In this document: one piece after another, positions 1 through 64,000 of the stretch
How the letters are laid out: each line of letters opens with the position of its first letter
Position numbering within the stretch: the first letter of the stretch is position 1
Source of the DNA: Microbacterium stercoris
Lineage (GTDB): Bacteria; Actinomycetota; Actinomycetes; Actinomycetales; Microbacteriaceae
Reading direction: 5' to 3'
Length of the DNA: 64,000 nucleotides
NCBI RefSeq assembly: GCF_017592545.1
Contig: NZ_JAGFOA010000002.1
Span: forward strand, 663,924-727,923
The notes under the pieces: model-generated
Told to the model about the DNA's origin: nothing
Databases searched by the model: none
Seen by the model: only the letters and a program-made list of their open reading frames with translations
Program-made: the position numbers and the translations under genes

Positions 1-38
1 CTTCCGCCGCCCCGGTCGGGTGGGGCCCGGGCGCCGAG

Positions 39-87
39 CCCCCCCCCCCCCCCCCCCCCCGCCCCCCCCCCCCGGGGGGCCCCCCCG
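39..87. other. Poly-C/poly-G low-complexity block, probable sequence artefact
   Basis: Twenty-two C residues, a single G, twelve more C, six G and seven C follow one another just upstream of pfkA. No other sequence in the window looks like this except 26547-26607. I infer base-calling or assembly noise, for example around a strong hairpin, rather than real DNA. Anything that depends on the exact bases here, such as a -35 element for pfkA, should not be trusted. Confidence 0.6.
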
Positions 88-95
88 CTTCCCGC

Positions 96-101
96 TAGTG
101 T
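96..101 (+). promoter_or_regulatory. -10 hexamer of a likely leaderless pfkA promoter
   Basis: TAGTGT lies six bases before the pfkA ATG, the spacing expected when transcription starts at or next to the start codon. No Shine-Dalgarno sequence precedes the ATG. A -35 element cannot be judged because it would fall in or beside the artefactual poly-C block. Confidence 0.45.
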
Positions 102-107
102 CGAAAT

Positions 108-1136
108 ATGAAGATCGGAATCCTCACGTCCGGAGGTGACTGCCCCGGACTGAATGCGGTCATCCGCGGCGTCGTCCTCAAGGGCACCACCACCTACGAC
201 ATCGAGTTCGTGGGCATTCGCGATGGCTGGCGCGGCGTCGTCGACGCGGACTTCTTCCCCCTGACCCGTCACGAGGTCAAGGGCCTCGCGAAGGTCGGCG
301 GCACCATCCTCGGCACCTCCCGCACCAACCCCTACGAGGGCGAGCGCGGGGGCGCCGAGAACATCAAGGCCACGCTGAGCGAGCACGGCATCGACGGCAT
401 CATCGCGATCGGCGGCGAGGGCACTCTCGCTGCCGCCGAGCGTCTGTCGAAGGACGGCGTGCCCGTGTTCGGCGTGCCGAAGACGATCGACAACGACCTC
501 GGCGCCACCGACTACTCGTTCGGCTTCGACACGGCGGTGAACATCGCGACCGAGGCCATGGACCGCCTGCGCACGACCGGCGACTCGCACCAGCGCTGCA
601 TGGTGGCCGAGGTCATGGGCCGCCACGTGGGCTGGATCGCACTGCACGCCGGCATGGCGTCGGGTGCGCACGTGATCTGCATCCCCGAGGTGCCGCTGTC
701 CATCGAGGAGATCACCGACCAGGTGCGCTCCGCCTTCGAGCGCGGTCGCGCGCCGCTTGTGGTCGTCTCCGAGGGCTTCAAGCTCAAGGGCCAGGAAGAG
801 GCCTACAGCGACAAGGGCCTCGACGCCTTCAACCGCCCCCGCCTCGGCGGCATCGGCGAGATCCTCGCCCCCGAGATCGAGCGCATCACGGGCATCGAGA
901 CGCGCTCCACGGTGCTCGGGCACATCCAGCGCGGCGGCTCGCCGTCCGGCTTCGACCGCGTTCTGGCGACGCGCCTCGGCCTGCACACGGCCGACGCGAT
1001 CAAGGAGGGCGCGTGGGGCGAGATGGTGGCGCTGCGCGGCACCGACATCGTCCGCGTGCCGTTCGCCGAGGCTCTCGGCGAGCTCCACACCGTGCCGCAG
1101 TCCCGCTACGAGGAGGCCGCAGCCCTCTTCGGCTGA
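108..1136 (+). CDS. pfkA: 6-phosphofructokinase PfkA
   Basis: Phosphorylates fructose 6-phosphate to fructose 1,6-bisphosphate, the committed step of glycolysis, in the cytosol. At 342 residues it has the normal length. The N-terminal nucleotide motif SGGDCPGLNA is at about 8-17, GGEGT at about 102-106 and PKTIDND at about 124-130. The lysine in PKTIDND replaces the glycine of classical ATP-PFKs, while the second glycine of GGEG is kept. In the literature this Gly104/Lys124 combination marks the mixed-substrate clade common in actinobacteria, whose Gly104 members use ATP, so ATP is the likely donor and PPi less likely. The gene appears to be leaderless and ends before a strong bidirectional hairpin. 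Confidence 0.95.
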   Translation: MKIGILTSGGDCPGLNAVIRGVVLKGTTTYDIEFVGIRDGWRGVVDADFFPLTRHEVKGLAKVGGTILGTSRTNPYEGERGGAENIKATLSEHGIDGIIAIGGEGTLAAAERLSKDGVPVFGVPKTIDNDLGATDYSFGFDTAVNIATEAMDRLRTTGDSHQRCMVAEVMGRHVGWIALHAGMASGAHVICIPEVPLSIEEITDQVRSAFERGRAPLVVVSEGFKLKGQEEAYSDKGLDAFNRPRLGGIGEILAPEIERITGIETRSTVLGHIQRGGSPSGFDRVLATRLGLHTADAIKEGAWGEMVALRGTDIVRVPFAEALGELHTVPQSRYEEAAALFG

Positions 1137-1149
1137 GCTCCCCGCTCGA

Positions 1150-1186
1150 GAGAGGCTCCCGGTGCGTGCGGCACCGGGAGCCTCTC
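1150..1186. terminator. Bidirectional hairpin terminator between pfkA and the S9 peptidase
   Basis: A perfect 16-bp stem (GAGAGGCTCCCGGTGC and its complement) with a 5-nt loop lies between the convergent 3' ends of pfkA and the oligopeptidase. There is no long U tract, which is normal for high-GC actinobacteria. Confidence 0.75.
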
Positions 1187-1222
1187 CCGTTCAGGGGCGC
1201 GGTCGGTCGGCGCCTCCGTCGA

Positions 1223-3358
1223 TCAGGCGTCGGTGACGCCCAGCACCTCGAAGAGCCAGGCGAGCTGGAAGGCGCGCTCCCGCCACGAGTTGTAGCGGCC
1301 GGAGACGCCCCCGTGGCCGGCGACCATCTCGCACTTGAAGAGCGCATCGGCGCCGACATCGCGGAGCCGCGCGACCCACTTGGCGGGCTCGAGGTAGAGC
1401 ACGCGCGTGTCGTTCAGTGAGGTCATGGCGAGAATGCGCGGGTACTCGACGCCTTCCCGCACGTTCTCGTAGGGCGTGTACGACTTCATGTACTCGTAGA
1501 CGTCCGCGTCGTGCAGCGGGTCGCCCCATTCGTCCCACTCGATCACGGTCAGCGGAAGCGACGGATCCAGGATCGTCGTGAGCGCGTCGACGAAGGGCAC
1601 GTCGGCGAGGATGCCCGCGAACAGGTCGGGCGCCAGGTTGGCCACCGCGCCCATCAGCAGCCCGCCCGCCGATCCGCCCTCCGCGACGAGGCGATCCGGG
1701 GTCGTGTAGCCCTTGTCCACCAGGTGCCGCGCGACGTCGACGAAATCGGTGAACGAGTTCTTCTTGTGGCCGAGCTTCCCGTCCTCGTACCACTGCCGGC
1801 CCATCTCGCCGCCGCCGCGCACGTGGGCGACCGCGAAGATCACCCCGCGGTCGAGCGAGGACAGACGCGCCACGCTGAAACCCGGGTCGATCGAGTGCTC
1901 GTACGAGCCGTAGCCGTACAGGTGCACCGGGCGCGGGGCGTCGCCCGGCTCGCCGAACGACCGCTTCCACACGAGCGAGACCGGGATGCGCGTGCCGTCG
2001 GCGGCCGGTGCCCACAGGCGCGCCTGGCCGTAGTCGGCGGGGTCGTAGTCGCCCAGCACCTCGACCTGGCGGCGCAGGATCAGTTCGCCCGCCGCGCCGA
2101 GCCCGATCGCCGCTCCGGCAGGCAGCACGTACTCGAAGACCGAGCCCGGGGTCGTGAACGAGCCGTAGCCCAGGCGCAGCACGGGCGGCGACCACTCGGG
2201 GTTGCTCGAGACACCGGCCGAGAACAGCGGCTCCTCGAAGACGACCTCGGTGAGCGCGTGCGTGCGGTAGTCGAGCAGCGCCACGCGGGGGAGTCCCTCG
2301 CGGCGGTACTCGACGACCGCGAAGTCGCGGAAGCAGTCGATGTCGATGAGCCGGCGTCCGGGCTGGTGTGCGAGCACGACCTCGGTGTCGGTGGGCGATC
2401 CGGCGCGTGCCCGCACCAGCTCGAAGTCGAGCGCCCCGTCGTTGTGCAGGATGTACAGCCAGTCCTCGCCGTCGATCACGGCGTGCTCGACGCCGTACTC
2501 GACGCCCTCGCGGCGGGGCCACACGACCTCCGGCCGGGCCTCGGGGTCGGACGCCACGGTCGTGGCGTCGAGCAGCGCGACCTCGCTCGTGATGCTCGAT
2601 CCGGACTCGACGATGAGGAACCGCTCGCTGCGGGTGACTCCCGCCCCGACCCAGAAGTGCTCGTCGTCGTCGCGGTAGATCTCACGGTCGTCCGCGCGTC
2701 CCGCAGCACCCACCTCGTGCAGCCAGGCGCGGTCGGGCCGCCAGGCGTCGTCGACCGTCGTGTACACGATGTGCGTGCCGGAGGGCAGGAAGTGCGCGCC
2801 CGACGAGGTGCCCTCCAGCACGTCGGGAAGCCTCTCGCCCGTGACGAGGTCCTTCACCCGGATCGTGTAGCGCTCGTCGCCGGCGACATCGACCGCCCAC
2901 AGCATGCGGGTGCCGTCCTTCGTGACGTCGAACGAGCCGAGCGAGAAGAACTCGTGCCCGTCGGCCTCGGCGTTCGCATCGAGCAGGATCTGCTCGCCCG
3001 GCACCTCGGTGTCGGGCGCCAGGATCGGCGGGGTCCAGTCGTCCGGGCCGGCGATGGGGGCACGGCACTGGATGCCGTACTGCTTGCCGGCGACCGTGCG
3101 CCCGTAGTACCACCAGTCACCACGGCGACTGGGAAGGCTGAGGTCGGTCTCGCGGACGCGGCCCTTGATCTCCTGGAACACCTTCTCGCGCAGCGGCTCG
3201 AGATGGGCGAGCGCCTCGTCGGTGTAGGCGTTCTCGGCCTCGAGGTGGGCGATGACCTCGGGCGATTCCTTCTCGCGCAGCCACTCGTACGGGTCGTCGA
3301 AGGTGTCGCCGTGATGGGTGCGGGGCTGGGGTCGCCGGTCGGGGCGAGGAGCGGTCAT
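1223..3358 (-). CDS. ptrB: S9 family oligopeptidase B-like peptidase (protease II)
   Basis: A serine oligopeptidase of the prolyl oligopeptidase family, expected to cleave short peptides after basic residues in the cytosol. The 711 residues match the family length. The N-terminal half (about 70-420) is the predicted beta-propeller. The C-terminal alpha/beta hydrolase has the nucleophile in GGSAGG at about 560, the Asp in SLNDTRV at about 650 and the His in GHGG at about 680. There is no signal peptide. It is a single gene facing pfkA across a shared terminator and diverges from pit. Other S9A members such as prolyl oligopeptidase are possible, but the SLNDTRV and GHGGxSGR motifs fit oligopeptidase B best. 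Confidence 0.88.
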   Translation of the reverse strand: MTAPRPDRRPQPRTHHGDTFDDPYEWLREKESPEVIAHLEAENAYTDEALAHLEPLREKVFQEIKGRVRETDLSLPSRRGDWWYYGRTVAGKQYGIQCRAPIAGPDDWTPPILAPDTEVPGEQILLDANAEADGHEFFSLGSFDVTKDGTRMLWAVDVAGDERYTIRVKDLVTGERLPDVLEGTSSGAHFLPSGTHIVYTTVDDAWRPDRAWLHEVGAAGRADDREIYRDDDEHFWVGAGVTRSERFLIVESGSSITSEVALLDATTVASDPEARPEVVWPRREGVEYGVEHAVIDGEDWLYILHNDGALDFELVRARAGSPTDTEVVLAHQPGRRLIDIDCFRDFAVVEYRREGLPRVALLDYRTHALTEVVFEEPLFSAGVSSNPEWSPPVLRLGYGSFTTPGSVFEYVLPAGAAIGLGAAGELILRRQVEVLGDYDPADYGQARLWAPAADGTRIPVSLVWKRSFGEPGDAPRPVHLYGYGSYEHSIDPGFSVARLSSLDRGVIFAVAHVRGGGEMGRQWYEDGKLGHKKNSFTDFVDVARHLVDKGYTTPDRLVAEGGSAGGLLMGAVANLAPDLFAGILADVPFVDALTTILDPSLPLTVIEWDEWGDPLHDADVYEYMKSYTPYENVREGVEYPRILAMTSLNDTRVLYLEPAKWVARLRDVGADALFKCEMVAGHGGVSGRYNSWRERAFQLAWLFEVLGVTDA

Positions 3359-3460
3359 CCATCCACGCTAACCGCCTCGTGGGGCGCTCGGCTCGCGCGT
3401 GCGCGCGACGCGCCCGGCGCGGTTTGCCGCATCGTCCTCGCGATGGGAGAATCGTGCACT

Positions 3461-3504
3461 GTCTGGTTACCAGACCCGGAACAGATAGCGAACCCTTCGT
3501 TCGC
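3461..3504. promoter_or_regulatory. Two dyads upstream of the phosphate transporter gene (candidate operators)
   Basis: The 188-base gap between the divergent peptidase and pit genes holds two inverted repeats. GTCTGGTTACCAGAC at 3461-3475 is a perfect 7-1-7 palindrome. GCGAAC-N5-GTTCGC lies at 3488-3504. Both are within 90 bases of the pit start codon, a typical place for an operator. I do not recognise the binding protein; the sequences do not resemble PhoP direct repeats. Confidence 0.4.
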
Positions 3505-3547
3505 AGGATCGGATCCCCCCCGGATCCTCGATCACGGAAGGCGGACG

Positions 3548-4804
3548 GTGGAAACCGCAGCCCTCGTCGTCGCGCTGGTCATCGTCCTGGCGCTCTTCTT
3601 CGACTTCACCAACGGATTCCACGACACCGCGAATGCGATGGCCACGCCCATCGCCACCGGTGCGCTGAAGCCCAAGACGGCCGTGGCTCTCGCGGCCATT
3701 CTCAATCTCGTCGGCGCGTTCCTCTCGACGGAGGTGGCGAAGACCATCTCGGGCGGGATCATCCGCGAGGATCAGATCTCGGGCGAGGTCTTCCCCTCGT
3801 TGATCTTCGCCGGCCTCATCGGCGCGATCACGTGGAACATGTTCACGTGGCTGCTGGGTCTTCCCTCCAGCTCGTCGCACGCGCTGTTCGGCGGCCTGAT
3901 CGGCGCCACGATCGTGGGACTCGGAGTCCACGGCATCGACTTCGGCGTCGTGATGTCGAAGGTCGTGCTGCCGGCGCTTCTGGCGCCGTTGACGGCCGGC
4001 ATCATCGCCTTCGCGGCCACGAAGCTCGCGTATGCCGTCACGCGTCGCTACGACGGCAAGCCCGACGGTCGCGACGGCTTCCGCTGGGGCCAGATCTTCA
4101 CGTCGTCGCTTGTCGCCCTGGCGCACGGCACGAACGACGCGCAGAAGACCATGGGCATCATCACGCTCGCGCTCATCGCGGTCGGCTGGCAGAATCACCC
4201 CGAGCCGGAGCTGTGGGTCATCTTCGCGGCCGCGTCCGCGATCGCGCTCGGCACCTACGTCGGCGGCTGGCGCATCATCCGCACCCTCGGCAAGGGCCTC
4301 ACCGACGTCAAGCCCGCCCAGGGCTTCTCGGCGGAGGCGTCCACGGCCGCCACCATCCTGGCCTCGAGCCACCTCGGCTTCGCGCTGTCGACCACGCAGG
4401 TCGCCTCCGGATCCGTCATCGGATCGGGTCTGGGACGTCGCGGATCGGAGGTGCGCTGGGGCATGGTCGGCAAGATCTTCGTGGGCTGGCTGCTCACCCT
4501 TCCCGCCGCGGGTCTCGTGGGCGGTCTGATGGCGCTCCTCGTCGTGTGGTCGAAGAACGCGGGTCTCGGGGTGACGGGCGTCATCATCGACGCGATCCTC
4601 GCGACGATCGCGATCGTCTTCCTGTTCCTGCGCTCGCGCAAGGACGAGGTCCACGCGGGCAACGCGATGAGCGAGGTCGCCGTCTCCGGTCAGGCCGTCG
4701 AGCTCGACGAGAACCCGCCGCCCACTCCGCGCCAGCAGCGCGCGATGGAGGAGAAGGCCGCCCGCAAGGCGGCGAAGAAGAAGACGAAGGGCGCGGACAA
4801 GTGA
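3548..4804 (+). CDS. pit: Inorganic phosphate transporter, PiT family
   Basis: A low-affinity phosphate (metal-phosphate):H+ symporter in the cytoplasmic membrane. The 418-residue protein starts at GTG with GGAAGG just upstream; the same frame stays open for 2 kb further upstream, but that part is antisense to the peptidase. The N-terminal PiT signature DFTNGFHDTANA appears at about 16-27, and the second copy of the duplicated motif, ALAHGTNDAQK, at about 190-200. About ten hydrophobic segments surround a polar loop, and the C-terminal tail (about 365-418) is charged and rich in Lys and Ala. The stop overlaps the start of the next gene (GTGA), so the two are probably co-translated. Confidence 0.93.
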   Translation: METAALVVALVIVLALFFDFTNGFHDTANAMATPIATGALKPKTAVALAAILNLVGAFLSTEVAKTISGGIIREDQISGEVFPSLIFAGLIGAITWNMFTWLLGLPSSSSHALFGGLIGATIVGLGVHGIDFGVVMSKVVLPALLAPLTAGIIAFAATKLAYAVTRRYDGKPDGRDGFRWGQIFTSSLVALAHGTNDAQKTMGIITLALIAVGWQNHPEPELWVIFAAASAIALGTYVGGWRIIRTLGKGLTDVKPAQGFSAEASTAATILASSHLGFALSTTQVASGSVIGSGLGRRGSEVRWGMVGKIFVGWLLTLPAAGLVGGLMALLVVWSKNAGLGVTGVIIDAILATIAIVFLFLRSRKDEVHAGNAMSEVAVSGQAVELDENPPPTPRQQRAMEEKAARKAAKKKTKGADK

Positions 4805-5127
4805 TCATCGACTGGCTCGCATTCCTGCAGGTCTTCCTCGCGGCGATCATCGGCGCCGTTGTGGTGGTCGGCTTCTACGCGCTCGGCCTGCGGCTGATGG
4901 CGGCGGCCGGCCGCATCCCCGTCGTCGCCCCGGTGCAGTGGACGGACGCGATCCAGGTGGTCACGCCGAAGGAGATCGCCAAGGCCGAGAAGGCCGCCGC
5001 GAAGGCGGCGAGGAAGAACCCCCTCAGCGAGGCGCAGAAGCGCCTGGCCATGCTCGGCGCCTACGCGTGCTTCACGGTCTGCGCGCTCGCGGTCGTCGCG
5101 GGCATCCTGCTCATCGTCGCGGGCTGA
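4801..5127 (+). CDS. Small membrane protein coupled to the phosphate transporter
   Basis: A 108-residue protein with one hydrophobic segment at about 5-34 and a second at about 85-107. They are separated by a cytosolic-type linker rich in Lys, Ala and Glu (about 54-75). The GTG start overlaps the pit stop by four bases, so translation is coupled. I do not recognise a named family, but small two-helix proteins directly after pit genes occur in actinobacteria. A role as a transporter accessory subunit is inferred from position only. Confidence 0.8.
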   Translation: MIIDWLAFLQVFLAAIIGAVVVVGFYALGLRLMAAAGRIPVVAPVQWTDAIQVVTPKEIAKAEKAAAKAARKNPLSEAQKRLAMLGAYACFTVCALAVVAGILLIVAG

Positions 5128-5146
5128 CGGATCCGCCGCCGGCTGA

Positions 5147-6088
5147 TCAGGCCTCGTCACCGCCCTCCGCAGCCAGTTCGGCCGCGGAGGGCGGATTCGC
5201 ACCCGCGCGCGACACCGTGATCGCCGCCGCGCGCGCGGCGATCTCGAGGTGCGGGCGCAGGTCGAAGTCGTCGCGGGCGAGAGTCGCGCGCAAGCCACCG
5301 CCCAGCAGGCCGTGTCGCCCGAGATCGGCGAGGAGCGCGGCCATGAAGGAGTCGCCGGCGCCGACGGTGTCGACGACGTCGGCACGCACCGCCGACAGTT
5401 CCAGCAGCCCGGTGCGGGTCATCGCGATCACTCCGTCGCCGCCCCGGGTGACGATGGCCGCGCCCGTGCCGGTCTCGACGAGCCCTCGCGCGATGCCCGC
5501 GGGGTCCTCACCGGGGTAGAGCCAGTCGAGGTCCTCGTCGCTGGCTTTGACGACATCCGAGAGCGCCGCGAACTGCTCGAAACGCGCCCGCGCGGCCTCG
5601 TGGTCCTCGAGCAGCGCAGGCCGGATGTTCGGGTCGAAGCTGATGCTCGCCACGCCCCGCGCGCCCTCGAGCAGGGCGCGCACGGCCTCGGCGCCGGGGG
5701 AGAGGAAGGCGGCGATCGAGCCCGTGTGCACGTGGCGCACGGCGCGGGTCTCGCGCGGGGTGAGCGTCCACCCGATCTCGAAGTCGTACCGGGCGGATCC
5801 GTCGGGCTGGATCCGGGCGGTCGCGCGTGGTGTGCGCAGCGCCGGATGCGGCGGCTCCACCAGCCGCACGCCCGCGCCCACGAGGTGCGCGGCGATCAGT
5901 GCGCCGTCGTCGTCCGCTCCGAGCTGTGTCAGCAGCGCGACGTCGGCGCCCAGACGTGCGAGCCCGAAAGCGACATTCGCGGGGCTGCCGCCGGCGTGGG
6001 TCACCTGCGTGCCGTCGGGCTGGAGGATGACATCGGCCACGCTCTCGCCGACGACGAGGAGGTCCGCGGAAGAGAGGGATGCGCTCAT
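5147..6088 (-). CDS. PfkB family carbohydrate kinase, fructokinase-like
   Basis: A ribokinase-family (PfkB) sugar kinase of 313 residues that transfers the ATP gamma-phosphate to a sugar in the cytosol. The N-terminal sugar-binding motif GGSPANVA is at about 33-40, FDPNIRP at about 151-157, and the C-terminal catalytic/ATP motif DTVGAGDSF at about 240-248, whose Asp is the catalytic base. FDPNIRP and overall length fit bacterial fructokinases best, but substrate cannot be fixed from sequence. The gene is monocistronic. Its start lies only 17 bases from the divergent phosphodiesterase start, so the two promoters must overlap each other's coding ends. Confidence 0.85.
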   Translation of the reverse strand: MSASLSSADLLVVGESVADVILQPDGTQVTHAGGSPANVAFGLARLGADVALLTQLGADDDGALIAAHLVGAGVRLVEPPHPALRTPRATARIQPDGSARYDFEIGWTLTPRETRAVRHVHTGSIAAFLSPGAEAVRALLEGARGVASISFDPNIRPALLEDHEAARARFEQFAALSDVVKASDEDLDWLYPGEDPAGIARGLVETGTGAAIVTRGGDGVIAMTRTGLLELSAVRADVVDTVGAGDSFMAALLADLGRHGLLGGGLRATLARDDFDLRPHLEIAARAAAITVSRAGANPPSAAELAAEGGDEA

Positions 6089-6093
6089 GCGCC

Positions 6094-6099
6094 TAGTCT
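6094..6099 (+). promoter_or_regulatory. -10 hexamer of a likely leaderless phosphodiesterase promoter
   Basis: TAGTCT ends six bases before the ATG of the following gene, in a 17-base gap between two divergent start codons. No ribosome binding site fits in that gap, which supports a leaderless transcript. Confidence 0.45.
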
Positions 6100-6105
6100 G
6101 GCGGC

Positions 6106-7017
6106 ATGCAGTTCGGCCAGCACGCCCCCGCGCAGCGAACGATCGTCCATCTGAGCGATACCCACCTCCTCGCGGCGAATGCGCCGCTCGGAGGCCGATA
6201 CGACACGGAGGGCAACCTTCGGCGAACGCTCGACCGGGTCGAGCAGATGGCGACCGACGGAGCCTTCGTCCCCGACGCGCTGGTGTTCACGGGCGACCTC
6301 ACCGATCTCGGCGAGTCGCTGGCCTACGTGCGGGTGCGGGAGCTGGTCGAGCCGGTGGCGGCGCGCCTGGGCGCCCCCGTCGTGTGGGTCGCGGGCAACC
6401 ATGACGAGCGGCCGGAGATGCGCCGTGACCTTCTCGGCCTGGTTCCCGACGAGACGCCCATCACGGGCGTCTGGGACCTCGGAGGGCTTCGCCTCGTCGC
6501 GCTCGACAGCTCGGTTCCCGGATGGCATCACGGCGAGATCGACGCCGCGCAGCGCGAGTGGCTGAGGGGGGTGCTGTCCGAGCCGGCGCCGCTCGGCACG
6601 ATCCTCGCGCTGCATCATCCGCCGCTGCCGAGCCACGTGCCGATGTTCGACATCCTCGAGCTGCGCGACCAGGCGGCACTCGCGCAGGTGATCGCCGGAT
6701 CGGATGTGCGGGCGATCCTCGCCGGGCATCTGCACTACTCGATGAGCGGCACGTTCGCCGGGGTGCCCGTGAGCGTCGCCGCGGCATCCTGCTACACGAT
6801 GGACGTCGCCCGCCCGCCCCTGCGCGTGAACGGCATGGATGCCGGTCAGAGCTTCCAGCTGGTGCACGTGTACGCCGACACCGTCACGCATACGGTCGTG
6901 CCGGTGGACGCCGAGGACCCCGCCGGATACTTCACGCCTGACTGGTACGCAAGAATGGCGGATCTTTCTCCCGAGCAGCGTCTCGAGGCCTTCTCGCGGA
7001 AGCCTCCGCGCGCCTAG
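6106..7017 (+). CDS. Metallophosphoesterase, CpdA-like phosphodiesterase
   Basis: A 303-residue calcineurin-like metallophosphoesterase. The binuclear-metal motifs appear in order: LSDTHLL at about 16-22, GDLTDLGE at about 63-70, GNHDE at about 97-101, LHHPPLP in the middle of the protein and GHLHYSM towards the C-terminus. The motif set is complete, so the enzyme should be active. The order and length resemble 3',5'-cyclic-nucleotide phosphodiesterases of the CpdA/Rv0805 type. cAMP hydrolysis is plausible but broad phosphodiester specificity cannot be excluded. The protein is cytosolic with no signal peptide. Its stop codon overlaps the -10 element of aspA. Confidence 0.85.
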   Translation: MQFGQHAPAQRTIVHLSDTHLLAANAPLGGRYDTEGNLRRTLDRVEQMATDGAFVPDALVFTGDLTDLGESLAYVRVRELVEPVAARLGAPVVWVAGNHDERPEMRRDLLGLVPDETPITGVWDLGGLRLVALDSSVPGWHHGEIDAAQREWLRGVLSEPAPLGTILALHHPPLPSHVPMFDILELRDQAALAQVIAGSDVRAILAGHLHYSMSGTFAGVPVSVAAASCYTMDVARPPLRVNGMDAGQSFQLVHVYADTVTHTVVPVDAEDPAGYFTPDWYARMADLSPEQRLEAFSRKPPRA

Positions 7018-7020
7018 GCT
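7015..7020 (+). promoter_or_regulatory. -10 hexamer of a likely leaderless aspA promoter
   Basis: TAGGCT, whose first three bases are the stop codon of the upstream phosphodiesterase gene, ends six bases before the aspA ATG. The short gap lacks a Shine-Dalgarno sequence, so a leaderless mRNA is likely. Confidence 0.45.
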
Positions 7021-7026
7021 CGCTGA

Positions 7027-8484
7027 ATGACACAATCTGTGACCCGCACTGAGACGGATTCGCTGGGATCGCTGGAGATCCCCGGCGACGTCTACTGGGG
7101 CATCCACACGGCACGAGCTCTCGACAACTTCGACATCTCGAAGCGACCCATCTCGGTGTATCCCGAGCTCGTCGTCGCCCTCGCCATGGTGAAGCAGGCC
7201 GCCGCACGCGCGAACCGCGAGATCGGCGTGCTGGATGACGAGCGCGCGGATCTGATCGACCGCGCAGCGCAGCGCGTGATCGACGGCGAGTTCCACGACC
7301 AGTTCGTTGTGGGCGTCATCCAGGGCGGCGCCGGCACGTCGACGAACATGAACGCCAACGAGGTCATCACCAACGTCGCCCTCGAGCTGGCGGGACGCGA
7401 GAAGGGCGACTACGCCTATCTGTCGCCGATCGACCACACCAACCGCAGCCAGTCGACGAACGACGTCTACCCGACGGCGATCAAGGTCGGCATCTCGCTG
7501 GTGCACGTCTCGCTGCTGCACGAGCTCGATATGCTCCGTCGCGCGTTCCTGAACAAGTCGCGCGAGTTCCACGACGTGCTCAAGGTCGGCCGCACACAGC
7601 TCCAGGACGCGGTGCCCATGACCCTCGGGCAGGAGTTCCACGGCTTCGCCACCACGCTCGGGGAGGACTACGCGCGCCTCGGCGAGAACTCGTCGCTCCT
7701 GTACGAGATCAACCTCGGGGCGACGGCGATCGGCACGGGCGTCACCGCGCCGTACGGCTACGCGCAGGCGGTGCGCGAGCACCTCAACGACATCTCGGGC
7801 CTGCCGCTGACCACGGCCACCGACCTCGTCGAAGCCACCAGCGACACGGGCGCGTTTATGTCGTTCTCGTCGTCGCTCAAGCGCAACGCGATGAAGCTGT
7901 CGAAGATCTGCAACGACCTGCGTCTGCTCTCGTCGGGCCCGCAGGCGGGCTTCGGCGAGATCAATCTGCCGCCCCGTCAGGCCGGGTCCAGCATCATGCC
8001 CGGAAAGGTCAACCCGGTCATCCCGGAAGTGGTCAACCAGGTGGCCTTCGCCGTGGCGGGCGCCGACATGACCGTGACGATGGCCGCCGAGGCGGGCCAG
8101 CTGCAGCTGAACGCCTTCGAACCGGTGATCGCTCACTCGATCCTCCAGTCGATCACGTGGATGCGTCAGGGCATGCACACGCTCCGCGTGAACTGCGTCG
8201 ACGGCATCACCGCGAACCGCGACCGCCTCGGGGCGATGGTCGGCTCGTCGGTGGGCGTGGTCACGGCGCTGACCCCGTTCATCGGCTACGCGGCCGCGGC
8301 CGCGCTGGCCAAGACGGCGCTGCTCACCAACCGCAGCGTTGCCGATCTCGTCGTCGAGGCGGGGCTCATGGAGCGCTCCGAGGTCGACAAGCAGCTCTCG
8401 CCCGCGCGCCTCTCCGGAATCGAAGCGGTCACCTCGGCGATCCCGGTGGTGGCAGCCGAGGACCTGCCGGCGTCCAGCGTCTGA
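7027..8484 (+). CDS. aspA: Aspartate ammonia-lyase
   Basis: Reversibly deaminates L-aspartate to fumarate and ammonia in the cytosol. At 485 residues it has the usual length for the fumarase/aspartase superfamily. The superfamily signature GSSIMPGKVNP is complete at about 321-331; this loop carries the catalytic serine. The TNMNANEV stretch at about 107-114 and the NRSQSTNDVYPTA stretch at about 140-152 line the active site and fit aspartase rather than fumarase C. It is a single gene ending at a strong hairpin. Fumarase C is the main alternative and is less likely because of the aspartase-type N-terminus. Confidence 0.93.
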   Translation: MTQSVTRTETDSLGSLEIPGDVYWGIHTARALDNFDISKRPISVYPELVVALAMVKQAAARANREIGVLDDERADLIDRAAQRVIDGEFHDQFVVGVIQGGAGTSTNMNANEVITNVALELAGREKGDYAYLSPIDHTNRSQSTNDVYPTAIKVGISLVHVSLLHELDMLRRAFLNKSREFHDVLKVGRTQLQDAVPMTLGQEFHGFATTLGEDYARLGENSSLLYEINLGATAIGTGVTAPYGYAQAVREHLNDISGLPLTTATDLVEATSDTGAFMSFSSSLKRNAMKLSKICNDLRLLSSGPQAGFGEINLPPRQAGSSIMPGKVNPVIPEVVNQVAFAVAGADMTVTMAAEAGQLQLNAFEPVIAHSILQSITWMRQGMHTLRVNCVDGITANRDRLGAMVGSSVGVVTALTPFIGYAAAAALAKTALLTNRSVADLVVEAGLMERSEVDKQLSPARLSGIEAVTSAIPVVAAEDLPASSV

Positions 8485-8493
8485 CGAATTCGC

Positions 8494-8533
8494 GAGAAAG
8501 GCACGGGATGCGAGCGCATCCCGTGCCTTTCTC
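8494..8533. terminator. Bidirectional hairpin terminator after aspA
   Basis: A perfect 19-bp inverted repeat (left arm GAGAAAGGCACGGGATGCG) with a 2-nt centre separates the convergent aspA and FAH-family genes. Its A-rich left end and T-rich right end give a weak U tract in either direction. Confidence 0.8.
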
Positions 8534-8548
8534 GTGCGAGGGCCCGGA

Positions 8549-9418
8549 TCAGTCGACGACGCGGCAGTGCGTCGTCAGCTCGCCGATGCCGTCGATGCCC
8601 ACCGTCACCACCGAACGGTCGCGCATCAGAACCTGCGGGGTGCGCGAGTATCCGGATCCGCCCGGGCTGCCCGTCGAGATGAGGGTGCCGGGCATCAGCG
8701 TGATGCCCTTCGACAGGTGCGAGATGAGCTTCGCCACCGTGCGCACCATGGAACCCGTTGTCGAGTCCTGCATGGTGTGGCCATCGAGCACCGTCCAGAT
8801 GTGCAGGCTCTGCGGATCCGGGATCTCGTCGGCGGTGACGACATACGGGCCGACCGGCGTGAAGCCGTCGAGCGACTTCGCGCGGCACCACTGCGCCTCG
8901 GAGTACTGGATGTCGCGTGCCGTGATGTCGTTGACGACGGTGTACCCGAACACGTGGGAGAGGGCGTCCTGCTCGCTCACATCACGCGCGGGCGTGCCGA
9001 TGATCACACCGAGCTCGGCCTCGTAGTCGACGGCCTTGGCCAGGGAGCGCGACCAGGTCGTTGTGGCGTTATGAGCGGCGATCGAGTTGGGCCAGAGCGT
9101 GAACACGGTGGGGGTGTCGTCGGTCTTGAGGTTCAGCTCGCCGGAGTGGGCGGCGTAGTTCAGGCCGATCGCCATGATCGTGGGCGGCGCGAGCACCGCG
9201 GGCGCGAAGGAGACGTCGGCGATCGGCAGCCGCTCGCCGGCGTAGCCGGCGGCAGCCTCGCGCACGGCGTCGAGCAGCTGCGGCCCGCCTGCGATCAGCT
9301 GTTCCAGGGTGGACGGTCCGTCCGGGATCAGAGTGGGCACCGGCACCGCGCCCTCGTCGTCGACGATGACGAGCGTGGCGGAGGCGCCCCCGGGACGCAC
9401 GACGTGGGCGAATCGCAT
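8549..9418 (-). CDS. Fumarylacetoacetate hydrolase family protein
   Basis: A 289-residue cytosolic enzyme of the FAH fold, which hydrolyses or decarboxylates beta-diketo or 2-oxo acids using a divalent metal. The core metal-site region reads YEAELGVIIG (acidic residues at about 157-160), preceded by AIGLNYAAHSGE and followed by GYTVVNDITARD. TLISTGSPGG, the conserved C-terminal glycine loop, is at about 255-264. The ATG start matches the family N-terminus; an upstream in-frame extension is not conserved-looking. Substrate is unknown: aromatic or sugar-acid degradation and oxaloacetate decarboxylation are all known in this family. It stands alone. Confidence 0.85.
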   Translation of the reverse strand: MRFAHVVRPGGASATLVIVDDEGAVPVPTLIPDGPSTLEQLIAGGPQLLDAVREAAAGYAGERLPIADVSFAPAVLAPPTIMAIGLNYAAHSGELNLKTDDTPTVFTLWPNSIAAHNATTTWSRSLAKAVDYEAELGVIIGTPARDVSEQDALSHVFGYTVVNDITARDIQYSEAQWCRAKSLDGFTPVGPYVVTADEIPDPQSLHIWTVLDGHTMQDSTTGSMVRTVAKLISHLSKGITLMPGTLISTGSPGGSGYSRTPQVLMRDRSVVTVGIDGIGELTTHCRVVD

Positions 9419-9425
9419 GCCATCC

Positions 9426-9431
9426 AGGCTA
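9426..9431 (-). promoter_or_regulatory. -10 hexamer of a likely leaderless FAH-gene promoter
   Basis: Read on the minus strand, TAGCCT ends seven bases before the ATG of the FAH-family gene. No Shine-Dalgarno sequence is present. Confidence 0.4.
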
Positions 9432-9540
9432 GTCCCCGGGCGACCCGCGGCGCTGAGCCGACCGGTATCTCGGGGCGTGCCGGTGCACCCATAGGATGAC
9501 GGGTGTCCGCGGGCGCGCCGCGGTGCGATCTGGGGAGAAC

Positions 9541-10758
9541 ATGACGAACGCCGGCCTGACACCTCCGAACCCGCAGCCGTTTCCGAGCGCCCTCGCGCAG
9601 CCCGCGTACGGAGCGGGCGCCGCGATCGCCCCGGCGCCCGCCGCCGTCGCGCCCCTTCCGGTTCCCGACAAGAGGGGCCGCAGCGTCCCGGTCTGGATCT
9701 GGCCCGTCCTGGGCATCCTCCTGCTGGCCGTGCTCGCCTACCTCGTCGTCTTCCTCGGCCCGGGCGCGACCGCCGTGGGGCTCATCCTCGCCCTCATCCC
9801 GTTCGCGGTCGTGATCTGGGTCGTGGTGATGATCGATCGCTGGGAGCCGGAGCCGAAGGCTCTGGTGTTCTTCGCCCTCGCCTGGGGCGGCGTCGCGTCG
9901 ATCGCGTTCACGCTGCTTGTGGGCATCGCCTTCGAGTACCTCGACTACGCGCTCGGCATCCAGCGCACGGAGTTCTTCGGCCCCGTGATCCAGGCGCCGC
10001 TGGTGGAGGAGGGGTTCAAGGGTCTCGGCCTGCTCCTGCTGGTCTGGATCGGCCGCCGCGCGTTCGACGGTCCCGTCGACGGCGTGGTCTACGGCGCTCT
10101 CGTCGGAGCCGGCTTCGCCTTCACCGAGAACATCCAGTACTTCGCCATCTCGCTGCTGGAGGGAGGCGAGGTGCAGCTCGGGGTGACGTTCTTCCTGCGC
10201 GCCATCCTGTCGCCCTTCACCCACGCGATGTTCACCGCCTGCACCGGCTTTGCGATCGGCCTCGCTGCCCGGCGAGGCCGTAAGGCGCTGCCGCTGATCG
10301 GCTACGCGATCGTCGGCTATGCCGCGGCCGTCGCGCTGCACGCCCTGTGGAACGGCGCCTCGTTCGTCATCTCCGGGGGACTCATCGGCTTCCTCGGGTA
10401 CTACATCGTGCTGCAGGTGCCGATCTTCGCGCTGTTCGTCTGGGGTGTCGTGCACCTGCGCAAGGAGGAGGCCCGCCTGACCCGCGAGCGCCTCGGAGAC
10501 TATGCTGTCGCGGGCTGGTTCACCCCGCAGGAGATCGACATGCTCGCGACTCCCCGCGGACGTCGTGCGGGCAGGGCGTGGGCCGCATCCCTCCCGGGCG
10601 GCCGCAGCACGCTCATGGTCTCGTTCATCCGCGACGCGTCCGCGCTCGCCGCGGCACGGCACCGCGCGATCTCGGGCCGCGACCCGCACGCGCAGCAGGA
10701 CGAGCACGTGCTGCTGGCGCGGATCACCGCGACCCGGAGGTCGCTGCTGTCCCGCTGA
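9541..10758 (+). CDS. PrsW family intramembrane metalloprotease
   Basis: A 405-residue multi-spanning membrane protein with about eight hydrophobic segments between about 55 and 320. The PrsW hallmarks are present: APLVEEGFKG with the tandem glutamates at about 157-166, AGFAFTENIQYF at about 193-204, the histidine in SPFTHAMFTACTG at about 222-234 and the histidine in ALHALWNG at about 266-273. PrsW proteases cleave anti-sigma factors or other membrane proteins; the target here is unknown. The N-terminal about 50 residues are Pro- and Ala-rich and cytosolic. The ATG follows GGGGAGAAC, a short-spaced ribosome site. The charged C-terminal about 80 residues lie outside the family core. Confidence 0.88.
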   Translation: MTNAGLTPPNPQPFPSALAQPAYGAGAAIAPAPAAVAPLPVPDKRGRSVPVWIWPVLGILLLAVLAYLVVFLGPGATAVGLILALIPFAVVIWVVVMIDRWEPEPKALVFFALAWGGVASIAFTLLVGIAFEYLDYALGIQRTEFFGPVIQAPLVEEGFKGLGLLLLVWIGRRAFDGPVDGVVYGALVGAGFAFTENIQYFAISLLEGGEVQLGVTFFLRAILSPFTHAMFTACTGFAIGLAARRGRKALPLIGYAIVGYAAAVALHALWNGASFVISGGLIGFLGYYIVLQVPIFALFVWGVVHLRKEEARLTRERLGDYAVAGWFTPQEIDMLATPRGRRAGRAWAASLPGGRSTLMVSFIRDASALAAARHRAISGRDPHAQQDEHVLLARITATRRSLLSR

Positions 10759-10819
10759 TCTGCCCCCGCGCGGGGTCTTGACACTCCGCGGAACGCGGGA
10801 GCATCCTGGATTCAGATCA

Positions 10820-10869
10820 ACTCAGCGCCCGGATGATTCGCAGGCATCGCCGCGACCCGGGCGCTGAGT
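10820..10869. promoter_or_regulatory. Long inverted repeat between the PrsW and FKBP genes
   Basis: A perfect 13-bp inverted repeat (ACTCAGCGCCCGG and its complement) with a 24-base loop lies in the 200-base gap after the PrsW gene. A TTGACA hexamer occurs at 10778-10783, but I could not match it to a convincing -10. The structure could be a terminator for the upstream gene or part of a leader for the FKBP gene. Confidence 0.4.
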
Positions 10870-10903
10870 GCTGTCCGGGGCGCTGCGCGCACGGATCCGG
10901 ATG

Positions 10904-10918
10904 TTCGCGTTCCGCGAA
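10904..10918. promoter_or_regulatory. TTCGC-N5-GCGAA palindrome upstream of the FKBP gene
   Basis: TTCGCGTTCCGCGAA is a perfect 6-3-6 palindrome about 40 bases before the FKBP start codon. It contains the CGC-N5-GCG core reported for ClgR operators in corynebacteria and mycobacteria, and a ClgR gene is present at 54248. Regulation of a folding factor by ClgR is plausible but unproven; chance occurrence in GC-rich DNA is possible. Confidence 0.3.
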
Positions 10919-10958
10919 TGCCCCGGCGGTGCGGTCGCGATCGTGGTTCGATGGAGCC

Positions 10959-11330
10959 ATGAGCGCAGATCGCACCAAGCCCGAGTTCGACGCCCCCGAG
11001 GGCCCGGCGCCCGAGGAGCTCGTCATCCGCGACCTCATCGAGGGTGACGGAGCCGAGGCGAAGCCCGGCGACACCGTCACCGTCCACTACGCGGGCGTCG
11101 AGTACGAGACCGGCGACGAGTTCGACTCGTCGTGGGGTCGTGGCGAGAGCATCCAGTTCCCGCTCCGCGGCCTGATCCAGGGATGGCAGGACGGCATCCC
11201 GGGCATGAAGGAAGGCGGCCGCCGCGAGCTCGTCATCCCGCCGCACCTCGCCTACGGTCCCGCCGGCGCGGGGCACTTCCTCAGCGGCAAGACCCTCATC
11301 TTCATCATCGACCTGATCAAGGTCGGCTGA
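10959..11330 (+). CDS. FKBP-type peptidyl-prolyl cis-trans isomerase
   Basis: A 123-residue single-domain FKBP that accelerates proline isomerisation during protein folding. The domain begins at about 20 and contains DTVTVHYAG, FDSSWGRGESIQFPL, GLIQGWQDGIPGMKEGGRR and the C-terminal LIFIIDLIKV. The residues of the FK506/proline pocket (Tyr of VHYAG, Asp of FDSS, Trp of GWQDG, Tyr of AYGPAG) are all present, so it should be active. There is no signal peptide, so it is cytosolic. The internal ATG was chosen because upstream in-frame sequence is unlike the family. A hairpin terminator follows. Confidence 0.92.
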   Translation: MSADRTKPEFDAPEGPAPEELVIRDLIEGDGAEAKPGDTVTVHYAGVEYETGDEFDSSWGRGESIQFPLRGLIQGWQDGIPGMKEGGRRELVIPPHLAYGPAGAGHFLSGKTLIFIIDLIKVG

Positions 11331-11350
11331 CCCCCTTCAGCCGCGTGATC

Positions 11351-11380
11351 CGAAGCGCCTCCGTCCGCGGGGGCGCTTCG
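11351..11380 (+). terminator. Hairpin terminator after the FKBP gene
   Basis: A perfect 9-bp stem (CGAAGCGCC with its complement) and a 12-base loop, followed by TCGTC, lies 21 bases after the FKBP stop. Confidence 0.65.
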
Positions 11381-11430
11381 TCGTCTCCCGACGAATCTCC
11401 GCGTGTCGGGAATATATGCGACTGAATAGG

Positions 11431-11436
11431 TATTAT
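11431..11436 (+). promoter_or_regulatory. -10 element of the YceI gene
   Basis: TATTAT lies in an unusually AT-rich stretch (11411-11437) 55 bases before the YceI start codon. A leader with a good AAGGAG ribosome site follows. No strong -35 is visible. Confidence 0.4.
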
Positions 11437-11491
11437 CACCCGTGACGCCGTTCGCGGCACCGCTTCCATCACCCCTCTGCCAAGGAGAGAC

Positions 11492-12040
11492 ATGACCATC
11501 GAGATCCCCGGCTACCGTCCCGGCACCTACACGATCGACCCTGCGCACTCCGAGGTGGGCTTCAGCGTCCGCCACATGATGATCTCGAAGGTCAAGGGCG
11601 CCTTCCACGTCATCGAGGGCACGATCGTCGCTCCCGAGAACCCGCTCGAGGCGTCCGTGACGGCCAAGGCCGACGTGGCCTCGATCAACACGAAGGACGA
11701 GGGCCGCGACCAGCACCTGCGCTCCGCCGACTTCTTCGACGCCGAGCAGTTCCCGACGATCGAGTTCGTCTCGACGGGCGTGCGCGAGGAGGACGGCGAG
11801 TTCCTCGTCGACGGCGACCTCACCATCCACGGCGTGACGCAGCCGGTCACCTTCAACCTCGAGCTCGGCGGCTTCGGCACCGACCCGTGGGGCAACTTCA
11901 AGGCGGGCGCCACGGGCACCGCCAAGGTCGACCGCGAGTCGTTCGGCCTCACCTGGAACGCCGCCCTCGAGACCGGTGGCGTGCTCGTCGGCAAGGACGT
12001 CACGATCACGCTCGACCTGCAGGCCTCGCTTCAGGCGTAA
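11492..12040 (+). CDS. YceI family protein
   Basis: A 182-residue protein that is essentially one YceI domain, a lipocalin-like barrel that binds a polyisoprenoid or similar amphiphile. The domain runs from about 8 to 180 and includes YTIDPAHSEVGFSVRHMMISKVKG, the F-V-S-T-G-V strand pair, DGDLTIHGVTQPVTFNLE and SFGLTWNAALETGGVLVGKDV. No signal peptide or lipobox is visible, unlike periplasmic YceI of E. coli, so a cytosolic location is likely, as for many actinobacterial members. It is strongly led by an AAGGAG site and ends at a bidirectional hairpin. The physiological ligand is unknown. Confidence 0.88.
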   Translation: MTIEIPGYRPGTYTIDPAHSEVGFSVRHMMISKVKGAFHVIEGTIVAPENPLEASVTAKADVASINTKDEGRDQHLRSADFFDAEQFPTIEFVSTGVREEDGEFLVDGDLTIHGVTQPVTFNLELGGFGTDPWGNFKAGATGTAKVDRESFGLTWNAALETGGVLVGKDVTITLDLQASLQA

Positions 12041-12054
12041 GCAGCGGGAACGAC

Positions 12055-12085
12055 AAGGGGCGGGTGCATCGCGCACCCGCCCCTT
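12055..12085. terminator. Bidirectional hairpin terminator between YceI and MFS genes
   Basis: A perfect 13-bp stem (AAGGGGCGGGTGC and complement) with a 5-nt loop sits between convergent genes. Terminal A/T pairs provide a short U tract in both directions. Confidence 0.75.
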
Positions 12086-12106
12086 CATGTGCCCGGAGCC
12101 GAGGCA

Positions 12107-13402
12107 TCAGGGCTGCGGCTCGAGCGCGTCGTAGGCGCGGAAGCGGGTCGCGAAGCGCAGAATGACCGCCACGATCACGATGATCGCGATGCCGCCCGCG
12201 AGCGGCGGCACCCACAGGGCGATGCCCGAGAGCACGCCCGTCACGAGCGCTCCGATCCGGGGCCCGCCGGCGACGACCACCATGAAGATGCCCTGCAGGC
12301 GGCCCCGCACGGCATCGGGCACGGCGGCCTGGAGCATGGTCTGACGGAAGATCGAGCTGACGTTGTCGGTGGCGCCCGTGAGAGCGAGGGCGATGCACGC
12401 CAGCACGATCATCGGGATGTCCGGATGGGCCTCGGTCGCGTGGCCTGACCAGCCGAAGGCCGCGCCCATCAGCACCAGGCCGAACAGACCCGTGGCGAGC
12501 CCGAAGGCCTGGATCGCCCGCGCGATGCCGAGACCCTGGCGGCGAACCGTGACGACGCGACCCGAGAACAGGCTCGACACGAACACGCCCACGGCGATCG
12601 ACGCCATCAGGATCCCCGAGGTCACCTCACCGCCGCCCAGCAGCACCACCCCCAGCGCGGGGAAAAGGGCGATGGGCTGCCCGAAGGTCATCGCGATGAT
12701 GTCGAGCAGGAACTGCATCCGGATGTTCGGGGCCGTCTTGAGGAACCCGAATCCGTCGAGGATGGATCGCAGACCCGGCTGCTCGGTCTGCCCCTCGGGC
12801 GGGAGTTTGGGCAGGGTCGCCAAGCCGAGGAAGAGCGAGAGCGTCAGGATCACGTCGATCGTGTACGTGAGCGGGTAGTCGAACGCCGCGACCAGGATGC
12901 CGCCGAGCGCCGGCCCGGCCATCACCATGATGCCGCCCGTGATCCCCTGCAGAGCGGCAGCGGGGGCGATGAGGTCCTTGCCGACGAGGGTGGGCGTCAT
13001 CGCCATCTTGGTCGCCGAGGCGACGGTCGTGGCGGCCGAGCTCAGGATCGACAGGGCGTACAGCCACCACTCGTTGACGAGGCCCGTCCAGGCGAGCACC
13101 GCGAGGGCGACCGTGGCGCTCCATCCGATCACCGCGGCCGTGAGCGCCACCGCGCGACGGTCGAAGTGATCCGCGAGCATTCCGCCGTAGAGGCCGGCGA
13201 CGATCATCGGAACGAGGCCCGCGAACGCGATCATGGAGACCGCGAAGGTCGATCCGGTCAGCGCGAACATGTGCAGCATGACGGCGGTGATCGTCAGCTG
13301 CCCGCCGAGACCGCCGAGCAGCGTGCCGAGCCACAGTCGCGCGAACGCGGGGCTCTGGGTGAGCGGTCGGACGTCGATGAGGTGGCCGCGGCGCTCGCTC
13401 AC
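12107..13402 (-). CDS. MFS transporter (drug/solute exporter-like)
   Basis: A 431-residue major facilitator superfamily protein with about 12 hydrophobic segments. The loop between helices 2 and 3 reads GMLADHFDRRAVAL at about 72-85, the superfamily motif A. It resembles the enterobactin-exporter-like (EntS) branch of the MFS. The GTG start was chosen because it gives a normal N-terminus (SPAFARLWLGTLLGGLGGQL); the frame stays open upstream but only as antisense. Substrate is unknown; export of a small molecule is most likely. It lies 50 bases downstream of the acyltransferase-SGNH gene on the same strand and could be its operon partner. Confidence 0.88.
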   Translation of the reverse strand: MSERRGHLIDVRPLTQSPAFARLWLGTLLGGLGGQLTITAVMLHMFALTGSTFAVSMIAFAGLVPMIVAGLYGGMLADHFDRRAVALTAAVIGWSATVALAVLAWTGLVNEWWLYALSILSSAATTVASATKMAMTPTLVGKDLIAPAAALQGITGGIMVMAGPALGGILVAAFDYPLTYTIDVILTLSLFLGLATLPKLPPEGQTEQPGLRSILDGFGFLKTAPNIRMQFLLDIIAMTFGQPIALFPALGVVLLGGGEVTSGILMASIAVGVFVSSLFSGRVVTVRRQGLGIARAIQAFGLATGLFGLVLMGAAFGWSGHATEAHPDIPMIVLACIALALTGATDNVSSIFRQTMLQAAVPDAVRGRLQGIFMVVVAGGPRIGALVTGVLSGIALWVPPLAGGIAIIVIVAVILRFATRFRAYDALEPQP

Positions 13403-13452
13403 GGCATGGTCCTGTGAAGCACCTCTCGACTCTATGACGCCGGCAGCCGGGG

Positions 13453-15510
13453 TCAGCCCGCCGCCTGCCGCAGAATGGGCGCCAGCGCCCGGTCGAGCGG
13501 ATCGCCGAGTTCGGCTCCGAACGTGGCCGTGAGGTGGTGGTCGTCGGAGTACACGAGCGTGGCCCCGATGATCGCCGGGCAGGTGCGCTGGTTGCACATG
13601 GCATCCGTGAGGTCGACGACCTCGGCGGGGGTGCGGGCCGCGACGGCGTCGATCGCCGCGCGCACCGCCGGGTTGAGGGCCTCCTCGCGCGGGGCGGCGC
13701 ACCGGGCGGCGCTGTGGACGTGCTCGGCGAGGCACGAGGGCGCCGAGAAGGGCAGCTCGGGGTTGTCCTGCACGATCACGGGGATGGTCTGGGCCGGCAG
13801 CCGCGCGAGCACCGCCTCGATCCCTTCCTCCCAGTCCTCCTGGATGATGACCGGATCGCGCCCGGGCATCGGACCGATGTGGTTCGAGATCAGCACGACG
13901 TCGGGCGGATCGGCCACGAGTGCCGCGAGTGCGGCCTCGCGCCAGGCGGCGCAGTCGGTGTCGCCGGTCGTGGTCCAGGCATGGACCGTGTCGATCGAGC
14001 GGCATCCGCTCTTGGTGAGGGTCGTGAGACGCGCCCCCGCCTGTTCGGCGACGCGCTCGACCGCCGGGAACAGACGGCCCGCGTGCGAGTCGCCGAACAG
14101 CGCGATCCGGAGATCTCCGTCCGCCGCGCCGTACTCGCAGGTCGTCAGCTCCGCGGTGAACTTGTCCTGCTGGCATCCGTTGGTGTAGATCTCGCCGGTG
14201 TCGTCCGCCGCGCGGGTGAGCGAGGGGGCGAGGTTGCTCGGCACGTAGTCGGTGCCCGGCGGCAGCGAGGTGAGGGCGGTGTGCGGTGCGGCGCGACCCG
14301 CGTCGATCGGCAGTGCGGAGACGGCCGTGCCCGCACCGCCCACGACCGCGGCGATGGCCAGCGAGCTCGCCGCCATGGCGGCGAGCGTGCGTCCGTGCGC
14401 GCGCGGGGTGACGGGGGTGCGGGTGTGCGGGTGGCGCAGCGGCTCCTCCACGAGGCGGTGCAGCACCCACGCGAGGCACGGCGCCACCGCGGCGATCACG
14501 ATCCCGGCCCACAGCGGCAGTGATCCGTCGAGGGTGAGGCGCTCGGCGGCGAACACCACGAGGGGCCAGTGCACCAGGTAGAGCGAGTAGGAGATGCGCC
14601 CCGTCCACTGCAGGGGAGCGGGGGAGAGAGCGCGCTGCGGTCCTGCGCGCCCGGCGGCCGGTGCGAGGCCGATCGCCGCCGCCGTGCCCAGCACGGGCAC
14701 AAGCGTCAGCGGCCCCGGCCAGCTCGCGGTGTCGTCGAGCAGCACAACGCCGCCGATGATCGCGGCGAACCCCGCCCACGCGCCGACCGCCGCGAGGGGT
14801 CGGGGCACCCGCGCGAGGGCGTTCGCCGCGCACGCCACGAGCGCCCCGGTCGCCAGTTCCCATGCGCGCGTCGGCAGTGCGAAGAACGCCCAGGGCTGGG
14901 AGATCTCGGCGACCGTGAGGCAGAGCGCGAGGGAGACGAGGGCGAGCACCGCGATGCCCGCGGCCAGCCCGTGCCGGGTGATCCGGCGCAGCCACGGACG
15001 GGCGCCCAGGGCGGCCAGGCCCACGAGAAGCAGCGGCCACAGCAGGTAGAACTGCTCCTCGACACCGAGCGACCAGTAGTGCTGGAAAGGCGACGGCTCG
15101 GTGCCGGCGAGGTAGTCGGTCTGCTCGACGGCGAAGCGCAGGTTGGGGACGTACAGAGCGGTGGCGATCGCGTCCTGCGCCACCGATGCGATCCGCAGCG
15201 GCGACATCAGCAGCGTGGCTGCCGCCATGGTCAATGCGACCACGGTGAGCGCGGCAGGCAGCAGTCGCCGGGCGCGCCGGGCGTAGAAGGCGGTGAAGGA
15301 GATGCGTCCGCGCTCGGCCCGCTCACGCAGCAGGTGCCCCGTGATGAGGAAGCCCGAGATGACGAAGAACACGTCGACGCCCACGAAGCCGCCCGCGAAT
15401 CCCGGGATGCCCGTGTGCGCGAGCAGCACCGCCAGCACCGCCACCGCGCGCAGACCCTGGATGTCGGCGCGCAGCCCGCGACCGGACGAGGGAGGGGACG
15501 TGCTGCGCAT
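13453..15510 (-). CDS. Acyltransferase-3/SGNH fusion protein (OatA-type)
   Basis: A 685-residue membrane O-acyltransferase. Residues about 12-345 are an acyltransferase-3 domain with about ten membrane helices. It opens with IQGLRAVAVLAVLLAH, whose His is the proposed catalytic residue, and continues with GGFVGVDVFFVISGFLIT. An eleventh helix at about 380-400 leads into an extracytoplasmic SGNH domain (about 430-680) with the nucleophile in LFGDSHAGR at about 472 and the Asp-His pair in YSDDHHLT at about 657. Family members O-acetylate peptidoglycan (OatA) or other envelope glycans. It may be co-transcribed with the downstream MFS gene. Confidence 0.88.
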   Translation of the reverse strand: MRSTSPPSSGRGLRADIQGLRAVAVLAVLLAHTGIPGFAGGFVGVDVFFVISGFLITGHLLRERAERGRISFTAFYARRARRLLPAALTVVALTMAAATLLMSPLRIASVAQDAIATALYVPNLRFAVEQTDYLAGTEPSPFQHYWSLGVEEQFYLLWPLLLVGLAALGARPWLRRITRHGLAAGIAVLALVSLALCLTVAEISQPWAFFALPTRAWELATGALVACAANALARVPRPLAAVGAWAGFAAIIGGVVLLDDTASWPGPLTLVPVLGTAAAIGLAPAAGRAGPQRALSPAPLQWTGRISYSLYLVHWPLVVFAAERLTLDGSLPLWAGIVIAAVAPCLAWVLHRLVEEPLRHPHTRTPVTPRAHGRTLAAMAASSLAIAAVVGGAGTAVSALPIDAGRAAPHTALTSLPPGTDYVPSNLAPSLTRAADDTGEIYTNGCQQDKFTAELTTCEYGAADGDLRIALFGDSHAGRLFPAVERVAEQAGARLTTLTKSGCRSIDTVHAWTTTGDTDCAAWREAALAALVADPPDVVLISNHIGPMPGRDPVIIQEDWEEGIEAVLARLPAQTIPVIVQDNPELPFSAPSCLAEHVHSAARCAAPREEALNPAVRAAIDAVAARTPAEVVDLTDAMCNQRTCPAIIGATLVYSDDHHLTATFGAELGDPLDRALAPILRQAAG

Positions 15511-15561
15511 CCGGGCACGATAAGTCGCGCGGGTTAACGGCCGGTGGATCCGCGGCGCCGG

Positions 15562-15590
15562 TTCGCAGGCGCCTCTATCGCTGATAGACT
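15562..15590 (+). promoter_or_regulatory. rpsO promoter
   Basis: TTCGCA, a 17-base spacer and TAGACT form a plausible housekeeping promoter. It gives a leader of about 85 bases before rpsO. In many bacteria S15 represses its own leader; no specific fold was verified here. Confidence 0.45.
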
Positions 15591-15681
15591 CGTGAAGTTG
15601 CCGTTCGATCGGCCGCGGATAAAGAGAGCTCGCACATCAGGTGCCGAGCGCCGCGCAATGAGGAGAAAGGGGATCCCATCC

Positions 15682-15951
15682 ATGGCTCTCGAAGCAGATG
15701 TCAAGAAGGCGATCATCGAAGAGTACGCGACGCACCCCGGTGACACCGGATCCCCCGAGGTGCAGGTCGCGATGCTGACGCAGCGCATCAAGGACCTCAC
15801 CGAGCACCTCAAGGAGCACAAGCACGACCACCACTCGCGTCGTGGTCTGTTCCTCCTGGTCGGCCAGCGCCGTCGCCTCCTGGGTTACCTCCAGGATGTC
15901 GACATCAACCGCTACCGCTCGCTCATCGAGCGTCTCGGCCTGCGCCGCTGA
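15682..15951 (+). CDS. rpsO: 30S ribosomal protein S15
   Basis: An 89-residue ribosomal protein, exactly the family length, that binds 16S rRNA and nucleates assembly of the 30S platform. The conserved core [17 protein letters not shown] (about 14-30), [24 protein letters not shown] (about 33-56) and the C-terminal LGYLQ / [12 protein letters not shown] are intact. An AGGAGAAAGG ribosome site precedes the ATG. Unlike the common rpsO-pnp arrangement, pnp lies 17 kb away here. A hairpin terminator follows. Confidence 0.97.
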
Positions 15952-16015
15952 TCTGGTCGCTTCTCGCAACCAGGTGAGCGAGCATCAGCTCGACACCAGC
16001 GTTCAATCGCTTTCT

Positions 16016-16050
16016 CGAAGGCCCGTCCCACGGTGTGGGGCGGGCCTTCG
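16016..16050. terminator. Hairpin terminator after rpsO (bidirectional)
   Basis: A 16-bp stem with one G-T wobble (left arm CGAAGGCCCGTCCCAC) and a 3-nt loop lies between rpsO and the convergent surE. Confidence 0.75.
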
Positions 16051-16054
16051 CTGT

Positions 16055-16795
16055 TCAGCGGAAACCGACGATGCGACCTGATACGGGCTCGACGCCGGTG
16101 ACGGTGGCGTAGCCCTCGGCCAGCAGAGCGGCGTCGGTGCCGGGATCCGGGACGTTCGGCAGATCCTCCACGGCGAGCCGGATGTGGTGCTCTCCGCGCT
16201 CTGAGAGCGTGGTCTGCACGATGCCGAAGGGCGCGAGCGGGGCCTCGCGGACCCCGGCATGCTCGGGGCGGTTGGGCACATTCAGATTCAGCACCGATCC
16301 GCGCTCGAGCGACAGGAGGAAGGGCAGGATCTCCAGAGCGGTCGCCGATGCGGCCTCCCACTCGAAGACCTCGGGCTTCATCCCGACATCGAGCGAGATG
16401 GCGAGCGCCCACGCGCCGTTGAGGCCGCCCGTGAGCGCGGCGCCCACGGTGCCCGAGTGGAGGATGGCCCGCCCGACGTTGGCCCCGTGATTGACACCGG
16501 AGAGCACCACGTCGAAGCGCTCGCCGAAGGCGCCGTGCGCGGCGATCAGGGCGATGAGGCCGGGACCTCCCCGCACCGCGAACGACGGCACGCCGTCGAG
16601 CCCTGGCAGGGTGCGCCGTTCCACGGCGATGCGGCCCTGTTCCTCACCCGCGACGATGGAGGCGCTCGCGCCGCTCGACTGCCGCTCCGGCGCCGCCACC
16701 GTGACATCGAATCCCTGGGCGACGGCCGCCCGGGCGAGCACATGCAGCCCCGGAGCGTCGATGCCGTCGTCGTTGGTCACCAGCACCCGCGTCAT
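16055..16795 (-). CDS. surE: 5'/3'-nucleotidase SurE
   Basis: A metal-dependent phosphatase that dephosphorylates nucleoside 5'- and 3'-monophosphates. The 246 residues match the family. The active-site motif TNDDGIDAPG is at about 6-15, with its Asp pair binding the metal. SSGASASI and SGVNHGANVG, which also line the metal site, follow at about 42-49 and 96-105. The ATG overlaps the stop of the upstream sugar kinase (ATGA), so the pair is an operon with translational coupling. The protein is cytosolic. Confidence 0.92.
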   Translation of the reverse strand: MTRVLVTNDDGIDAPGLHVLARAAVAQGFDVTVAAPERQSSGASASIVAGEEQGRIAVERRTLPGLDGVPSFAVRGGPGLIALIAAHGAFGERFDVVLSGVNHGANVGRAILHSGTVGAALTGGLNGAWALAISLDVGMKPEVFEWEAASATALEILPFLLSLERGSVLNLNVPNRPEHAGVREAPLAPFGIVQTTLSERGEHHIRLAVEDLPNVPDPGTDAALLAEGYATVTGVEPVSGRIVGFR

Positions 16796-17823
16796 CGCCC
16801 GTCCTCCGGCTCCTGCTCCGCCAGCGCCGCGAGCCCGTCGGGGCTCACCCGGCCGTGGCTCTCGTCCGGATCGTGCTCGGCGGCGGGCAGCTCCCGCACG
16901 ACGACGCTTTCGCGCAGTCGCTCGATCGTCGACATGTCTCCCGTGCCGAGGCCGTGCCGCGTCACGTTCAGTGCGCCGGCCGCGGCACCCGTGACAACCG
17001 CCTCCCGCAGCGACTGGCCGGCGGCGAGACCGGCGCAGGTGCCCGCGGTGAGCGAGTCGCCCGCACCGCGATGATCGGCGACCTCCAGCGGGGGAGGGGT
17101 GATCTCGAACGCCCGCGGGCCGTTGCACACGAGGAACGGCTGTCCCGCTCGCGTCACGATCACGTCGCGTGCGCCGCGACGGCGCAGCTCCTCGACGGCC
17201 GCGCGCACGGCACCGAGGTCACCGGCGTCGGTGAGCAGCCCGTCGGCGCGCAGCTCCTCGTCGCTGACCTTGACGACGTCGGCCCCGCCCTCGAGAGCCG
17301 CGAGCAGGCGGGCGCCCGCCAGATCCACCACCACCCGCACGTCGTTCGTGCGCAGATCCGCGGCGAGCCGGCGATAGGTGTCGGAGGGCAGCACTCCGTC
17401 GCCGTCCGGTCCGCTCAGGATGGCCAGGCCCGCATCGATCCCCGCGCGCAGCATGACCCCGTAGAGCTCATCCAGCTCGTGCCGACCGAGCGGCTCACCG
17501 GGGGACTCCGCGATGGCGGTGCGCTCCCCATCGCGGCGGTCGTGCACGTATCCGGCGCCGTGCCCCTCCCTCTCGACCGCGGCCACACGGAACCCCTCGT
17601 CCTCGAGCAGACGCCGCACCACACGCCCCAGCTCGCCCGTGAGCACGCAACAGAGCGTGACGGACACTCCCAGCCGGCGCAGCATCCGGGCCTGCCACAC
17701 GCCCTGTCCGCCCGCATGGATATGGATCTCCGGGGCGGAGTCGTCGCCCTCCATTCCGCGGTCCTCGATGGTGACCGTGAGGGAGGGTGAAGGAGCGAAG
17801 ACGGCGATATCCGGCATGATCAT
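16792..17823 (-). CDS. PfkB family carbohydrate kinase
   Basis: A 343-residue ribokinase-family kinase. The N-terminal part contains GGQGVWQARMLRRLGV at about 38-53, the sugar-binding region, and the C-terminal part DHRGAGDSLTAGTCAGL at about 245-261, with the catalytic Asp. It resembles the 1-phosphofructokinase/tagatose-6-phosphate kinase branch in its N-terminal pattern (VFAPSPSLTVTI), so a phosphorylated sugar is a possible substrate. It is translationally coupled to surE. The start could be either of two closely spaced ATGs; the second gives MPDIAVFAPSPS. The C-terminal about 30 residues are an acidic, low-complexity extension. Confidence 0.82.
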   Translation of the reverse strand: MIMPDIAVFAPSPSLTVTIEDRGMEGDDSAPEIHIHAGGQGVWQARMLRRLGVSVTLCCVLTGELGRVVRRLLEDEGFRVAAVEREGHGAGYVHDRRDGERTAIAESPGEPLGRHELDELYGVMLRAGIDAGLAILSGPDGDGVLPSDTYRRLAADLRTNDVRVVVDLAGARLLAALEGGADVVKVSDEELRADGLLTDAGDLGAVRAAVEELRRRGARDVIVTRAGQPFLVCNGPRAFEITPPPLEVADHRGAGDSLTAGTCAGLAAGQSLREAVVTGAAAGALNVTRHGLGTGDMSTIERLRESVVVRELPAAEHDPDESHGRVSPDGLAALAEQEPEDGR

Positions 17824-17889
17824 GACGCTAGGACGGCTCCCGGCCGGGCTTCAGCCCCCTTGCGTCGGGCGGACCCGGGCGCTAGCGGC

Positions 17890-18912
17890 TCAGGTCCAGG
17901 CCGGCACGAGGTCGGCGTGCCACCGCTCGGCCACATCGGGGTGCGCGCGCAGACGCGATTTCAGGGCGTTCTCGCCGTAGAGCGCGTGGATCGGGTTCGA
18001 CGGATCCTGCTCCACCCCGCGCGCCAGGGCGGCCAGCTCGGGCGGCAGCTCGAGGAGGGGCAGCCGGGCATCCAGGGCGGGGTTGAAGAAGAACGGGATC
18101 GAGATGCGATCCTGCGGGGCGCGAGGCGAGAAGACGCGGTGGTTCGTGGCGCGCAGATAGCCCTGCGTGGCGTATTCGAGCATCTCGCCGATGTTGACCA
18201 CGAACGAGCCCGGGACGGGCGGGGCGTCGATCCAGACGCGCGAGCCGTCCTCCTGCTCGAACTCGACCTGCAGGCCCCCGCGGTCGGGCTGGACCCACAG
18301 CAGGGTGAGCACTCCCGAGTCCTTGTGCACGCCGACGCCCTGCTGCGGTTCGTCCGTGTCGACGCCCGGGTAGCGCACGATCTTGATGAGCGTGGCGGGG
18401 TCGCCGAAGTGGCGCTCGAAGTGGTCCTCCGGCGCGTGCAGCGCCACGGCCCACGCGCGCAGCAGCCGGCGGGCGACGTCGGTGAGGCGGTCGTGCCATT
18501 CGGTGATGACCTCCCGCAGCTCCGGCAGGGCCTCGGGCCAGAGGTTCGGGCCGATGAGCCGGTCGAAGTCGTGCTCCGGCTCGGCGACGACCTCACGTTC
18601 GGGACCGATGTCGATCTGCTCCCGCCAGTCGACCTTCCCCTGGGTGCGCTCGCCGCCGATGCGCGTGTAGCCGCGGAACTGCGGGCTGGTGAGGTTCTCG
18701 ATCGCGAGCTTCTCCTCCTCGGGGAGATCGAAGAACGCGCGCGAGACGCGATGCACCCGCTCTTCGAGCTCGGGGGAGATGCCCGTGCCCACGAGATAGA
18801 AGAAGCCCACGTCGCGGGTGGCCGCCGCCAGTTCGTCGCGGAAACGGGCCGCGGCCTCGGGGCCCGCATCGAGCTGTGAGAGATCCAGAATCGGCAGCGT
18901 CAGGTCGGTCAT
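17890..18912 (-). CDS. 2-oxoglutarate/Fe(II)-dependent oxygenase, isopenicillin N synthase-like
   Basis: A 340-residue cytosolic non-haem iron oxygenase of the isopenicillin N synthase/flavanone-hydroxylase family. An N-terminal DIOX_N region (about 7-130) starts with LPILDLSQLD. The catalytic barrel holds the iron ligands His and Asp in GVHKDSG at about 195-199 and the distal His in RATNHRVFSP at about 257, followed by the 2OG/substrate Arg in QDRISIPFFF. All three iron ligands and the Arg are present, so it should be active. The substrate is unknown; no biosynthetic cluster surrounds it. The internal ATG was chosen because of a leaderless-type promoter just before it. Confidence 0.85.
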   Translation of the reverse strand: MTDLTLPILDLSQLDAGPEAAARFRDELAAATRDVGFFYLVGTGISPELEERVHRVSRAFFDLPEEEKLAIENLTSPQFRGYTRIGGERTQGKVDWREQIDIGPEREVVAEPEHDFDRLIGPNLWPEALPELREVITEWHDRLTDVARRLLRAWAVALHAPEDHFERHFGDPATLIKIVRYPGVDTDEPQQGVGVHKDSGVLTLLWVQPDRGGLQVEFEQEDGSRVWIDAPPVPGSFVVNIGEMLEYATQGYLRATNHRVFSPRAPQDRISIPFFFNPALDARLPLLELPPELAALARGVEQDPSNPIHALYGENALKSRLRAHPDVAERWHADLVPAWT

Positions 18913-18919
18913 GGAAGCG

Positions 18920-18925
18920 ACCGTA
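18920..18925 (-). promoter_or_regulatory. -10 hexamer of a likely leaderless oxygenase promoter
   Basis: On the minus strand TACGGT ends seven bases before the oxygenase ATG, and no ribosome binding site intervenes. Confidence 0.4.
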
Positions 18926-18958
18926 CAAACCCTGGTCGGCCTGCGCGAATATGTGTCG

Positions 18959-19657
18959 TCACAGACCGGCGGCGAGGCGTTGTTTGTTACGGGGCGCGTC
19001 GTCATCGGGCGCGGCCGACATGATCCGGCCGTCTCTCAGGTGCACAACGCGATCCGCTGCCGCGATGGCCGCGTCGTCGTGCGTCACGCAGCCGACGGCG
19101 GCTCCGCGGCGCGCCTCCTCGGCGAGGAGGGCCTGCGTGATCTCCCGGCTGCGGTGGTCCAGACCGGCCGCAGGCTCGTCCAGCAGCAGGATCCCCGGTC
19201 GCCCGACGAGGGCCTGCGCGATCAGGGCGCGCTGACGCTGGCCGCCGGAGAGGTCCGCGAAGGGGCGCCCCTCGAGCCCGGCCAGCCCGACCCGCTCGAT
19301 CGCCTGGGCGATCGCGGCGCGCCGCGAGGCGCGCGTCGGTCGCGGTCTGTAGCCGGCGCGTGGGCGTCGCCAGGTGCCCATCGCCACGGTGTCGGCGACG
19401 GTCACGGGAAGGGTGTCGGGCGCGTCCGGGCGCTGGACGACGAGTGCGACCTCGGCGGAGCGGATGACGCGACCGGAGCGGGGTACACGGACGCCGGCGA
19501 GCAGCTCCAGGAGCGTCGACTTGCCTGATCCGTTGGGCCCGGCCAGTACGGTCACCTCGCCGAACGGGAGACGGACGGAGACGTTGTGCAGGACGTCCTG
19601 CGCGGTGTAGCCGAAGCAGACGGATTGAGCGAGAACGGCATCACGGGGGGAGGACAC
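18959..19657 (-). CDS. aztA: Zinc ABC transporter ATP-binding protein AztA
   Basis: The 232-residue ATPase of a zinc importer, working on the inner face of the membrane with AztB. Walker A AGPNGSGKST is at about 39-48, the signature LSGGQRQRA at about 145-153, Walker B ILLLDEP at about 163-169, and the switch His in CVTHDD near 198. The start is GTG, seven bases after a minus-strand TATAGT, which points to a leaderless mRNA. It is divergent from aztB, with only 55 bases between the start codons, and a shared metal-regulator box lies in that gap. The assignment to zinc rests on the neighbouring AztC- and AztD-type proteins. Confidence 0.85.
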   Translation of the reverse strand: MSSPRDAVLAQSVCFGYTAQDVLHNVSVRLPFGEVTVLAGPNGSGKSTLLELLAGVRVPRSGRVIRSAEVALVVQRPDAPDTLPVTVADTVAMGTWRRPRAGYRPRPTRASRRAAIAQAIERVGLAGLEGRPFADLSGGQRQRALIAQALVGRPGILLLDEPAAGLDHRSREITQALLAEEARRGAAVGCVTHDDAAIAAADRVVHLRDGRIMSAAPDDDAPRNKQRLAAGL

Positions 19658-19664
19658 TCCGCCG

Positions 19665-19670
19665 ACTATA
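19665..19670 (-). promoter_or_regulatory. -10 hexamer of the aztA promoter
   Basis: TATAGT on the minus strand ends seven bases before the aztA GTG. The corresponding -35 region lies inside the Zur-like dyad. Confidence 0.5.
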
Positions 19671-19674
19671 GCAA

Positions 19675-19704
19675 TTGATAATCATTCTCATATTCACCTA
19701 GACT
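19675..19704 (+). promoter_or_regulatory. aztB promoter, leaderless
   Basis: TTGATA, an 18-base spacer and TAGACT make a good vegetative promoter. The -10 ends eight bases before the aztB ATG, so the mRNA should start at or just before the ATG. The -35 overlaps the left arm of the Zur-like dyad. Confidence 0.6.
19676..19690. promoter_or_regulatory. Fur/Zur-type operator shared by aztA and aztB
   Basis: TGATAATCATTCTCA is a 7-1-7 inverted repeat with one mismatch, the architecture of Fur-superfamily boxes. It overlaps the aztB -35 element and the -35 region of aztA. Because the genes encode a zinc importer, the zinc repressor Zur is the likely ligand. One dimer or dimer pair bound here would block both promoters when zinc is plentiful. 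Confidence 0.7.
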
Positions 19705-19712
19705 CCCCAACC

Positions 19713-20585
19713 ATGCCCCCCTTCCTCGCATGGTTCGCCGCGCCCTTCAGCGCCGATTTTGTGCTGCGCGCTCTGCTCGGCGGCGCCCTCGTCGCCGTCA
19801 TCTGCGCCGTCGTGGGCACCTGGGTGATCATCCGCGGCATGGCCTTCCTGGGGGAGGCTATCGGGCACGGCATGCTCCCCGGGGTCGCCGTCGCGACGGT
19901 GACCGGCGCACCCGCCGTCCTCGGCGCGGCCGCCAGCGCGATCGCCATGAGCGCCGCGATCGGGGCGCTGCAGCGGCGCGGTCGCCTGACCTACGACACG
20001 AGCATCGGTCTGCTGTTCGTCGGGATGCTCTCGCTCGGGGTCATCATCGTGTCCCACTCGCGCAGCTTCGCCACGGACGCCACCACGATCCTGTTCGGGG
20101 ACATCCTCGCGATCGGCGGGGGCGACATCCTGCTGCTCGCCGTCGCCGCCGTGGTGACGATCGCGCTCGCCGCGGTCTTCCACCGCTCCTTCGTCGCGGC
20201 CGCCTTCGACCGGCGGATCGCGCAGGCGCTCGGCCTGCGACCCCAGTTGGCACAGATCGTGCTGACCGGTCTCGTCACCCTCGCCGTGGTCGCCTCCTAC
20301 CAGGCGGTGGGCTCGCTGCTCGTGGTCGGTCTGCTGCTCGGCCCCGCCGTGGCGGCCCGGACCTGGACGACGCGCATCGCCCCCACCATGCTGCTCGCCG
20401 CGGCCTGCGGCACTGCCGCGGTGGTCGCGGGGCTGCTCGTCTCGTGGCACGCAGGCACCGCGGCCGGCGCCTCCATCGCGTGCTGCGCGATCCTCCTCAC
20501 CGCGATCTCCGCCGTGGTGCGAGGGGGCATCCGCCGTGCCCGTCACGGGGCGGGTCATACCCCGCCGGTGGCGGCCCTGCGATGA
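19713..20585 (+). CDS. aztB: Zinc ABC transporter permease AztB
   Basis: A 290-residue ABC-3 family (ZnuB/TroC-type) permease with about eight membrane helices. The family motif around GMAFLGEAIGHGMLPGVAVA at about 38-57 and the cytoplasmic coupling region FDRRIAQALGLRP at about 167-179 are present. It forms the membrane channel with AztA. The ATG sits eight bases after a -10 hexamer with no ribosome site, hence leaderless. Four genes follow on the same strand with stop/start overlaps or short gaps, forming the operon aztB - propeller lipoprotein - aztC - aztD. Confidence 0.88.
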   Translation: MPPFLAWFAAPFSADFVLRALLGGALVAVICAVVGTWVIIRGMAFLGEAIGHGMLPGVAVATVTGAPAVLGAAASAIAMSAAIGALQRRGRLTYDTSIGLLFVGMLSLGVIIVSHSRSFATDATTILFGDILAIGGGDILLLAVAAVVTIALAAVFHRSFVAAAFDRRIAQALGLRPQLAQIVLTGLVTLAVVASYQAVGSLLVVGLLLGPAVAARTWTTRIAPTMLLAAACGTAAVVAGLLVSWHAGTAAGASIACCAILLTAISAVVRGGIRRARHGAGHTPPVAALR

Positions 20586-20626
20586 CCCCCGCGACGACGC
20601 CCCTGATCACCCCTCGAAAGGAACTG

Positions 20627-21832
20627 ATGTCCCCCCGACGCCCCCTCCTGATCGTCTCCGGCACCCTGCTGCTCGCCGCGCTCGCCGGATGCTCATCGAC
20701 CGCCGGCCAGGGGGCCGCCTCGGCCGCGCCCGAGGAGCCCTCCGCCGGTCACGGCGCGATCACGGGTGCCGCCGAGGTCGCCGAGCCGCCCCTGCAGCTG
20801 GTGTCGATCAATGCTCAGGGCGCGGTCGGCTCGCTCGACCTCCTCGACGGTTCCGAGGCCGAGCTCGGGGCGATCGAGGCTCCGCGCTCCACGGCCACCG
20901 ATGGCCGCTACGTGTTCGCGGAGACAGACGGCGCCGTGACGGTCATCGACAGCGGCGTGTGGACCTGGGACCACGTCGACCACTTCCACTACTACCGATC
21001 AGAGCCGTCGATCCTGGGCGAGGTGCCGGGGGAGGGGCCCGTGAGCGTCTCGACGGGGGCGCTCTCCACCGCCGGCGCCACCGGCCTGTTCTTCGCCGGC
21101 TCGGGCGAGGCCGTGCTGCTGGACAATGCCGAGCTGTCCCGTGGCCGCATCGTGGAGACCCTGCGCGTGCGGACGGGAGCGCCGAACGGGGTGATCGCCC
21201 CGCTCGGCGATGGCGCGCTCGTCAGCGACGCCGACGGCGGTCTCGCCTTCCACGACGCCGCCGGCGGACCGGTCCCCGGCGCGCCGTGCACGGCGCCGTC
21301 CGGATCCATCACCACGCGCGCCGGCCTCGTTGTGGGCTGCGAGGAGGGCGCCGTGGTGGCGCGCATCGAGCGCGACGAGCCCGTCTTCGAGACGATCCCG
21401 TACCCGGTCGGCGCCACGGCCGAGCGTGCGATGTCCTTCGACGCGCGGAAGGGAAGGCCGACCGTGGCGGCCGTCGCGGGCGATCGGGGATTCTGGCTGC
21501 TGGATGTGCGCGAGCGCGCATGGCAGCTGATCGACACCCCCGTGCCGCTCGCGCGCGTGGTGGCGTCCGACGACGCCGACGGCAGCGTCGTCGCGCTCGA
21601 CGAATCCGGTCGCGTGCACGTGTACGGCGCGAGCGGGGAGGAGCGCGCGGCGACCGCGCCGCTCGTCGAGGTCGCCGCGGGCGTCACCCTGTCGGTCGAC
21701 GCGCAGCGGGCGTACCTCAACGACCCGGCCGCGGGGGTTGTGCACGAGATCGCCTACGCCGACGGGGCGCGCATCGCGCGGACCCTCGCCACGCCGACCG
21801 TCCCCACGTTCTTCGCCGAGGTGGGTCGATGA
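20627..21832 (+). CDS. AztD-like predicted beta-propeller lipoprotein of the zinc locus
   Basis: A 401-residue exported protein. Residues 1-21 are a lipoprotein signal ending in the lipobox LAGC, followed by an Ala/Glu/Gly-rich linker. The rest is a string of short beta-repeats of the WD40/YVTN type (SLDLLDGSEAELGAIE, TDGRYVFAETDGAVTVID, AFHDAAGGPVPG, LLDVRERAWQLIDTP), predicted to form a propeller. HVDHFHYY at about 115-122 has three histidines and could bind metal. It is paralogue-like to AztD at the end of the operon but has a different His distribution. The ATG with an AAAGGA site was preferred over one at 20582 because it starts directly at the signal peptide. Role inferred: zinc capture or transfer to AztC. 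Confidence 0.78.
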   Translation: MSPRRPLLIVSGTLLLAALAGCSSTAGQGAASAAPEEPSAGHGAITGAAEVAEPPLQLVSINAQGAVGSLDLLDGSEAELGAIEAPRSTATDGRYVFAETDGAVTVIDSGVWTWDHVDHFHYYRSEPSILGEVPGEGPVSVSTGALSTAGATGLFFAGSGEAVLLDNAELSRGRIVETLRVRTGAPNGVIAPLGDGALVSDADGGLAFHDAAGGPVPGAPCTAPSGSITTRAGLVVGCEEGAVVARIERDEPVFETIPYPVGATAERAMSFDARKGRPTVAAVAGDRGFWLLDVRERAWQLIDTPVPLARVVASDDADGSVVALDESGRVHVYGASGEERAATAPLVEVAAGVTLSVDAQRAYLNDPAAGVVHEIAYADGARIARTLATPTVPTFFAEVGR

Positions 21833-22773
21833 GCCCCGCTCCGCGCCGCCTCGCGCGCGCCGCCGTGCCGGTGCGCATCGCGGCCCTCGCGGCGTGCGTT
21901 CTCGCGCTCGCCGGCTGCGGCGTCCCCGCGCGCGACGGCGAGCAGATCCGGATCGTGGTGACCACGAACATCCTCGGCGACGTGGTCGAGAACATCGTGG
22001 GCGACGAGGCGGATGTGCGCGTCCTCATGCGACCGAACGCCGATCCGCACTCGTTCGAGATCTCGGCGCAGGAGGCGGCTGAGCTCGGCGCCGCCGACCT
22101 CCTCGTCTCCAACGGGCTCGGGCTCGAGGAGGGCCTCGCCCAGCACCTCGAGCGAGCGGTCGCGGCGGGCGCCACGCCGTTCGTCGCGGGGGACGTCATC
22201 GAGGTGCTGCCCTACAGCGAGGAGCAGGCCGATGGCGCGGACGATCCGCACTTCTGGACCGATCCGGAGCGTATGCGCGACGTCGTGGACGGGCTCGAGG
22301 AGGCCCTCGTGGCGCTCGACGGGATCGACGCGCCCGCCGTGCGCGCGGGTGCGGACGCCTATCGGCAGGAGCTCGCGGATCTCGACGCCGAGATGAGCGA
22401 GCGGTTCGCCGCGATCGACGACGAGCGCCGCGCCCTCGTGACCAACCACCACGTCTTCGGCTACCTCGCCGACCGCTTCGACTTCCGCGTCGTCGGTGCG
22501 GTCATCCCCGGTGGCACCACGCTCGCCGCGCCCAGCGCGGCGGACCTGCGCGACCTGGCCGCGGCGATCGAGGACGCCGGGGTGCCCACGATCTTCGCCG
22601 AGTCCTCCCAGCCCGACCGCCTTGTGCAGGCGCTCGCGAGCGAGGTGGGGATCGACATCCAGGTGGTGGAGCTCTACACGGAGTCGCTCACCGAGCCCGG
22701 AGAGGGCGCCGACACCTATCTGACGATGATGCGCGCGAACACCGAGCGCATCGCACAGGGCCTCAGCCGATGA
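21829..22773 (+). CDS. aztC: Zinc ABC transporter substrate-binding protein AztC
   Basis: A 314-residue extracytoplasmic metal-binding lipoprotein of the cluster A-I (ZnuA/TroA) family. Its signal peptide ends in LAGC (Cys30). Candidate zinc ligands are His74 in DPHSFE, His141 in DDPHFW and His207/208 in TNHHVFG, plus an acidic residue in the C-terminal lobe. The usual long His-rich loop is replaced by a short acidic stretch (about 130-140), as known for AztC rather than ZnuA. The start overlaps the stop of the preceding lipoprotein gene (ATGA). It delivers Zn2+ to AztAB and is thought to be loaded by AztD. Confidence 0.87.
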   Translation: MSPAPRRLARAAVPVRIAALAACVLALAGCGVPARDGEQIRIVVTTNILGDVVENIVGDEADVRVLMRPNADPHSFEISAQEAAELGAADLLVSNGLGLEEGLAQHLERAVAAGATPFVAGDVIEVLPYSEEQADGADDPHFWTDPERMRDVVDGLEEALVALDGIDAPAVRAGADAYRQELADLDAEMSERFAAIDDERRALVTNHHVFGYLADRFDFRVVGAVIPGGTTLAAPSAADLRDLAAAIEDAGVPTIFAESSQPDRLVQALASEVGIDIQVVELYTESLTEPGEGADTYLTMMRANTERIAQGLSR

Positions 22774-22795
22774 GGCCACCCATGAAAGGAAAACG

Positions 22796-23998
22796 ATGAA
22801 GAGACATACGCGACTGATCGCCGCGGCGGCCGCACTCGCGGGGGCGGCGCTGGTCACAACGGCCTGCGCGAGTCCGCCCGCCGCGCCCGGCGCGAGCGGC
22901 ACGAGCGCCCCGAAGGCCGAGGCCCCGGCCGAGGGCCGGGTCGCCGTCGCCTACGAGAACGGCATCGCGGTGCTCGATCCGCAGACGCTCGAGGTGGTCG
23001 GCGAGGTCGCCACGGAGGCGTTCACGCGCCTGAATCCGTTCGGCGACGGGCGGCACATCGCCGTCACCACCTCGCAGGGATTCCAGCTGCTCGACACCGC
23101 GGCGCCCGAGCTGACCGACCTCGTGTTCGGCGCCACGACCCCCGGGCACGTCGTCATCCATCACGGCCGCACCGTGCTGTTCGACGACGGCACCGGAACG
23201 ACGACCATCGTCGACACCGACGCGATCGAGCCCGGCGCCACCGAGCTGCCCGAGACCGAGACGTACGCGGCGGATGCGGCCCACCACGGCGTCTCGATCG
23301 TGCTGGAGGACGGCACCCTGCTCACCACGGTGGGCGACGAGACCGGACGCACCGGCGCCGTGGCGCTGCACGCCCACGACGACCACTGGGACGAGGCGGC
23401 GTCGAGCGACGCCTGCCCGGGCATCCACGGCGAGGGGACCGCGGCCGACGAGGTCGCCGTGTTCGGCTGCGAGAACGGCGCGCTCCTCTACAAGGACGGC
23501 GGCTTCGTGAAGCTGACCGCTCCGGACGAATACGGCCGTATGGGCAACGCCTACGTGTCGGAGACGAGCCCGATCGTCGTGGGCGACTACAAGAGCGATC
23601 CCGACGCCGAGGGCTACCTGCTCGGGGCGGTCACGCTCATCGACACGGCGGCCGAGACCCTCGAGGTGGTCGAGCTTCCGGACGACGTGCGTTTCACGTA
23701 CCGCGACGTGGCGCGCGGGCCCGAGGACCTGGCGTACATTCTCGCGACCGACGGCGCGATCCACGTGCTGGACCCCGCCACGGGTGAGCTCGTGGATGCC
23801 TTCGACGTGATCGACCCCTGGGAGGGACCGGCCGAGTGGCAGGATCCGCACCCGTCGATCAAGGTCGCCGGCGACATCGCCTACGTGACCGAGCCGTCGA
23901 GCAACGCCGTCCACGCGATCGATCTCACCACGGGCGAGACCGTCGCGAGCGTCGAGCTCGACGCGGCTCCGAACGAGCTCGCCGTGGCGCTCGGCTGA
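22796..23998 (+). CDS. aztD: Zinc metallochaperone AztD
   Basis: A 400-residue exported propeller-like protein matching the AztD family, which binds zinc outside the membrane and passes it to AztC. A signal peptide with a probable lipidated Cys (VTTAC, about 21-25) is followed by a Pro/Ala linker. Typical repeats are AYENGIAVLDPQTLEVVGE, GAVTLIDTAAETLEVVELP, GAIHVLDPATGELVDAFDV and NAVHAIDLTTGETVASVEL. His-containing loops include VVIHHGR, ALHAHDDHWDE, GIHGEG and DPHPSIK; the HAHDDH cluster at about 192-197 is the best metal-site candidate. A GGAAA ribosome site precedes the ATG. It is the last gene of the operon and is followed by a GC-rich hairpin. Confidence 0.82.
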   Translation: MKRHTRLIAAAAALAGAALVTTACASPPAAPGASGTSAPKAEAPAEGRVAVAYENGIAVLDPQTLEVVGEVATEAFTRLNPFGDGRHIAVTTSQGFQLLDTAAPELTDLVFGATTPGHVVIHHGRTVLFDDGTGTTTIVDTDAIEPGATELPETETYAADAAHHGVSIVLEDGTLLTTVGDETGRTGAVALHAHDDHWDEAASSDACPGIHGEGTAADEVAVFGCENGALLYKDGGFVKLTAPDEYGRMGNAYVSETSPIVVGDYKSDPDAEGYLLGAVTLIDTAAETLEVVELPDDVRFTYRDVARGPEDLAYILATDGAIHVLDPATGELVDAFDVIDPWEGPAEWQDPHPSIKVAGDIAYVTEPSSNAVHAIDLTTGETVASVELDAAPNELAVALG

Positions 23999-24010
23999 GC
24001 CTGGCGGGAC

Positions 24011-24039
24011 GGATGCCCGGGGCACGGCCCCGGGCGTCC
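24011..24039. terminator. Hairpin terminator after aztD
   Basis: A 13-bp stem with one mismatch (left arm GGATGCCCGGGGC) and a 3-nt loop lies between aztD and the convergent acyltransferase gene, whose stop codon is three bases beyond it. Confidence 0.6.
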
Positions 24040-24041
24040 GC

Positions 24042-25208
24042 TCACGGGCGGCGGGCGCCCGCGCGATCCGCCCCGCCCCGCGGGGTCTCACGCGGCCGAC
24101 GTGATCCGGTCGGGTCCGCCCCGCCGCGGGGCGTGATCGACGGATCCGCGAACAGCCAGCGCGCCCGAGGCTCGACGAGCGGGCGGAACACCCAGCGCAC
24201 GGGCTTCGAACCGAGCGCCACCGTGAGCAGCACCGATGCGACGACCACGATCGGCAGCCAGATCCAGGTGGGCTCGAGGTCGCGGAGCAGGCCCGACTCG
24301 CGGAACGGATACAGCACGAACGAGTGCAGCAGGAAGATGTACATCGTGTAGCTGCCGAGCTTGGTGAACGAGAACTGTCCACGCGGCACGAGCACGAAGA
24401 AGGCCGCGCAGAGCACAACGGCGAGCACCATCAGGGCGAGCCGCACACCACCCGCCCACCAGGGCAGGCCGCCCTCGTCGCCGAGGAAGTGCGCGTAGTC
24501 CTGGTCGTAGAACAGCCAGTTGCGCATGTCCATCGCGTGCCAGCCGTCCAGACCGAACCACGCGATGGCGCCGGCGCCGGCGAACACCGCCACTGCGCTG
24601 ACGCGCGCCCACCACGCCTTGCGCTCGAGCAGACGCAGACGCCCGACGACGTCGCGCTCGCGCAGCCACCATCCGAGCGCGAAGAAGGGCAGGAAGCCCA
24701 GGGTGCGCGCGAGCGAGAAGGTCGCGCCGACGTTGGGCAGGTACCCCGCGCCGACCGATGCGATCAGCGTCCACAGCAGGGGCCACCGCAGCAGTGCCAG
24801 GTAGGGCAGGATCAGCCGGAAGATGCCGAGGGCGAGCAGGAACCACAGCGTCCACGACGGCTTGGTGATGTTGGGCGACGCCTCGCCCTCCACCAGGGTC
24901 TTCGTCAGCCACCACAGCCCCTCGAAGATCAGGTACGGAAGCAGGATGTCGGTCACCACCCGCGCCATCTGACGGCGGTTGGGCGGATCCGACTTCGAGA
25001 AGTAGCCCGAGATGATCGCGAACGCCGGCATGTGGAACGCGTAGATGACGAGGTAGACCGCGTACGCGATGTCGGAGTCGTAGGTGAGCCGCTGGATCGC
25101 GTGCCCCAGGACGACGAGCAGGATGCATGCGAAGCGCGCGTTGTCCCAGTAGGGGACGCGCCTCTTCGCGCGAGGGTGCGAGCCGGTCGTCGGGGAGGGC
25201 GTGCTCAT
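24042..25208 (-). CDS. Acyltransferase-3 family membrane protein
   Basis: A 388-residue integral membrane O-acyltransferase, about ten helices, without an SGNH domain. The catalytic-type motif at the N-terminus reads WDNARFACILLVVLGHAIQ (about 20-38), with the conserved Arg and His. It resembles the fucose 4-O-acetylase / YfiQ group, which modify exopolysaccharide or surface glycans. The C-terminal tail beyond about 350 is low-complexity (repeated RGGAD and RRP) and sits in a repetitive GC-rich stretch. The ATG was preferred over a GTG three bases upstream. No sugar-synthesis genes lie next to it, so the acceptor is unknown. Confidence 0.83.
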   Translation of the reverse strand: MSTPSPTTGSHPRAKRRVPYWDNARFACILLVVLGHAIQRLTYDSDIAYAVYLVIYAFHMPAFAIISGYFSKSDPPNRRQMARVVTDILLPYLIFEGLWWLTKTLVEGEASPNITKPSWTLWFLLALGIFRLILPYLALLRWPLLWTLIASVGAGYLPNVGATFSLARTLGFLPFFALGWWLRERDVVGRLRLLERKAWWARVSAVAVFAGAGAIAWFGLDGWHAMDMRNWLFYDQDYAHFLGDEGGLPWWAGGVRLALMVLAVVLCAAFFVLVPRGQFSFTKLGSYTMYIFLLHSFVLYPFRESGLLRDLEPTWIWLPIVVVASVLLTVALGSKPVRWVFRPLVEPRARWLFADPSITPRGGADPTGSRRPRETPRGGADRAGARRP

Positions 25209-25300
25209 CACTACACGGTACTCGGGCCCTCCGCCACGCCGGAGTCGCCACCGCGCGCCCGGTGCGATCCGGGAGCGCTTCCTGCTGGCAGAATCCTCAG

Positions 25301-26546
25301 GTGACGAAGAGGTCGAACTCGCTCTGGCAGACGCTGCTGACCCTGAAGGGCAACCCGCGCGCGTGCGTGTGGACCGAGCCGCTCTGGGGCCTGTCGATGG
25401 CGCTTGTGCTCCCGTATCTGTCGGTGTTCATGCTGGCCCTCGGGGTGCACGATCAGCAGATCGGGCTCATCGCCTCGGCCGGCATGGTGTCGCAGGTGGT
25501 CTTCGGCTTCGCGGGCGGCATCATCACCGATCGCCTCGGCCGGCGATGGACCACCGCGGTCTTCGACGTGATCGCCTGGGTGATCCCGTGCATCATCTGG
25601 GCCTTCGCGCAGAACTTCTGGTTCTTCCTCGCCGCGGCCCTCGTGAACGGCGCGATGCAGGTCACGCAGAACTCGTGGGACTGCCTCATGGTCGAGGACG
25701 CCGAGCGCAGCCAGCTGACCCGCATCTACTCCCTGGTGCGGGTGGCAGCCGACTGCTCCGCCCTGTTCGCGCCGATCGCGGCCGTGCTCGTGGCGAACTT
25801 CGGGCTCGAACCGGCCGTGCGCCTGCTGTTCATCAACGCCGCGGTCGTGATGAGCGCCAAGGCGATCTGGCTGTACCGCTGGTCCCGGGAGACGCGCCAG
25901 GGAGTGATCCGGATGGAGCAGACCCGGCACGAGAACATCCTGCGCCTGCTCGCGGGCTACCGCGGGGCCGTCGGTCTGCTGATGCGGTCGCGGGGATCGG
26001 TGCTGGCCCTGGTGATCGCCGCGCTCGTGGCGGCCGTCACACTCGTCAACGGAACCTTCTGGCAGGTGGTGATCTCGCAGCACCTGCATGTGCCGGATCC
26101 GCTGCTGCCGTTCTTCCCGATGGTCCGCTCGCTGCTGTCGATCGTGCTGCTGTTCACCGTGATCCCGGCGCTCAGCCACGGCCGCGACCTCAAGGCGGCG
26201 GCGCTGTGGGGCTTCGGCATCTACCTGGCCGGTCAGGTGCTGCTTGTGCTGATCCCCGCCGCCGCGGGGCAGGCCGACCTCCAGACCTACGCGCTGCTGG
26301 GCGTGTGCCTGCTGCTGGACAGCTTCGGCGGGGCGATGGTGTTTATGCTCTCCGAGTCGCTGGTCGCGCTGCACGTCGACGAGGCGGAGCGGTCGCGCGT
26401 GATGGCCGTGCAGCGCACCGTGATCATGCTCGCCGCCGCGCCCTTCGGCTGGATCTCGGGGTGGCTGTCGGGCATGGATCGCACGTGGCCGTTCTGGTTG
26501 ACATCCGGCCTGCTGATCGTCGGCCTCGCGCTCGTCGCATGGCGGT
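25301..26546 (+). CDS. MFS transporter, 3' end damaged by a poly-G block
   Basis: A major facilitator superfamily protein with about 12 hydrophobic segments. The first cytoplasmic loop holds GGIITDRLGRRWTTA (motif A) at about 75-89. The GTG start gives a normal N-terminus (SLWQTLLTLKGNPRACVW). The protein is intact to about residue 415, inside the last helix (LLIVGLALVAWRWG). It then runs into a run of G that is probably not real sequence, so the true stop is lost; the frame as written stays open to 26758 through antisense of the next gene. Substrate unknown. Confidence 0.8.
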
Positions 26547-26607
26547 GGGGGGGGGGGGACGAGGGGGGGGGGGCCCCCGGGGGGGCCGGGGCGCCCGCCG
26601 GGGGGGG
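26547..26607. other. Poly-G/poly-C block, probable sequence artefact between convergent genes
   Basis: Runs of 12, 11 and 7 G mixed with C runs lie exactly where the 3' ends and terminator of two convergent genes should be. The block is unlike any other coding or intergenic DNA here except 39-87. It probably stands for an unreadable hairpin terminator. Confidence 0.65.
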
Positions 26608-27254
26608 CACTCTCCGGCCAGGCCTCCGAGGAGGTGGCCGAAGCCCTTTCCGGCTCCGAGATACGAGTCGGGGTCGAACGGATCCAGCTCGGCGATCTGC
26701 GGCTTGGCCGCGATCGCCTCGGCGAGCTCGCGCGCGCCGCGCTCGATGCGGGCGCTGAGCGGGGCGACGTCGTCCTCCTTGCCGCCCCAGTCGCTCGACG
26801 CGGCGAAGACGCCGGTCGAGACGGGCTCGGCGTGCAGGTACGCGAACAGCGGGCGGATCGCGTAGTCGATCGCGAGCGAGTGGCGGGCGGTGCCCGCGTT
26901 CGCGCCGATCAGCACCGGCTTCCCCGTGACCGACTCGCGGTCGAGGATGTCGATGAACGACTTGAACAGGCCCGAGTAGCTGGTCGAGAAGATCGGCGTG
27001 ACGACGATGAGGGCGTCGGCCTTGGCCACCGCGTCGAGCATCTTCTCGAGCGCAGGCGGCGCGAAACCGGCCAGCAGGTTGTTCGTGATGTCGTGGGCGT
27101 AGTCGCGCAGCTCGTACGCCGAGGCCTCGGCCTGGATGCCGCGCTCCTCGAGCTCGGCGACCGCCGCGGCGGCGAGCCGGTCGGCGAGCATCCGGGACGA
27201 CGAGGGGGTGGAGAGCCCGGCGGAGATCACCGCGAGGCGACGGGTGTCGGTCAT
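26608..27254 (-). CDS. NADPH-dependent FMN reductase, CE1759 family (C-terminus uncertain)
   Basis: A flavodoxin-fold reductase that supplies reduced FMN to a partner flavin monooxygenase. About 215 residues are readable. The FMN-phosphate loop is AGLSTPSSSRMLADRL at about 12-27, and TPIFSTSYSGLFKSFID at about 85-101 and GANAGTARHSLAID at about 117-130 are typical of the LLM-partnered group. The natural stop lies in or near the poly-G block and cannot be placed; as written the frame runs on to 26424. It starts 28 bases after the LLM oxidoreductase gene with AAGGAG at good spacing, so the two form an operon. Confidence 0.82.
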
Positions 27255-27282
27255 GATCCTGTCTCCTTCTTGTCTGGGCGGA

Positions 27283-28539
27283 TCAGCGGGTGGCCGCGGC
27301 GCCGAAGGCGGAGCCGGCCTTGGGAGCGGCCGCAGGGGTGTCCTGGTAGGGGCCGCCGACCGTGAGGTTGTTGCCGCCGGCCGCGTTCGGGCGCGCCTGG
27401 CGCGTGGGTCCGTCGCCGTAGACCGCCTTCACGCGGGCGGCGTGCGTGGGAGCATCCGGCACCTCGGCGGGGCGGTTCTTCGCGAGCTCCTTGCGGAGCA
27501 CCGGGACGACCTCTCCGCCGAGCAGGTCGAGCTGCTCGAGCACCGTCTTCAGCGGCAGACCCGCGTGATCCATGAGGAACAGCTGGCGCTGGTAGTCGCC
27601 GTAGTGGTCGCGCATGGCGGCGTAGCGGTCGATCACCTGCTGCGGCGAGCCCACCGTGAGGGGCGTCATCTCGGTGAAGTCCTCCATCGAGGGGCCGTGA
27701 CCGTAGACCGGGGCGTTGTCGAAGTACGGGCGGAACGCCGTGACCGCGTCCTGCGAGTTCTTGGCCATAAACGCCTGACCGCCGAGGCCGACGATCGCCT
27801 GCTCCGGGGTGCCGTGGCCGTAGTGCGCGAAGCGCTGGCGGTACAGCTGGATCAGGCGCTGGTAGTGCTCCTTGGGCCAGAAGATGTTGTTCGCGAAGAA
27901 GCCGTCGCCGTAGTAGGCGGCCTGCTCGGCGATCTCGGGCGTGCGGATGGATCCGTGCCAGACGAAGGGCGAGACGCCGTCGAGCGGGCGGGGCGTGGAG
28001 GTGAAGCCCTGCAGGGGGCCGCGGAACTTGCCCTCCCAGTCGACGACGTCCTCGTCCCACAGCTGGCGCAGCAGGGCGTAGTTCTCGATGGCCAGCGGCA
28101 GGCCCTGTCGGATGTCCTGGCCGAACCAGGGGTAGACCGGCCCCGTGTTGCCACGGCCCATAACGAGGTCGACGCGACCGTTCGTCAGGTGCTGCAGCAT
28201 CGAGTAGTCCTCGGCGATCTTCACCGGGTCGTTCGTGGTGATCAGCGTGGTCGCCGTCGAGAGGATGAGCTTCTCGGTCTGGGCGCCGATGTAGGCGAGG
28301 GTCGTGGTGGGGGAGGAGGAGAAGAACGGGGCGTTGTGGTGCTCGCCGATGGCGAAGACATCCAGGCCCACCTCCTCGGCGTGCTTGGCGATCGTGACGA
28401 TGTCGCGGATGCGCTCGGCCTCGCTGGGCGTGTGACCCGTGGTGGGGTCGGTGGTGATGTCGCTCACCGAGAAGATGCCGAACTGCATCTGCCCCTCGCC
28501 GGGAAGGGTCGAGGCGTTGGTGACGGGGGACTCGCTCAT
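27283..28539 (-). CDS. LLM class flavin-dependent oxidoreductase, CE1758 family
   Basis: A luciferase-like (F420/FMN) monooxygenase of about 418 residues. The barrel starts at MQFGIFSVSDITTDPTTG (about 18-35), which is the hallmark N-terminus of the CE1758 family. It contains LDVFAIGEHHN at about 61-71 (the conserved EHH), RVDLVMGRGN at about 118-127 and VWHGSIRTPE at about 191-200. Together with the next gene it forms a two-component system in which the reductase provides reduced flavin. The substrate is unknown. The start could also be the ATG at 28548 or the one at 28488 that begins the conserved domain. The C-terminal about 40 residues are Ala/Pro/Gly-rich. Confidence 0.85.
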   Translation of the reverse strand: MSESPVTNASTLPGEGQMQFGIFSVSDITTDPTTGHTPSEAERIRDIVTIAKHAEEVGLDVFAIGEHHNAPFFSSSPTTTLAYIGAQTEKLILSTATTLITTNDPVKIAEDYSMLQHLTNGRVDLVMGRGNTGPVYPWFGQDIRQGLPLAIENYALLRQLWDEDVVDWEGKFRGPLQGFTSTPRPLDGVSPFVWHGSIRTPEIAEQAAYYGDGFFANNIFWPKEHYQRLIQLYRQRFAHYGHGTPEQAIVGLGGQAFMAKNSQDAVTAFRPYFDNAPVYGHGPSMEDFTEMTPLTVGSPQQVIDRYAAMRDHYGDYQRQLFLMDHAGLPLKTVLEQLDLLGGEVVPVLRKELAKNRPAEVPDAPTHAARVKAVYGDGPTRQARPNAAGGNNLTVGGPYQDTPAAAPKAGSAFGAAATR

Positions 28540-28600
28540 GGCTCTCATACTCCGAATCTGCGTCCCGTCGTCCGGCGGGGCGTGTGGTGGGTCATCCGCA

Positions 28601-28630
28601 TTTGTATGCGTTTGAATGTATCCGATGCAA
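28601..28630 (-). promoter_or_regulatory. Promoter of the LLM oxidoreductase/FMN reductase operon
   Basis: On the minus strand TTGCAT, an 18-base spacer and TACAAA lie about 60 bases upstream of the start. The region has A/T-rich near-repeats (ATACATTCAAACGC, ATACAAATGC), which could also bind a regulator. Confidence 0.5.
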
Positions 28631-28663
28631 CGCGGGGACGCCACTTCTATTCCCGCCTCTGCG

Positions 28664-29251
28664 TCACGAGGCCGGACGCACCTTCGCGAGCACCACGTCC
28701 ACCGTCCAGCCGACCGCCAGGGCGATGGCGATCGACACCAGCACGGCCACCACGGTGCCGCCCGGGACGATCGCGGCGATCGCCGCGCCCACCAGCGCCT
28801 GGAACGCGGCCCACGCGAGAGCGGCGACGGCGGCGATCGGCAGGTAGCGCACCGCCGGCACGACCGCGGCGCCCGCCGAGAGGTTCACGGCCAGGCGCCC
28901 GAACGGGATGAAGCGGGCCGTGAACACGGCCGTTGCCGCGTGGGTGCGCAGGCGCCTCGCCGCCCCATCGAGGGCCCGCTGCAGGGTCGGACGCTGCAGG
29001 ATGCGCCACCGGTGCGGGTGGAGCAGGCGCCCCACGAGATAGCAGCACACGTCGCCCGCGAACGCGGCCGCCGCGCCCGTGAGGATCACGGCCCACAGCG
29101 GCGGCAGGCCGTGTGCCACGGCGACGGTGCCGAGTGCGGTCACCGCCACCTCTCCCGGCACCACGACGAGGAACGCGTCGGCGAACACCAGACCGGCCAG
29201 CACGACGAGCGCCCAGGGTTTCGCTGCGAGGCCCGCGATCAGCTCGTCCAC
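28664..29251 (-). CDS. DedA family membrane protein
   Basis: A 195-residue DedA/SNARE-associated (VTT domain) membrane protein with about five hydrophobic segments. Family features are the re-entrant FADAFLVVVPGEVAVTALG at about 23-41, GDVCCYLVGRLL at about 66-77 and the conserved Arg-containing TARFIPFGRLAVNLSAG at about 110-126. DedA proteins act in lipid-carrier recycling or membrane homeostasis, some as undecaprenyl-phosphate flippases. Specific function here is not determined. It is on the same strand as the MalY-like gene, 46 bases away. Confidence 0.85.
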   Translation of the reverse strand: MDELIAGLAAKPWALVVLAGLVFADAFLVVVPGEVAVTALGTVAVAHGLPPLWAVILTGAAAAFAGDVCCYLVGRLLHPHRWRILQRPTLQRALDGAARRLRTHAATAVFTARFIPFGRLAVNLSAGAAVVPAVRYLPIAAVAALAWAAFQALVGAAIAAIVPGGTVVAVLVSIAIALAVGWTVDVVLAKVRPAS

Positions 29252-29297
29252 GTGACGTGTGTAACGGGCGCCGGTGAACGCCCGGGGAACAGGCGGC

Positions 29298-30467
29298 TCA
29301 GCGCGCGGCGAGCGCCTCGCCCATCGCCGCGATCGCGCGACGGAGCAGGGGCCGCGGCATCGCGAAGTTGAACCGCACGGCCTCCGCGCCGACTTCGCCG
29401 CACAGCGCGCCGTCCGTCAGGGCGACGCCGGCGCGCTCGGCGAAGAACTCCGCGGGCGGCTGCGGCAGCTCGATCGCGGCGCACTCCAGCCACGCGAGGT
29501 AGGTGCCGTCCGGGGCCGAGTAGCGCACCCCGGGCAGCTGCTCGGCGACCAGGTCCGCGAGCAGCCGGCGGTTTCCGTCCAGGTAGCCCACCACATCGTC
29601 GAGCCACAACCCGCCCGCCTCATACGCGGCGGTGTTCGCGATCACGCCGAGGTTGGCGGCGCCGTGTCCCCACATCGCGCCCTCCTTCTCCCAGCGCGCG
29701 CGATCCGTCGCGTTCGACACGATGACCTGCGCGGCCTTCAGGCCCGGCAGGTTCCACGCCTTCGACGCCGAAGTCGCGGTCAGCGTGTGCCCGGCGGTGA
29801 CCTCGTTCACCGACGCGTACGGAACGTGGCGCCGGCCGGGGTAGACCAGCGGCGCGTGGATCTCGTCCGAGAACACGCGGCCCCCGTGCCGCTCCACGAC
29901 CTCTCCGATCCTCGCCATCTCGGCCGTGTCGAGCACTTTGCCGATCGGGTTGTGCGGGTTGCAGAGCACAAGCAGCCCGCCGCCCTCCGAGAACGCCCGG
30001 TCCAGCGCGTCGAGGTCGTAGACCCACTGCTCGCCCTCGCGCGCGAGCGGCAGCTGGATGATCCGGCGACCGTGCAGCAGGGGCACCGTCAGGAACGGCA
30101 TGTACGCCGGCGTCGGCACGATGATCGCGGAGCCGGGTGCGCTGAAGTGCTGGATCGCGATCTCGAGCGCGCTGATCACGTCGGGGAACGCGTGCACATC
30201 CGCCGGGTCGACGCTCCATGCGTATCGCGCGGCGGACCACCCGGCGAACGCCTCCCTCATCGCGGCCGCGTCGGCCGGCGGCAGATAGCCGAACGCACCG
30301 CGGTCCACGGCCGCGTGCAGCGCCTGGGTGATGGGCGGCGCGATCCCGAAGTCCATCTCCGCGACCCACGCGGCCAGGCGGTCGGGGAACGCCGTCCACT
30401 TCAGGCTCCCGACCTCGCGCAGCGACTCGACGGTGATGGCGTCGAAGGGATGGTGGTTCTGGAACAC
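29298..30467 (-). CDS. PLP-dependent aminotransferase/C-S lyase, MalY/PatB-like
   Basis: A 389-residue fold-type I PLP enzyme, probably a cystathionine beta-lyase that cleaves C-S bonds to release homocysteine, pyruvate and ammonia. The N-terminal substrate-binding AAWVAEMDFGIAPPI at about 32-46, CNPHNPIGK at about 168-176, SDEIHAPLVY (PLP-ring Asp) at about 199-208 and the Schiff-base lysine in TSASKAWNLPG at about 231-241 are all present. The WVAEMDF motif separates this group from true aminotransferases. It is cytosolic and may be co-transcribed with the DedA gene. Confidence 0.85.
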   Translation of the reverse strand: MFQNHHPFDAITVESLREVGSLKWTAFPDRLAAWVAEMDFGIAPPITQALHAAVDRGAFGYLPPADAAAMREAFAGWSAARYAWSVDPADVHAFPDVISALEIAIQHFSAPGSAIIVPTPAYMPFLTVPLLHGRRIIQLPLAREGEQWVYDLDALDRAFSEGGGLLVLCNPHNPIGKVLDTAEMARIGEVVERHGGRVFSDEIHAPLVYPGRRHVPYASVNEVTAGHTLTATSASKAWNLPGLKAAQVIVSNATDRARWEKEGAMWGHGAANLGVIANTAAYEAGGLWLDDVVGYLDGNRRLLADLVAEQLPGVRYSAPDGTYLAWLECAAIELPQPPAEFFAERAGVALTDGALCGEVGAEAVRFNFAMPRPLLRRAIAAMGEALAAR

Positions 30468-30658
30468 GCGGGGGCTCGCTTTCGTCGATGGACGGTCCTC
30501 TCATCCTGCAACGAGTGCCGACCGCACCGGCGCGATCCGGGCGATCCCGTGACGCACCGGGGGAGGGGCGGTGACGGTTCGGGGATGCCGGGATGAACGT
30601 CCGGCGAAGCGGGCCCGGATCGGCGGCCCCCGTCCGCCGCGCCGGGCACCCTGGAGAG

Positions 30659-32617
30659 GTGAGAATCGCTCTGGTAGCCGAGTCTTTCCTGCCCCACATG
30701 AACGGCGTCACGAACTCCGTCCTGCAGATGATCCGTCACCTCGAGCTCCGCGGGCACGAGACCCTCGTGGTCGCCCCCGACGCCGGAGGGGCCGCGCAGC
30801 CCGCTCCGTCGGGGCGCACCGCGCTGCTGCCATCGCTGCCGATGCCCGCCTACCCGGATGTGCGCGTGGCGCTTCCCAGCACCGGCCGCATGACGCGCGT
30901 GCTCCGCGATTTCCAGCCGGATGTCATCCACCTGGCCTCGCCCTTCGCACTGGGGTGGAAGGGTCAGGTGGCGGCCGACGTGCTCCGGGTGCCGAGCGTC
31001 GCGGTCTACCAGACCGACGTCATCGCCTACGCCGAGCGCTACGGGGTGCCAGGGGCCGCGCCCCTCGCGTCGGCGCACGTCGCGCGCCTGCATCGACGAG
31101 CCACCCTCACCCTCGCGCCCTCGTCCGCGTCCCAGCAGCAGCTCGCCGCCCTCGGCGTCGACCGGCTCCGGCGCTGGGGCCGGGGTGTCGACGCCGAACG
31201 ATTCCGCCCGGAGCGCCGCAGCGAGGCCTGGCGCGCGTCCATCGCGCCCGGTGAGGTGCTGATCGGCTACGTCGGCCGACTCGCCCCGGAGAAGCAGGTC
31301 GACGACCTGCGGGTTCTGTGCGGCATCCCCGGTGCGCGCCTGGTGATCGTGGGCGACGGGCCCGAGCGCGCTCGCCTCGAGCGGGAGCTCCCCGGCGCGG
31401 TGTTCACCGGATTCCTCGGAGGAGATCAGCTCGCCATCGCGATGGCGAGCGTGGACGTGTTCGTGCACCCGGGGGAGAGCGAGACCTTCTGCCAGACCGT
31501 GCAGGAGGCCCTCGCATCCGGCGTGCCCGTGGTCGCGACGGGCCGCGGGGGTCCCCTCGACCTCGTGCGCTCGAGCGTGGACGGCTGGCTCTATCGTCCC
31601 GGCGACCTGGACGACCTGCGCCAGCGCGTGCTCGACCTCGTCGGCGACGACGCCAAGCGTCGCTCGTTCGCCGCGGCCGCGCGCGAGAGCGTGAGGATGC
31701 GCACCTGGGAGTCGCTGGGCGATCAGCTCATCGAGCACTACCGCGAGGCGGAGCGCCTGCGTCCCCTCGACGAGGCGGCGCGGTCGCGCGGCCTGCCGCG
31801 GCCCGCGATCGTGCAGCCTCCGCAGCGGCGACAGTGGCGGCGGTACGTCGCCCTGGGCGATTCGCTCACCGAGGGTCTGTGCGACACGTCGCGCATGGCG
31901 CCGGGCGAGTATCGCGGGTGGGCGGATCGCCTCTCCCGCCTGCTCGCGCAAGGGGTCGATCGCTTCGAGTACGCCAACCTCGCCGTGCGCAGTCGTCGTG
32001 TCCGCGACCTGGTGAGCGAGCAGACCCCGCAGGCGCTCGCCCTCAAGCCCGACCTCGTGTCGGTGTTCATCGGCTCGAACGATCTGGCAAGTCACGGCGC
32101 GGATCCGCTGCGCCTCGCCGTCCACGTCGAGAAAGCGGTGCGCGACATCCGAGCCACGGGTGCCGATGTGCTGCTCGTGGCGCCGTGCCTTCCGGCGATC
32201 CGTGCGGCCCGGATCTTCGCGCGCCGTTTCGCGGTATACGCCGCCGAGATGCGTCGCATCGCCGCCGCCACCGACTCCTACCTGCTCGATGTCGCGGCCA
32301 TGCCCGCTCTCGACGATCGCTCGATGTTCGCGCCCGACCTCGTCCACCTCTCCTCGCGCGGCCATCGCCATCTGGCCTATCGCGCGGCCGAGGCGCTCGG
32401 CGTGCCGGATGCGGAGGCGCTGGGCCTGCTCGACGACGCGCTGCACGAGCATGGCCGCGACGACGAGCACCGCGGTCCGTGGTTCACCGTGCACGCTGTG
32501 CCGTGGATGTGGCGCCGGATGCGCGGGCGCACGGCGGGCGACGGCCTCGTCTCCAAGCACGCCGACGTCGTCGTCATCCCCGGAGGCGAGACCGCGCGGC
32601 GCCGTCAGCAGAGCTGA
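30659..32617 (+). CDS. Fusion of a GT4 glycosyltransferase and an SGNH/GDSL hydrolase
   Basis: A 652-residue protein with two full enzyme domains. Residues 1-370 are a GT-B glycosyltransferase of family 4, starting RIALVAESFLPHMNGVTNS (about 2-20). The donor-site HPGESETFCQTVQEALASGVPVVATGRGGP at about 272-301 carries the E-x7-E type motif, and the group resembles GDP-mannose-dependent mannosyltransferases. After a linker, YVALGDSLTEG at about 397-407 opens an SGNH hydrolase with SVFIGSNDLA and the C-terminal DLVHLSSRGH (Asp/His) at about 559-568. No stop or shift separates the domains. Both are cytosolic as written. A GTG start is chosen on family similarity; an ATG at 30593 is in frame. Confidence 0.85.
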   Translation: MRIALVAESFLPHMNGVTNSVLQMIRHLELRGHETLVVAPDAGGAAQPAPSGRTALLPSLPMPAYPDVRVALPSTGRMTRVLRDFQPDVIHLASPFALGWKGQVAADVLRVPSVAVYQTDVIAYAERYGVPGAAPLASAHVARLHRRATLTLAPSSASQQQLAALGVDRLRRWGRGVDAERFRPERRSEAWRASIAPGEVLIGYVGRLAPEKQVDDLRVLCGIPGARLVIVGDGPERARLERELPGAVFTGFLGGDQLAIAMASVDVFVHPGESETFCQTVQEALASGVPVVATGRGGPLDLVRSSVDGWLYRPGDLDDLRQRVLDLVGDDAKRRSFAAAARESVRMRTWESLGDQLIEHYREAERLRPLDEAARSRGLPRPAIVQPPQRRQWRRYVALGDSLTEGLCDTSRMAPGEYRGWADRLSRLLAQGVDRFEYANLAVRSRRVRDLVSEQTPQALALKPDLVSVFIGSNDLASHGADPLRLAVHVEKAVRDIRATGADVLLVAPCLPAIRAARIFARRFAVYAAEMRRIAAATDSYLLDVAAMPALDDRSMFAPDLVHLSSRGHRHLAYRAAEALGVPDAEALGLLDDALHEHGRDDEHRGPWFTVHAVPWMWRRMRGRTAGDGLVSKHADVVVIPGGETARRRQQS

Positions 32618-32626
32618 GCGGCGCGG

Positions 32627-32845
32627 CTACTGATCGACGGCGCCCGCGCCCTTCGCCTCGTCACGCAGGTCGTCGGCGACGGGATCGGTGGGGTCCTCGA
32701 CCGCCTCGTCGGGGTCGATCGTGGGCGGCGGGAGCTTCAGCTCCGCGTCGTCATCGAGGTCGACCTCGCGGTCCTCGTCGGGCACGTCCTCGTCGTGCAG
32801 CACCGGGCGCACGACCTCCGGGGGCTGGTTCGTGAAATCGCTCAT
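32627..32845 (-). CDS. Small acidic hypothetical protein
   Basis: A 72-residue, strongly acidic, Pro-rich protein (VRPVLHDEDVPDEDREVDLD, PPPTIDPDEAVEDPTDPVAD) with no predicted fold, membrane segment or Cys. A GTGGGGGC site precedes the ATG. Its stop is only nine bases from the convergent glycosyltransferase stop. It is probably intrinsically disordered; I do not recognise a family. Confidence 0.7.
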   Translation of the reverse strand: MSDFTNQPPEVVRPVLHDEDVPDEDREVDLDDDAELKLPPPTIDPDEAVEDPTDPVADDLRDEAKGAGAVDQ

Positions 32846-32884
32846 GCCCCCACGCTGGCACCGGTTCCGCACGCTCACCAGAGC

Positions 32885-32914
32885 CTGACTGGATCCGGAT
32901 CCCGCTGGTAGGGT
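32885..32914 (+). promoter_or_regulatory. Candidate pnp promoter
   Basis: CTGACT, an 18-base spacer and TAGGGT precede an approximately 80-base AT-richer leader to pnp. Cold-shock and autoregulation of pnp usually act on this leader; no specific structure was identified. Confidence 0.4.
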
Positions 32915-33002
32915 GGGTAGGAAAAGTCCATATCTATAAGAGGAGCATGACGGCTCCTCACCCTTTGCCCTGTCCAGGGCGCGACAGAAGGAGAGAGACC
33001 TC

Positions 33003-35258
<2,256 letters not shown>

Positions 35259-35270
35259 CCCCTCCGCGTC

Positions 35271-35306
35271 GAACGGCCCGCTCATCTCCGGATGGGCGGG
35301 CCGTTC
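35271..35306 (+). terminator. Hairpin terminator after pnp
   Basis: A 16-bp stem with one wobble pair (left arm GAACGGCCCGCTCATC), a TCCG tetraloop and a following CGTTGA. Confidence 0.75.
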
Positions 35307-35448
35307 CGTTGAGCACCCACGTGACCGAAGCGTTACGGCGCGGCGCGCGTGCCGGTCGGCAGACTGGAATACCCTCGTAGCACGCATCGGTTTGATGGTG
35401 TGCCGCGAAGTCGTACCCCCGGGCGACGCGCGCGAAGGGGGGCGGGGA

Positions 35449-36468
35449 ATGGAAGAAGCGCCGGCGAACACGCCGACACGTGCCTCTCACGCGCGCCTCG
35501 AGCACCCCTCAGCCCCGATTCCGGTGCAGGGGCCCGCGCTCGGCAGCTTCGTGCGGGAGCAGTTCGGCGACACCGATCTCTCGATCTTCCCGGTGATGCT
35601 CGGCGGTTCCGAGTTCGGCTGGACGATCGATCAGGCCCGCGCCGACGCCCTGCTCGATCACTTCCACGCCATCGGCGGAAACGCCGTCCACACGGCTGAC
35701 AGCTTCGCCGCCGGTCGCAGCGAGCACATCCTGGGACGCTGGATCCGTCGCCGCAAGGTGCGAGACGACGTGGTGCTCGCGGTGCGCGTCGGCGACCACC
35801 CCGACAATCCCGGGCTGGGGTCGATCAATCTCGTCCGCGCGGTGGAGTCCTCCCTCACGCGGCTGGCCACCGACCGCATCGACGTGCTCTACCTCGACGG
35901 CACGGCCGAGCCGGTGGAGTCCCTCGAAGACACCCTGGCGACCGCCGAGTGGCTGATCGAGACCGGCAAGGTGCGCTACGTCGCCTCGCACGGGCTCACG
36001 GCCGAGCAGCTGGTGGAGGCGCGCATCCTGTCTTCCGCCGGCTACCCGCGACTCGTGGCCGTCGACGTGCCGTATAACCTCATGCGCCGCGCCGAGTTCG
36101 AGGGCGATCTGCGTCTGGTGGCGGGCGCCCAGGGCATCGCGGTCACCCCGTCCCAAGCGCTGGAGCACGGCTTCCTCTCGGGCCGGCATCGCTCGCGTCA
36201 GGAGGTCGCGACCTCGGCACGCGGGCGCCTGCTCGCCGGAGCGCTGAATCGCCGGGGAGCACGCGTGCTGAAGGCGCTCGACGCCATCTCGGCGGAACTG
36301 GGTGTCTCGCACGCGGCCATCGCCGTCGCGTGGCTGCTGTCGCAGCGCTCCGTCGTGGCGCCGATCGTCAACGTGCATTCGCCCGCGCAGCTCGACGAGC
36401 TGGTGCAGGGCGTGGGCGTGCGCCTGACGCGGGCGCACCTGTCCGAGCTGGCACGCGCCGCGGAGTGA
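35449..36468 (+). CDS. Aldo/keto reductase-like protein lacking the catalytic tetrad
   Basis: A 339-residue (beta/alpha)8 protein clearly related to aldo/keto reductases: LGGSEFGWTID at about 51-61, TADSFAAGRSEHILGRWI at about 82-99, LTRLATDRIDVLYLD at about 136-150 and the C-terminal cofactor region GVSHAAIAVAWLLSQRSVVAPIV. Three of the four catalytic residues are changed. Asp84 is kept, the expected Tyr is Phe86, the Lys is Arg113 and the His is Asp150. NADPH-dependent reduction is therefore unlikely; a binding or regulatory role is inferred. The ATG at 35449 is preferred; an in-frame ATG at 35392 is possible. It follows pnp but is separated by a terminator. Confidence 0.8.
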   Translation: MEEAPANTPTRASHARLEHPSAPIPVQGPALGSFVREQFGDTDLSIFPVMLGGSEFGWTIDQARADALLDHFHAIGGNAVHTADSFAAGRSEHILGRWIRRRKVRDDVVLAVRVGDHPDNPGLGSINLVRAVESSLTRLATDRIDVLYLDGTAEPVESLEDTLATAEWLIETGKVRYVASHGLTAEQLVEARILSSAGYPRLVAVDVPYNLMRRAEFEGDLRLVAGAQGIAVTPSQALEHGFLSGRHRSRQEVATSARGRLLAGALNRRGARVLKALDAISAELGVSHAAIAVAWLLSQRSVVAPIVNVHSPAQLDELVQGVGVRLTRAHLSELARAAE

Positions 36469-36632
36469 CGCTTCGCGACACCGCCCGGCGATCTCGTCAC
36501 GGGGGCACCGCTCTCCGTGCGCCGTACGCGGGGCTGATGGACTCATCGCGTAGGGTGTGTGAGGATCCCGGCGCCCCCGCGCCCGAGCGATCCGCCTGAC
36601 TGATCACACGCGACGAGGGATGAGGTGAGGCA

Positions 36633-37235
36633 GTGGCGCACTACATCTATCTCGTCCGTCATGGCGAGCAGCAGGACGCCGAGCACGGCATGGAGGACGG
36701 CCCGCTCTCTCCGCGAGGTCGTCGTCAGGCGGAGCTCCTCGCCGACCGCCTCTCGGGCATCCCGTTCGACAACGTGTGGCACTCACCGCTCGTGCGCGCC
36801 TCCGACACGGCTCGGATCATCGCCGAGCGCATGCCCGCGATCACGCCCGAGCCGCACGCCCTCCTCTTCGACTGCGTGCCCACGGGCATGACCGACGAGA
36901 CGCCCTCGGCGTTCGAGCCCTTCTTCGGATCCGTCACCGAGGCGCAGATCGAGGCCGGCAGCGCGCAGATGGCCGACGCGGTGGGTGAGTTCCTCGTCCG
37001 CAAGAAGGGCGACGTGCATGAGCTGCTCATCACCCACAACTTCGTGATCTCGTGGTTCGTGCGCGAGGTGCTCGGCGCGCCGGAGTGGCGCTGGATGACC
37101 CTCAACCAGGCCAACTGCGGCCTCACGGTCATCGCCCAGCGCCAGGGCCGCCCCTGGACGCTCCTGACGCACAACGACCTCGCCCACCTCCCGGTCGAGC
37201 TCCGCACGGGCCTCCCGGAGCAGTACACCTACTGA
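36633..37235 (+). CDS. Histidine phosphatase family protein
   Basis: A 200-residue phosphoglycerate mutase-like phosphatase. The phospho-acceptor His lies in LVRHGEQQD at about 7-15. The second-shell Arg is in PLVRASDTARI at about 53-63, and the second catalytic His in ITHNFVISWF at about 132-141. The catalytic set is complete. The GTG start has GAGGTGAGG just upstream. The substrate is not identifiable. It is the last ordinary gene before the repeat-rich region. Confidence 0.87.
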   Translation: MAHYIYLVRHGEQQDAEHGMEDGPLSPRGRRQAELLADRLSGIPFDNVWHSPLVRASDTARIIAERMPAITPEPHALLFDCVPTGMTDETPSAFEPFFGSVTEAQIEAGSAQMADAVGEFLVRKKGDVHELLITHNFVISWFVREVLGAPEWRWMTLNQANCGLTVIAQRQGRPWTLLTHNDLAHLPVELRTGLPEQYTY

Positions 37236-37251
37236 CGCGCGCGGGCCGGCC

Positions 37252-37670
37252 GGCGCCCGGAACGGGAGGGGATCCCGCAAGCTGAGGGCCTGATCCGCGA
37301 TCCGGGTCCTCCCGTTGTGTGATTCCCTCCCGCTTCGCGCCCGGTGCCGCCCGCTTGGGCCCGCCCCGGCGCCCGGACGGGAGGGGATCCCGCATCCGGA
37401 GGGCCTGATCCGCGATCCGGATCCTCCCGCTGCGTGATTCCCTCCGGCCTCGCGCCCGGTGCCGCCAACCTCGTCCCCGGAAGGGGAGGGCATCCCGGAT
37501 CGGGAGGGCCTGATCCGCGATCCGGGTCCTCCCGATGCGTGATCCCCTCCCGCTTCGCGCCCGGTGCCGGCCACCCCGGCGCCCGGAACGGGAGGGCATC
37601 CCGGATCCGGAGGGCCTGATCCGGGATCCGGATCCTCCAGCTGCGGGATCCCCTCCCGCTCCGCCCGGCT
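37252..37670. repeat. Four tandem copies of a nested palindromic repeat
   Basis: The 434 bases between the phosphatase gene and the first gene remnant contain no gene. They hold four units of about 116, 104, 106 and 93 bp (starting near 37252, 37368, 37472 and 37578). Each unit has an outer inverted pair (GGGAGGG-GATCCCGCA against TGTGTGATTCCCTCCC) enclosing an inner one (GAGGGCCTGATC against GATCCGGGTCCTC), joined by a CGCGCCCGGTGCCG linker. Each could fold into a long two-tier hairpin. The units are 80-90% alike by eye, with compensating-looking changes in the arms. Function unknown; the architecture is like REP/BIME elements. Confidence 0.85.
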
Positions 37671-37738
37671 CAGACGAGCGTCTTGGCGTACCGGCGCGTC
37701 GCGTCGGGGTTGTCGTTGGATCGCCTGGCCGGTCGTTA
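37670..37738 (-). pseudogene. Remnant of an acetyltransferase 3' end
   Basis: On the minus strand a stop-bounded frame encodes only SNDNPDATRRYAKTLV and a few upstream residues. This is nearly the C-terminus (NDNPNATRWYAKTLA) of the complete acetyltransferase at 39289-39756. Everything upstream of the tail is gone. Confidence 0.65.
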
Positions 37739-37740
37739 CG

Positions 37741-37933
37741 TTAGCGCGCCTCGTCGATGACGCCCATCAACCGCTCGAAGACGTCCGCATCGAATCCAGT
37801 GATGCTGTGGAGGTCTTCTTCAAATGCCGGATTCGAGGTGATAGACGGTGATGAACAGCCCGGCCCGAAGAATCCTTATCTCCTCAGATGTAACGAGAAA
37901 GTCTCCGTGGGGCAGCTGTTGCATGCTGGTCAT
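37741..37933 (-). pseudogene. Frameshifted small gene
   Basis: From an ATG at 37933 the minus strand reads MTSMQQLPHGDFLVTSEEIR and on to YHLESGI, stopping after 37 residues at 37820. A second frame continues without a break with NPAFEEDLHSITGF and then DADVFERLMGVIDEAR to a TAA at 37741. The two parts look like one protein of about 65 residues split by a single-base change near 37843. The pattern (LVTSEEIR ... TGFDADVFERL) resembles short helical hypothetical proteins, but I cannot name a family. The change could be a real mutation or a sequencing error. Confidence 0.6.
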
Positions 37934-37981
37934 GATATTGCCGTTGTTCCGGCGGACGCGTGCTTTCCGTGAATGAGAACC

Positions 37982-38269
37982 TTACGCGTCACACAGTCGC
38001 GTTGGGGTATTCGTCGTTTGATGTCCGGGCGGTACGACCGTTGACTTCGCGGTGATCCCGACAATCAGAGCGAGGCCCCCGAGCAGCGCAATGAGGGTAG
38101 CGATGACCATTCCAGTAGCGTCCGCGGGAACCATCGCGCACCCCGCGGATGACTCCTCGTACGGACACGCGCGCCACGGCTGGAAGAAAAACACAACCGT
38201 GGCGACGCCGCCGAAGACTGCGAGCGAAGCTCCGCAGGTAACCAACCTGCCACGTGTCTTCGGCTTCAT
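37982..38269 (-). CDS. Small two-helix membrane protein, hypothetical
   Basis: A 95-residue protein with membrane helices at about 9-29 and about 53-72. The extracytoplasmic loop between them holds two Cys (RACPYEESSAGCAM). The N-terminus is short and positive (MKPKTRGR). GGGTGAGGGC lies before the ATG. The last about 15 residues are in a different frame from a partial copy of the D-N-P-N-A tail (NDEYPNATV, stop at 37989), which suggests a frameshift near the 3' end. The base composition is lower in G+C than surrounding core genes. No family recognised. Confidence 0.6.
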   Translation of the reverse strand: MKPKTRGRLVTCGASLAVFGGVATVVFFFQPWRACPYEESSAGCAMVPADATGMVIATLIALLGGLALIVGITAKSTVVPPGHQTTNTPTRLCDA

Positions 38270-38317
38270 GCCCTCACCCTACGAGAACCCGCGGAGGGAC
38301 ACGCTGGGCGCTCGCGC

Positions 38318-38368
38318 TCAGACGAGCGTTTTGTCGTACCAGCGCGTCGCGTTGGGGTTGTCGTGCAT
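38318..38368 (-). pseudogene. Remnant of an acetyltransferase 3' end
   Basis: A 16-codon minus-strand segment encodes MHDNPNATRWYDKTLV and a stop. Its DNA is nearly identical to the 3' end of the complete acetyltransferase gene at 39289-39756. No further acetyltransferase sequence precedes it. It overlaps the last base of the next gene's stop codon. Confidence 0.65.
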
Positions 38369-38670
38369 CATTCGACGGTCCCGGTTCCGACGACCTGTGG
38401 TCCTTCGAGGACATCGAACTCGACACCTGGTCGTAGTGCGCTGTAGTCGATTTCGTAGAGCGGAACCAGCACTACGGTCGTGCGTTCGCCAGGATGGATC
38501 AGGTCGGACGCATCACTGTGAAATGTCACGCCCAGCAGCGCTTCATGTCCGCGCACTCGAAGATGAGGGTGGTATTCGCCATTCAAGCCCGCGGCAGTCT
38601 TGCGCCCGCCATCCGCGGCAGATCGCATCGCCACAGTCGCGGGCATCAACGGGCGACGCGCTTGACTCAT
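38368..38670 (-). CDS. EF-Tu C-terminal-domain-like small protein
   Basis: A 100-residue protein. After a basic, Ala-rich N-terminus, residues about 30-100 look like a small beta-barrel related to the C-terminal domain of elongation factor Tu: YHPHLRVRGHEALLGVTF, HPGERTTVVLVPL, YSALRPGVEFDVLEGPQVVGTGTV. Stand-alone proteins with this domain occur in actinobacteria without a defined function. The gene is AT-richer than its core neighbours and is flanked on both sides by gene remnants. It is probably real but function is unknown. The start could be an internal ATG. Confidence 0.6.
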   Translation of the reverse strand: MSQARRPLMPATVAMRSAADGGRKTAAGLNGEYHPHLRVRGHEALLGVTFHSDASDLIHPGERTTVVLVPLYEIDYSALRPGVEFDVLEGPQVVGTGTVE

Positions 38671-38700
38671 GTCGGCATTATCGCTGGCGCGAGCGCGCCA

Positions 38701-38784
38701 TCAGAGCACCTTCCGCAACCACACAGGCGCGTTCGGGTTGTCGCGGTTCGAGGCGTATCCAAGCCATGCCTCCGGAGCAGGCGA
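38701..38784 (-). pseudogene. In-frame tail beyond the stop codon of the next gene
   Basis: On the minus strand, the 27 codons that follow the TAG of the membrane-protein gene at 38785-39258 stay in the same frame. They encode APEAWLGYASNRDNPNAPVW and LRKVL, then a TGA. This carries the same D-N-P-N-A tail seen in the other remnants. Either the TAG is a premature stop that cut off a natural C-terminus, or the tail belonged to another gene. Confidence 0.6.
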
Positions 38785-39258
38785 CTACCTCCACGTTCCG
38801 CGCCACTTCCGCAGTTGCATCACAGCGGTGCCACCTCCGAGAGCGACGAGGATCCAAGGGGCGACGGGTTCCAGCATCGCTCCAGTGGAGCTGTGAACGA
38901 TGTTGCTATCAGCGTCGTTGAGGACTCCGGTCGGCTGGTACTGCGCCCGAGCCATTCCGTCGGATCCGGGCGTCCCATCCAGCGCGACACCCGTGAGGCG
39001 AATCTCGCCGTCGTCGCTCAGCCAGGTGCCGATGCTCTGGCAGCGGTGTCGGATGCCGCCGCCGGTACAGCTCTCTTCGGTGAACGTTCCCCAATGCCTC
39101 GGCTCATCGGCGTCGAGCGCGACTGCCACCCCGACGACTACGCCGACGAACGTCGTCACGGTCATCGCGACGAGGAATAACGCGCGACCGGCGATGATGA
39201 GCCAATGCCACCCGCGCGCTCGCTGTCGAGGAAGACGACGGTGGCGTACGCGACTCAC
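38785..39258 (-). CDS. Membrane protein with an extracytoplasmic beta domain, possibly truncated
   Basis: A 157-residue protein with a basic N-terminus, a membrane helix at about 20-48, an outside domain at about 50-130 and a second helix at about 132-148. The outside domain contains a Cys pair (SCTGGGIRHRC) and beta-type sequence such as GTWLSDDGEIRLTGVALDG and ARAQYQPTGVLND. It starts at GTG and stops at TAG, but the frame continues for 27 more codons with a conserved-looking tail. I do not know the family's function. It lies in the AT-richer cluster next to the acetyltransferase gene. Confidence 0.65.
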   Translation of the reverse strand: MSRVRHRRLPRQRARGWHWLIIAGRALFLVAMTVTTFVGVVVGVAVALDADEPRHWGTFTEESCTGGGIRHRCQSIGTWLSDDGEIRLTGVALDGTPGSDGMARAQYQPTGVLNDADSNIVHSSTGAMLEPVAPWILVALGGGTAVMQLRKWRGTWR

Positions 39259-39288
39259 GCCGTGAGCCTAAGACCGGGAGTCACGGGC

Positions 39289-39756
39289 TCAGGCGAGCGT
39301 CTTGGCGTACCAGCGCGTCGCGTTGGGATTGTCGTTGTAGGGCTCGATCTGCTCGAAGCCCGTGCGGGCGTACAGCGAGGCTGCGGCCTCGAGAGTGTGG
39401 TGGGTGTCGAGCAAGAGCTCCCGGGCACCCCAGGAGCGGGCGCGGGCCTCGAGCTCCTCGATGAGCAGGCGGCCGGCGCCGAGTCCGCGGGCGGCCGGGC
39501 GCGTGTAGACGTGCTTGATCTCGAAGCGCGGGCCGGCAGGTCCGTCGGCGATGCGCCGCACGGCGCCGCATCCGATCAGCCCTCGCTCACTGTGCTCGAT
39601 GAGCAGCAGCACGCCATCGGGCTCGCGGAACGCGTCGGGTCCGGGCAGCACCGGGCGGTAGTCGCCGGGGAAGCCGGCGGCGCGCTCGGCGAAGTACTCG
39701 ACGATCAGTTCGCGGGCGTCGGGGTCGGTAGGGGAGGCGGCGCGGAACGACATCAC
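39289..39756 (-). CDS. GNAT family N-acetyltransferase
   Basis: A 155-residue acetyl-CoA-dependent acetyltransferase. The acetyl-CoA site is in VYTRPAARGLGAGRLLIEEL at about 83-102 (R/Q-x-x-G-x-G/A), preceded by GCGAVRRI and followed by LLLDTHHTLEAAASLYARTGF at about 115-135. The C-terminal YNDNPNATRWYAKTL is typical of this GNAT branch. The DNA of that tail occurs in additional partial copies to the left (37670, 38318, and more weakly 37989 and 38701). The start is GTG at 39756, seven bases after a minus-strand TACGCT, or the next-codon ATG. Substrate unknown. Confidence 0.87.
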   Translation of the reverse strand: MMSFRAASPTDPDARELIVEYFAERAAGFPGDYRPVLPGPDAFREPDGVLLLIEHSERGLIGCGAVRRIADGPAGPRFEIKHVYTRPAARGLGAGRLLIEELEARARSWGARELLLDTHHTLEAAASLYARTGFEQIEPYNDNPNATRWYAKTLA

Positions 39757-39805
39757 ATCTTCGAGCGTACGACTGTCGGCGAGCGGATCGGTTGAACCGC
39801 GAACC

Positions 39806-39811
39806 TAGGAT
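39806..39811 (+). promoter_or_regulatory. -10 hexamer of the dapB promoter
   Basis: TAGGAT ends six bases before the dapB ATG. The intervening GGAGGC could also serve as a ribosome site on a longer transcript, so leaderless initiation is likely but not certain. Confidence 0.4.
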
Positions 39812-39817
39812 GGAGGC

Positions 39818-40624
39818 ATGACGACACGGATCGCGCTGGTCGGCGGAAACGGCAAGCTCGGCGGCATCATCCACCAGGTGATCGACGAGCTCGACGGCTT
39901 CGAGGTCACCGCGGTGCTCGGCTCGCGCAGCGATCTGTCCGAGCTCGACGGCGCGGACGTTGTGGTCGATGCGTCGACGCCGGCCGTGAGCATCGACGTG
40001 GTGCGCGCGGCGATCGAGCGCGGCCTCAACGTGCTGGTCGGCACCAGCGGCTGGTCGGCCGAGCGCATCGCTCTGGTGCGTCCGCTGGTCGAGGCAGCCG
40101 GAACGGGCGTCGTCTTCATCCCCAACTTCTCGCTTGGATCCGTCATCGGCAGCGCCATCGCCGCCGCGTCCTCGCGCTTCTTCCCGTTCGCCGAGATCGT
40201 CGAGGCGCACCGGGACACGAAGATCGATTCGCCCAGCGGCACCGCGGTGCGCACGGCCGAGCTGATCGCCGCGGCGCGCGCGACGCCTGTCGAGGCGCCC
40301 TATGCGGATCAGCGGGCCCGCGGCCAGCAGGTCGCGAGCGTGCCGGTGCACTCGCTGCGACGCCCGGGCGTCGTCGCGAAGCAGGAGGCGATCCTGTCGG
40401 GCCCGGGGGAGTCGCTGACGATCGTGCACGACACCACCGACCCGGCCGCGGCGTACGCGGCCGGCATCGCGATCGCGGTGCGGAACGTGCTCGACGTGCG
40501 CGGTGTGGTCGTGGGACTGGAGAGCTTCATCGACATCGGGATCGGATCGCCGCAGGCGGCTTCGTCGGGCCCTGTCGCCGAGGAGGGCACGCCCGGTCAG
40601 GTGGCGCGGGTGACCAGCGCGTGA
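39818..40624 (+). CDS. dapB: 4-hydroxy-tetrahydrodipicolinate reductase
   Basis: Reduces (2S,4S)-4-hydroxy-tetrahydrodipicolinate with NAD(P)H in the diaminopimelate/lysine pathway, in the cytosol. It is 268 residues, the family length. The dinucleotide loop GGNGKLG is at about 9-15. The catalytic region reads EAHRDTKIDSPSGTA at about 128-142, with His and Lys in the expected places and the substrate loop PSGTA. dapA (47361) and dapF (59991) are also in the window but not adjacent. The next gene overlaps its stop (GTGA), so the two are coupled. Confidence 0.94.
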   Translation: MTTRIALVGGNGKLGGIIHQVIDELDGFEVTAVLGSRSDLSELDGADVVVDASTPAVSIDVVRAAIERGLNVLVGTSGWSAERIALVRPLVEAAGTGVVFIPNFSLGSVIGSAIAAASSRFFPFAEIVEAHRDTKIDSPSGTAVRTAELIAAARATPVEAPYADQRARGQQVASVPVHSLRRPGVVAKQEAILSGPGESLTIVHDTTDPAAAYAAGIAIAVRNVLDVRGVVVGLESFIDIGIGSPQAASSGPVAEEGTPGQVARVTSA

Positions 40625-41073
40625 GTGCTCGCATCGGCGTGGCCGTGATGGCCATCGTCCTCGCCCTCTACATCGCCCTCGTCGGCTGGCGCTCCGTGCA
40701 GCTGTTCCAGACGGGCGAACCCGTGGCCGTCGCCATGGCGACCGCTCTCGTGGTGCTGCCCGTGATCGCCGTATGGGCGCTGGGACGCGAGCTGTGGTTC
40801 GGCTGGCGCGCGGATCAGCTGGCCCGTCGGCTCGAATCGGAGGGCGGGCTTCCCGAGGAGATCGTCGCCACCACCCCCAGCGGGCGTCCGACCCGCGCCG
40901 AGGGCGACGCCGTCTTCCCGCGCTACAAGGCCGACGTCGAGACGAGCCCGCAGGACTGGAAGGCGTGGTTCCGCCTCAGCCTGGCTTACGACGCGGCCGG
41001 CGACCGCCGCCGCGCTCGTTCGGCCGTGCGAGAGGCCATCCGCCTGGAGCGCACGGAGCGCCGGGGCCGCTGA
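40621..41073 (+). CDS. Membrane protein with a TPR-like C-terminus, coupled to dapB
   Basis: A 150-residue protein with two membrane helices (about 5-22 and about 35-55). Its cytosolic part ends in a TPR-like pair of helices (DWKAWFRLSLAYDAAGDRRRARSAVREAIRLE, about 113-144). It starts at GTG overlapping the dapB stop. I do not recognise a named family, but similar small proteins follow dapB in related actinobacteria. The extreme 3' end lies in a short tandem duplication that includes the stop codon. Confidence 0.78.
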   Translation: MSARIGVAVMAIVLALYIALVGWRSVQLFQTGEPVAVAMATALVVLPVIAVWALGRELWFGWRADQLARRLESEGGLPEEIVATTPSGRPTRAEGDAVFPRYKADVETSPQDWKAWFRLSLAYDAAGDRRRARSAVREAIRLERTERRGR

Positions 41074-41114
41074 GCGCACGGAGCGCCTGGACCACGGAGC
41101 GCCGGGGCCGCTGA
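41047..41114 (+). repeat. Short direct repeats spanning a stop codon
   Basis: A 22-base segment ending in the stop codon of the preceding gene (41052-41073; begins CACGGAGCGCC, ends GCCGCTGA) is repeated perfectly at 41093-41114. A related 16-base unit (GAGCGCACGGAGCGCC) occurs at 41047 and 41072. It looks like a recent slippage duplication of the gene's 3' end. Confidence 0.75.
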
Positions 41115-41140
41115 AGGCGCAGGGCGCGGTGGATCCCGCG

Positions 41141-42025
41141 TCAGGCCGGGATCGCCGCCGCGACCGCATCCTCCACGGTGCGATGGCGGAACGAGAACCC
41201 GGAGGCCGTGAGCGCGTCGGGCTCGACCAGCGCATCGCTGAGCAGCAGGCCGTCGGCGAAGGAGCGTCCGAGTGCGGCACGCAGGGCGAAGGCCGGCGCG
41301 GGCACGAGGAACGGCTTCTGCATGCGCATCGCCACCGCGAAGCCGAGGTCGTTCGCGGTCGCCCGGGTGGGCCCCGCGAGATTCACCGGACCGGTCAGAT
41401 CCTTGTCGATCACATGCAGGATCGCCGCGACCTCGTCATCGAGGGAGATCCACGGCCACACCTGCGTTCCCGGGCCGATCGGGCCGGCAACGCCCGCACG
41501 CGTGAGGGCGATCAGCGGCTTGAGCACGCCCGCGGGGTGCACAACGGGCGCCGTGCGCAGCAGCGCCACCCGATCGCCCGCGATGAGGGCGGCCCGCTCC
41601 CAGTCGACGCAGAGGTCGGCGAGGAATCCCCGCCCGCGTCCGGTCGCCTCACTGATGCGCACTCCCGGTCGCGAACCGTAGAAACCGACGCCGCTGGCCG
41701 AGACGAGCAGGGGGCGTTCTGCGGGGGGCAGCGCGTCGATCGCCCGCGCGAGCGTGCGCGTGGGGGTGAGTCGCGACCACAGCATCGTGCTCCGATAGGA
41801 GCGCGTCCACGGGATGCGCCCGATGGAGGCCCCGTTCAGGCCGACGACCGCGTCGGCGGAGGCGACCAGCGACGGATCCAGGGGACCGTCGTGCAGCCAG
41901 CGCACCTCATCCGGTGCGGTCGCCGGATGGCGCACAAGACGGGTCACACGATCGCCGCGCTCCCGCAGGGACGCGACGAGGGCGCGCCCGATGAGACCGG
42001 ACGCGCCCCCGATGACGATGTGCAT
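41141..42025 (-). CDS. TIGR01777 family NAD(P)-dependent epimerase/oxidoreductase
   Basis: A 294-residue short-chain dehydrogenase-fold protein of the SDR39U1/TIGR01777 family (YfcH-like). The dinucleotide loop IGGASGLIGRALV is at about 4-16. VGLNGASIGR at about 62-71, SASGVGFYGS (Tyr) at about 107-116 and the C-terminal DUF1731 segment (PAFALRAALGRSFADGLLLSDALVEPDALTASGFSFRH) follow. The biochemical role of the family is not well defined. It lies three bases from the OsmC gene stop-to-start, so the two are an operon, transcribed OsmC first. Confidence 0.87.
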   Translation of the reverse strand: MHIVIGGASGLIGRALVASLRERGDRVTRLVRHPATAPDEVRWLHDGPLDPSLVASADAVVGLNGASIGRIPWTRSYRSTMLWSRLTPTRTLARAIDALPPAERPLLVSASGVGFYGSRPGVRISEATGRGRGFLADLCVDWERAALIAGDRVALLRTAPVVHPAGVLKPLIALTRAGVAGPIGPGTQVWPWISLDDEVAAILHVIDKDLTGPVNLAGPTRATANDLGFAVAMRMQKPFLVPAPAFALRAALGRSFADGLLLSDALVEPDALTASGFSFRHRTVEDAVAAAIPA

Positions 42026-42028
42026 GGC

Positions 42029-42451
42029 TCAGGCCAGCGTCGCCTCGAGCGTGATGGTGATGCCCGCGAGCGCCTGCGACACCGGGCAGCCCGACTTCGC
42101 CTCCTCCGCGAGCGCGGCGAACTTCTCGGCGTCCAGGCCCGGCACGACCGCGCTGACGTTGAGGTGGCTGCCCGTGATGCCCGTACCCGGCTTGAACGTG
42201 ACCGATGCCGTGGTGTCGAGCTTCTCGGGCGGGGTGCCGTTCTGGGAGAGCGCGTGCGAGAACGCCATGCTGAAGCAGGAGGCATGCGCCGCCGCGATGA
42301 GCTCCTCGGGCGTGGTGGTCGAGTCCGATCCCTCGGAGCGCGCCTTCCAGTTGACCGGGAAGGTGCCGATGCCGGAGGCGAACGAGACGGATCCGGATCC
42401 CTCGGTGAGGCTTCCAGCCCAGGCGGTGGTGGCTTCGCTGGTGACGGTCAT
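42029..42451 (-). CDS. OsmC family peroxiredoxin
   Basis: A 140-residue OsmC/Ohr-type thiol peroxidase that reduces organic hydroperoxides. The reactive Cys is in AAHASCFSMAF at about 51-61 and the resolving Cys in KSGCPVSQALAG at about 120-131. This Cys pair and the spacing are complete. The N-terminus (GSVSFASGIGTFPVNWKAR) is more OsmC-like than Ohr-like. It is cytosolic and lies just upstream of the TIGR01777 gene on the same strand. Confidence 0.88.
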   Translation of the reverse strand: MTVTSEATTAWAGSLTEGSGSVSFASGIGTFPVNWKARSEGSDSTTTPEELIAAAHASCFSMAFSHALSQNGTPPEKLDTTASVTFKPGTGITGSHLNVSAVVPGLDAEKFAALAEEAKSGCPVSQALAGITITLEATLA

Positions 42452-42543
42452 AACGTCCTCCGATTCGGGGATGAGCGGGTGTCGGCGCCAGCCTATCGAC
42501 CAGCGCGGATCACGTCACCGGCCTCGGAGGACGGGCGCGTCGC

Positions 42544-43035
42544 TCAGGCGGCGCGTTCCCGCCCGAGGACACCGGCGCGCTGCAGCAGCAGGTAGAGCTG
42601 GCAGCCGAGGCAGAAGGCGAACGCGGCGTTGAGGAAGGCCGCCACCAGCGCCATCGCCGCCGCGATGGGCAGCGCCCAGGGCACACCGATCAGGTGAAGG
42701 ATCAGGCCGAGGCCGGTCACGAGCAGACCGACCCCCTGCGCGAAGCGCGGCGGTCGCGGATCCTCGAGCTCCGCCGGGGGCGCCAGCCGCGGGCGCACGA
42801 CCTTCCGGAACAGCAGGCCCCACGGAGCCGTCGACGGCGAGGCGACGCCCCACACGAACAGCAGCGCCACCACCAGCACGGCCAGGAAGCCCGCATCGGC
42901 GACGCGGGCGCCCAGGTCGGCGGCCGGCGGTGCGGTGATCAGGGCGAGGAACGTGGCGACGACGAGCAGCACAGTGGTGATCGTCGCGGCGAAGCGCGGA
43001 CCGCGCGGGTCGATGCCGGCGGGAGTCTCAGGCAT
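42544..43035 (-). CDS. DUF4395 family membrane protein
   Basis: A 163-residue membrane protein with about four hydrophobic segments (about 17-37, 46-66, 105-120 and 124-140), matching DUF4395. The C-terminus has the conserved AAFLNAAFAFCLGCQLYLLL, with a Cys-x-x-Cys (CLGC) facing the membrane, as is usual for the family. The start overlaps the end of the thioredoxin gene by eight bases. DUF4395 and thioredoxin-like pairs are common in actinobacteria and suggest a thiol-redox role. Confidence 0.82.
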   Translation of the reverse strand: MPETPAGIDPRGPRFAATITTVLLVVATFLALITAPPAADLGARVADAGFLAVLVVALLFVWGVASPSTAPWGLLFRKVVRPRLAPPAELEDPRPPRFAQGVGLLVTGLGLILHLIGVPWALPIAAAMALVAAFLNAAFAFCLGCQLYLLLQRAGVLGRERAA

Positions 43036-43471
43036 GTGCGGTCTCCAGGATGGTGTCGAGCTCGCGGATGACCTCATCGCGGCGAGGCGCACCGGCGATC
43101 CGGGCGCGCACGGTGCCGGCGGCGTCGACGAGCAGAGTGGTCGGGGTCTGCAGCACGTGGAACCGCTTCGCGAGATCCGGGCGGTGTGTCAGGTCGACGT
43201 CGACGTGGGTCACGCCCTCGCGCTGCTGCGCGATGCCGCCGAGTACGCGCCGCGTCTGCGGGCATCGCGTGCAGAACTCGGTGCTGAACTGGACGAGCGT
43301 CGCATCCGACCCGAATTCCGAGGCGTCCCTGCCGAGGGCGGTCGCGGTCGCGTGCTCCCTCTCGCGCGCGCGGTGGCGCACATGCCCGTCGCGATGACGC
43401 AGCACTACGCCGACGGTCGTGCCGACGAGCACGATCGCGGCCAGCACGATGAGCGCGGCGACGGGGTCCAT
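43028..43471 (-). CDS. Membrane-anchored thioredoxin-like protein
   Basis: A 147-residue protein with an N-terminal membrane helix (about 3-25) and a thioredoxin fold. The active site is FCTRCP (Cys67, Cys70), followed by the cis-Pro in LQTPTTLLVDAAG. The C-x-x-C loop differs from the CGPC of true thioredoxins. It is translationally linked to the DUF4395 gene, whose product also has a Cys-x-x-Cys, so the two may exchange electrons. An in-frame GTG at 43495 would lengthen it by eight residues. No SD is evident at either start. Confidence 0.8.
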   Translation of the reverse strand: MDPVAALIVLAAIVLVGTTVGVVLRHRDGHVRHRAREREHATATALGRDASEFGSDATLVQFSTEFCTRCPQTRRVLGGIAQQREGVTHVDVDLTHRPDLAKRFHVLQTPTTLLVDAAGTVRARIAGAPRRDEVIRELDTILETAHA

Positions 43472-43539
43472 AGCGGCGACGATATCCCGGGCCACCGGGA
43501 GGAGGGGCCGGATCCGGTCGCCCTCGTAACAGTGTGAAA

Positions 43540-43572
43540 CGGCCCGCTCGCCTCACCGGGGCGAGCGGGCCG
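43540..43572. terminator. Hairpin terminator after the phytase-like/GDPD gene
   Basis: A perfect 13-bp stem (CGGCCCGCTCGCC and complement) with a 7-nt loop lies 15 bases past the stop of the minus-strand GDPD gene. Confidence 0.75.
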
Positions 43573-43586
43573 CCTTCGGATCGACG

Positions 43587-45899
43587 TCAGGGGGCGGTCG
43601 CCGCCGGGACGTTCGCGGTAGCGACGGTCTCCGCGGCGATGTCCGGGTTGTCGCTGAACAGGCCGTCGATGCCCGTGGACAGGAAGACCCGGATCTCCGC
43701 AGCCATGTCGCCCGCCTCGTTCGGATCGGCGCTCGAGCGGAACTCGGCCGCGAGGAACTGGTTCTCGAGGCGGAAGGTCCAGGCGTGCACCTGGAGGCCG
43801 GCCGCGTGTGCATCGGCGACGAGCGTTGTGGGTGCCGCGAGGGTGCCGTCGGCGCGCCGGGGGATGATGCGGCTCTTCTCCGCCCCGATGCCGTCCGCGT
43901 AGGTCGCGATGTCCGCGAGGCCCCGCGGCGTGAGCAGGTCGGCATAGGTGCGCGGATCGCCCGCGGCGACGAGGTCGTACGGGGCGCCCGAGCCGTTGAT
44001 CAGCTGGGCGATGCCCACCTTCGTGACCGTGCTGAGCTCGCGCAGGTTGCCCGTCTCGAAGCTCTGCAGGATGACGGGCGCCTTCGCGCTGTTCAGACCG
44101 TTGCGGGCGAGCTCGGCCACGAGAGGCTCCTCGAGCGAGAGACCGGCCTGGTCGAAGTAGGTGGGGTGCTTCGTCTCGGGATAGACGCCGACGGGGCGGC
44201 CGTCGCAGGTCTTCGAGTGCCGCGCGAGGTCGAGCACCTCGTCGAGGGTCGGGATCGTGTACAGACCGTCGAACGCGGCGCTGTGCGGACGCACCTGCGG
44301 CAGGCGCTCCTTCGCGCGCAGGGTGCGCAGCTCGGCGAGCGTGAAGTCCTCGGTGAACCACCCGGTGACCGCCGAGCCGTCGATCTTCTTCGTCGTCTTG
44401 CGGGCCGCGAACTCGGGGTGCGCCGCCACGTCGGTCGTGCCGCCGATCTCGTTCTCGTGGCGGGCGACGAGCTGACCGTCCTTGGTCGAGACCACATCGG
44501 GCTCGATGAACTCGGCGCACTGCGTGATCGCGGCCTCATAGGCGGCGAGCGTGTGCTCGGGGCGGTAGCCGCTGGCGCCGCGGTGGCCGACGACGGTGAC
44601 GGCATCCGCGACCGTCTTCGTGCGCTGCAGGTTCACGATCGCGAACTCCGTGTCATCCGGAGTCCCCGTGCGGCGGGCGTCGTTTCCCGGGAAGTTGTTG
44701 TCGTTGCCGATGAGCAGGCGGCCGTCGCGCAGCTGCAGCACGGTCTCGAACGACTGCACGGGCAGAGCGTAGGTCTCACCGAGCCCGTAGCCCTCGCCCG
44801 CGTCGATGCCGTGGGGGTTGTCGATGCGCAGGGCGTCGAGCACCAGCGACTTCTGCAGGAAGCCCTCGGCATCGGTCTTGCCGAGGTTCACCGAGTAGAC
44901 GCGCTTGATCACGGCCTGGTCGCCCTCGAAGTCGTCGCGCTCGATGAGGAGCAGCTCGTTCTTCTTCCCGAGGAAGGCGTCGCCGATCACATCTCCCGGC
45001 TGGTCGGTCTGGAAGGCCCACGTGCGGCCGGTGTAGGAGCCGGTCCGGGTGTCGAACTCGTTGATCACGCGGCGGCGCGGATCCGGATCTGCAAGGTATG
45101 CGCCCTCGAGCACGGGGTAGAGGTAGCGGCCGTCGCGGGATGCCGCCATCGCCTCGAACCCGCGGCTGGCGGCGATCGTCGCAGCGGCGCCGTTCAGATA
45201 GGGGTTCTGGGGCGACTGCGCCCCGGCGAGCGGAAACGGCTTCTCGAGCAGCGTGCCCTCGGCATCGAAGTGCAGCAGGAACGGCCCGAACTCCTCGCCG
45301 ACCCAGAAGGATCCGTCCTTCGCACGCACGACCGACTCGATGTCGAAGTCGGCACCGGTGAGCTGGCGCTCGGCGGTCTCCTCGTTGACGATCGGGAAGT
45401 CCAGCACGCCGTTCCGGTCGTTGTACGAGATGAACGACTCCACCTCGATCCGGCCCTCGCCGCCGGCGGCCGTCTGCCAGTGCGGCGTGACGAGGTAGTT
45501 GCGCAGCAGGAAGTCGGCCGAGTTGCCCTTCGAGCCGAAGCCGTTGTCGGGCTGGGCCCAGAACGTGCCGTCGCCGTTGTCGATCATGGCCGAGAAGCCC
45601 GGAACGACCTGGCCGTCGAACGGGCCCGTGCGGCCGTTCGCCGGCGTCATCGCGGCACCGGAGGCGGGGCCCTCGGCGAGGAAGTCGGCGGACAGCGTGG
45701 CGCGCGCCTCGAGCGTCGGCACCACCGTGTGGGCGGCCGCACCACCGGGCTTCTGCACGGGCACGGCGGGTCTGTGTGCAGGCTCGGCGGCCGAGGCCGC
45801 CATCGGGAGCAGGCCCGCCACGAGGGACGCCGCGGCGGACAGGGCGATCAGCGCGGCGGGCCTGGTGAGCCGGCGGCGCGAGAGCAGGGAATCAGTCAC
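43587..45899 (-). CDS. Secreted esterase-like phytase / glycerophosphodiester phosphodiesterase fusion
   Basis: A 770-residue exported protein. A signal peptide (about 1-38, ending ASAAEPA) leads into an esterase-like phytase domain (about 75-425) with FDGQVVPGFSAMIDNGDGTFWAQPDNG and DIESVVRAKDGSFWVGEEFGPFLLHFD. Residues about 437-765 are a GDPD barrel: VVGHRGASGYRPEHT (catalytic His), FIEPDVVSTKDG (metal Glu/Asp) and LVARHENEIG (second His). It should release glycerol 3-phosphate, and perhaps phosphate from other phosphoesters, outside the cell. Both active sites look complete. It starts at GTG, is monocistronic and ends at a terminator. Confidence 0.85.
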   Translation of the reverse strand: MTDSLLSRRRLTRPAALIALSAAASLVAGLLPMAASAAEPAHRPAVPVQKPGGAAAHTVVPTLEARATLSADFLAEGPASGAAMTPANGRTGPFDGQVVPGFSAMIDNGDGTFWAQPDNGFGSKGNSADFLLRNYLVTPHWQTAAGGEGRIEVESFISYNDRNGVLDFPIVNEETAERQLTGADFDIESVVRAKDGSFWVGEEFGPFLLHFDAEGTLLEKPFPLAGAQSPQNPYLNGAAATIAASRGFEAMAASRDGRYLYPVLEGAYLADPDPRRRVINEFDTRTGSYTGRTWAFQTDQPGDVIGDAFLGKKNELLLIERDDFEGDQAVIKRVYSVNLGKTDAEGFLQKSLVLDALRIDNPHGIDAGEGYGLGETYALPVQSFETVLQLRDGRLLIGNDNNFPGNDARRTGTPDDTEFAIVNLQRTKTVADAVTVVGHRGASGYRPEHTLAAYEAAITQCAEFIEPDVVSTKDGQLVARHENEIGGTTDVAAHPEFAARKTTKKIDGSAVTGWFTEDFTLAELRTLRAKERLPQVRPHSAAFDGLYTIPTLDEVLDLARHSKTCDGRPVGVYPETKHPTYFDQAGLSLEEPLVAELARNGLNSAKAPVILQSFETGNLRELSTVTKVGIAQLINGSGAPYDLVAAGDPRTYADLLTPRGLADIATYADGIGAEKSRIIPRRADGTLAAPTTLVADAHAAGLQVHAWTFRLENQFLAAEFRSSADPNEAGDMAAEIRVFLSTGIDGLFSDNPDIAAETVATANVPAATAP

Positions 45900-46036
45900 A
45901 CGCCAGACGGTGCGCGCGCCGCCTCACGCGGGGGAGACCGGACGGTGAACGGGGGTAGTACTGCCCCGGGCGCTTGCGCTCGCCGGATCCGGCGATGCGG
46001 GGCCGGATGTCGGCGGCCACGACTACCCTGGGGGGC

Positions 46037-46846
46037 GTGAGCCAGCCGATCCCCACTCCGTACGAAGACCTTCTGCGAGACGTGCTCGCGAACGGCGTCC
46101 ACAAGGACGACCGCACGGGCACCGGCACCACGAGCGTCTTCGGACGCCAGCTGCGCTACGACCTGAGTGCGGGCTTCCCGCTCATCACCACGAAGCGCGT
46201 GCACTTCAAGTCGGTCGCGCTCGAGCTGCTGTGGTTCCTGCGCGGCGACTCCAACGTGCGCTGGCTGCAGGAGCGCGGTGTCTCGATCTGGGACGAGTGG
46301 GCCGACGCCGACGGCGAACTGGGCCCCGTGTACGGCGTGCAGTGGCGGTCGTGGCCGACCCCGAGCGGCGAGCAGATCGACCAGATCCAGCAGGCCGTCG
46401 ACCTGCTCAAGACCAATCCCGACTCGCGACGCATCATCGTCTCGGCATGGAACCCGGCCGACATCCCCGGCATGGCGCTGCCGCCGTGCCATGCCTTCTT
46501 CCAGTTCTACGTCGCCGACGGCAAGCTGTCGTGCCAGCTCTATCAGCGCAGCGCCGACATGTTCCTCGGCGTGCCCTTCAACATCGCCTCCTACGCCCTC
46601 CTCACGCTGATGATGGCGCAGCAGGCGGGGCTCGAGCCGGGCGAGTTCGTCTGGACGGGCGGCGACTGCCACATCTACGACAACCACCGCGACCAGGTCG
46701 CTGAGCAGCTCTCGCGCGAGCCGTTCCCGTACCCGCGCCTGGAGATCGCCCGCACACCCGAGTCGATCTTCGATTACGAGTACGAAGACTTCGCGCTCGT
46801 CGACTACCAGCACCACGCGCCCATCCGCGCCGCCGTGGCCGTCTGA
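46037..46846 (+). CDS. thyA: Thymidylate synthase
   Basis: Methylates dUMP to dTMP using methylenetetrahydrofolate. The 269 residues match the ThyA family. The N-terminal [12 protein letters not shown] at about 24-35 and [17 protein letters not shown] at about 55-71 are conserved, and the nucleophile Cys is in [12 protein letters not shown] at about 148-159. [20 protein letters not shown] follows, and HIYDNH near 213-218 binds dUMP. The GTG start directly precedes the conserved [12 protein letters not shown]. It is the first gene of thyA-folA-dapA, with one- and four-base overlaps. Confidence 0.96.
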
Positions 46847-47364
46847 TGGTCGTCCGCGCGATCTGGGCTCAGTCCGCCTCGGGCGCCATCGGCGCCGACG
46901 GCGGGATGCTGTGGACCCTCCCGGAGGACATGGCGTTCTTCAAGCGGGCCACGACCGGATCGCCCGTCGTCATGGGACGGCGCACCTGGCAGTCGTTCCC
47001 CGACCGCTTCCGACCGCTCCCGGATCGGCCCAACATCGTCATCACCCGCGATGAGGGGTTCGAGGCGCCCGGTGCCGAGGTCGTCCACTCGCTCGATCGG
47101 GCCCTCGCCCGGGCGGCGGAGCTCGACGACGAGGTGTGGGTCATCGGCGGTGCCGAGATCTACCGCCAGGCCATGCCGCTCCTCGACGAGCTGTGGGTCA
47201 CGCGCGTCGACGTCGACGCGGAGGGCGACGCATACGCCCCCGAGATCGACGGATCCTGGCACCTCGACCGGTCGGATCCGCCGGAGCACGGCGGCTGGCA
47301 CACGAGCCGGACGGGCACCCGGTACCGATTCGAGGTCCTCCGCCGCGATAGCCTGGCTTCATGA
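46846..47364 (+). CDS. folA: Dihydrofolate reductase
   Basis: Reduces dihydrofolate, produced by ThyA, to tetrahydrofolate with NADPH. It is 172 residues long. IWAQSASGAIGADGGMLWTLPEDMAFFK at about 5-32 contains the Trp and Asp of the active site, PVVMGRRTWQSFP at about 39-51 the NADPH site, and DEVWVIGGAEIYRQAMP at about 90-106 the second cofactor loop. Its ATG shares a base with the thyA stop, so the two folate-cycle enzymes are co-translated. Confidence 0.95.
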   Translation: MVVRAIWAQSASGAIGADGGMLWTLPEDMAFFKRATTGSPVVMGRRTWQSFPDRFRPLPDRPNIVITRDEGFEAPGAEVVHSLDRALARAAELDDEVWVIGGAEIYRQAMPLLDELWVTRVDVDAEGDAYAPEIDGSWHLDRSDPPEHGGWHTSRTGTRYRFEVLRRDSLAS

Positions 47365-48338
47365 CGCATTCGGGCAATCCCTTCGGACAGGTGCTGGTCG
47401 CGCTCGTGACTCCGTTCACGGCCGACGGCGAAGTCGATTGGCCCGCAGTCGAGAAGCACATCGACGACGTCATCACGGCGGGCGCCGACGGCATCGTCGT
47501 CACCGGCACGACCGGCGAGACCTCCACGCTGACCGACCCCGAGAAGCTCCGGCTGGTCGAGGTCGGCAAGGATGTCGCGGCGGGCCGCGCGAAGATCATC
47601 ACCGGCGGCGGCTCCAACGAGACCGCGCACGCCATCGAGCTCTACAAGAAGAGCGAGAAGGCCGGCGCCGACGGCATCATGATCGTCACGCCCTACTACA
47701 ACAAGCCGACGCAGGCGGGCATCCTCACGCACTTCCGGCTCGTGGCCGACTCAACCGATCTGCCGGTCATCCTCTACGACATCCCGGGTCGCACCGGGGT
47801 GCCGATCAAGTACGAGACGATCCTGCGCCTCGCCAAGCATCCGAACATCCTCGCGGTGAAGGACGCCAAGGGCGACTTCAGCGAGGTGAGCCGCGTGCTC
47901 AACCAGACGGATCTTCTCTACTTCTCCGGCGATGACGCCAACGTGCTGCCGCACCTCGCGATCGGCGCGTCGGGTCTCATCGGCGTGACCGCCAACATCG
48001 CGGCGGCCCCGTACCGGGCGATCGTCGACGCCGTGAACCGCGGCGACCTGGCCACCGCGACCGAGCAGCACAAGAAGCTGGAGCCGCTCGTGCGCGCCGT
48101 GATGACGCACGTCCCCGGCACCGTCTCGGCGAAGTACATCCTGCACGGCCTCGGCCGCATCGGCAGCCCGCGCGTGCGCCTGCCGCTCGTCGGTCCAGAG
48201 GAGTGGGAGGCCGCTCTCATCGAGGACGAGCTCGCCCTGGTGAAGGACATCCAGGGTGTCGACTTCACCAACTTCCGCCCCGACCGCAATGCGGCCGCGG
48301 GCGGCGCGCTGCCCAAGGTCGCCGGCACCACCCGCTGA
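47361..48338 (+). CDS. dapA: 4-hydroxy-tetrahydrodipicolinate synthase
   Basis: Condenses pyruvate with aspartate semialdehyde in the first step of the diaminopimelate/lysine pathway. A 325-residue class I aldolase barrel: VTGTTGETSTL at about 48-58 (catalytic Thr), the Tyr in VTPYYNKPTQAG at about 111-122, and the Schiff-base Lys in ILAVKDAKGD at about 168-177. The ATG overlaps the folA stop (ATGA). It is somewhat longer than E. coli DapA because of a C-terminal tail. The gene is followed by a 148-base gap and rnj, as in many actinobacteria. Confidence 0.94.
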   Translation: MTHSGNPFGQVLVALVTPFTADGEVDWPAVEKHIDDVITAGADGIVVTGTTGETSTLTDPEKLRLVEVGKDVAAGRAKIITGGGSNETAHAIELYKKSEKAGADGIMIVTPYYNKPTQAGILTHFRLVADSTDLPVILYDIPGRTGVPIKYETILRLAKHPNILAVKDAKGDFSEVSRVLNQTDLLYFSGDDANVLPHLAIGASGLIGVTANIAAAPYRAIVDAVNRGDLATATEQHKKLEPLVRAVMTHVPGTVSAKYILHGLGRIGSPRVRLPLVGPEEWEAALIEDELALVKDIQGVDFTNFRPDRNAAAGGALPKVAGTTR

Positions 48339-48486
48339 CGCGGCGCCCGGCGCGTCAGCGCATCCATGGATCTCAACAGCGGCCGAGAAGGTCGCACCAC
48401 ACAACAGAACACGAGATCGGTCAGCGCGTAGCTCGCGTCCGATCGGATGAGGGCACCCGCCCGGCGGGGCCCGTGAAAGGCGGACA

Positions 48487-50163
48487 ATGTCCACTCCGGT
48501 CTTCGATCCCCCTGCGCTCGAGCAGGGCACGCTCCGCGTCGTCCCGCTTGGAGGGCTCGGCGAGGTCGGTCGCAACATGACCACGTACGAGTTCGACGGC
48601 AAGATCCTCATCGTCGATTGCGGCGTGCTCTTTCCCGAAGAGCACCAGCCCGGCGTCGATCTGATCCTGCCGGATTTCGAGCCGCTCAAGAGCCGTCTGC
48701 AGGACATCGTCGGCGTTGTCCTGACTCACGGTCATGAGGATCACATCGGCGCCGTCCCGTACCTGCTGAAGCTGCGTCGCGACATCCCCCTGATCGGATC
48801 CGCGCTGACCCTCGCACTCGTCGAGGCGAAGCTCAAGGAGCACCGGATCAAGCCCGAGCTGACGGTGGTCAAGGAGGAGGAGAGCTGGGACATCGGCCCG
48901 TTCGACCTCGAATTCGTGGCCGTGAACCATTCGATCCCGGATGCGCTCGCGGTCGCGATCCGCACCTCCGCGGGCCTCGTCCTGCACACGGGCGACTTCA
49001 AGATGGACCAGCTGCCGCTCGACGGCCGCATCACCGACCTGCGCGCCTTCGCGCGTCTGGGTGAGGAGGGCGTCGACCTCTTCCTGCCCGATTCGACGAA
49101 CGCCGATGTGCCGGGCTTCACGCCCACCGAGCGCGCGATCGGCCCGGTCATCGACCAGGTGATCTCGAAGACCCCGGGCCGTGTCATCGTCGCGAGCTTC
49201 TCGAGCCACGTGCACCGCGTGCAGCAGGTTCTCGACGCCGCCGCGGCCAACGGTCGCCGCGTCGCCCTGCTCGGTCGCAGCATGGTGCGCAACATGACGA
49301 TCGCCGCCGACCTCGGCTACCTCAAGGTCCCCGACAACGTCCTCATCGACTATAAGAAGGCCAAGGACGTCCCCGACGACCAGATCGTCTACATGTCGAC
49401 CGGATCGCAGGGCGAGCCGATGGCGGTCCTGTCGCGCATGGCGAATCTCGACCACGCGATCGAGCCCGGCGAGGGCGACACGGTCATCCTCGCATCGAGC
49501 CAGATCCCCGGCAACGAGACGTCGATCTACCGCGTGATCGACGGCCTCACCAAGCTCGGCGCGAACGTCGTCCACAAGTCCAACGCCAAGGTGCACGTCT
49601 CGGGCCACGCCGCCGCGGGCGAGCTGCTGTACTGCTACAACATCCTGAAGCCGAAGAACGTGCTTCCGGTGCACGGCGAATACCGCCACCTCAAGGCCAA
49701 CGCGCAGCTGGCGCAGGACACCGGCGTTCCGGAGGAGCGCACGATCCTGGGCGAGAACGGCTCGGTCATCGACCTGAAGGCGGGCGTCGCCCGTGTCGTG
49801 GGCCAGCTCGACCTCGGATTCGTCTACGTCGACGGATCCACCGTGGGCGAGATCACCGACGCCGACCTCAAGGATCGTCGTGTGCTCGGCGAGGAGGGCT
49901 TCGTGTCGGTCATCGTGGTGGTCGACCCCGCGACCGGCAAGGTCATCACGGGCCCGGAGATCCACGCCCGCGGCATCGCCGAGGACGACTCGGTGTTCGA
50001 GGCGGTCAAGCCGAAGATCGCCAAGGCGCTCGAGGAGGCCGCTGCCAACGGCGTGCGCGACACCCACGCGCTCTCTCAGGTCGTCCGACGCACGATCGGA
50101 CGGTGGGTCAACCAGTCGCTGCGTCGTCGTCCGATGATCGTGCCGCTCGTCATCGAGGCCTGA
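48487..50163 (+). CDS. rnj: Ribonuclease J
   Basis: A metallo-beta-lactamase RNase with endo- and 5'-3' exonuclease activities in mRNA turnover and rRNA maturation. The 558 residues are full length. The zinc motif [10 protein letters not shown] is at about 79-88, preceded by [19 protein letters not shown] and the beta-CASP segment [14 protein letters not shown] at about 239-252 follow, and [14 protein letters not shown] at about 395-408 is the C-terminal beta-CASP His motif. A C-terminal domain occupies about 450-558. It forms the second RNA-decay enzyme in the window besides PNPase. Start ATG with GAAAGGC upstream. Confidence 0.95.
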
Positions 50164-50166
50164 TCC

Positions 50167-50233
50167 CGGAGCCGCTCTGCGGCTCCGATCCGGCAGACCC
50201 CCGGCGTCGCTCCCGCGCGATGTCGGGGGTCCG
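50167..50233 (+). terminator. Double hairpin after rnj
   Basis: Two successive stems: CGGAGCCGC-TCT-GCGGCTCCG at 50167-50187, then a larger one with arms GACCCCCG/CGGGGGTC ending at about 50232. They fill most of the 85-base gap before ftsK. Confidence 0.6.
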
Positions 50234-50248
50234 TCGTACCGTGGGGGA

Positions 50249-53035
50249 ATGCCACGCACGTCCGCCACGTCTCCTCGCGATTCGAGCCGCAAGAGCTCGC
50301 CCGCGGGCAAGGGCACCTCGAAGTCGGGGGGCTCCACGTCCTCGCGTGCGCGCAAGTCCGAGCCCGCCGCCAAGCCGTACTTCGAAGACTCCGATCGCCC
50401 GCCGTTCGCGGCCCGCGCGTGGGTCGGCCTCGGCCACGCGGTCGGCGGTCTGTTCCGGGCCTTCGGCCCGGAGACGCTGGAGAAGGACGATCGGCGCGAC
50501 GGGTTCCCGCTGCTGCTGGTGTTCCTCGCCATCGCCGGCGCCGTCACCGAGTGGTTCTTCATCGGCAACGAGGTCGCCGAGACGATCAGCGCCTACACGT
50601 TCGGCATGCTCGTCGGCCGTGCGGCCTTCGTGTTCCCCGTGGCGCTGCTGCTGCTCGCCGGCTGGCTGTTCCGCCACCCCTCCTCGGTGCACGACAACGG
50701 CCGCATCGGCATCGGCTTCGGACTCCTCGCGGTCACCGTGGCGGGCTTCTGCCACATCGCGGGCGAGAGGCCGCAGCCCAGCGAGGGCATGCCCGCGCTC
50801 AGCCGGGCCGGCGGCCTGTTCGGCTGGATGGTGGGCGAGCCCACCTCGCTGCTGATCACCGAGATCGGCGCCTACGTGCTGCTGTCGCTCGTCGCGGCGC
50901 TCAGCGTGCTGATCCTCACCAAGACGCCGCCGAACCGCATCGGCCGTCGTCTCGGCGACCTCTACGCCTGGATGTTCGGTGCCGAGCACGGCGACGAGGC
51001 CACGGCGGTCTCGAATGCCACCGCCAAGACCGAGGTGCTTCCGGAGAGCGATGCCGATGCCGATGCCGACCGCGTGCCGTGGTGGCGTCGCAACAAGTCC
51101 GGCCGCGAAGAGGATCCGGATGTCGTCGACTCGCCGCAGGATCTGACCGAGCTGCTGGGCGGCGACGCCTATGGCGCGCAGACCGACGGCGGCTACGAGA
51201 AGGCCATCGTGGTCGCGGAGCCCGAGAGCTCCGACTCGGCCACCCAGGTGCTCAGCTCGATCAGCGGCGTGACCGGCTCGCTCGCGGGCAACGGGTCCAC
51301 GGGGCTCGTGGGCGACGGCGACGATGACGACACGGGCGAGCTGCCCGGTCTCCTCGGCTTCGGCACCGACGGCCCCGGATCCCGCGGTCCCCAGCCGCCC
51401 GTCGCGCCCTACGTGCTGCCCTCGCCCTCCTCGCTCTCGGCGGGACCGCCCTCGGTCGCGCGCAGCGAGGCGAACGATCGCGTGGTCGCACAGCTCACCC
51501 GCGTGCTCGACGAGTTCAAGGTCGACGCCAAGGTCACCGGGTTCTCGCGTGGCCCGACCGTGACGCAGTACGAGATCGAACTCGCTCCCGGCGTGCGCGT
51601 CGAGCGCATCACGCAGCTGCAGAGCAACATCTCGTACGCGGTCGCCTCGAACGACGTGCGCATCCTCGCGCCGATCCCGGGCAAGAGCGCCATCGGCATC
51701 GAGATCCCGAACACCGACCGCGAGACCGTCGCGCTCGGCGACGTCCTGCGCTCCGGTGCCGCCCAGAAGTCGACGCATCCGCTCACTGTGGGTGTCGGCA
51801 AGGACGTCGGCGGCGGATTCGTCGTCGCCAACCTCGCGAAGATGCCGCACCTGCTCGTGGCGGGCTCGACCGGATCCGGAAAGTCGAGCTTCATCAACTC
51901 GATGATCACGAGCATCCTGATGCGCGCGAAGCCCAGCGAGGTGCGGATGGTGCTGGTCGACCCGAAGCGCGTCGAGCTCACCAACTACGCCGGTGTCCCG
52001 CACCTGATCACGCCCATCATCACGAATCCGAAGAAGGCCGCAGAGGCGCTTCAGTGGGTCGTGAAGGAGATGGACATGCGGTACGACGACCTCGCGTCGT
52101 TCGGGTTCCGTCACGTCGACGACTTCAACGCCGCCCTCGCGAAGGGCGAGGTCGAGCTGCCCGTCGGCAGCGAGCGCGTGCTTAAGCCCTATCCGTACCT
52201 GCTGGTGGTCGTCGACGAGCTCGCCGACCTCATGATGGTCGCCCCGCGCGATGTGGAGGACTCGATCGTCCGCATCACGCAGCTCGCTCGCGCGGCAGGC
52301 ATCCACCTCGTGCTCGCAACGCAGCGCCCTTCGGTCAACGTCGTCACGGGCCTCATCAAGGCCAACGTGCCTTCGCGTCTCGCCTTCGCGGTCACCAGCG
52401 TCACCGACAGCCGCGTCATTCTCGACGAGGGCGGCGCCGACAAGCTGATCGGCCAGGGCGACGCCCTGTTCTCGCCGATGGGATCGTCGAAGGCCCTCCG
52501 CGTGCAGGGCGCGTGGGTGACCGAGGACGAGATCGACCGCGTGGTCAAGCACGTCACCGGCCAGGCGCGGCCCGAGTACCGCTCCGACGTGGCCGAGGCG
52601 ATCGACGCTCCGAAGAAGGAGATCGACTCCGACATCGGCGACGACCTCGAGGTGCTGCTGGCGGCCGCCGAGCTGGTGGTCACGAGCCAGTTCGGCTCCA
52701 CCTCGATGCTGCAGCGCAAGCTGCGCGTCGGTTTCGCGAAGGCGGGACGGCTCATGGATCTCCTCGAATCCCGCGAGATCGTCGGGCCGTCCGAGGGATC
52801 GAAGGCGCGCGACGTGCTCGTCACTCCCGAACAGCTGCCCGAGGTGCTCGCCCGCATCAACGGCGAAGAGCCCCCGCGGGCCGCCGCGCCCGCCGCTGCG
52901 GCGACGCCGGTCGCCGACGACGGGTACGGCGATGACCGCTATGGTGAGGATCCGATCGAGGCCCAGTTCAAGGACCGCCCGGTCGAGGACGACGAGGGCG
53001 ACGAAGACGCCTGGCAGCTGACCGGACGGGACTGA
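50249..53035 (+). CDS. ftsK: DNA translocase FtsK/SpoIIIE
   Basis: A 928-residue septum-located ATPase that pumps chromosomal DNA during division. After a basic Ser/Lys N-terminus (about 1-45) come four membrane helices (about 85-240), an acidic Gly/Pro linker (about 250-400) and the motor domains. Walker [11 protein letters not shown] is at about 537-546, [21 protein letters not shown] follows, and Walker [13 protein letters not shown] at about 650-661. The C-terminal winged-helix gamma domain (about 795-865; [30 protein letters not shown]) recognises KOPS sequences. Its stop is eight bases before pgsA, and the ftsK-pgsA-cinA-clgR order is typical of actinobacteria. Confidence 0.95.
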
Positions 53036-53043
53036 CACGACAC

Positions 53044-53619
53044 ATGGCCATACCGAGACAGCTGCCCAACGCGATCACCGTTGCGCGCATCCCGCTCGCC
53101 GTCGTCTCCTTCGTCCTCCTTCTCCTCGGCGGCGCACTCGGAGCGGACGACCTGACCCTGCGATGGATCGCGGCGATCATCTTCATCGTCGGGATCTCGA
53201 CCGACTGGGTCGACGGCTACCTTGCTCGCCGGTACAAGATCGTCAGCGACTTCGGCAAGCTGTGGGATCCGATCGCCGACAAGCTGCTCACCGGAGCGGG
53301 CTTCGTCGGGCTCGCCATCCTGGGTGAGGTCTGGTGGTGGATGGTGCTGATCATCCTCATCCGCGAGTGGGGCGTCACGATCCACCGCCTCACGATCGTC
53401 AAGGAGCACGTGGTCGCCGCCGCGTGGATGGGGAAGGTGAAGACCGTCGCGCAGGGCGTGGCGCTCTCGTGGTGCCTGCTCCCGTTCTGGCTGTGGATCG
53501 GAGTTCCGGCGTTCTCGCTGGTGTCGCTGGTGCTGATGTCGATCGTGGTCATCCTGACCGTCGCGAGCGGCATCGACTACGTCGTCGCGCAGGTCCGCGG
53601 CGCGCGTAAGGAGTCGTGA
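53044..53619 (+). CDS. pgsA: CDP-diacylglycerol-glycerol-3-phosphate 3-phosphatidyltransferase
   Basis: An integral membrane enzyme that makes phosphatidylglycerol phosphate, the precursor of phosphatidylglycerol and cardiolipin. It is 191 residues with about five membrane helices. The CDP-alcohol phosphotransferase motif D-x2-D-G-x2-A-R-x8-G-x3-D-x3-D is visible as DWVDGYLARRYKIVSDFGKLWDPIADK at about 56-82. It overlaps the start region of cinA and lies directly after ftsK. Confidence 0.93.
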   Translation: MAIPRQLPNAITVARIPLAVVSFVLLLLGGALGADDLTLRWIAAIIFIVGISTDWVDGYLARRYKIVSDFGKLWDPIADKLLTGAGFVGLAILGEVWWWMVLIILIREWGVTIHRLTIVKEHVVAAAWMGKVKTVAQGVALSWCLLPFWLWIGVPAFSLVSLVLMSIVVILTVASGIDYVVAQVRGARKES

Positions 53620-54113
53620 TGGCCGTTCCCGGAGATCCGGTGGCTCTGCTGGCCGCCCTGAGAGAGCGCGGCTGGACCGTGGGGGTTGCGGAGTCCCTCA
53701 CGGGTGGTCTCGTCGTCGCCACGCTCGTCGACGTCCCCGGTGCCTCGGCGTCCGTGCGCGGAGGCGTTGTCGCCTACGACACCGCCGTGAAGGCGTCGCT
53801 GCTGGGCGTCGATGATGCGCTGCTCGCCGAGCACGGCCCCGTGCACCCCGAGGTCGCTCGGCAGATGGCGGACGGCGTGCGCCGGGCGATGACGGTCGAC
53901 GGGAAGCCGTCGGAAGTCGGTATCGCGACGACAGGCATCGCTGGCCCCGAATCTCCGGACGGGCAGCCCGTCGGCACCGTGCACATCGGCATCGCGACCC
54001 CCGACGGTGTGTTCGCGACCTCGTGGGTCTTCGCGGGAGGACGCGCGGCCATCCGCGATGCCACCGTCACACAGGCCATCATTGAGGCCTCAGCGGCCCT
54101 GGGCGTCGACTGA
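53619..54113 (+). CDS. cinA: CinA family protein, nicotinamide-nucleotide amidohydrolase
   Basis: A 164-residue stand-alone CinA C-terminal (PncC) domain, which deamidates nicotinamide mononucleotide to nicotinate mononucleotide in NAD recycling. VGVAESLTGGLVVATLVDVPGAS at about 20-42 contains the catalytic Ser/Lys environment, GGVVAYDTAVKASLLGV is at about 46-62 and TTGIAGPESPDGQPVGTVHIG at about 106-126. The N-terminal MoCF-like domain of full CinA is absent, as usual in actinobacteria. AAGGAG with five-base spacing favours the ATG at 53619 over the GTG one codon upstream. Confidence 0.9.
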   Translation: MAVPGDPVALLAALRERGWTVGVAESLTGGLVVATLVDVPGASASVRGGVVAYDTAVKASLLGVDDALLAEHGPVHPEVARQMADGVRRAMTVDGKPSEVGIATTGIAGPESPDGQPVGTVHIGIATPDGVFATSWVFAGGRAAIRDATVTQAIIEASAALGVD

Positions 54114-54247
54114 ATCGGTTCGATCCGGGCTCCCAGGGAAAAGAGCGGCCGTTTCTCACCCGATCCCTAAGCGACGGGACTAAATTGGCTCTATCGGTGT
54201 TGTACTGTGGTGCACCCGATGGGAGATCTGTGAGGAGGGGGCCCCAA

Positions 54248-54556
54248 ATGATTCTTGTTCGTCAGGAGATCGGCGACGTGCTTCGGGACGTTCGTCAGCA
54301 GAAGGGTCAGACCCTCCGGCAGGTCGCCAGCAAGGCGAGCGTCGCGCTGGGCTACCTCAGCGAGGTCGAGCGCGGCCAGAAGGAAGCATCGAGCGAGATC
54401 CTGGCCTCTGTGGCCGAGGCGCTGGATGTTCCCATCTCGTCGATCATGCGCGAGGTCGGAGACCGCATCGCCGTTCTCGAGGGCGTGCAGTCGTTCCCCG
54501 ACATCGTGCCCGACGAGCTCGTGGCCGAGGTCGGCCCGGAGCTCTCGCTGCGTTGA
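54248..54556 (+). CDS. clgR: XRE-type transcriptional regulator ClgR
   Basis: A 102-residue DNA-binding protein with an XRE helix-turn-helix at about 8-68 (IGDVLRDVRQQKGQTLRQVASKASVALGYLSEVERGQKEASSEILASVAEALDV, given here as family sense rather than motif). Its place after pgsA-cinA and before DUF3046-recA matches ClgR of corynebacteria and mycobacteria. ClgR activates clp protease and stress-response genes and is itself degraded by ClpP. The C-terminus ends in hydrophobic/Leu residues, as expected for a Clp substrate. GAGGAGGGGG precedes the ATG. A CGC-N5-GCG palindrome upstream of the FKBP gene is a possible target. Confidence 0.87.
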   Translation: MILVRQEIGDVLRDVRQQKGQTLRQVASKASVALGYLSEVERGQKEASSEILASVAEALDVPISSIMREVGDRIAVLEGVQSFPDIVPDELVAEVGPELSLR

Positions 54557-54771
54557 GACGCAGCGAGTTCCTTCGCGCCGTCGACGACGAGTTCGGCGCG
54601 CGCGCCCCGATGCTGATGGGCGACCTCGTTCTGCCCGGCATCGGGTTCACGGCGCGCGATGCGCTCGACAAGGGCGTCCCGCCGCGCGATATCTGGGCCT
54701 CCCTCTGCGAGGAGATGGATGTGCCCGTCGAGCGCCGGTACGGCGTCGGGCGGCTCGAACCGCGTCCGTGA
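54553..54771 (+). CDS. DUF3046 family protein
   Basis: A 72-residue protein of DUF3046, a small family nearly always found next to recA or clgR in actinobacteria. The conserved pattern RRSEFLRAVDDEFG ... GFTARDALDKGVPPRDIWASLCEEMDVP spans nearly the whole protein. Translation probably starts at TTG, overlapping the clgR stop (TTGA), so it is coupled to clgR. Its function is not known. Confidence 0.85.
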   Translation: MRRSEFLRAVDDEFGARAPMLMGDLVLPGIGFTARDALDKGVPPRDIWASLCEEMDVPVERRYGVGRLEPRP

Positions 54772-54815
54772 CGCGGTTCGATTTCGAACGCTTTCGAATC
54801 TTCTCCGGCGTGTCA

Positions 54816-54831
54816 TCGAACACTCGTTCGA
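54816..54831. promoter_or_regulatory. LexA-type SOS box upstream of recA
   Basis: TCGAACACTCGTTCGA has perfect TCGAAC/GTTCGA arms with a 4-base centre, the actinobacterial/Gram-positive LexA consensus. It lies about 200 bases before the recA start. A degenerate second copy, TTCGAACGCTTTCGAA, sits at 54783-54798. recA is therefore very probably SOS-regulated, with the promoter in the 54832-55029 leader region. Confidence 0.85.
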
Positions 54832-55029
54832 ACGGGGCGTAATCTCGTCCCCAGGTGGTCTGACGAGGACTTCTTCTCCCGGCGGGGGCGCAGTCGACGT
54901 GAATGTCGGTGGCCCTCCCTACCGTGAGAGATGGCATCACAGCCACGCGCCTTGTCGCAGATCCCGGTCATCCCGACCGGGGCGCGGCAGCCTACAGGCG
55001 GCGGATACACGAGTGAGAAGGAGCAGGTC

Positions 55030-56085
55030 ATGGCATCAGCAGCGGATCGCGAGAAGGCTCTCGACGCAGCCCTCGCCCAGATCGACAAGCAGTTCGGCAA
55101 GGGCTCGGTCATGCGACTGGGCAGCGACGAGCGTGCCCCCGTCGAGGTGATTCCCACGGGCTCGATCGCCCTCGACGTCGCCCTCGGCGTCGGCGGCCTG
55201 CCCCGTGGGCGCATCATCGAGATCTATGGCCCCGAGTCGTCGGGTAAGACGACGCTCACGCTTCACGCGATCGCCAATGTCCAGCGGGCCGGAGGCATCG
55301 CCGCCTTCGTCGACGCGGAGCACGCGCTCGACCCCGAGTACGCCAAGAAGCTCGGCGTCGACATCGACCAGCTGCTGGTGTCCCAGCCCGACACCGGTGA
55401 GCAGGCGCTCGAGATCGCTGACATGCTGATTCGATCCGGCGCGATCGACCTCGTCGTCATCGACTCCGTCGCGGCGCTCGTGCCTCGCGCCGAGATCGAG
55501 GGCGAGATGGGCGACTCCCACGTGGGTCTGCAGGCTCGCCTGATGTCGCAGGCGCTTCGTAAGCTCACGGGTGGCCTGAACCAGACCAAGACCACCGCCA
55601 TCTTCATCAACCAGCTGCGCGAGAAGATCGGCGTCTTCTTCGGCTCGCCCGAGACCACTGCGGGTGGAAAGGCGCTGAAGTTCTACGCATCGGTGCGTCT
55701 CGACATCCGTCGCATCGAGACCCTCAAGGACGGCGCCGAGGCGGTCGGAAACCGCACGCGCGTCAAGGTCGTCAAGAACAAGATGGCCCCGCCCTTCAAG
55801 CAGGCCGAGTTCGACATCCTCTACGGCGTGGGCATCTCCCGCGAGGGCAGCCTGATCGACTTCGGTGTCGACCACGGCATCGTCAAGAAGTCCGGCTCCT
55901 GGTACACCTATGACGGCGATCAGCTCGGTCAGGGCAAGGAGAACGCGCGCAACTTCCTCATCCAGAATGCGGATGTCGCGCTCGAGATCGAGAACAAGAT
56001 CAAGGAGAAGCTCGGCATCGGGCAGCCCAAGGCCGTGACCGCCGACGCCCCGGCCGAAGAGGCAGCGGCCCGCAAGTCGGCCTGA
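55030..56085 (+). CDS. recA: Recombinase RecA
   Basis: Binds single-stranded DNA, drives homologous recombination and triggers LexA self-cleavage. The 351 residues match the family. The N-terminal [23 protein letters not shown] is at about 8-30, Walker [11 protein letters not shown] at about 67-76 and [19 protein letters not shown] (Walker B and L1) at about 140-158. L2 with [28 protein letters not shown] is at about 190-217, and the C-terminal tail is Ala/Glu-rich. AAGGAG with a good spacer precedes the internal ATG, so the longer in-frame ATG at 54931 was rejected. It is SOS-controlled by the upstream LexA box and is followed immediately by a 4 x 24-bp repeat. Confidence 0.97.
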
Positions 56086-56201
56086 TGTCTCGGCGTCGCT
56101 CGATGACCGTGTCTCGGCATCGCTCGACAACCGTGTCTCGGCATCGCTCGACAACCGTGTCTCGGCATCGCTCGACAACCGGGGTGATTTATGGAATCTG
56201 A
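56085..56201 (+). CDS. Possible repeat-encoded small basic peptide between recA and recX
   Basis: An ATG that overlaps the recA stop (TGATG) opens a 38-codon frame reading MSRRRSMT, three copies of VSRHRSTT and a short GVIYGI end. It runs through the whole tandem repeat and stops 11 bases inside recX. Its start is placed for translational coupling with recA, and its stop for coupling to recX. It would be very Arg/Ser/Thr-rich. It may simply be a chance reading of the repeat; no homologue is known to me. Confidence 0.2.
   Translation: MSRRRSMTVSRHRSTTVSRHRSTTVSRHRSTTGVIYGI
56086..56181 (+). repeat. Four tandem 24-bp repeats between recA and recX
   Basis: Starting one base after the recA stop codon, a 24-bp unit (TGTCTCGG...CGACAACCG) is repeated four times without gaps (56086, 56110, 56134, 56158). 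Units 2-4 are identical; unit 1 differs at three positions. There are no spacers, so it is not CRISPR. The copy number may vary between strains and set the recA-recX distance. Confidence 0.95.
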
Positions 56202-56919
56202 TGATCTCGCCCCCGTGATCCCGCTGTTCGGCGGCGCGGCGCCCCAGGCGCCCGCCGCCGAGCCTGCGGATCCTGGCGCAAAGGACTGGCACACCACGTG
56301 GCGCGACCTGGGCTCCCGTCCGGGCGACCGCCGGCCCGTACCGGTGCAGCCCCTCGCGATCAAGCCGGCCGGGGGAGTGCGCTTCGTCGAGCTGCCCGAC
56401 GAGGAGACGGGCGACGAGCCCGATCTGGAGAAGCTGCGTGCCGACGCCGAGGAGCGACTCGTCAAGGCGCTCCGCCGCCGCTCGCTGTCGGTCTCGGAAG
56501 CACGGGCGAAGCTGCGCGAGAGCGAGCTCGACGCGGACGCCATCGATGAGATCGTCGATCGGTTCTCACGGATCGGTGCACTCGACGACGCGGCCCTCGC
56601 CGACCAGCTGGTCTACGCCGGCGTGGAGCGCAAGAACCAGGGGCGTCGCGCCATCGCCCAGGCGCTGTCGGCGCGCGGCATCGACCGGGCGACCATCGAC
56701 CAGGCGCTCGAGATGCTGCCCGACGATGACTACGAGCGCGCGCTCGAGTACGCCCGAGGCAAGGCGAACGCGCTGCTCCGCTTCGACGACGACACCGCAC
56801 TGCGCCGCCTCAGTGGTCAGCTCGCGCGTCGCGGGTACGGCGGTGGACTTGCTCTGTCGGCCGCGCGCGCGGCGCTCGACGAGGCGCGAAGCCCACGTTC
56901 GCGCGTGAGATTCGACTGA
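56191..56919 (+). CDS. recX: Regulatory protein RecX
   Basis: A 242-residue inhibitor/modulator of RecA filaments. The first about 75 residues are an Ala/Pro/Asp-rich extension, common in actinobacteria. The three-helix RecX repeats follow: ALRRRSLSVSEARAKLRESELDADAIDEIVDRFSRIGALDD at about 91-131, NQGRRAIAQALSARGIDRATIDQAL at about 150-174, and a third repeat ending RLSGQLARRGYGGGLALSAARAAL. The GGGGTGATTT before the ATG is a fair ribosome site. It is downstream of recA and separated by the tandem repeats. Confidence 0.9.
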   Translation: MESDDLAPVIPLFGGAAPQAPAAEPADPGAKDWHTTWRDLGSRPGDRRPVPVQPLAIKPAGGVRFVELPDEETGDEPDLEKLRADAEERLVKALRRRSLSVSEARAKLRESELDADAIDEIVDRFSRIGALDDAALADQLVYAGVERKNQGRRAIAQALSARGIDRATIDQALEMLPDDDYERALEYARGKANALLRFDDDTALRRLSGQLARRGYGGGLALSAARAALDEARSPRSRVRFD

Positions 56920-56980
56920 TCTCGCCGGAGACGGAGCTCCCCGGCCCCTCACGGTGATCGAAACGTAGAATGAGCGGGCT

Positions 56981-58528
56981 ATGACCACTCCCTCCAGCGC
57001 CCCGACCCTCATCGAGCCGTCGCCTGCGGCCCTCACCGTCGACGGCCGCGCACGCTCCTATGAGGTACGCACGTTCGGCTGCCAGATGAACGTCCACGAC
57101 TCCGAGCGACTCGCCGGCTCGCTCGAGAGCGCCGGATACGTGAAGGCGACGGACGGCGAGGACGCCGACGTCGTGATCATCAACACCTGCGCGGTGCGCG
57201 ACAACGCCGCGGGCAAGCTGTACGGCACGCTGGGCCACCTCAAGTCCCGCAAGGACAAGCACGCGGGCATGCAGATCGCGGTCGGCGGGTGCCTCGCGCA
57301 GATGGACAAGGACGCCGTCCAGACGAAGGCGCCCTGGGTCGACGTCGTCTTCGGCACCCACAACATGGGATCGCTCCCGAGCCTGCTCGAGCGCGCGCGC
57401 CACAACGGCGAGGCCGAGCTCGAGATCCTCGAGTCGCTCGAGACCTTCCCCTCGACTCTTCCCACCAAGCGCGACTCCGTCTACAGCGGCTGGGTCTCGA
57501 TCTCGGTCGGCTGCAACAACACCTGCACGTTCTGCATCGTCCCCAGCCTGCGCGGCAAGGAGAAGGACCGTCGCCCGGGCGACATCCTGAACGAGATCCG
57601 CCTGCTCGTCGAAGACGGCGCGATCGAGGTCACGCTGCTCGGCCAGAACGTCAACTCCTACGGGGTCGAGTTCGGCGACCGCGAGGCGTTCGGCAAGCTG
57701 CTGCGCGCCGCGGGCGAGATCGAGGGGCTGGAGCGCATCCGCTTCACCAGCCCGCACCCCGCGGCCTTCACCGATGACGTCATCCACGCCATGGCCGAGA
57801 CGCCGGCGGTCATGCCGCAGCTCCACATGCCGCTGCAGTCCGGCAGCGACCGGATCCTGCGCGAGATGCGTCGCTCCTACCGGTCGGCCAAGTACCTCGG
57901 CATCCTCGATCGTGTGCGCGAGCGCATCCCGAACGCGGCGATCTCGACCGACATCATCGTCGGCTTCCCGGGTGAGACCGAGGAGGACTTCCAGGAGACG
58001 CTCCGCGTCGTGGAGCAGGCCCGTTTCGCCAGTGCCTTCACGTTCCAGTACTCGATCCGCGAGGGCACCCCCGCTGCGACGATGCCGAACCAGGTTCCCA
58101 AGGAGATCGTGCAGGAGCGCTACGAGCGCCTGGTCGCCCTCCAGCAGCGCATCACGCTCGAGGAGAACCAGAAGCAGCTCGGTCGCTCGCTGGAGGTGCT
58201 CGTGTCCACGGGTGAGGGCAAGAAGGACGCCGCGACCCACCGCCTCACCGGCCGCGCAGAAGACAACCGTCTTGTGCACTTCGAGGTTCCGGAGGGATCG
58301 CCGATCCCGCGCCCGGGCGATGTCGTCACCGTCACCGTCACGCATGCCGCGCCGTCGCACCTGCTCGCCGATTCTGCCGACGGCGCGCCGCTCGCGATCC
58401 GCCGCACTCGTGCCGGCGACGCGTGGGACCGCTCGCAGGCGGAGTCGTGCGGCGTCCCGGCGCCGGGCTCGACCACCGAGGGCGGCGCTGTGAAGCTGGG
58501 GCTCCCGATGCTCCGCATCGTCGGGTGA
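56981..58528 (+). CDS. miaB: tRNA-2-methylthio-N6-dimethylallyladenosine synthase MiaB
   Basis: A radical-SAM methylthiotransferase that modifies i6A37 of tRNA, acting on the product of MiaA. It is 515 residues. The N-terminal UPF0004 domain holds the auxiliary [4Fe-4S] cysteines Cys34, Cys70 and Cys104. The radical-SAM cluster is in GCNNTCTFC (Cys178, Cys182, Cys185). The TRAM domain lies at about 385-455 ([32 protein letters not shown]). The stop overlaps the miaA start. A TAGAAT hexamer nine bases before the ATG suggests a very short leader. Confidence 0.95.
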
Positions 58529-59454
58529 CCGGCCGGCTCTGGGCTGTCGTCGGCGCCACCGGCACCGGCAAGAGCGACCTCTCGCTCGACCTTGCAGAGG
58601 CCTTCGCCGCGCGTGGCGAGAGCGCGGAGGTCGTGAACGCCGACGCCATGCAGCTCTATCGGGGCATGGACATCGGCACGGCAAAGCTGCCGATCGCCGA
58701 ACGGCGGGGCATACCGCATCATCTCTTCGACGTGCTCGACGTCACGGAGGACGCGGCCGTCGCGGCCTACCAGCGGGACGCGCGCGACGCGATCCAGGAC
58801 ATCCTGGGACGCGGAAAGCACGCCATCCTGGTCGGCGGCTCCGGCCTCTACGTGTCGAGCGTGCTGTTCGACTTCCGCTTTCCGCCGCGTGACCAGGCGC
58901 TGCGTGCGCAGCTGGAGGCCGAGCTCGCTCAGCTCGGCGCCGGAGCGCTCCACGCGCGGCTGCGGCAGCTCGATCCGGCCACTGCGGAGCGGGTCGACCC
59001 GCAGAACGGTCGCCGTCTTGTGCGCGCCCTCGAGGTCATCGCTCTCGGTGAGGCGACGCACGGCGCCGCACTGCCGCAGGAGCCCGTCGCCTGGCGGCCC
59101 GCGACCGTGCTCGGGCTGCGGATGGAGCGCCCCGCGCTTGTCGAGAGACTCGATCGACGCGTTCTGCGGATGTGGGCGGACGGCATGCTCGACGAGACCG
59201 CGCGACTGCGCGCCGCGGGGCTGGAGCGTGGCACAACCGCTCCGCGTGCCATCGGCTACGCCCAGGCGCTGGCACAGCTCGCGGGCACCATGACCCAGGA
59301 CGAGGCGATCGCCGAGACCCAGGCACTCACTCGCCGTTACGCCCGCCGTCAGGTCTCGTGGTTCAAGCGTTACGCGCCGAGTGCCGACCTCGACGTCCGC
59401 TGGTTCGACGCCGGCGACGTCGACGCTGCCGCCATCATCGCTCACGCCGGCTGA
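58525..59454 (+). CDS. miaA: tRNA dimethylallyltransferase MiaA
   Basis: Transfers a dimethylallyl group to A37 of tRNAs reading codons that start with U; the product is the substrate of MiaB. The 309 residues match the family. The P-loop [11 protein letters not shown] is at about 9-19, [18 protein letters not shown] at about 38-55, [10 protein letters not shown]-like [13 protein letters not shown] at about 62-74 and VGGSGLYV at about 109-116. The C-terminal [14 protein letters not shown] at about 272-285 is present. It starts at GTG overlapping the miaB stop, so the two are co-translated. Confidence 0.95.
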
Positions 59455-59524
59455 CCCGCGGCGGGAGGCGCGACGACGAGTACGCCGTCCACGTGCTGCG
59501 CCGAGCCTTTGGCAGACTCGATCG

Positions 59525-59950
59525 GTGACCATCGAGATCCGCTCCTTCCGTCCCTCCGACCAGGATCAGGTCGTGTCCCTCTGGCACGCGGCTGGTCTGA
59601 CCCGGCCGTGGAACGATCCGGTCAAGGACATCGAGCGCGCTCGGGCGGTGTGGCCCGAGCTGCTGCTCGTCGCCGCTGAGGGCGAGCTGATCGTCGGATC
59701 CGTCATGGCGGGCTACGACGGCCACCGCGGCTGGCTCTACTATCTCGCCAGCGCCCCCGACCGGCGCGGCGCCGGCATCGGTCGCCGGCTGGTCGCGGAG
59801 GCCGAGGCCCGTCTCGAGGCGCTGGGCTGCCCGAAGGTGATGCTGATGGTCCGTGCCGACAACGAACGCGTGCTCGAGTACTACGACGCGGCGGGTTACA
59901 CCCGCGAGACCTCGAGGCTCACGGGGCGCCGGCTGATCGCCGATCACTGA
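59525..59950 (+). CDS. GNAT family acetyltransferase, YpeA-like
   Basis: A 141-residue GNAT enzyme resembling E. coli YpeA. The acetyl-CoA site SAPDRRGAGIGRRLVAEAE is at about 78-96, preceded by VGSVMAGYDGHRGWLYYL at about 59-76, and the C-terminal LMVRADNERVLEYYDAAGY follows at about 109-127. The GTG start gives the typical IEIRSFRPSDQDQVVSLW beginning. It lies between miaA and dapF, a conserved place in related genomes. Substrate unknown. Confidence 0.86.
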   Translation: MTIEIRSFRPSDQDQVVSLWHAAGLTRPWNDPVKDIERARAVWPELLLVAAEGELIVGSVMAGYDGHRGWLYYLASAPDRRGAGIGRRLVAEAEARLEALGCPKVMLMVRADNERVLEYYDAAGYTRETSRLTGRRLIADH

Positions 59951-59978
59951 CGCGGATCCGTGCGGCGGCGCCCGCAAA

Positions 59979-59984
59979 TAGACT
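59979..59984 (+). promoter_or_regulatory. -10 hexamer of a likely leaderless dapF promoter
   Basis: TAGACT ends six bases before the dapF ATG. No Shine-Dalgarno sequence can be distinguished in the TGCGGG gap. Confidence 0.45.
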
Positions 59985-59990
59985 TGCGGG

Positions 59991-60869
59991 ATGACGCAGA
60001 TCGCCTTCACCAAGGGCCACGGCACCGGCAACGACTTCGTGATCATCGCCGACCCGGAGGGCGAGCTCGATCTCACCGACGAGCAGGTCGCCGCGCTGTG
60101 CGACCGCCACTTCGGCATCGGCGCTGACGGCCTCCTGCGCGTTGTGCGCTCCGCGCGTCTGGCGGAGGCAGCCGCGGCCCTCGCCGAGCAGCCCGACGCC
60201 GAGTGGTTCATGGACTATCGCAACGCCGACGGCTCCAAGGCCGAGATGTGCGGCAACGGTGTGCGGGTCTTCGCGCACTATCTGCTCGAATCGGGGTTTG
60301 CCGAGCTCGCGGCCGGTGCCACGCTCCCCGTGGGCACGCGTGCGGGAGTGCGTGAGGTGCGGCGAGCGGACGGCGGCTACCAGGTCGACATCGGCCGCTG
60401 GCGCGCCGAGCCGGGCGACCCCCTCGTCACGGCACGCGGTCTCTCGGTCGCGCGCCCCGGCCTCGGCATCGACGTCGGCAACCCGCACGTTGTGGTCGCG
60501 CTGGCCTCGGACGCTGAGCTCGACGGACTCGACCTCAGCGTCAAGCCCGTGATCGAACCGGCCCCGCCGCGTGGCGCCAACGTCGAGTTCGTTGTGCCGC
60601 GGGAGCCCCTGGTGAAGGACGGCGTGGGCCGCGTGCGCATGCGCGTCTACGAGCGGGGAGTGGGCGAGACGCTCAGCTGCGGCACGGGTATCACCGCCAC
60701 GGCCCTCGCGGTGCGCGACTGGGCCGGACGCGGCGCGCCCGACACCTGGGAGGTCGAGGTGCCCGGGGGAACGCTGGGCGTGCGGATGTTCCCGGCAGAG
60801 GACGGTGAGCACGTCGCTCTCTCGGGCGCTGCGGCGCTCGTCTACTCGGGCACGGTCGAGCTGGCCTGA
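59991..60869 (+). CDS. dapF: Diaminopimelate epimerase
   Basis: Interconverts LL- and meso-diaminopimelate, giving the peptidoglycan and lysine precursor. It is 292 residues. Two catalytic cysteines are present: Cys87 in [10 protein letters not shown] and the second in [10 protein letters not shown] at about 229-238. [11 protein letters not shown] at about 11-21 and [10 protein letters not shown] complete the site. Both halves of the duplicated fold are intact. With dapA and dapB, it covers part of the DAP pathway within this window. The next gene starts two bases after its stop. Confidence 0.95.
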
Positions 60870-60871
60870 TC

Positions 60872-61444
60872 ATGGTCGCGCTGCGCGGTCTCGTCCTCGC
60901 GGGGGGCCGCGCGTCCCGGCTGGGCGGGCGTCACAAGCCGGGCATCCCGATCGACGGCGAGCCCATCGTGGCCCGCGCGGTCGCGGCGCTGCGTGCCGCC
61001 GGGGCCGAGGCGCTTGTTGTGGGGGAGCCCGCGGGGGTGCCGTCGGGTGTTCCGGTCGTGCGCGAGGATCCGCCCTTCGCAGGACCCCTTGCGGGCGTGG
61101 CCGCGGGCGTCGCGGCGCTCGAGCCGCGGGCCGGGGGTGTGGTGCTGCTCGTCGGAGGCGACATGCCGTTTGTGGCGGCCGGGTCGCTGCGTGCGCTCGC
61201 CGACGCGGCGGCAGATGGCGTCGCCCTGGCGGTGGACGACGCCGGCCGCGCGCAGCCGCTGTGCGCCGCGTGGGACGAGCACGTCCTGCGCAACCGTCTG
61301 GCGGCCATCGGCGACCCGGCGAACCTGCCCATGCGCCTCCTGGTCGACGGCATGGATCCGACCCTGGTTCCGTTGCCCGCGCGTGAGCTGATGGACGTGG
61401 ATACGCCACACGACCTGAGGGTGGCTCAGAACCCCGGGAGGTGA
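60872..61444 (+). CDS. NTP transferase domain protein, MobA-like
   Basis: A 190-residue nucleotidyltransferase with the GT-A-like fold. The N-terminal nucleotide loop LAGGRASRLGGRHKPGIPI is at about 9-27 and the metal-binding LLVGGDMPFV at about 90-99. This fits molybdenum cofactor guanylyltransferase MobA, which attaches GMP to molybdopterin. However, no other molybdenum cofactor gene is in the window, so the substrate is uncertain. It starts directly after dapF, and its 3' end overlaps the convergent methyltransferase gene by 19 bases. Confidence 0.8.
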   Translation: MVALRGLVLAGGRASRLGGRHKPGIPIDGEPIVARAVAALRAAGAEALVVGEPAGVPSGVPVVREDPPFAGPLAGVAAGVAALEPRAGGVVLLVGGDMPFVAAGSLRALADAAADGVALAVDDAGRAQPLCAAWDEHVLRNRLAAIGDPANLPMRLLVDGMDPTLVPLPARELMDVDTPHDLRVAQNPGR

Positions 61445-62070
61445 ATGCCCTCGGTGGGCGGGGTGCCGTGTCGGCGCACCTTGAGCACGCGGAAGCCCTT
61501 GTTCGTCGCGTGACGTGTCACGCCGAAGCCGTGTCCCAGGGTGGTGTCGAGCCAGCGGTGCAGCGAGTCCGAGCCCAGGTCCTTCTTCACCACGAGGTAC
61601 GCGTCGCTGCGCTCCGCCAGACGCGGCAGCCAGGTCTCCATCAGCTCGTGCAGCACGGCCTTGCCGACGCGGATCGGCGGGTTCGACCGGATCGTGCGGA
61701 ACGTCACGTCCTCGGGCACGTCCTGCGGCAGCACCGCGTTCACGTTGTCGAGACCGAGCGCCTCCGCATTGCGCCGCACCAGATCGAGGGCGCGCTCATT
61801 GACATCGACGGCCCACACCCGCGCGTGCGGGGAGGCGATCGCGAGGCTGAGCGCGATCGGGCCCCAGCCGCAGCCGAGGTCGAGGAAGTCGCCGCCGGAC
61901 GGCGGTTCGGGAGAGTTCGCGAGCAGGACCGAAGTGCCCACATCCAGGTGCTCGGGGCTGAACACGCCGGCGGCGGTGAAGACCTCCACCATGCGTCCAG
62001 CGAGGGGCACCTGGATCCGGCGGAGGTTCTCGGCACTGGTGGGACTCGCGGAGAAATAGTGGTCCACCAT
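61426..62070 (-). CDS. Class I SAM methyltransferase, RsmC/RlmG-like
   Basis: A 214-residue methyltransferase (MTS family). The SAM-binding motif FLDLGCGWGPIALSLA is at about 62-77, the acidic motif II AVDVNERALDLV at about 88-99, and the catalytic RSNPPIRVG at about 128-136. N-P-P-[IY] marks N-methyltransferases acting on guanine or adenine in nucleic acid or glutamine in protein. RsmC/RlmG-type rRNA guanine-N2 methylation is the best guess, but these enzymes are normally longer, with an extra N-terminal domain. It is a single minus-strand gene between the mobA-like gene and hflX. Confidence 0.85.
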   Translation of the reverse strand: MVDHYFSASPTSAENLRRIQVPLAGRMVEVFTAAGVFSPEHLDVGTSVLLANSPEPPSGGDFLDLGCGWGPIALSLAIASPHARVWAVDVNERALDLVRRNAEALGLDNVNAVLPQDVPEDVTFRTIRSNPPIRVGKAVLHELMETWLPRLAERSDAYLVVKKDLGSDSLHRWLDTTLGHGFGVTRHATNKGFRVLKVRRHGTPPTEGIHLPGF

Positions 62071-62165
62071 AGGGGGCCAGCGTACCGGAGCAGCCCGCTT
62101 CCCGTGAGGGTGAGTGCGCTCCCGAGAACCGCGCTTTCACCCTCCCGCACGCGACACGCGCGGGA

Positions 62166-62171
62166 TAGAAT
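62166..62171 (+). promoter_or_regulatory. Candidate -10 element for hflX
   Basis: TAGAAT lies about 55 bases before the hflX start, giving a short leader that ends in GAAAGGC. No clear -35 is visible. Confidence 0.35.
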
Positions 62172-62225
62172 GGAAGGCTCGACGCCCGCGGATGGCCGCG
62201 ACGCGCGTCGGAACGAAAGGCATGG

Positions 62226-63773
62226 ATGACTGACACCACCACCCCCGATCCCTCTTCTGCGAACGACGACGAGGTCGTGATCGACTCCGCAGCATCAGAT
62301 CTGGTGGATCGGGTGCTCGCGCGCGCCGAGTCCCGCACGGGAGCGCGCGTCTTCGGCACGGCGCAGGCCCTGCAGGATGCGGGCACCATCGGCGACGGAT
62401 CGGCCGACGGCGAGCAGTGGGACCGCGAGGAGCGCGCGTCGCTTCGTCGTGTGCCCGGCCTGTCGACCGAGCTCGAGGACGTCACCGAGGTCGAGTACCG
62501 CCAGCTGCGGCTCGAGAACGTTGTGCTCATCGGCGTCTACTCGCAGGGTTCGCTGGAGGACGCGGAGAACTCGCTGCGCGAGCTCGCCGCCCTCGCCGAG
62601 ACGGCCGGCGCCGTTGTGCTCGACGGCGTGCTGCAGCGACGCCCGCATCCGGATCCGGCCACCTACATCGGCCGCGGCAAGGCCGACGAGCTCAAGGGCA
62701 TCGTCGCCGCCGTGGGCGCGGACACCGTGATCGCCGACACCGAGCTCGCGCCCTCTCAGCGCCGTGCGCTCGAAGACGTCATCAAGGTGAAGGTCATCGA
62801 TCGCACCACCGTGATCCTCGACATCTTCAGCCAGCACGCCAAGAGCCGCGAGGGCAAGGCGCAGGTCGAACTCGCCCAGCTCGAGTACCTGCTGCCGCGT
62901 CTGCGCGGGTGGGGTGAGTCGATGAGCCGCCAGGCGGGTGGCCAGGTCGGCGCCGGCGGCGCGGGCATGGGCTCGCGCGGTCCGGGTGAGACGAAGATCG
63001 AGCTCGATCGCCGCCGCATCCGCACCAAGATGGCACAGCTGCGCAAGCAGATCGCCGGCTTCAAGCCCGCGCGCGAGGCCAAGCGGTCGGAGCGCAAGCG
63101 CAACACGATTCCCTCGGTCGCGATCGCGGGCTACACGAATGCCGGCAAGTCGAGCCTGCTGAACAAGCTCACGAGCGCGGGCGTCCTGGTCGAGAACGCG
63201 CTGTTCGCCACGCTGGACTCCACGGTGCGGCGCACGGAGACGGCGGACGGCCGCACGTACACCCTGGCCGACACCGTGGGCTTCGTGCGCAACCTGCCCC
63301 ACCAGCTCGTCGAGGCCTTCCGCTCGACGCTCGAGGAAGTGGCCGACGCCGACGTCATCGTGCACGTCGTCGACGCTCACCACCCGGATCCCGCGAGCCA
63401 GATCCAGACGGTCCGCGACGTGATGGGCGACGTGGGTGCCCGCGACATCCGCGAGATCATCGTGTTCAACAAGTCCGACCTCGTCGACGACGACACGAAG
63501 ATGGTGCTGCGCGGCCTCGAGCCCAAGGCCGTGTTCGTCTCCTCGCGCACGGGTGAGGGCATCGAGGAGCTGCGGGACGTCATCGAGGCGGCGCTGCCGC
63601 TGCCCGAGATCGAGATCCGTGCTCTCGTGCCCTACGACCGCGGGGAGCTGATCTCTCAGATCCACGAGCAGGGGCACCTGCTGACGCGCTCGCACGAAGA
63701 GGGCGGCACCCTCATCCACGCGCACGTGTCCGAGCGCCTCGCCGCGGCTCTCGAGCCCTACAAGGTCGCCTGA
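62226..63773 (+). CDS. hflX: Ribosome-associated GTPase HflX
   Basis: A 515-residue GTPase that binds and splits stalled 70S ribosomes under stress. The N-terminal HflX domain (about 95-290) contains DPATYIGRGKADELKG and the Gly-rich GGAGMGSRGPGETKIELDRRRI. The G domain starts with G1 GYTNAGKSSLLNK at about 301-313, then G3 DTVGFVRNLP at about 347-356 and G4 NKSDLVDD at about 416-423. The N-terminal about 90 residues are an acidic Ala/Thr-rich extension. GAAAGGC is upstream; an alternative ATG lies four bases earlier in another frame. Its position after dapF is conserved in actinobacteria. Confidence 0.93.
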   Translation: MTDTTTPDPSSANDDEVVIDSAASDLVDRVLARAESRTGARVFGTAQALQDAGTIGDGSADGEQWDREERASLRRVPGLSTELEDVTEVEYRQLRLENVVLIGVYSQGSLEDAENSLRELAALAETAGAVVLDGVLQRRPHPDPATYIGRGKADELKGIVAAVGADTVIADTELAPSQRRALEDVIKVKVIDRTTVILDIFSQHAKSREGKAQVELAQLEYLLPRLRGWGESMSRQAGGQVGAGGAGMGSRGPGETKIELDRRRIRTKMAQLRKQIAGFKPAREAKRSERKRNTIPSVAIAGYTNAGKSSLLNKLTSAGVLVENALFATLDSTVRRTETADGRTYTLADTVGFVRNLPHQLVEAFRSTLEEVADADVIVHVVDAHHPDPASQIQTVRDVMGDVGARDIREIIVFNKSDLVDDDTKMVLRGLEPKAVFVSSRTGEGIEELRDVIEAALPLPEIEIRALVPYDRGELISQIHEQGHLLTRSHEEGGTLIHAHVSERLAAALEPYKVA

Positions 63774-63775
63774 GG

Positions 63776-64000
63776 ATGCGGATCCGACCCTACGCGCCCG
63801 CGGATCGCGACGCGGTCGCACGCGTCTGCCTGCTCACCGCCGACGCCGGATCGGATGCCACCGGCGTCTTCGAGGACGACTCGCTCTGGGCGGAGGTCTT
63901 CGCCCTGCCCTACGTGACCCGCCATCCGGATCTCGCCTTCGTGGTCGAGGATCCGGACGGCGCGGTCGTCGGCTACGTCATCGGCACAGACGACACGGAC
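63776..64000 (+). CDS. GNAT family N-acetyltransferase (partial, runs off the window)
   Basis: The first 75 codons of an acetyltransferase. The start MRIRPYAPADRDAVARVCLL is followed by TADAGSDATGVFEDDSLWAE, then PYVTRHPDLAFVVEDPDG and AVVGYVIGT. This matches GNAT proteins of the group related to the C-terminal domain of bacterial O-GlcNAcase-like enzymes (R-x-C-L-x-T-G-D-A-G-x-D-A-T pattern). The acetyl-CoA motif lies beyond the window end. The ATG is two bases after the hflX stop with GAGG before it, so it is probably co-transcribed with hflX. Confidence 0.82.
   Translation, partial: MRIRPYAPADRDAVARVCLLTADAGSDATGVFEDDSLWAEVFALPYVTRHPDLAFVVEDPDGAVVGYVIGTDDTD

Follow-up and report, generated by a model that had tools for sequence, protein, structure and literature searches.

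The azt locus and its putative control region

The window, by which we mean the whole stretch of 64,000 nucleotides of Microbacterium stercoris that was analysed, carries an AztABCD-type zinc importer, with AztA, AztB, AztC and AztD all above their curated NCBIfam cut-offs at a single locus (Table 1). The gene aztA is divergent from a rightward series consisting of aztB, a gene for a second propeller lipoprotein (which we refer to as P2), aztC and aztD, and the start of aztC overlaps the stop of P2 by ATGA, in agreement with the order, coordinates and overlap given in a preliminary description of this DNA. That description also tied P2 to the azt genes; in 80/80 related named loci, the best 80 of 110 relatives, aztC and aztD come after the P2 gene, and this linkage is far above chance. 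As in Paracoccus denitrificans (PMC6689063, PMC7463823), the AztA-D families occur together and a chaperone of the AztD fold is encoded with the importer; the divergent aztA is a difference from that system.

Table 1. Coordinates in the window of the azt genes and of the features discussed. 81/81 refers to the window and the best 80 of 110 relatives.
Feature	Position	Strand	Description and basis
aztA	18959..19657	-	ATP-binding subunit of zinc ABC importer; NCBIfam NF040873 222 bits, cut-off 220
Zur-box-like palindrome	19676..19690		TGATAATCATTCTCA, between aztA and aztB; fits S. coelicolor Zur motif
aztB	19713..20585	+	Permease; NCBIfam NF040871 342.7 bits, cut-off 280
P2	20627..21832	+	Second propeller lipoprotein, 401 aa; NF038015 46.2 bits, E 2.5e-12, cut-off 400
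P2 His42 codon	20750..20752	+	Motif HG near N-terminus; invariant 81/81
P2 site-2 hairpin	20960..20995	+	W112-Y123 (WTWDHVDHFHYY), putative ligands H116, H119, H121; phmmer alignment
P2 C221 and C238	21287..21340	+	First and last codon; AztD disulfide equivalent; invariant 81/81
aztC	21829..22773	+	Zinc-binding lipoprotein of importer; NCBIfam NF040870 382 bits, cut-off 350
aztD (annotated)	22796..23998	+	Propeller lipoprotein, 400 aa; NF038015 446.1 bits, cut-off 400
AztD site-1 ligands	23147..23428	+	H118 (23147-23149), H164 (23285-23287), H211 (23426-23428); phmmer alignment
AztD HAHDDHWD loop	23369..23392	+	Residues 192-199, between predicted strands 184-193 and 198-204

The palindrome between aztA and aztB fits the Zur motif of S. 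coelicolor as given in PMC5472717 (tGaNNatSatNNtCa). The pattern has no other match in the 64 kb window. The 3.57 Mb genome contains two sites in all, against 0 for a reversed-pattern control, and the second of them comes after a ZnuA-family match (about 1.1 kb) and ahead of a Fur-family match (1.8 kb). Among related loci the pattern falls within the aztA-aztB interval in 55 of 76, with 0 occurrences in 957,786 bases outside that interval. Judging from this pattern the operon is probably turned on by zinc shortage via Zur. For the Paracoccus system, Zur control is described (PMC6689063).

Two propeller lipoproteins with one site each

Profile and predicted fold identify P2 as a deep AztD paralogue. 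Direct BLAST of P2 against the window AztD gave nothing (E 0.15), so the kinship is visible only by profile and fold. A Pfam search at E up to 1 did not find a family; the AztD profile NF038015, proposed in the preliminary description as a check, did recover P2 as a relative, at a score below its cut-off. The predicted structure (mean pLDDT 92.1) is an AztD-type propeller, as had been supposed, and it lies closest to AztD crystal structures: the top Foldseek match was 6cmk_A (rank 1, E 7.3e-20), and superposition on an AztD crystal structure gave Z 34.9 and rmsd 2.7 over 346 aligned residues, with cd1 nitrite reductase as the next-best fold family at Z 22.8. The window AztD is likewise predicted as an AztD-type propeller (mean pLDDT 88.6), with Z 38.6 to 6ck1 and again cd1 nitrite reductase next, at Z 26.0. 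Both proteins thus share the propeller of the AztD structures of P. denitrificans (6ck1, hereafter PdAztD) and C. koseri (6cmk, 6n01), and the cysteine pair is shared as well. The P2-type protein WP_003952949.1 of S. clavuligerus carries the name 'hypothetical protein'.

As described in PMC6689063, PdAztD has a pore site 1 made of three His, highly conserved and with its role left open there, and a site 2 on a hairpin, which is the only site seen passing zinc to AztC in vitro, a mutant without it failing in transfer. In P2 it is the second of these that is kept. Its hairpin, lying between predicted strands 111-115 and 120-125 of the model, aligns by phmmer with PdAztD H99-G-D-H102-R-D104 and includes the HVDHFHYY cluster picked out in the preliminary description, at residues 116-123. 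The three site-2 ligands are all present in 81/81 sequences (window plus 80 named loci, the best 80 of 110 relatives), a conservation that is partly by selection since WTWDHVDH was one of the six search peptides for the 80-locus set. The third ligand is His rather than the Asp104 of PdAztD, and His also occurs here in actinobacterial two-site AztD. At the positions of the site-1 ligands (PdAztD H124, H167 and H218) the window P2 has S, N and S, and the same 81 rows (window and best 80 of 110) retain 0/3 of these ligands in 79 cases and 1/3 in 2. P2 also ends in GR in 81/81 rows of this set (alignment A1) and does not have the C-terminal His of PdAztD, H408, which is reported to be kept in 68.1% of homologues (PMC6689063). 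His42 of the HG motif is a possible fourth ligand of P2 site 2. Outside the 81 rows the HG motif is absent from L091, L149 and L150 and from four distant two-site P2-type proteins (L093, L095, L096, L119); the idea that loss of His42 is confined to loci lacking aztABC (L149, L150) proved weak, L091 being without it despite its azt genes.

The annotated AztD presents the reverse pattern. H118, H164 and H211 align by phmmer with the three pore His of PdAztD, and in 81/81 sequences (window and best 80 of 110) site 1 is complete and site 2 has 0/3 ligands; the conserved His of that alignment are H118, H163-H164 and H211. The site-2 hairpin was looked for in the model of the window AztD, and no extra hairpin is present between strands 95-100 and 105-112. 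The preliminary description had pointed instead to HAHDDH, which does occur at residues 192-197. As a conserved AztD site it was ruled out by the alignment: H192 is retained in 12% of the 81 sequences and an H-x-D-H-W-[DH] loop stands at this place in 15 of them (window and best 80 of 110), so that the motif belongs to a lineage-specific loop. In the window AztD the H, H and D of the loop are spaced like those of the site-2 hairpin, and this H-x-D-H-W-D loop may represent a new surface site.

The resemblance of the loop to the site-2 hairpin, in spacing and in its place between two predicted strands, would suit an arrangement of two parallel donors, in which AztD (by its pore site or by the loop) and P2 load AztC independently of one another, either as redundancy or for different zinc ranges. 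We consider this unlikely, given the presence of the loop in just 15/81 AztD (window and best 80 of 110) and the failure of site 1 alone to load AztC in Paracoccus (PMC6689063).

The preliminary description had envisaged two chaperones whose metal sites differ, working one after the other from cell wall to membrane, or with one of them serving as a sensor. The finding of two exported propellers in one operon would be in keeping with this, and the locus does encode two distinct exported propeller lipoproteins that differ in their metal sites and have one AztC in common. None of the outcomes named there as refuting the idea was seen, P2 being predicted as a propeller, having a conserved His cluster and being linked to azt genes. 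Neither chaperone is complete, however: the two sites of a known AztD are shared out between them. Nor is the serial order supported, an invariant cysteine being found at the expected lipid-anchor place in all three proteins (C22, C24 and C30), which we take to be lipobox cysteines. Two complete chaperones in such a series or, as far as the genes of this locus show, one as sensor appear very improbable.

The split in other actinobacteria and its history

In many actinobacteria, on the evidence of their sequences, the two sites of one AztD are divided over two paralogous lipoproteins of the same operon. Order-level and phylum-level profile searches, which are free of the selection bias introduced by the WTWDHVDH peptide, gave the same result as the 81 rows. 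Leaving aside eight unsplit operons, the readable P2 of the order-level survey had site 2 at 3/3 and site 1 at 0/3 in 28/28 cases, and the AztD beside them had site 1 in 28/28, with site-2 ligands at 0/3 in 27 and 1/3 in one. The phylum sample showed the split in 10/10 genomes having both proteins, four of the ten being also in the order sample; outside the clean classes are G260, whose frame is short (2/3 and 1/3), and G008, whose frame is broken (3/3 and 2/3). The P2 of G447, cut by a contig end, was left out of the classes; the AztD of L014, similarly cut, is in the 81-row counts and was omitted from the folded alignment. L133, L138 and L141 are duplicates of L084-L086 and L099-L101 and were counted under those, and the AztD frame of G773, which has one stop, was taken unchanged.

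A P2 in the order sample was taken as separate when its match scored above 180 bits and lay elsewhere than AztD; four separate matches of lower score (L162-L165) turned out to be two-site AztD-type proteins. AztD is found in 197 genomes of this sample, classified among the matches listed as 36 paired and 112 others (L107 and L108 being read with the phylum sample), and is present in 36/37 genomes with a separate P2. Both sites occur together in 110/112 AztD copies that have no P2 partner among the matches listed, the sequence covered for 92 of the 112 being the gene and about 300 bases per side. These unpaired two-site actinobacterial AztD (e.g. L107, L108, L110, L166-L185) are of the same family as the window AztD, differing from it in having no P2 partner, and most have an HGDHxH site 2 together with the three site-1 His. 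A weaker match to an AztC/ZnuA-type binding protein was seen in the fetched stretch of 5/20 of the loci L166-L185 (L176-L178, L181, L182).

States that look intermediate also exist. In the unsplit operons, from eight genomes, both paralogues lie in the azt operon and both sites are on each (7 distinct P2, one duplicate having been dropped, and 8 AztD were read), and shortened remnants of the hairpin are seen in the AztD of L139, L140, L142 and L146-L148. Together these unsplit pairs and remnants form a readable series leading from two metal sites of one protein to two proteins. In trees built without the site columns the P2 lineage has support of 99/92, and the split P2 group together as one clade (100/98) with unsplit P2 as its sister (100/97), which places the loss of site 1 in P2 as one event. 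A single loss of site 2 in AztD was also tried; the tree needs two changes, and one clade is not rejected (AU p 0.306), so that by the tree this loss could have been one or two events. With site losses numbering one or two in AztD and one in P2, the weight rests on conservation and not on many independent losses.

It may be that the division arose by neutral complementary loss, redundant paralogues having lost opposite sites and now doing jointly the work of one AztD with nothing new gained, a history that would be compatible with the explanation we prefer below. The unsplit pairs and hairpin remnants resemble stages of such a process, and site 2 has also been lost from AztD without P2 in G600 and G640. 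Beyond the sites, in contrast, P2 strictly conserves the HG motif and C-terminal GR, which suggests that it is under selection for its own function, and we hold the neutral account only tentatively.

Probable roles of the two sites in zinc transfer

We consider it likely that what is seen here is an AztABC importer whose two-site AztD has been divided, with P2 loading AztC and the annotated AztD capturing or buffering zinc. AztD would do so at the cell surface through its central-pore site 1, and P2, with its hairpin site 2, would hand zinc to AztC. Both proteins are presumed to bind zinc, and P2 is most likely the AztC loader because site 2 is the sole transfer site found in Paracoccus and it is P2 that has it. 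The gene set of G735, aztB-P2-aztC with aztD not detected, agrees with this. Some observations sit less easily with this assignment: in P2 the third site-2 ligand is His and not Asp and there is no C-terminal His, the loop of the window AztD could have become a surface site of its own, and G600 and G640 (one genus code) have a site-1-only AztD with P2 not detected.

Relative to P. denitrificans, therefore, where one AztD has two zinc sites, here there are two propellers with one site each: P2 has site 2 and is without the three pore His, and the window AztD has site 1 and is without the hairpin. The division offers a natural way to learn what each AztD site does; since each site has its own protein, their roles become separately measurable with wild-type proteins and not mutants. 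It also suggests that the annotation is misleading, the gene named aztD being without the known AztC-loading site and the protein having that site being called 'hypothetical protein' in S. clavuligerus. The accessory proteins of ZinT/ZnuA and PhtD/AdcAII are alike in pairing with a cluster A-I binding protein, as outlined in PMC6689063, which knows of no homology of AztD to them; in the literature examined, none of them is described as having two sites divided among paralogues. Neither a second AztD-type propeller nor a split of the AztD sites was the subject of any paper found among titles and abstract starts of the open-licence literature.

An obligate relay between the two lipoproteins, which would be a stronger version of the explanation preferred here, should also be considered, in which the P2 hairpin would dock in the pore of AztD, take up zinc there and then load AztC. 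In a crystal of C. koseri AztD the site-2 feature of one chain sits in the pore of the next, forming a hybrid two-zinc site (PMC6689063; again PMC7463823), and the split pair could be seen as the natural form of that arrangement. The co-occurrence of P2 and AztD in 36/37 order-sample genomes with a separate P2 agrees with a relay, as do G627 and G755, where the two genes adjoin with no aztABC next to them. However, zinc-loaded AztD without site 2 and apo AztD without site 1 gave no relay to AztC in Paracoccus, and the authors judged the C. koseri contact most likely a crystal artefact (both PMC6689063); G735, moreover, has aztB-P2-aztC with aztD not detected. Such a relay is conceivable but on balance doubtful, and that the crystal contact reflects a real mode at the cell surface, fixed by actinobacteria through site division, we would rate slightly more doubtful still.

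Docking on AztC must differ from that in Paracoccus. The PdAztC loop with three His is reported as essential for zinc transfer (PMC7463823), and the loop of the window AztC (residues 129-139) is without His, the count of loop His being 0 in 79/81 AztC (window and best 80 of 110), which also counts against the explanation preferred above. Our own AztC profile gave stray matches of 40-110 bits on AztD frames, which were left unused. A tie between the loss of the loop His and the split was ruled out, as the unsplit L152, L153 and L155-L159 likewise have no His in the stretch from the conserved Tyr to PHFW.

The two propeller lipoproteins and their predicted zinc sites

The preliminary description gave the azt coordinates and gene order correctly, and AztA, AztB, AztC and AztD of the window all pass their NCBIfam curated cut-offs. 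Between aztB and aztC lies P2, a 401-residue lipoprotein whose stop overlaps the aztC start as ATGA. A Pfam search of P2 returned no family and BLAST against the window AztD gave no match (E 0.15); the AztD NCBIfam model did match most of the P2 sequence, though weakly (46.2 bits, E 2.5e-12, against a cut-off of 400). Using AlphaFold2 with an input alignment of 81 P2 sequences, P2 is confidently predicted as a propeller (mean pLDDT 92.1, pTM 0.87). Among solved structures the closest to this model are AztD proteins, those from C. koseri and P. denitrificans (Foldseek E 7.3e-20; Z 34.9, rmsd 2.7-3.0, 346-347 residues), with the next family, cd1 nitrite reductase, well below at Z 22.8. The window AztD model (pLDDT 88.6) reaches Z 38.6 to the P. 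denitrificans structure 6ck1, the next family standing at 26.0.

PMC6689063 describes two zinc sites in characterised AztD: three pore histidines (H124, H167, H218) make up site 1, and site 2, on a hairpin, consists of H99, H102 and D104 together with the C-terminal H408. Only site 2 hands zinc to AztC. By phmmer against solved chains, HVDHFH of P2 (116-121) aligns with H99-G-D-H102-R-D104 of P. denitrificans AztD, and H118, H164 and H211 of the window AztD align with site 1; the window alignment has no site-1 His in P2, and the site-2 hairpin is absent from the window AztD. The predicted strands agree with this mapping of the hairpin: P2 strands 111-115 and 120-125 form an extra hairpin with the site-2 motif between them, and in AztD strand 95-100 is followed directly by 105-112. 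Invariant features of P2 include His42-Gly at the N-terminus and Gly-Arg at the C-terminus; the structural alignment with 6ck1 begins at residue 42, and His42 may substitute for the missing C-terminal ligand. Ahead of the site-1 segment, 15 of the 81 AztD, the window's among them, carry an H-x-D-H-W-[DH] loop whose ligands are spaced as in a site-2 hairpin; in some lineages it may be a novel surface site for zinc.

Coordinates of the features discussed (window positions unless prefixed; L-numbers are fetched loci, G-numbers sampled genomes)
Feature	Location	Strand
aztA	18959-19657	-
aztB	19713-20585	+
P2	20627-21832	+
aztC	21829-22773	+
AztC loop	residues 129-139	
aztD	22796-23998	+
AztD H-x-D-H-W-[DH] loop	23369-23392 (residues 192-199)	
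P2, S. clavuligerus plasmid	L120:2300-3661	
P2-aztD unit without aztABC, plus genes downstream (G627, G755)	L186:6565-10510, L187:8025-9414	
ZnuA-family and Fur-family genes, window genome (L189, L190, L292)	C2:68523-72634	

Distribution and history of the split

Across named actinobacterial loci (the best 80 of 110 relatives; Microbacterium, Leucobacter, Dietzia, Rhodococcus, Nocardioides, Arthrobacter, Clavibacter, Rathayibacter, Kineosporia and others), P2, aztC and aztD are grouped in all 80, with aztB in 77 and aztA in 76; the remaining fetched loci start too near P2 to contain them. With the window added, site-2 ligands in P2 are 3/3 in 81 of 81 and site-1 ligands 0/3 in 79 and 1/3 in two, and all 81 AztD have site-1 ligands 3/3 and site-2 ligands 0/3. 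On the S. clavuligerus plasmid P2, encoded between aztB and aztC, is recorded as 'hypothetical protein' and the label 'zinc metallochaperone AztD' sits on its site-1-only neighbour, so the putative transfer site sits on a protein labelled hypothetical in a database record.

Because one search peptide for the 80 loci held the site-2 motif, the survey was redone with P2 and AztD profiles in a phylum sample and an order sample (396 genomes each). P2 profiles matched 18 genomes of the phylum sample and AztD profiles 20; all ten with separate P2 and AztD are split, with one site per paralogue. In the order sample 197 genomes were matched by AztD profiles and 106 by P2 profiles, the second set consisting mostly of matches to AztD itself; by our reading of the match places listed, 37 genomes have a separate P2 and 36 of these AztD too. 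Eight of the 36 (L152-L159) are unsplit, both azt-operon paralogues carrying both sites (7 distinct P2 and 8 AztD read). The remaining readable P2, including those of the window and G735, keep site 2 and have no site 1 (28/28), and the AztD of the remaining paired genomes keep site 1 (28/28), with site-2 ligands 0/3 in 27 and 1/3 in one, counts that cover related genomes, the site losses being few events. AztD copies not paired with P2 (112 among the matches listed) have both sites in 110, as do proteobacterial plasmid AztD (Shinella, Paracoccus, Phyllobacterium, Salipiger, Sinorhizobium). The two exceptions, in G600 and G640 (one genus code; L225, L231), have site 1 only, and genome profile searches found no P2 in either, a site-2 loss without P2.

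Judged from sequence, the split is a real, conserved AztABCD variant in which the two predicted zinc sites of one metallochaperone are divided over two lipoproteins; a search of open-licence papers by titles and abstract starts returned no earlier report of it.

Other arrangements were seen. G735 (L160, L291) has aztB-P2-aztC with no aztD detected, the sole such case of the 37 genomes listed, and in G618 a split pair lies next to the azt genes and another part of the genome encodes an AztD with both sites. G223 (L093) has AztA-, AztB- and AztC-type frames and a single P2-type propeller with both sites and a His-rich N-terminus, the only match of the AztD profile at that locus. In G627 and G755, of the window's genus, P2 and aztD stand together as a pair of genes with no aztABC next to them. 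A gene for an M4 (thermolysin-type) metallopeptidase and an emfourin gene are divergent from this pair, and ZnuA-family genes lie elsewhere (one in G627, two in G755).

Maximum likelihood was applied to 66 of the 105 prepared sequences (long-branch rows and near-copies excluded), with the site columns removed and proteobacterial AztD as the root; the resulting tree has P2 and AztD as two actinobacterial lineages (support 99/92 and 95/91). Split P2 form a single clade (100/98), sister to unsplit P2 (100/97), and four two-site P2-type proteins branch outside both; a 105-row quick tree gave the same groups (P2 lineage support 89). On the simplest reading, two sites would be ancestral and site 1 lost once in P2. 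Site 2 of AztD was lost once or twice: the tree requires two changes, and a test of a single clade gave no rejection (p 0.306). Shortened, ligand-poor hairpins occur in AztD of L139, L140, L142 and L146-L148. The pattern resembles a named model, complementary loss following gene duplication.

Proposed zinc transfer

By analogy with Paracoccus, where site 2 passes zinc to AztC, the AztC donor would be the protein with site 2, P2. The window AztD, with site 1 only, is a natural counterpart of the Paracoccus mutant without site 2, which in PMC6689063 gave no AztC loading; because of this resemblance, zinc capture or buffering would be the most likely role of AztD. A direct relay from AztD to P2 is attractive, since in the crystal of C. 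koseri AztD each chain's pore receives the site-2 feature of its neighbour, but the relay test that the same authors made with Paracoccus mutants was negative (PMC6689063). Paracoccus AztC needs a His loop for transfer, according to PMC7463823, whereas the corresponding loop has no His in 79 of 81 actinobacterial AztC, the window's among them, and docking would thus be changed. The AztC loop of the unsplit operons examined likewise has no His. The exceptions G600, G640 and G735, the H-x-D-H-W-D loop of the window AztD and the relay test with its negative outcome set limits on the mechanism but leave the split unaffected.

A Zur-box pattern

The 55-base aztA-aztB gap contains TGATAATCATTCTCA, in agreement with the Zur motif of S. 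coelicolor, tGaNNatSatNNtCa, as given in PMC5472717. A strict pattern, TGANAAYNRTTNTCA, occurs in this gap in 55 of the 76 loci with both genes readable and nowhere in their remaining 957,786 bases; 21 of the 76 have no strict pattern, and a looser form is present in 64. In the window genome, where the reversed-pattern control gave no match, the strict pattern is found at two places only: the aztA-aztB gap and, on C2, between the gene for a Fur-family regulator and that for a second binding protein of the ZnuA family.
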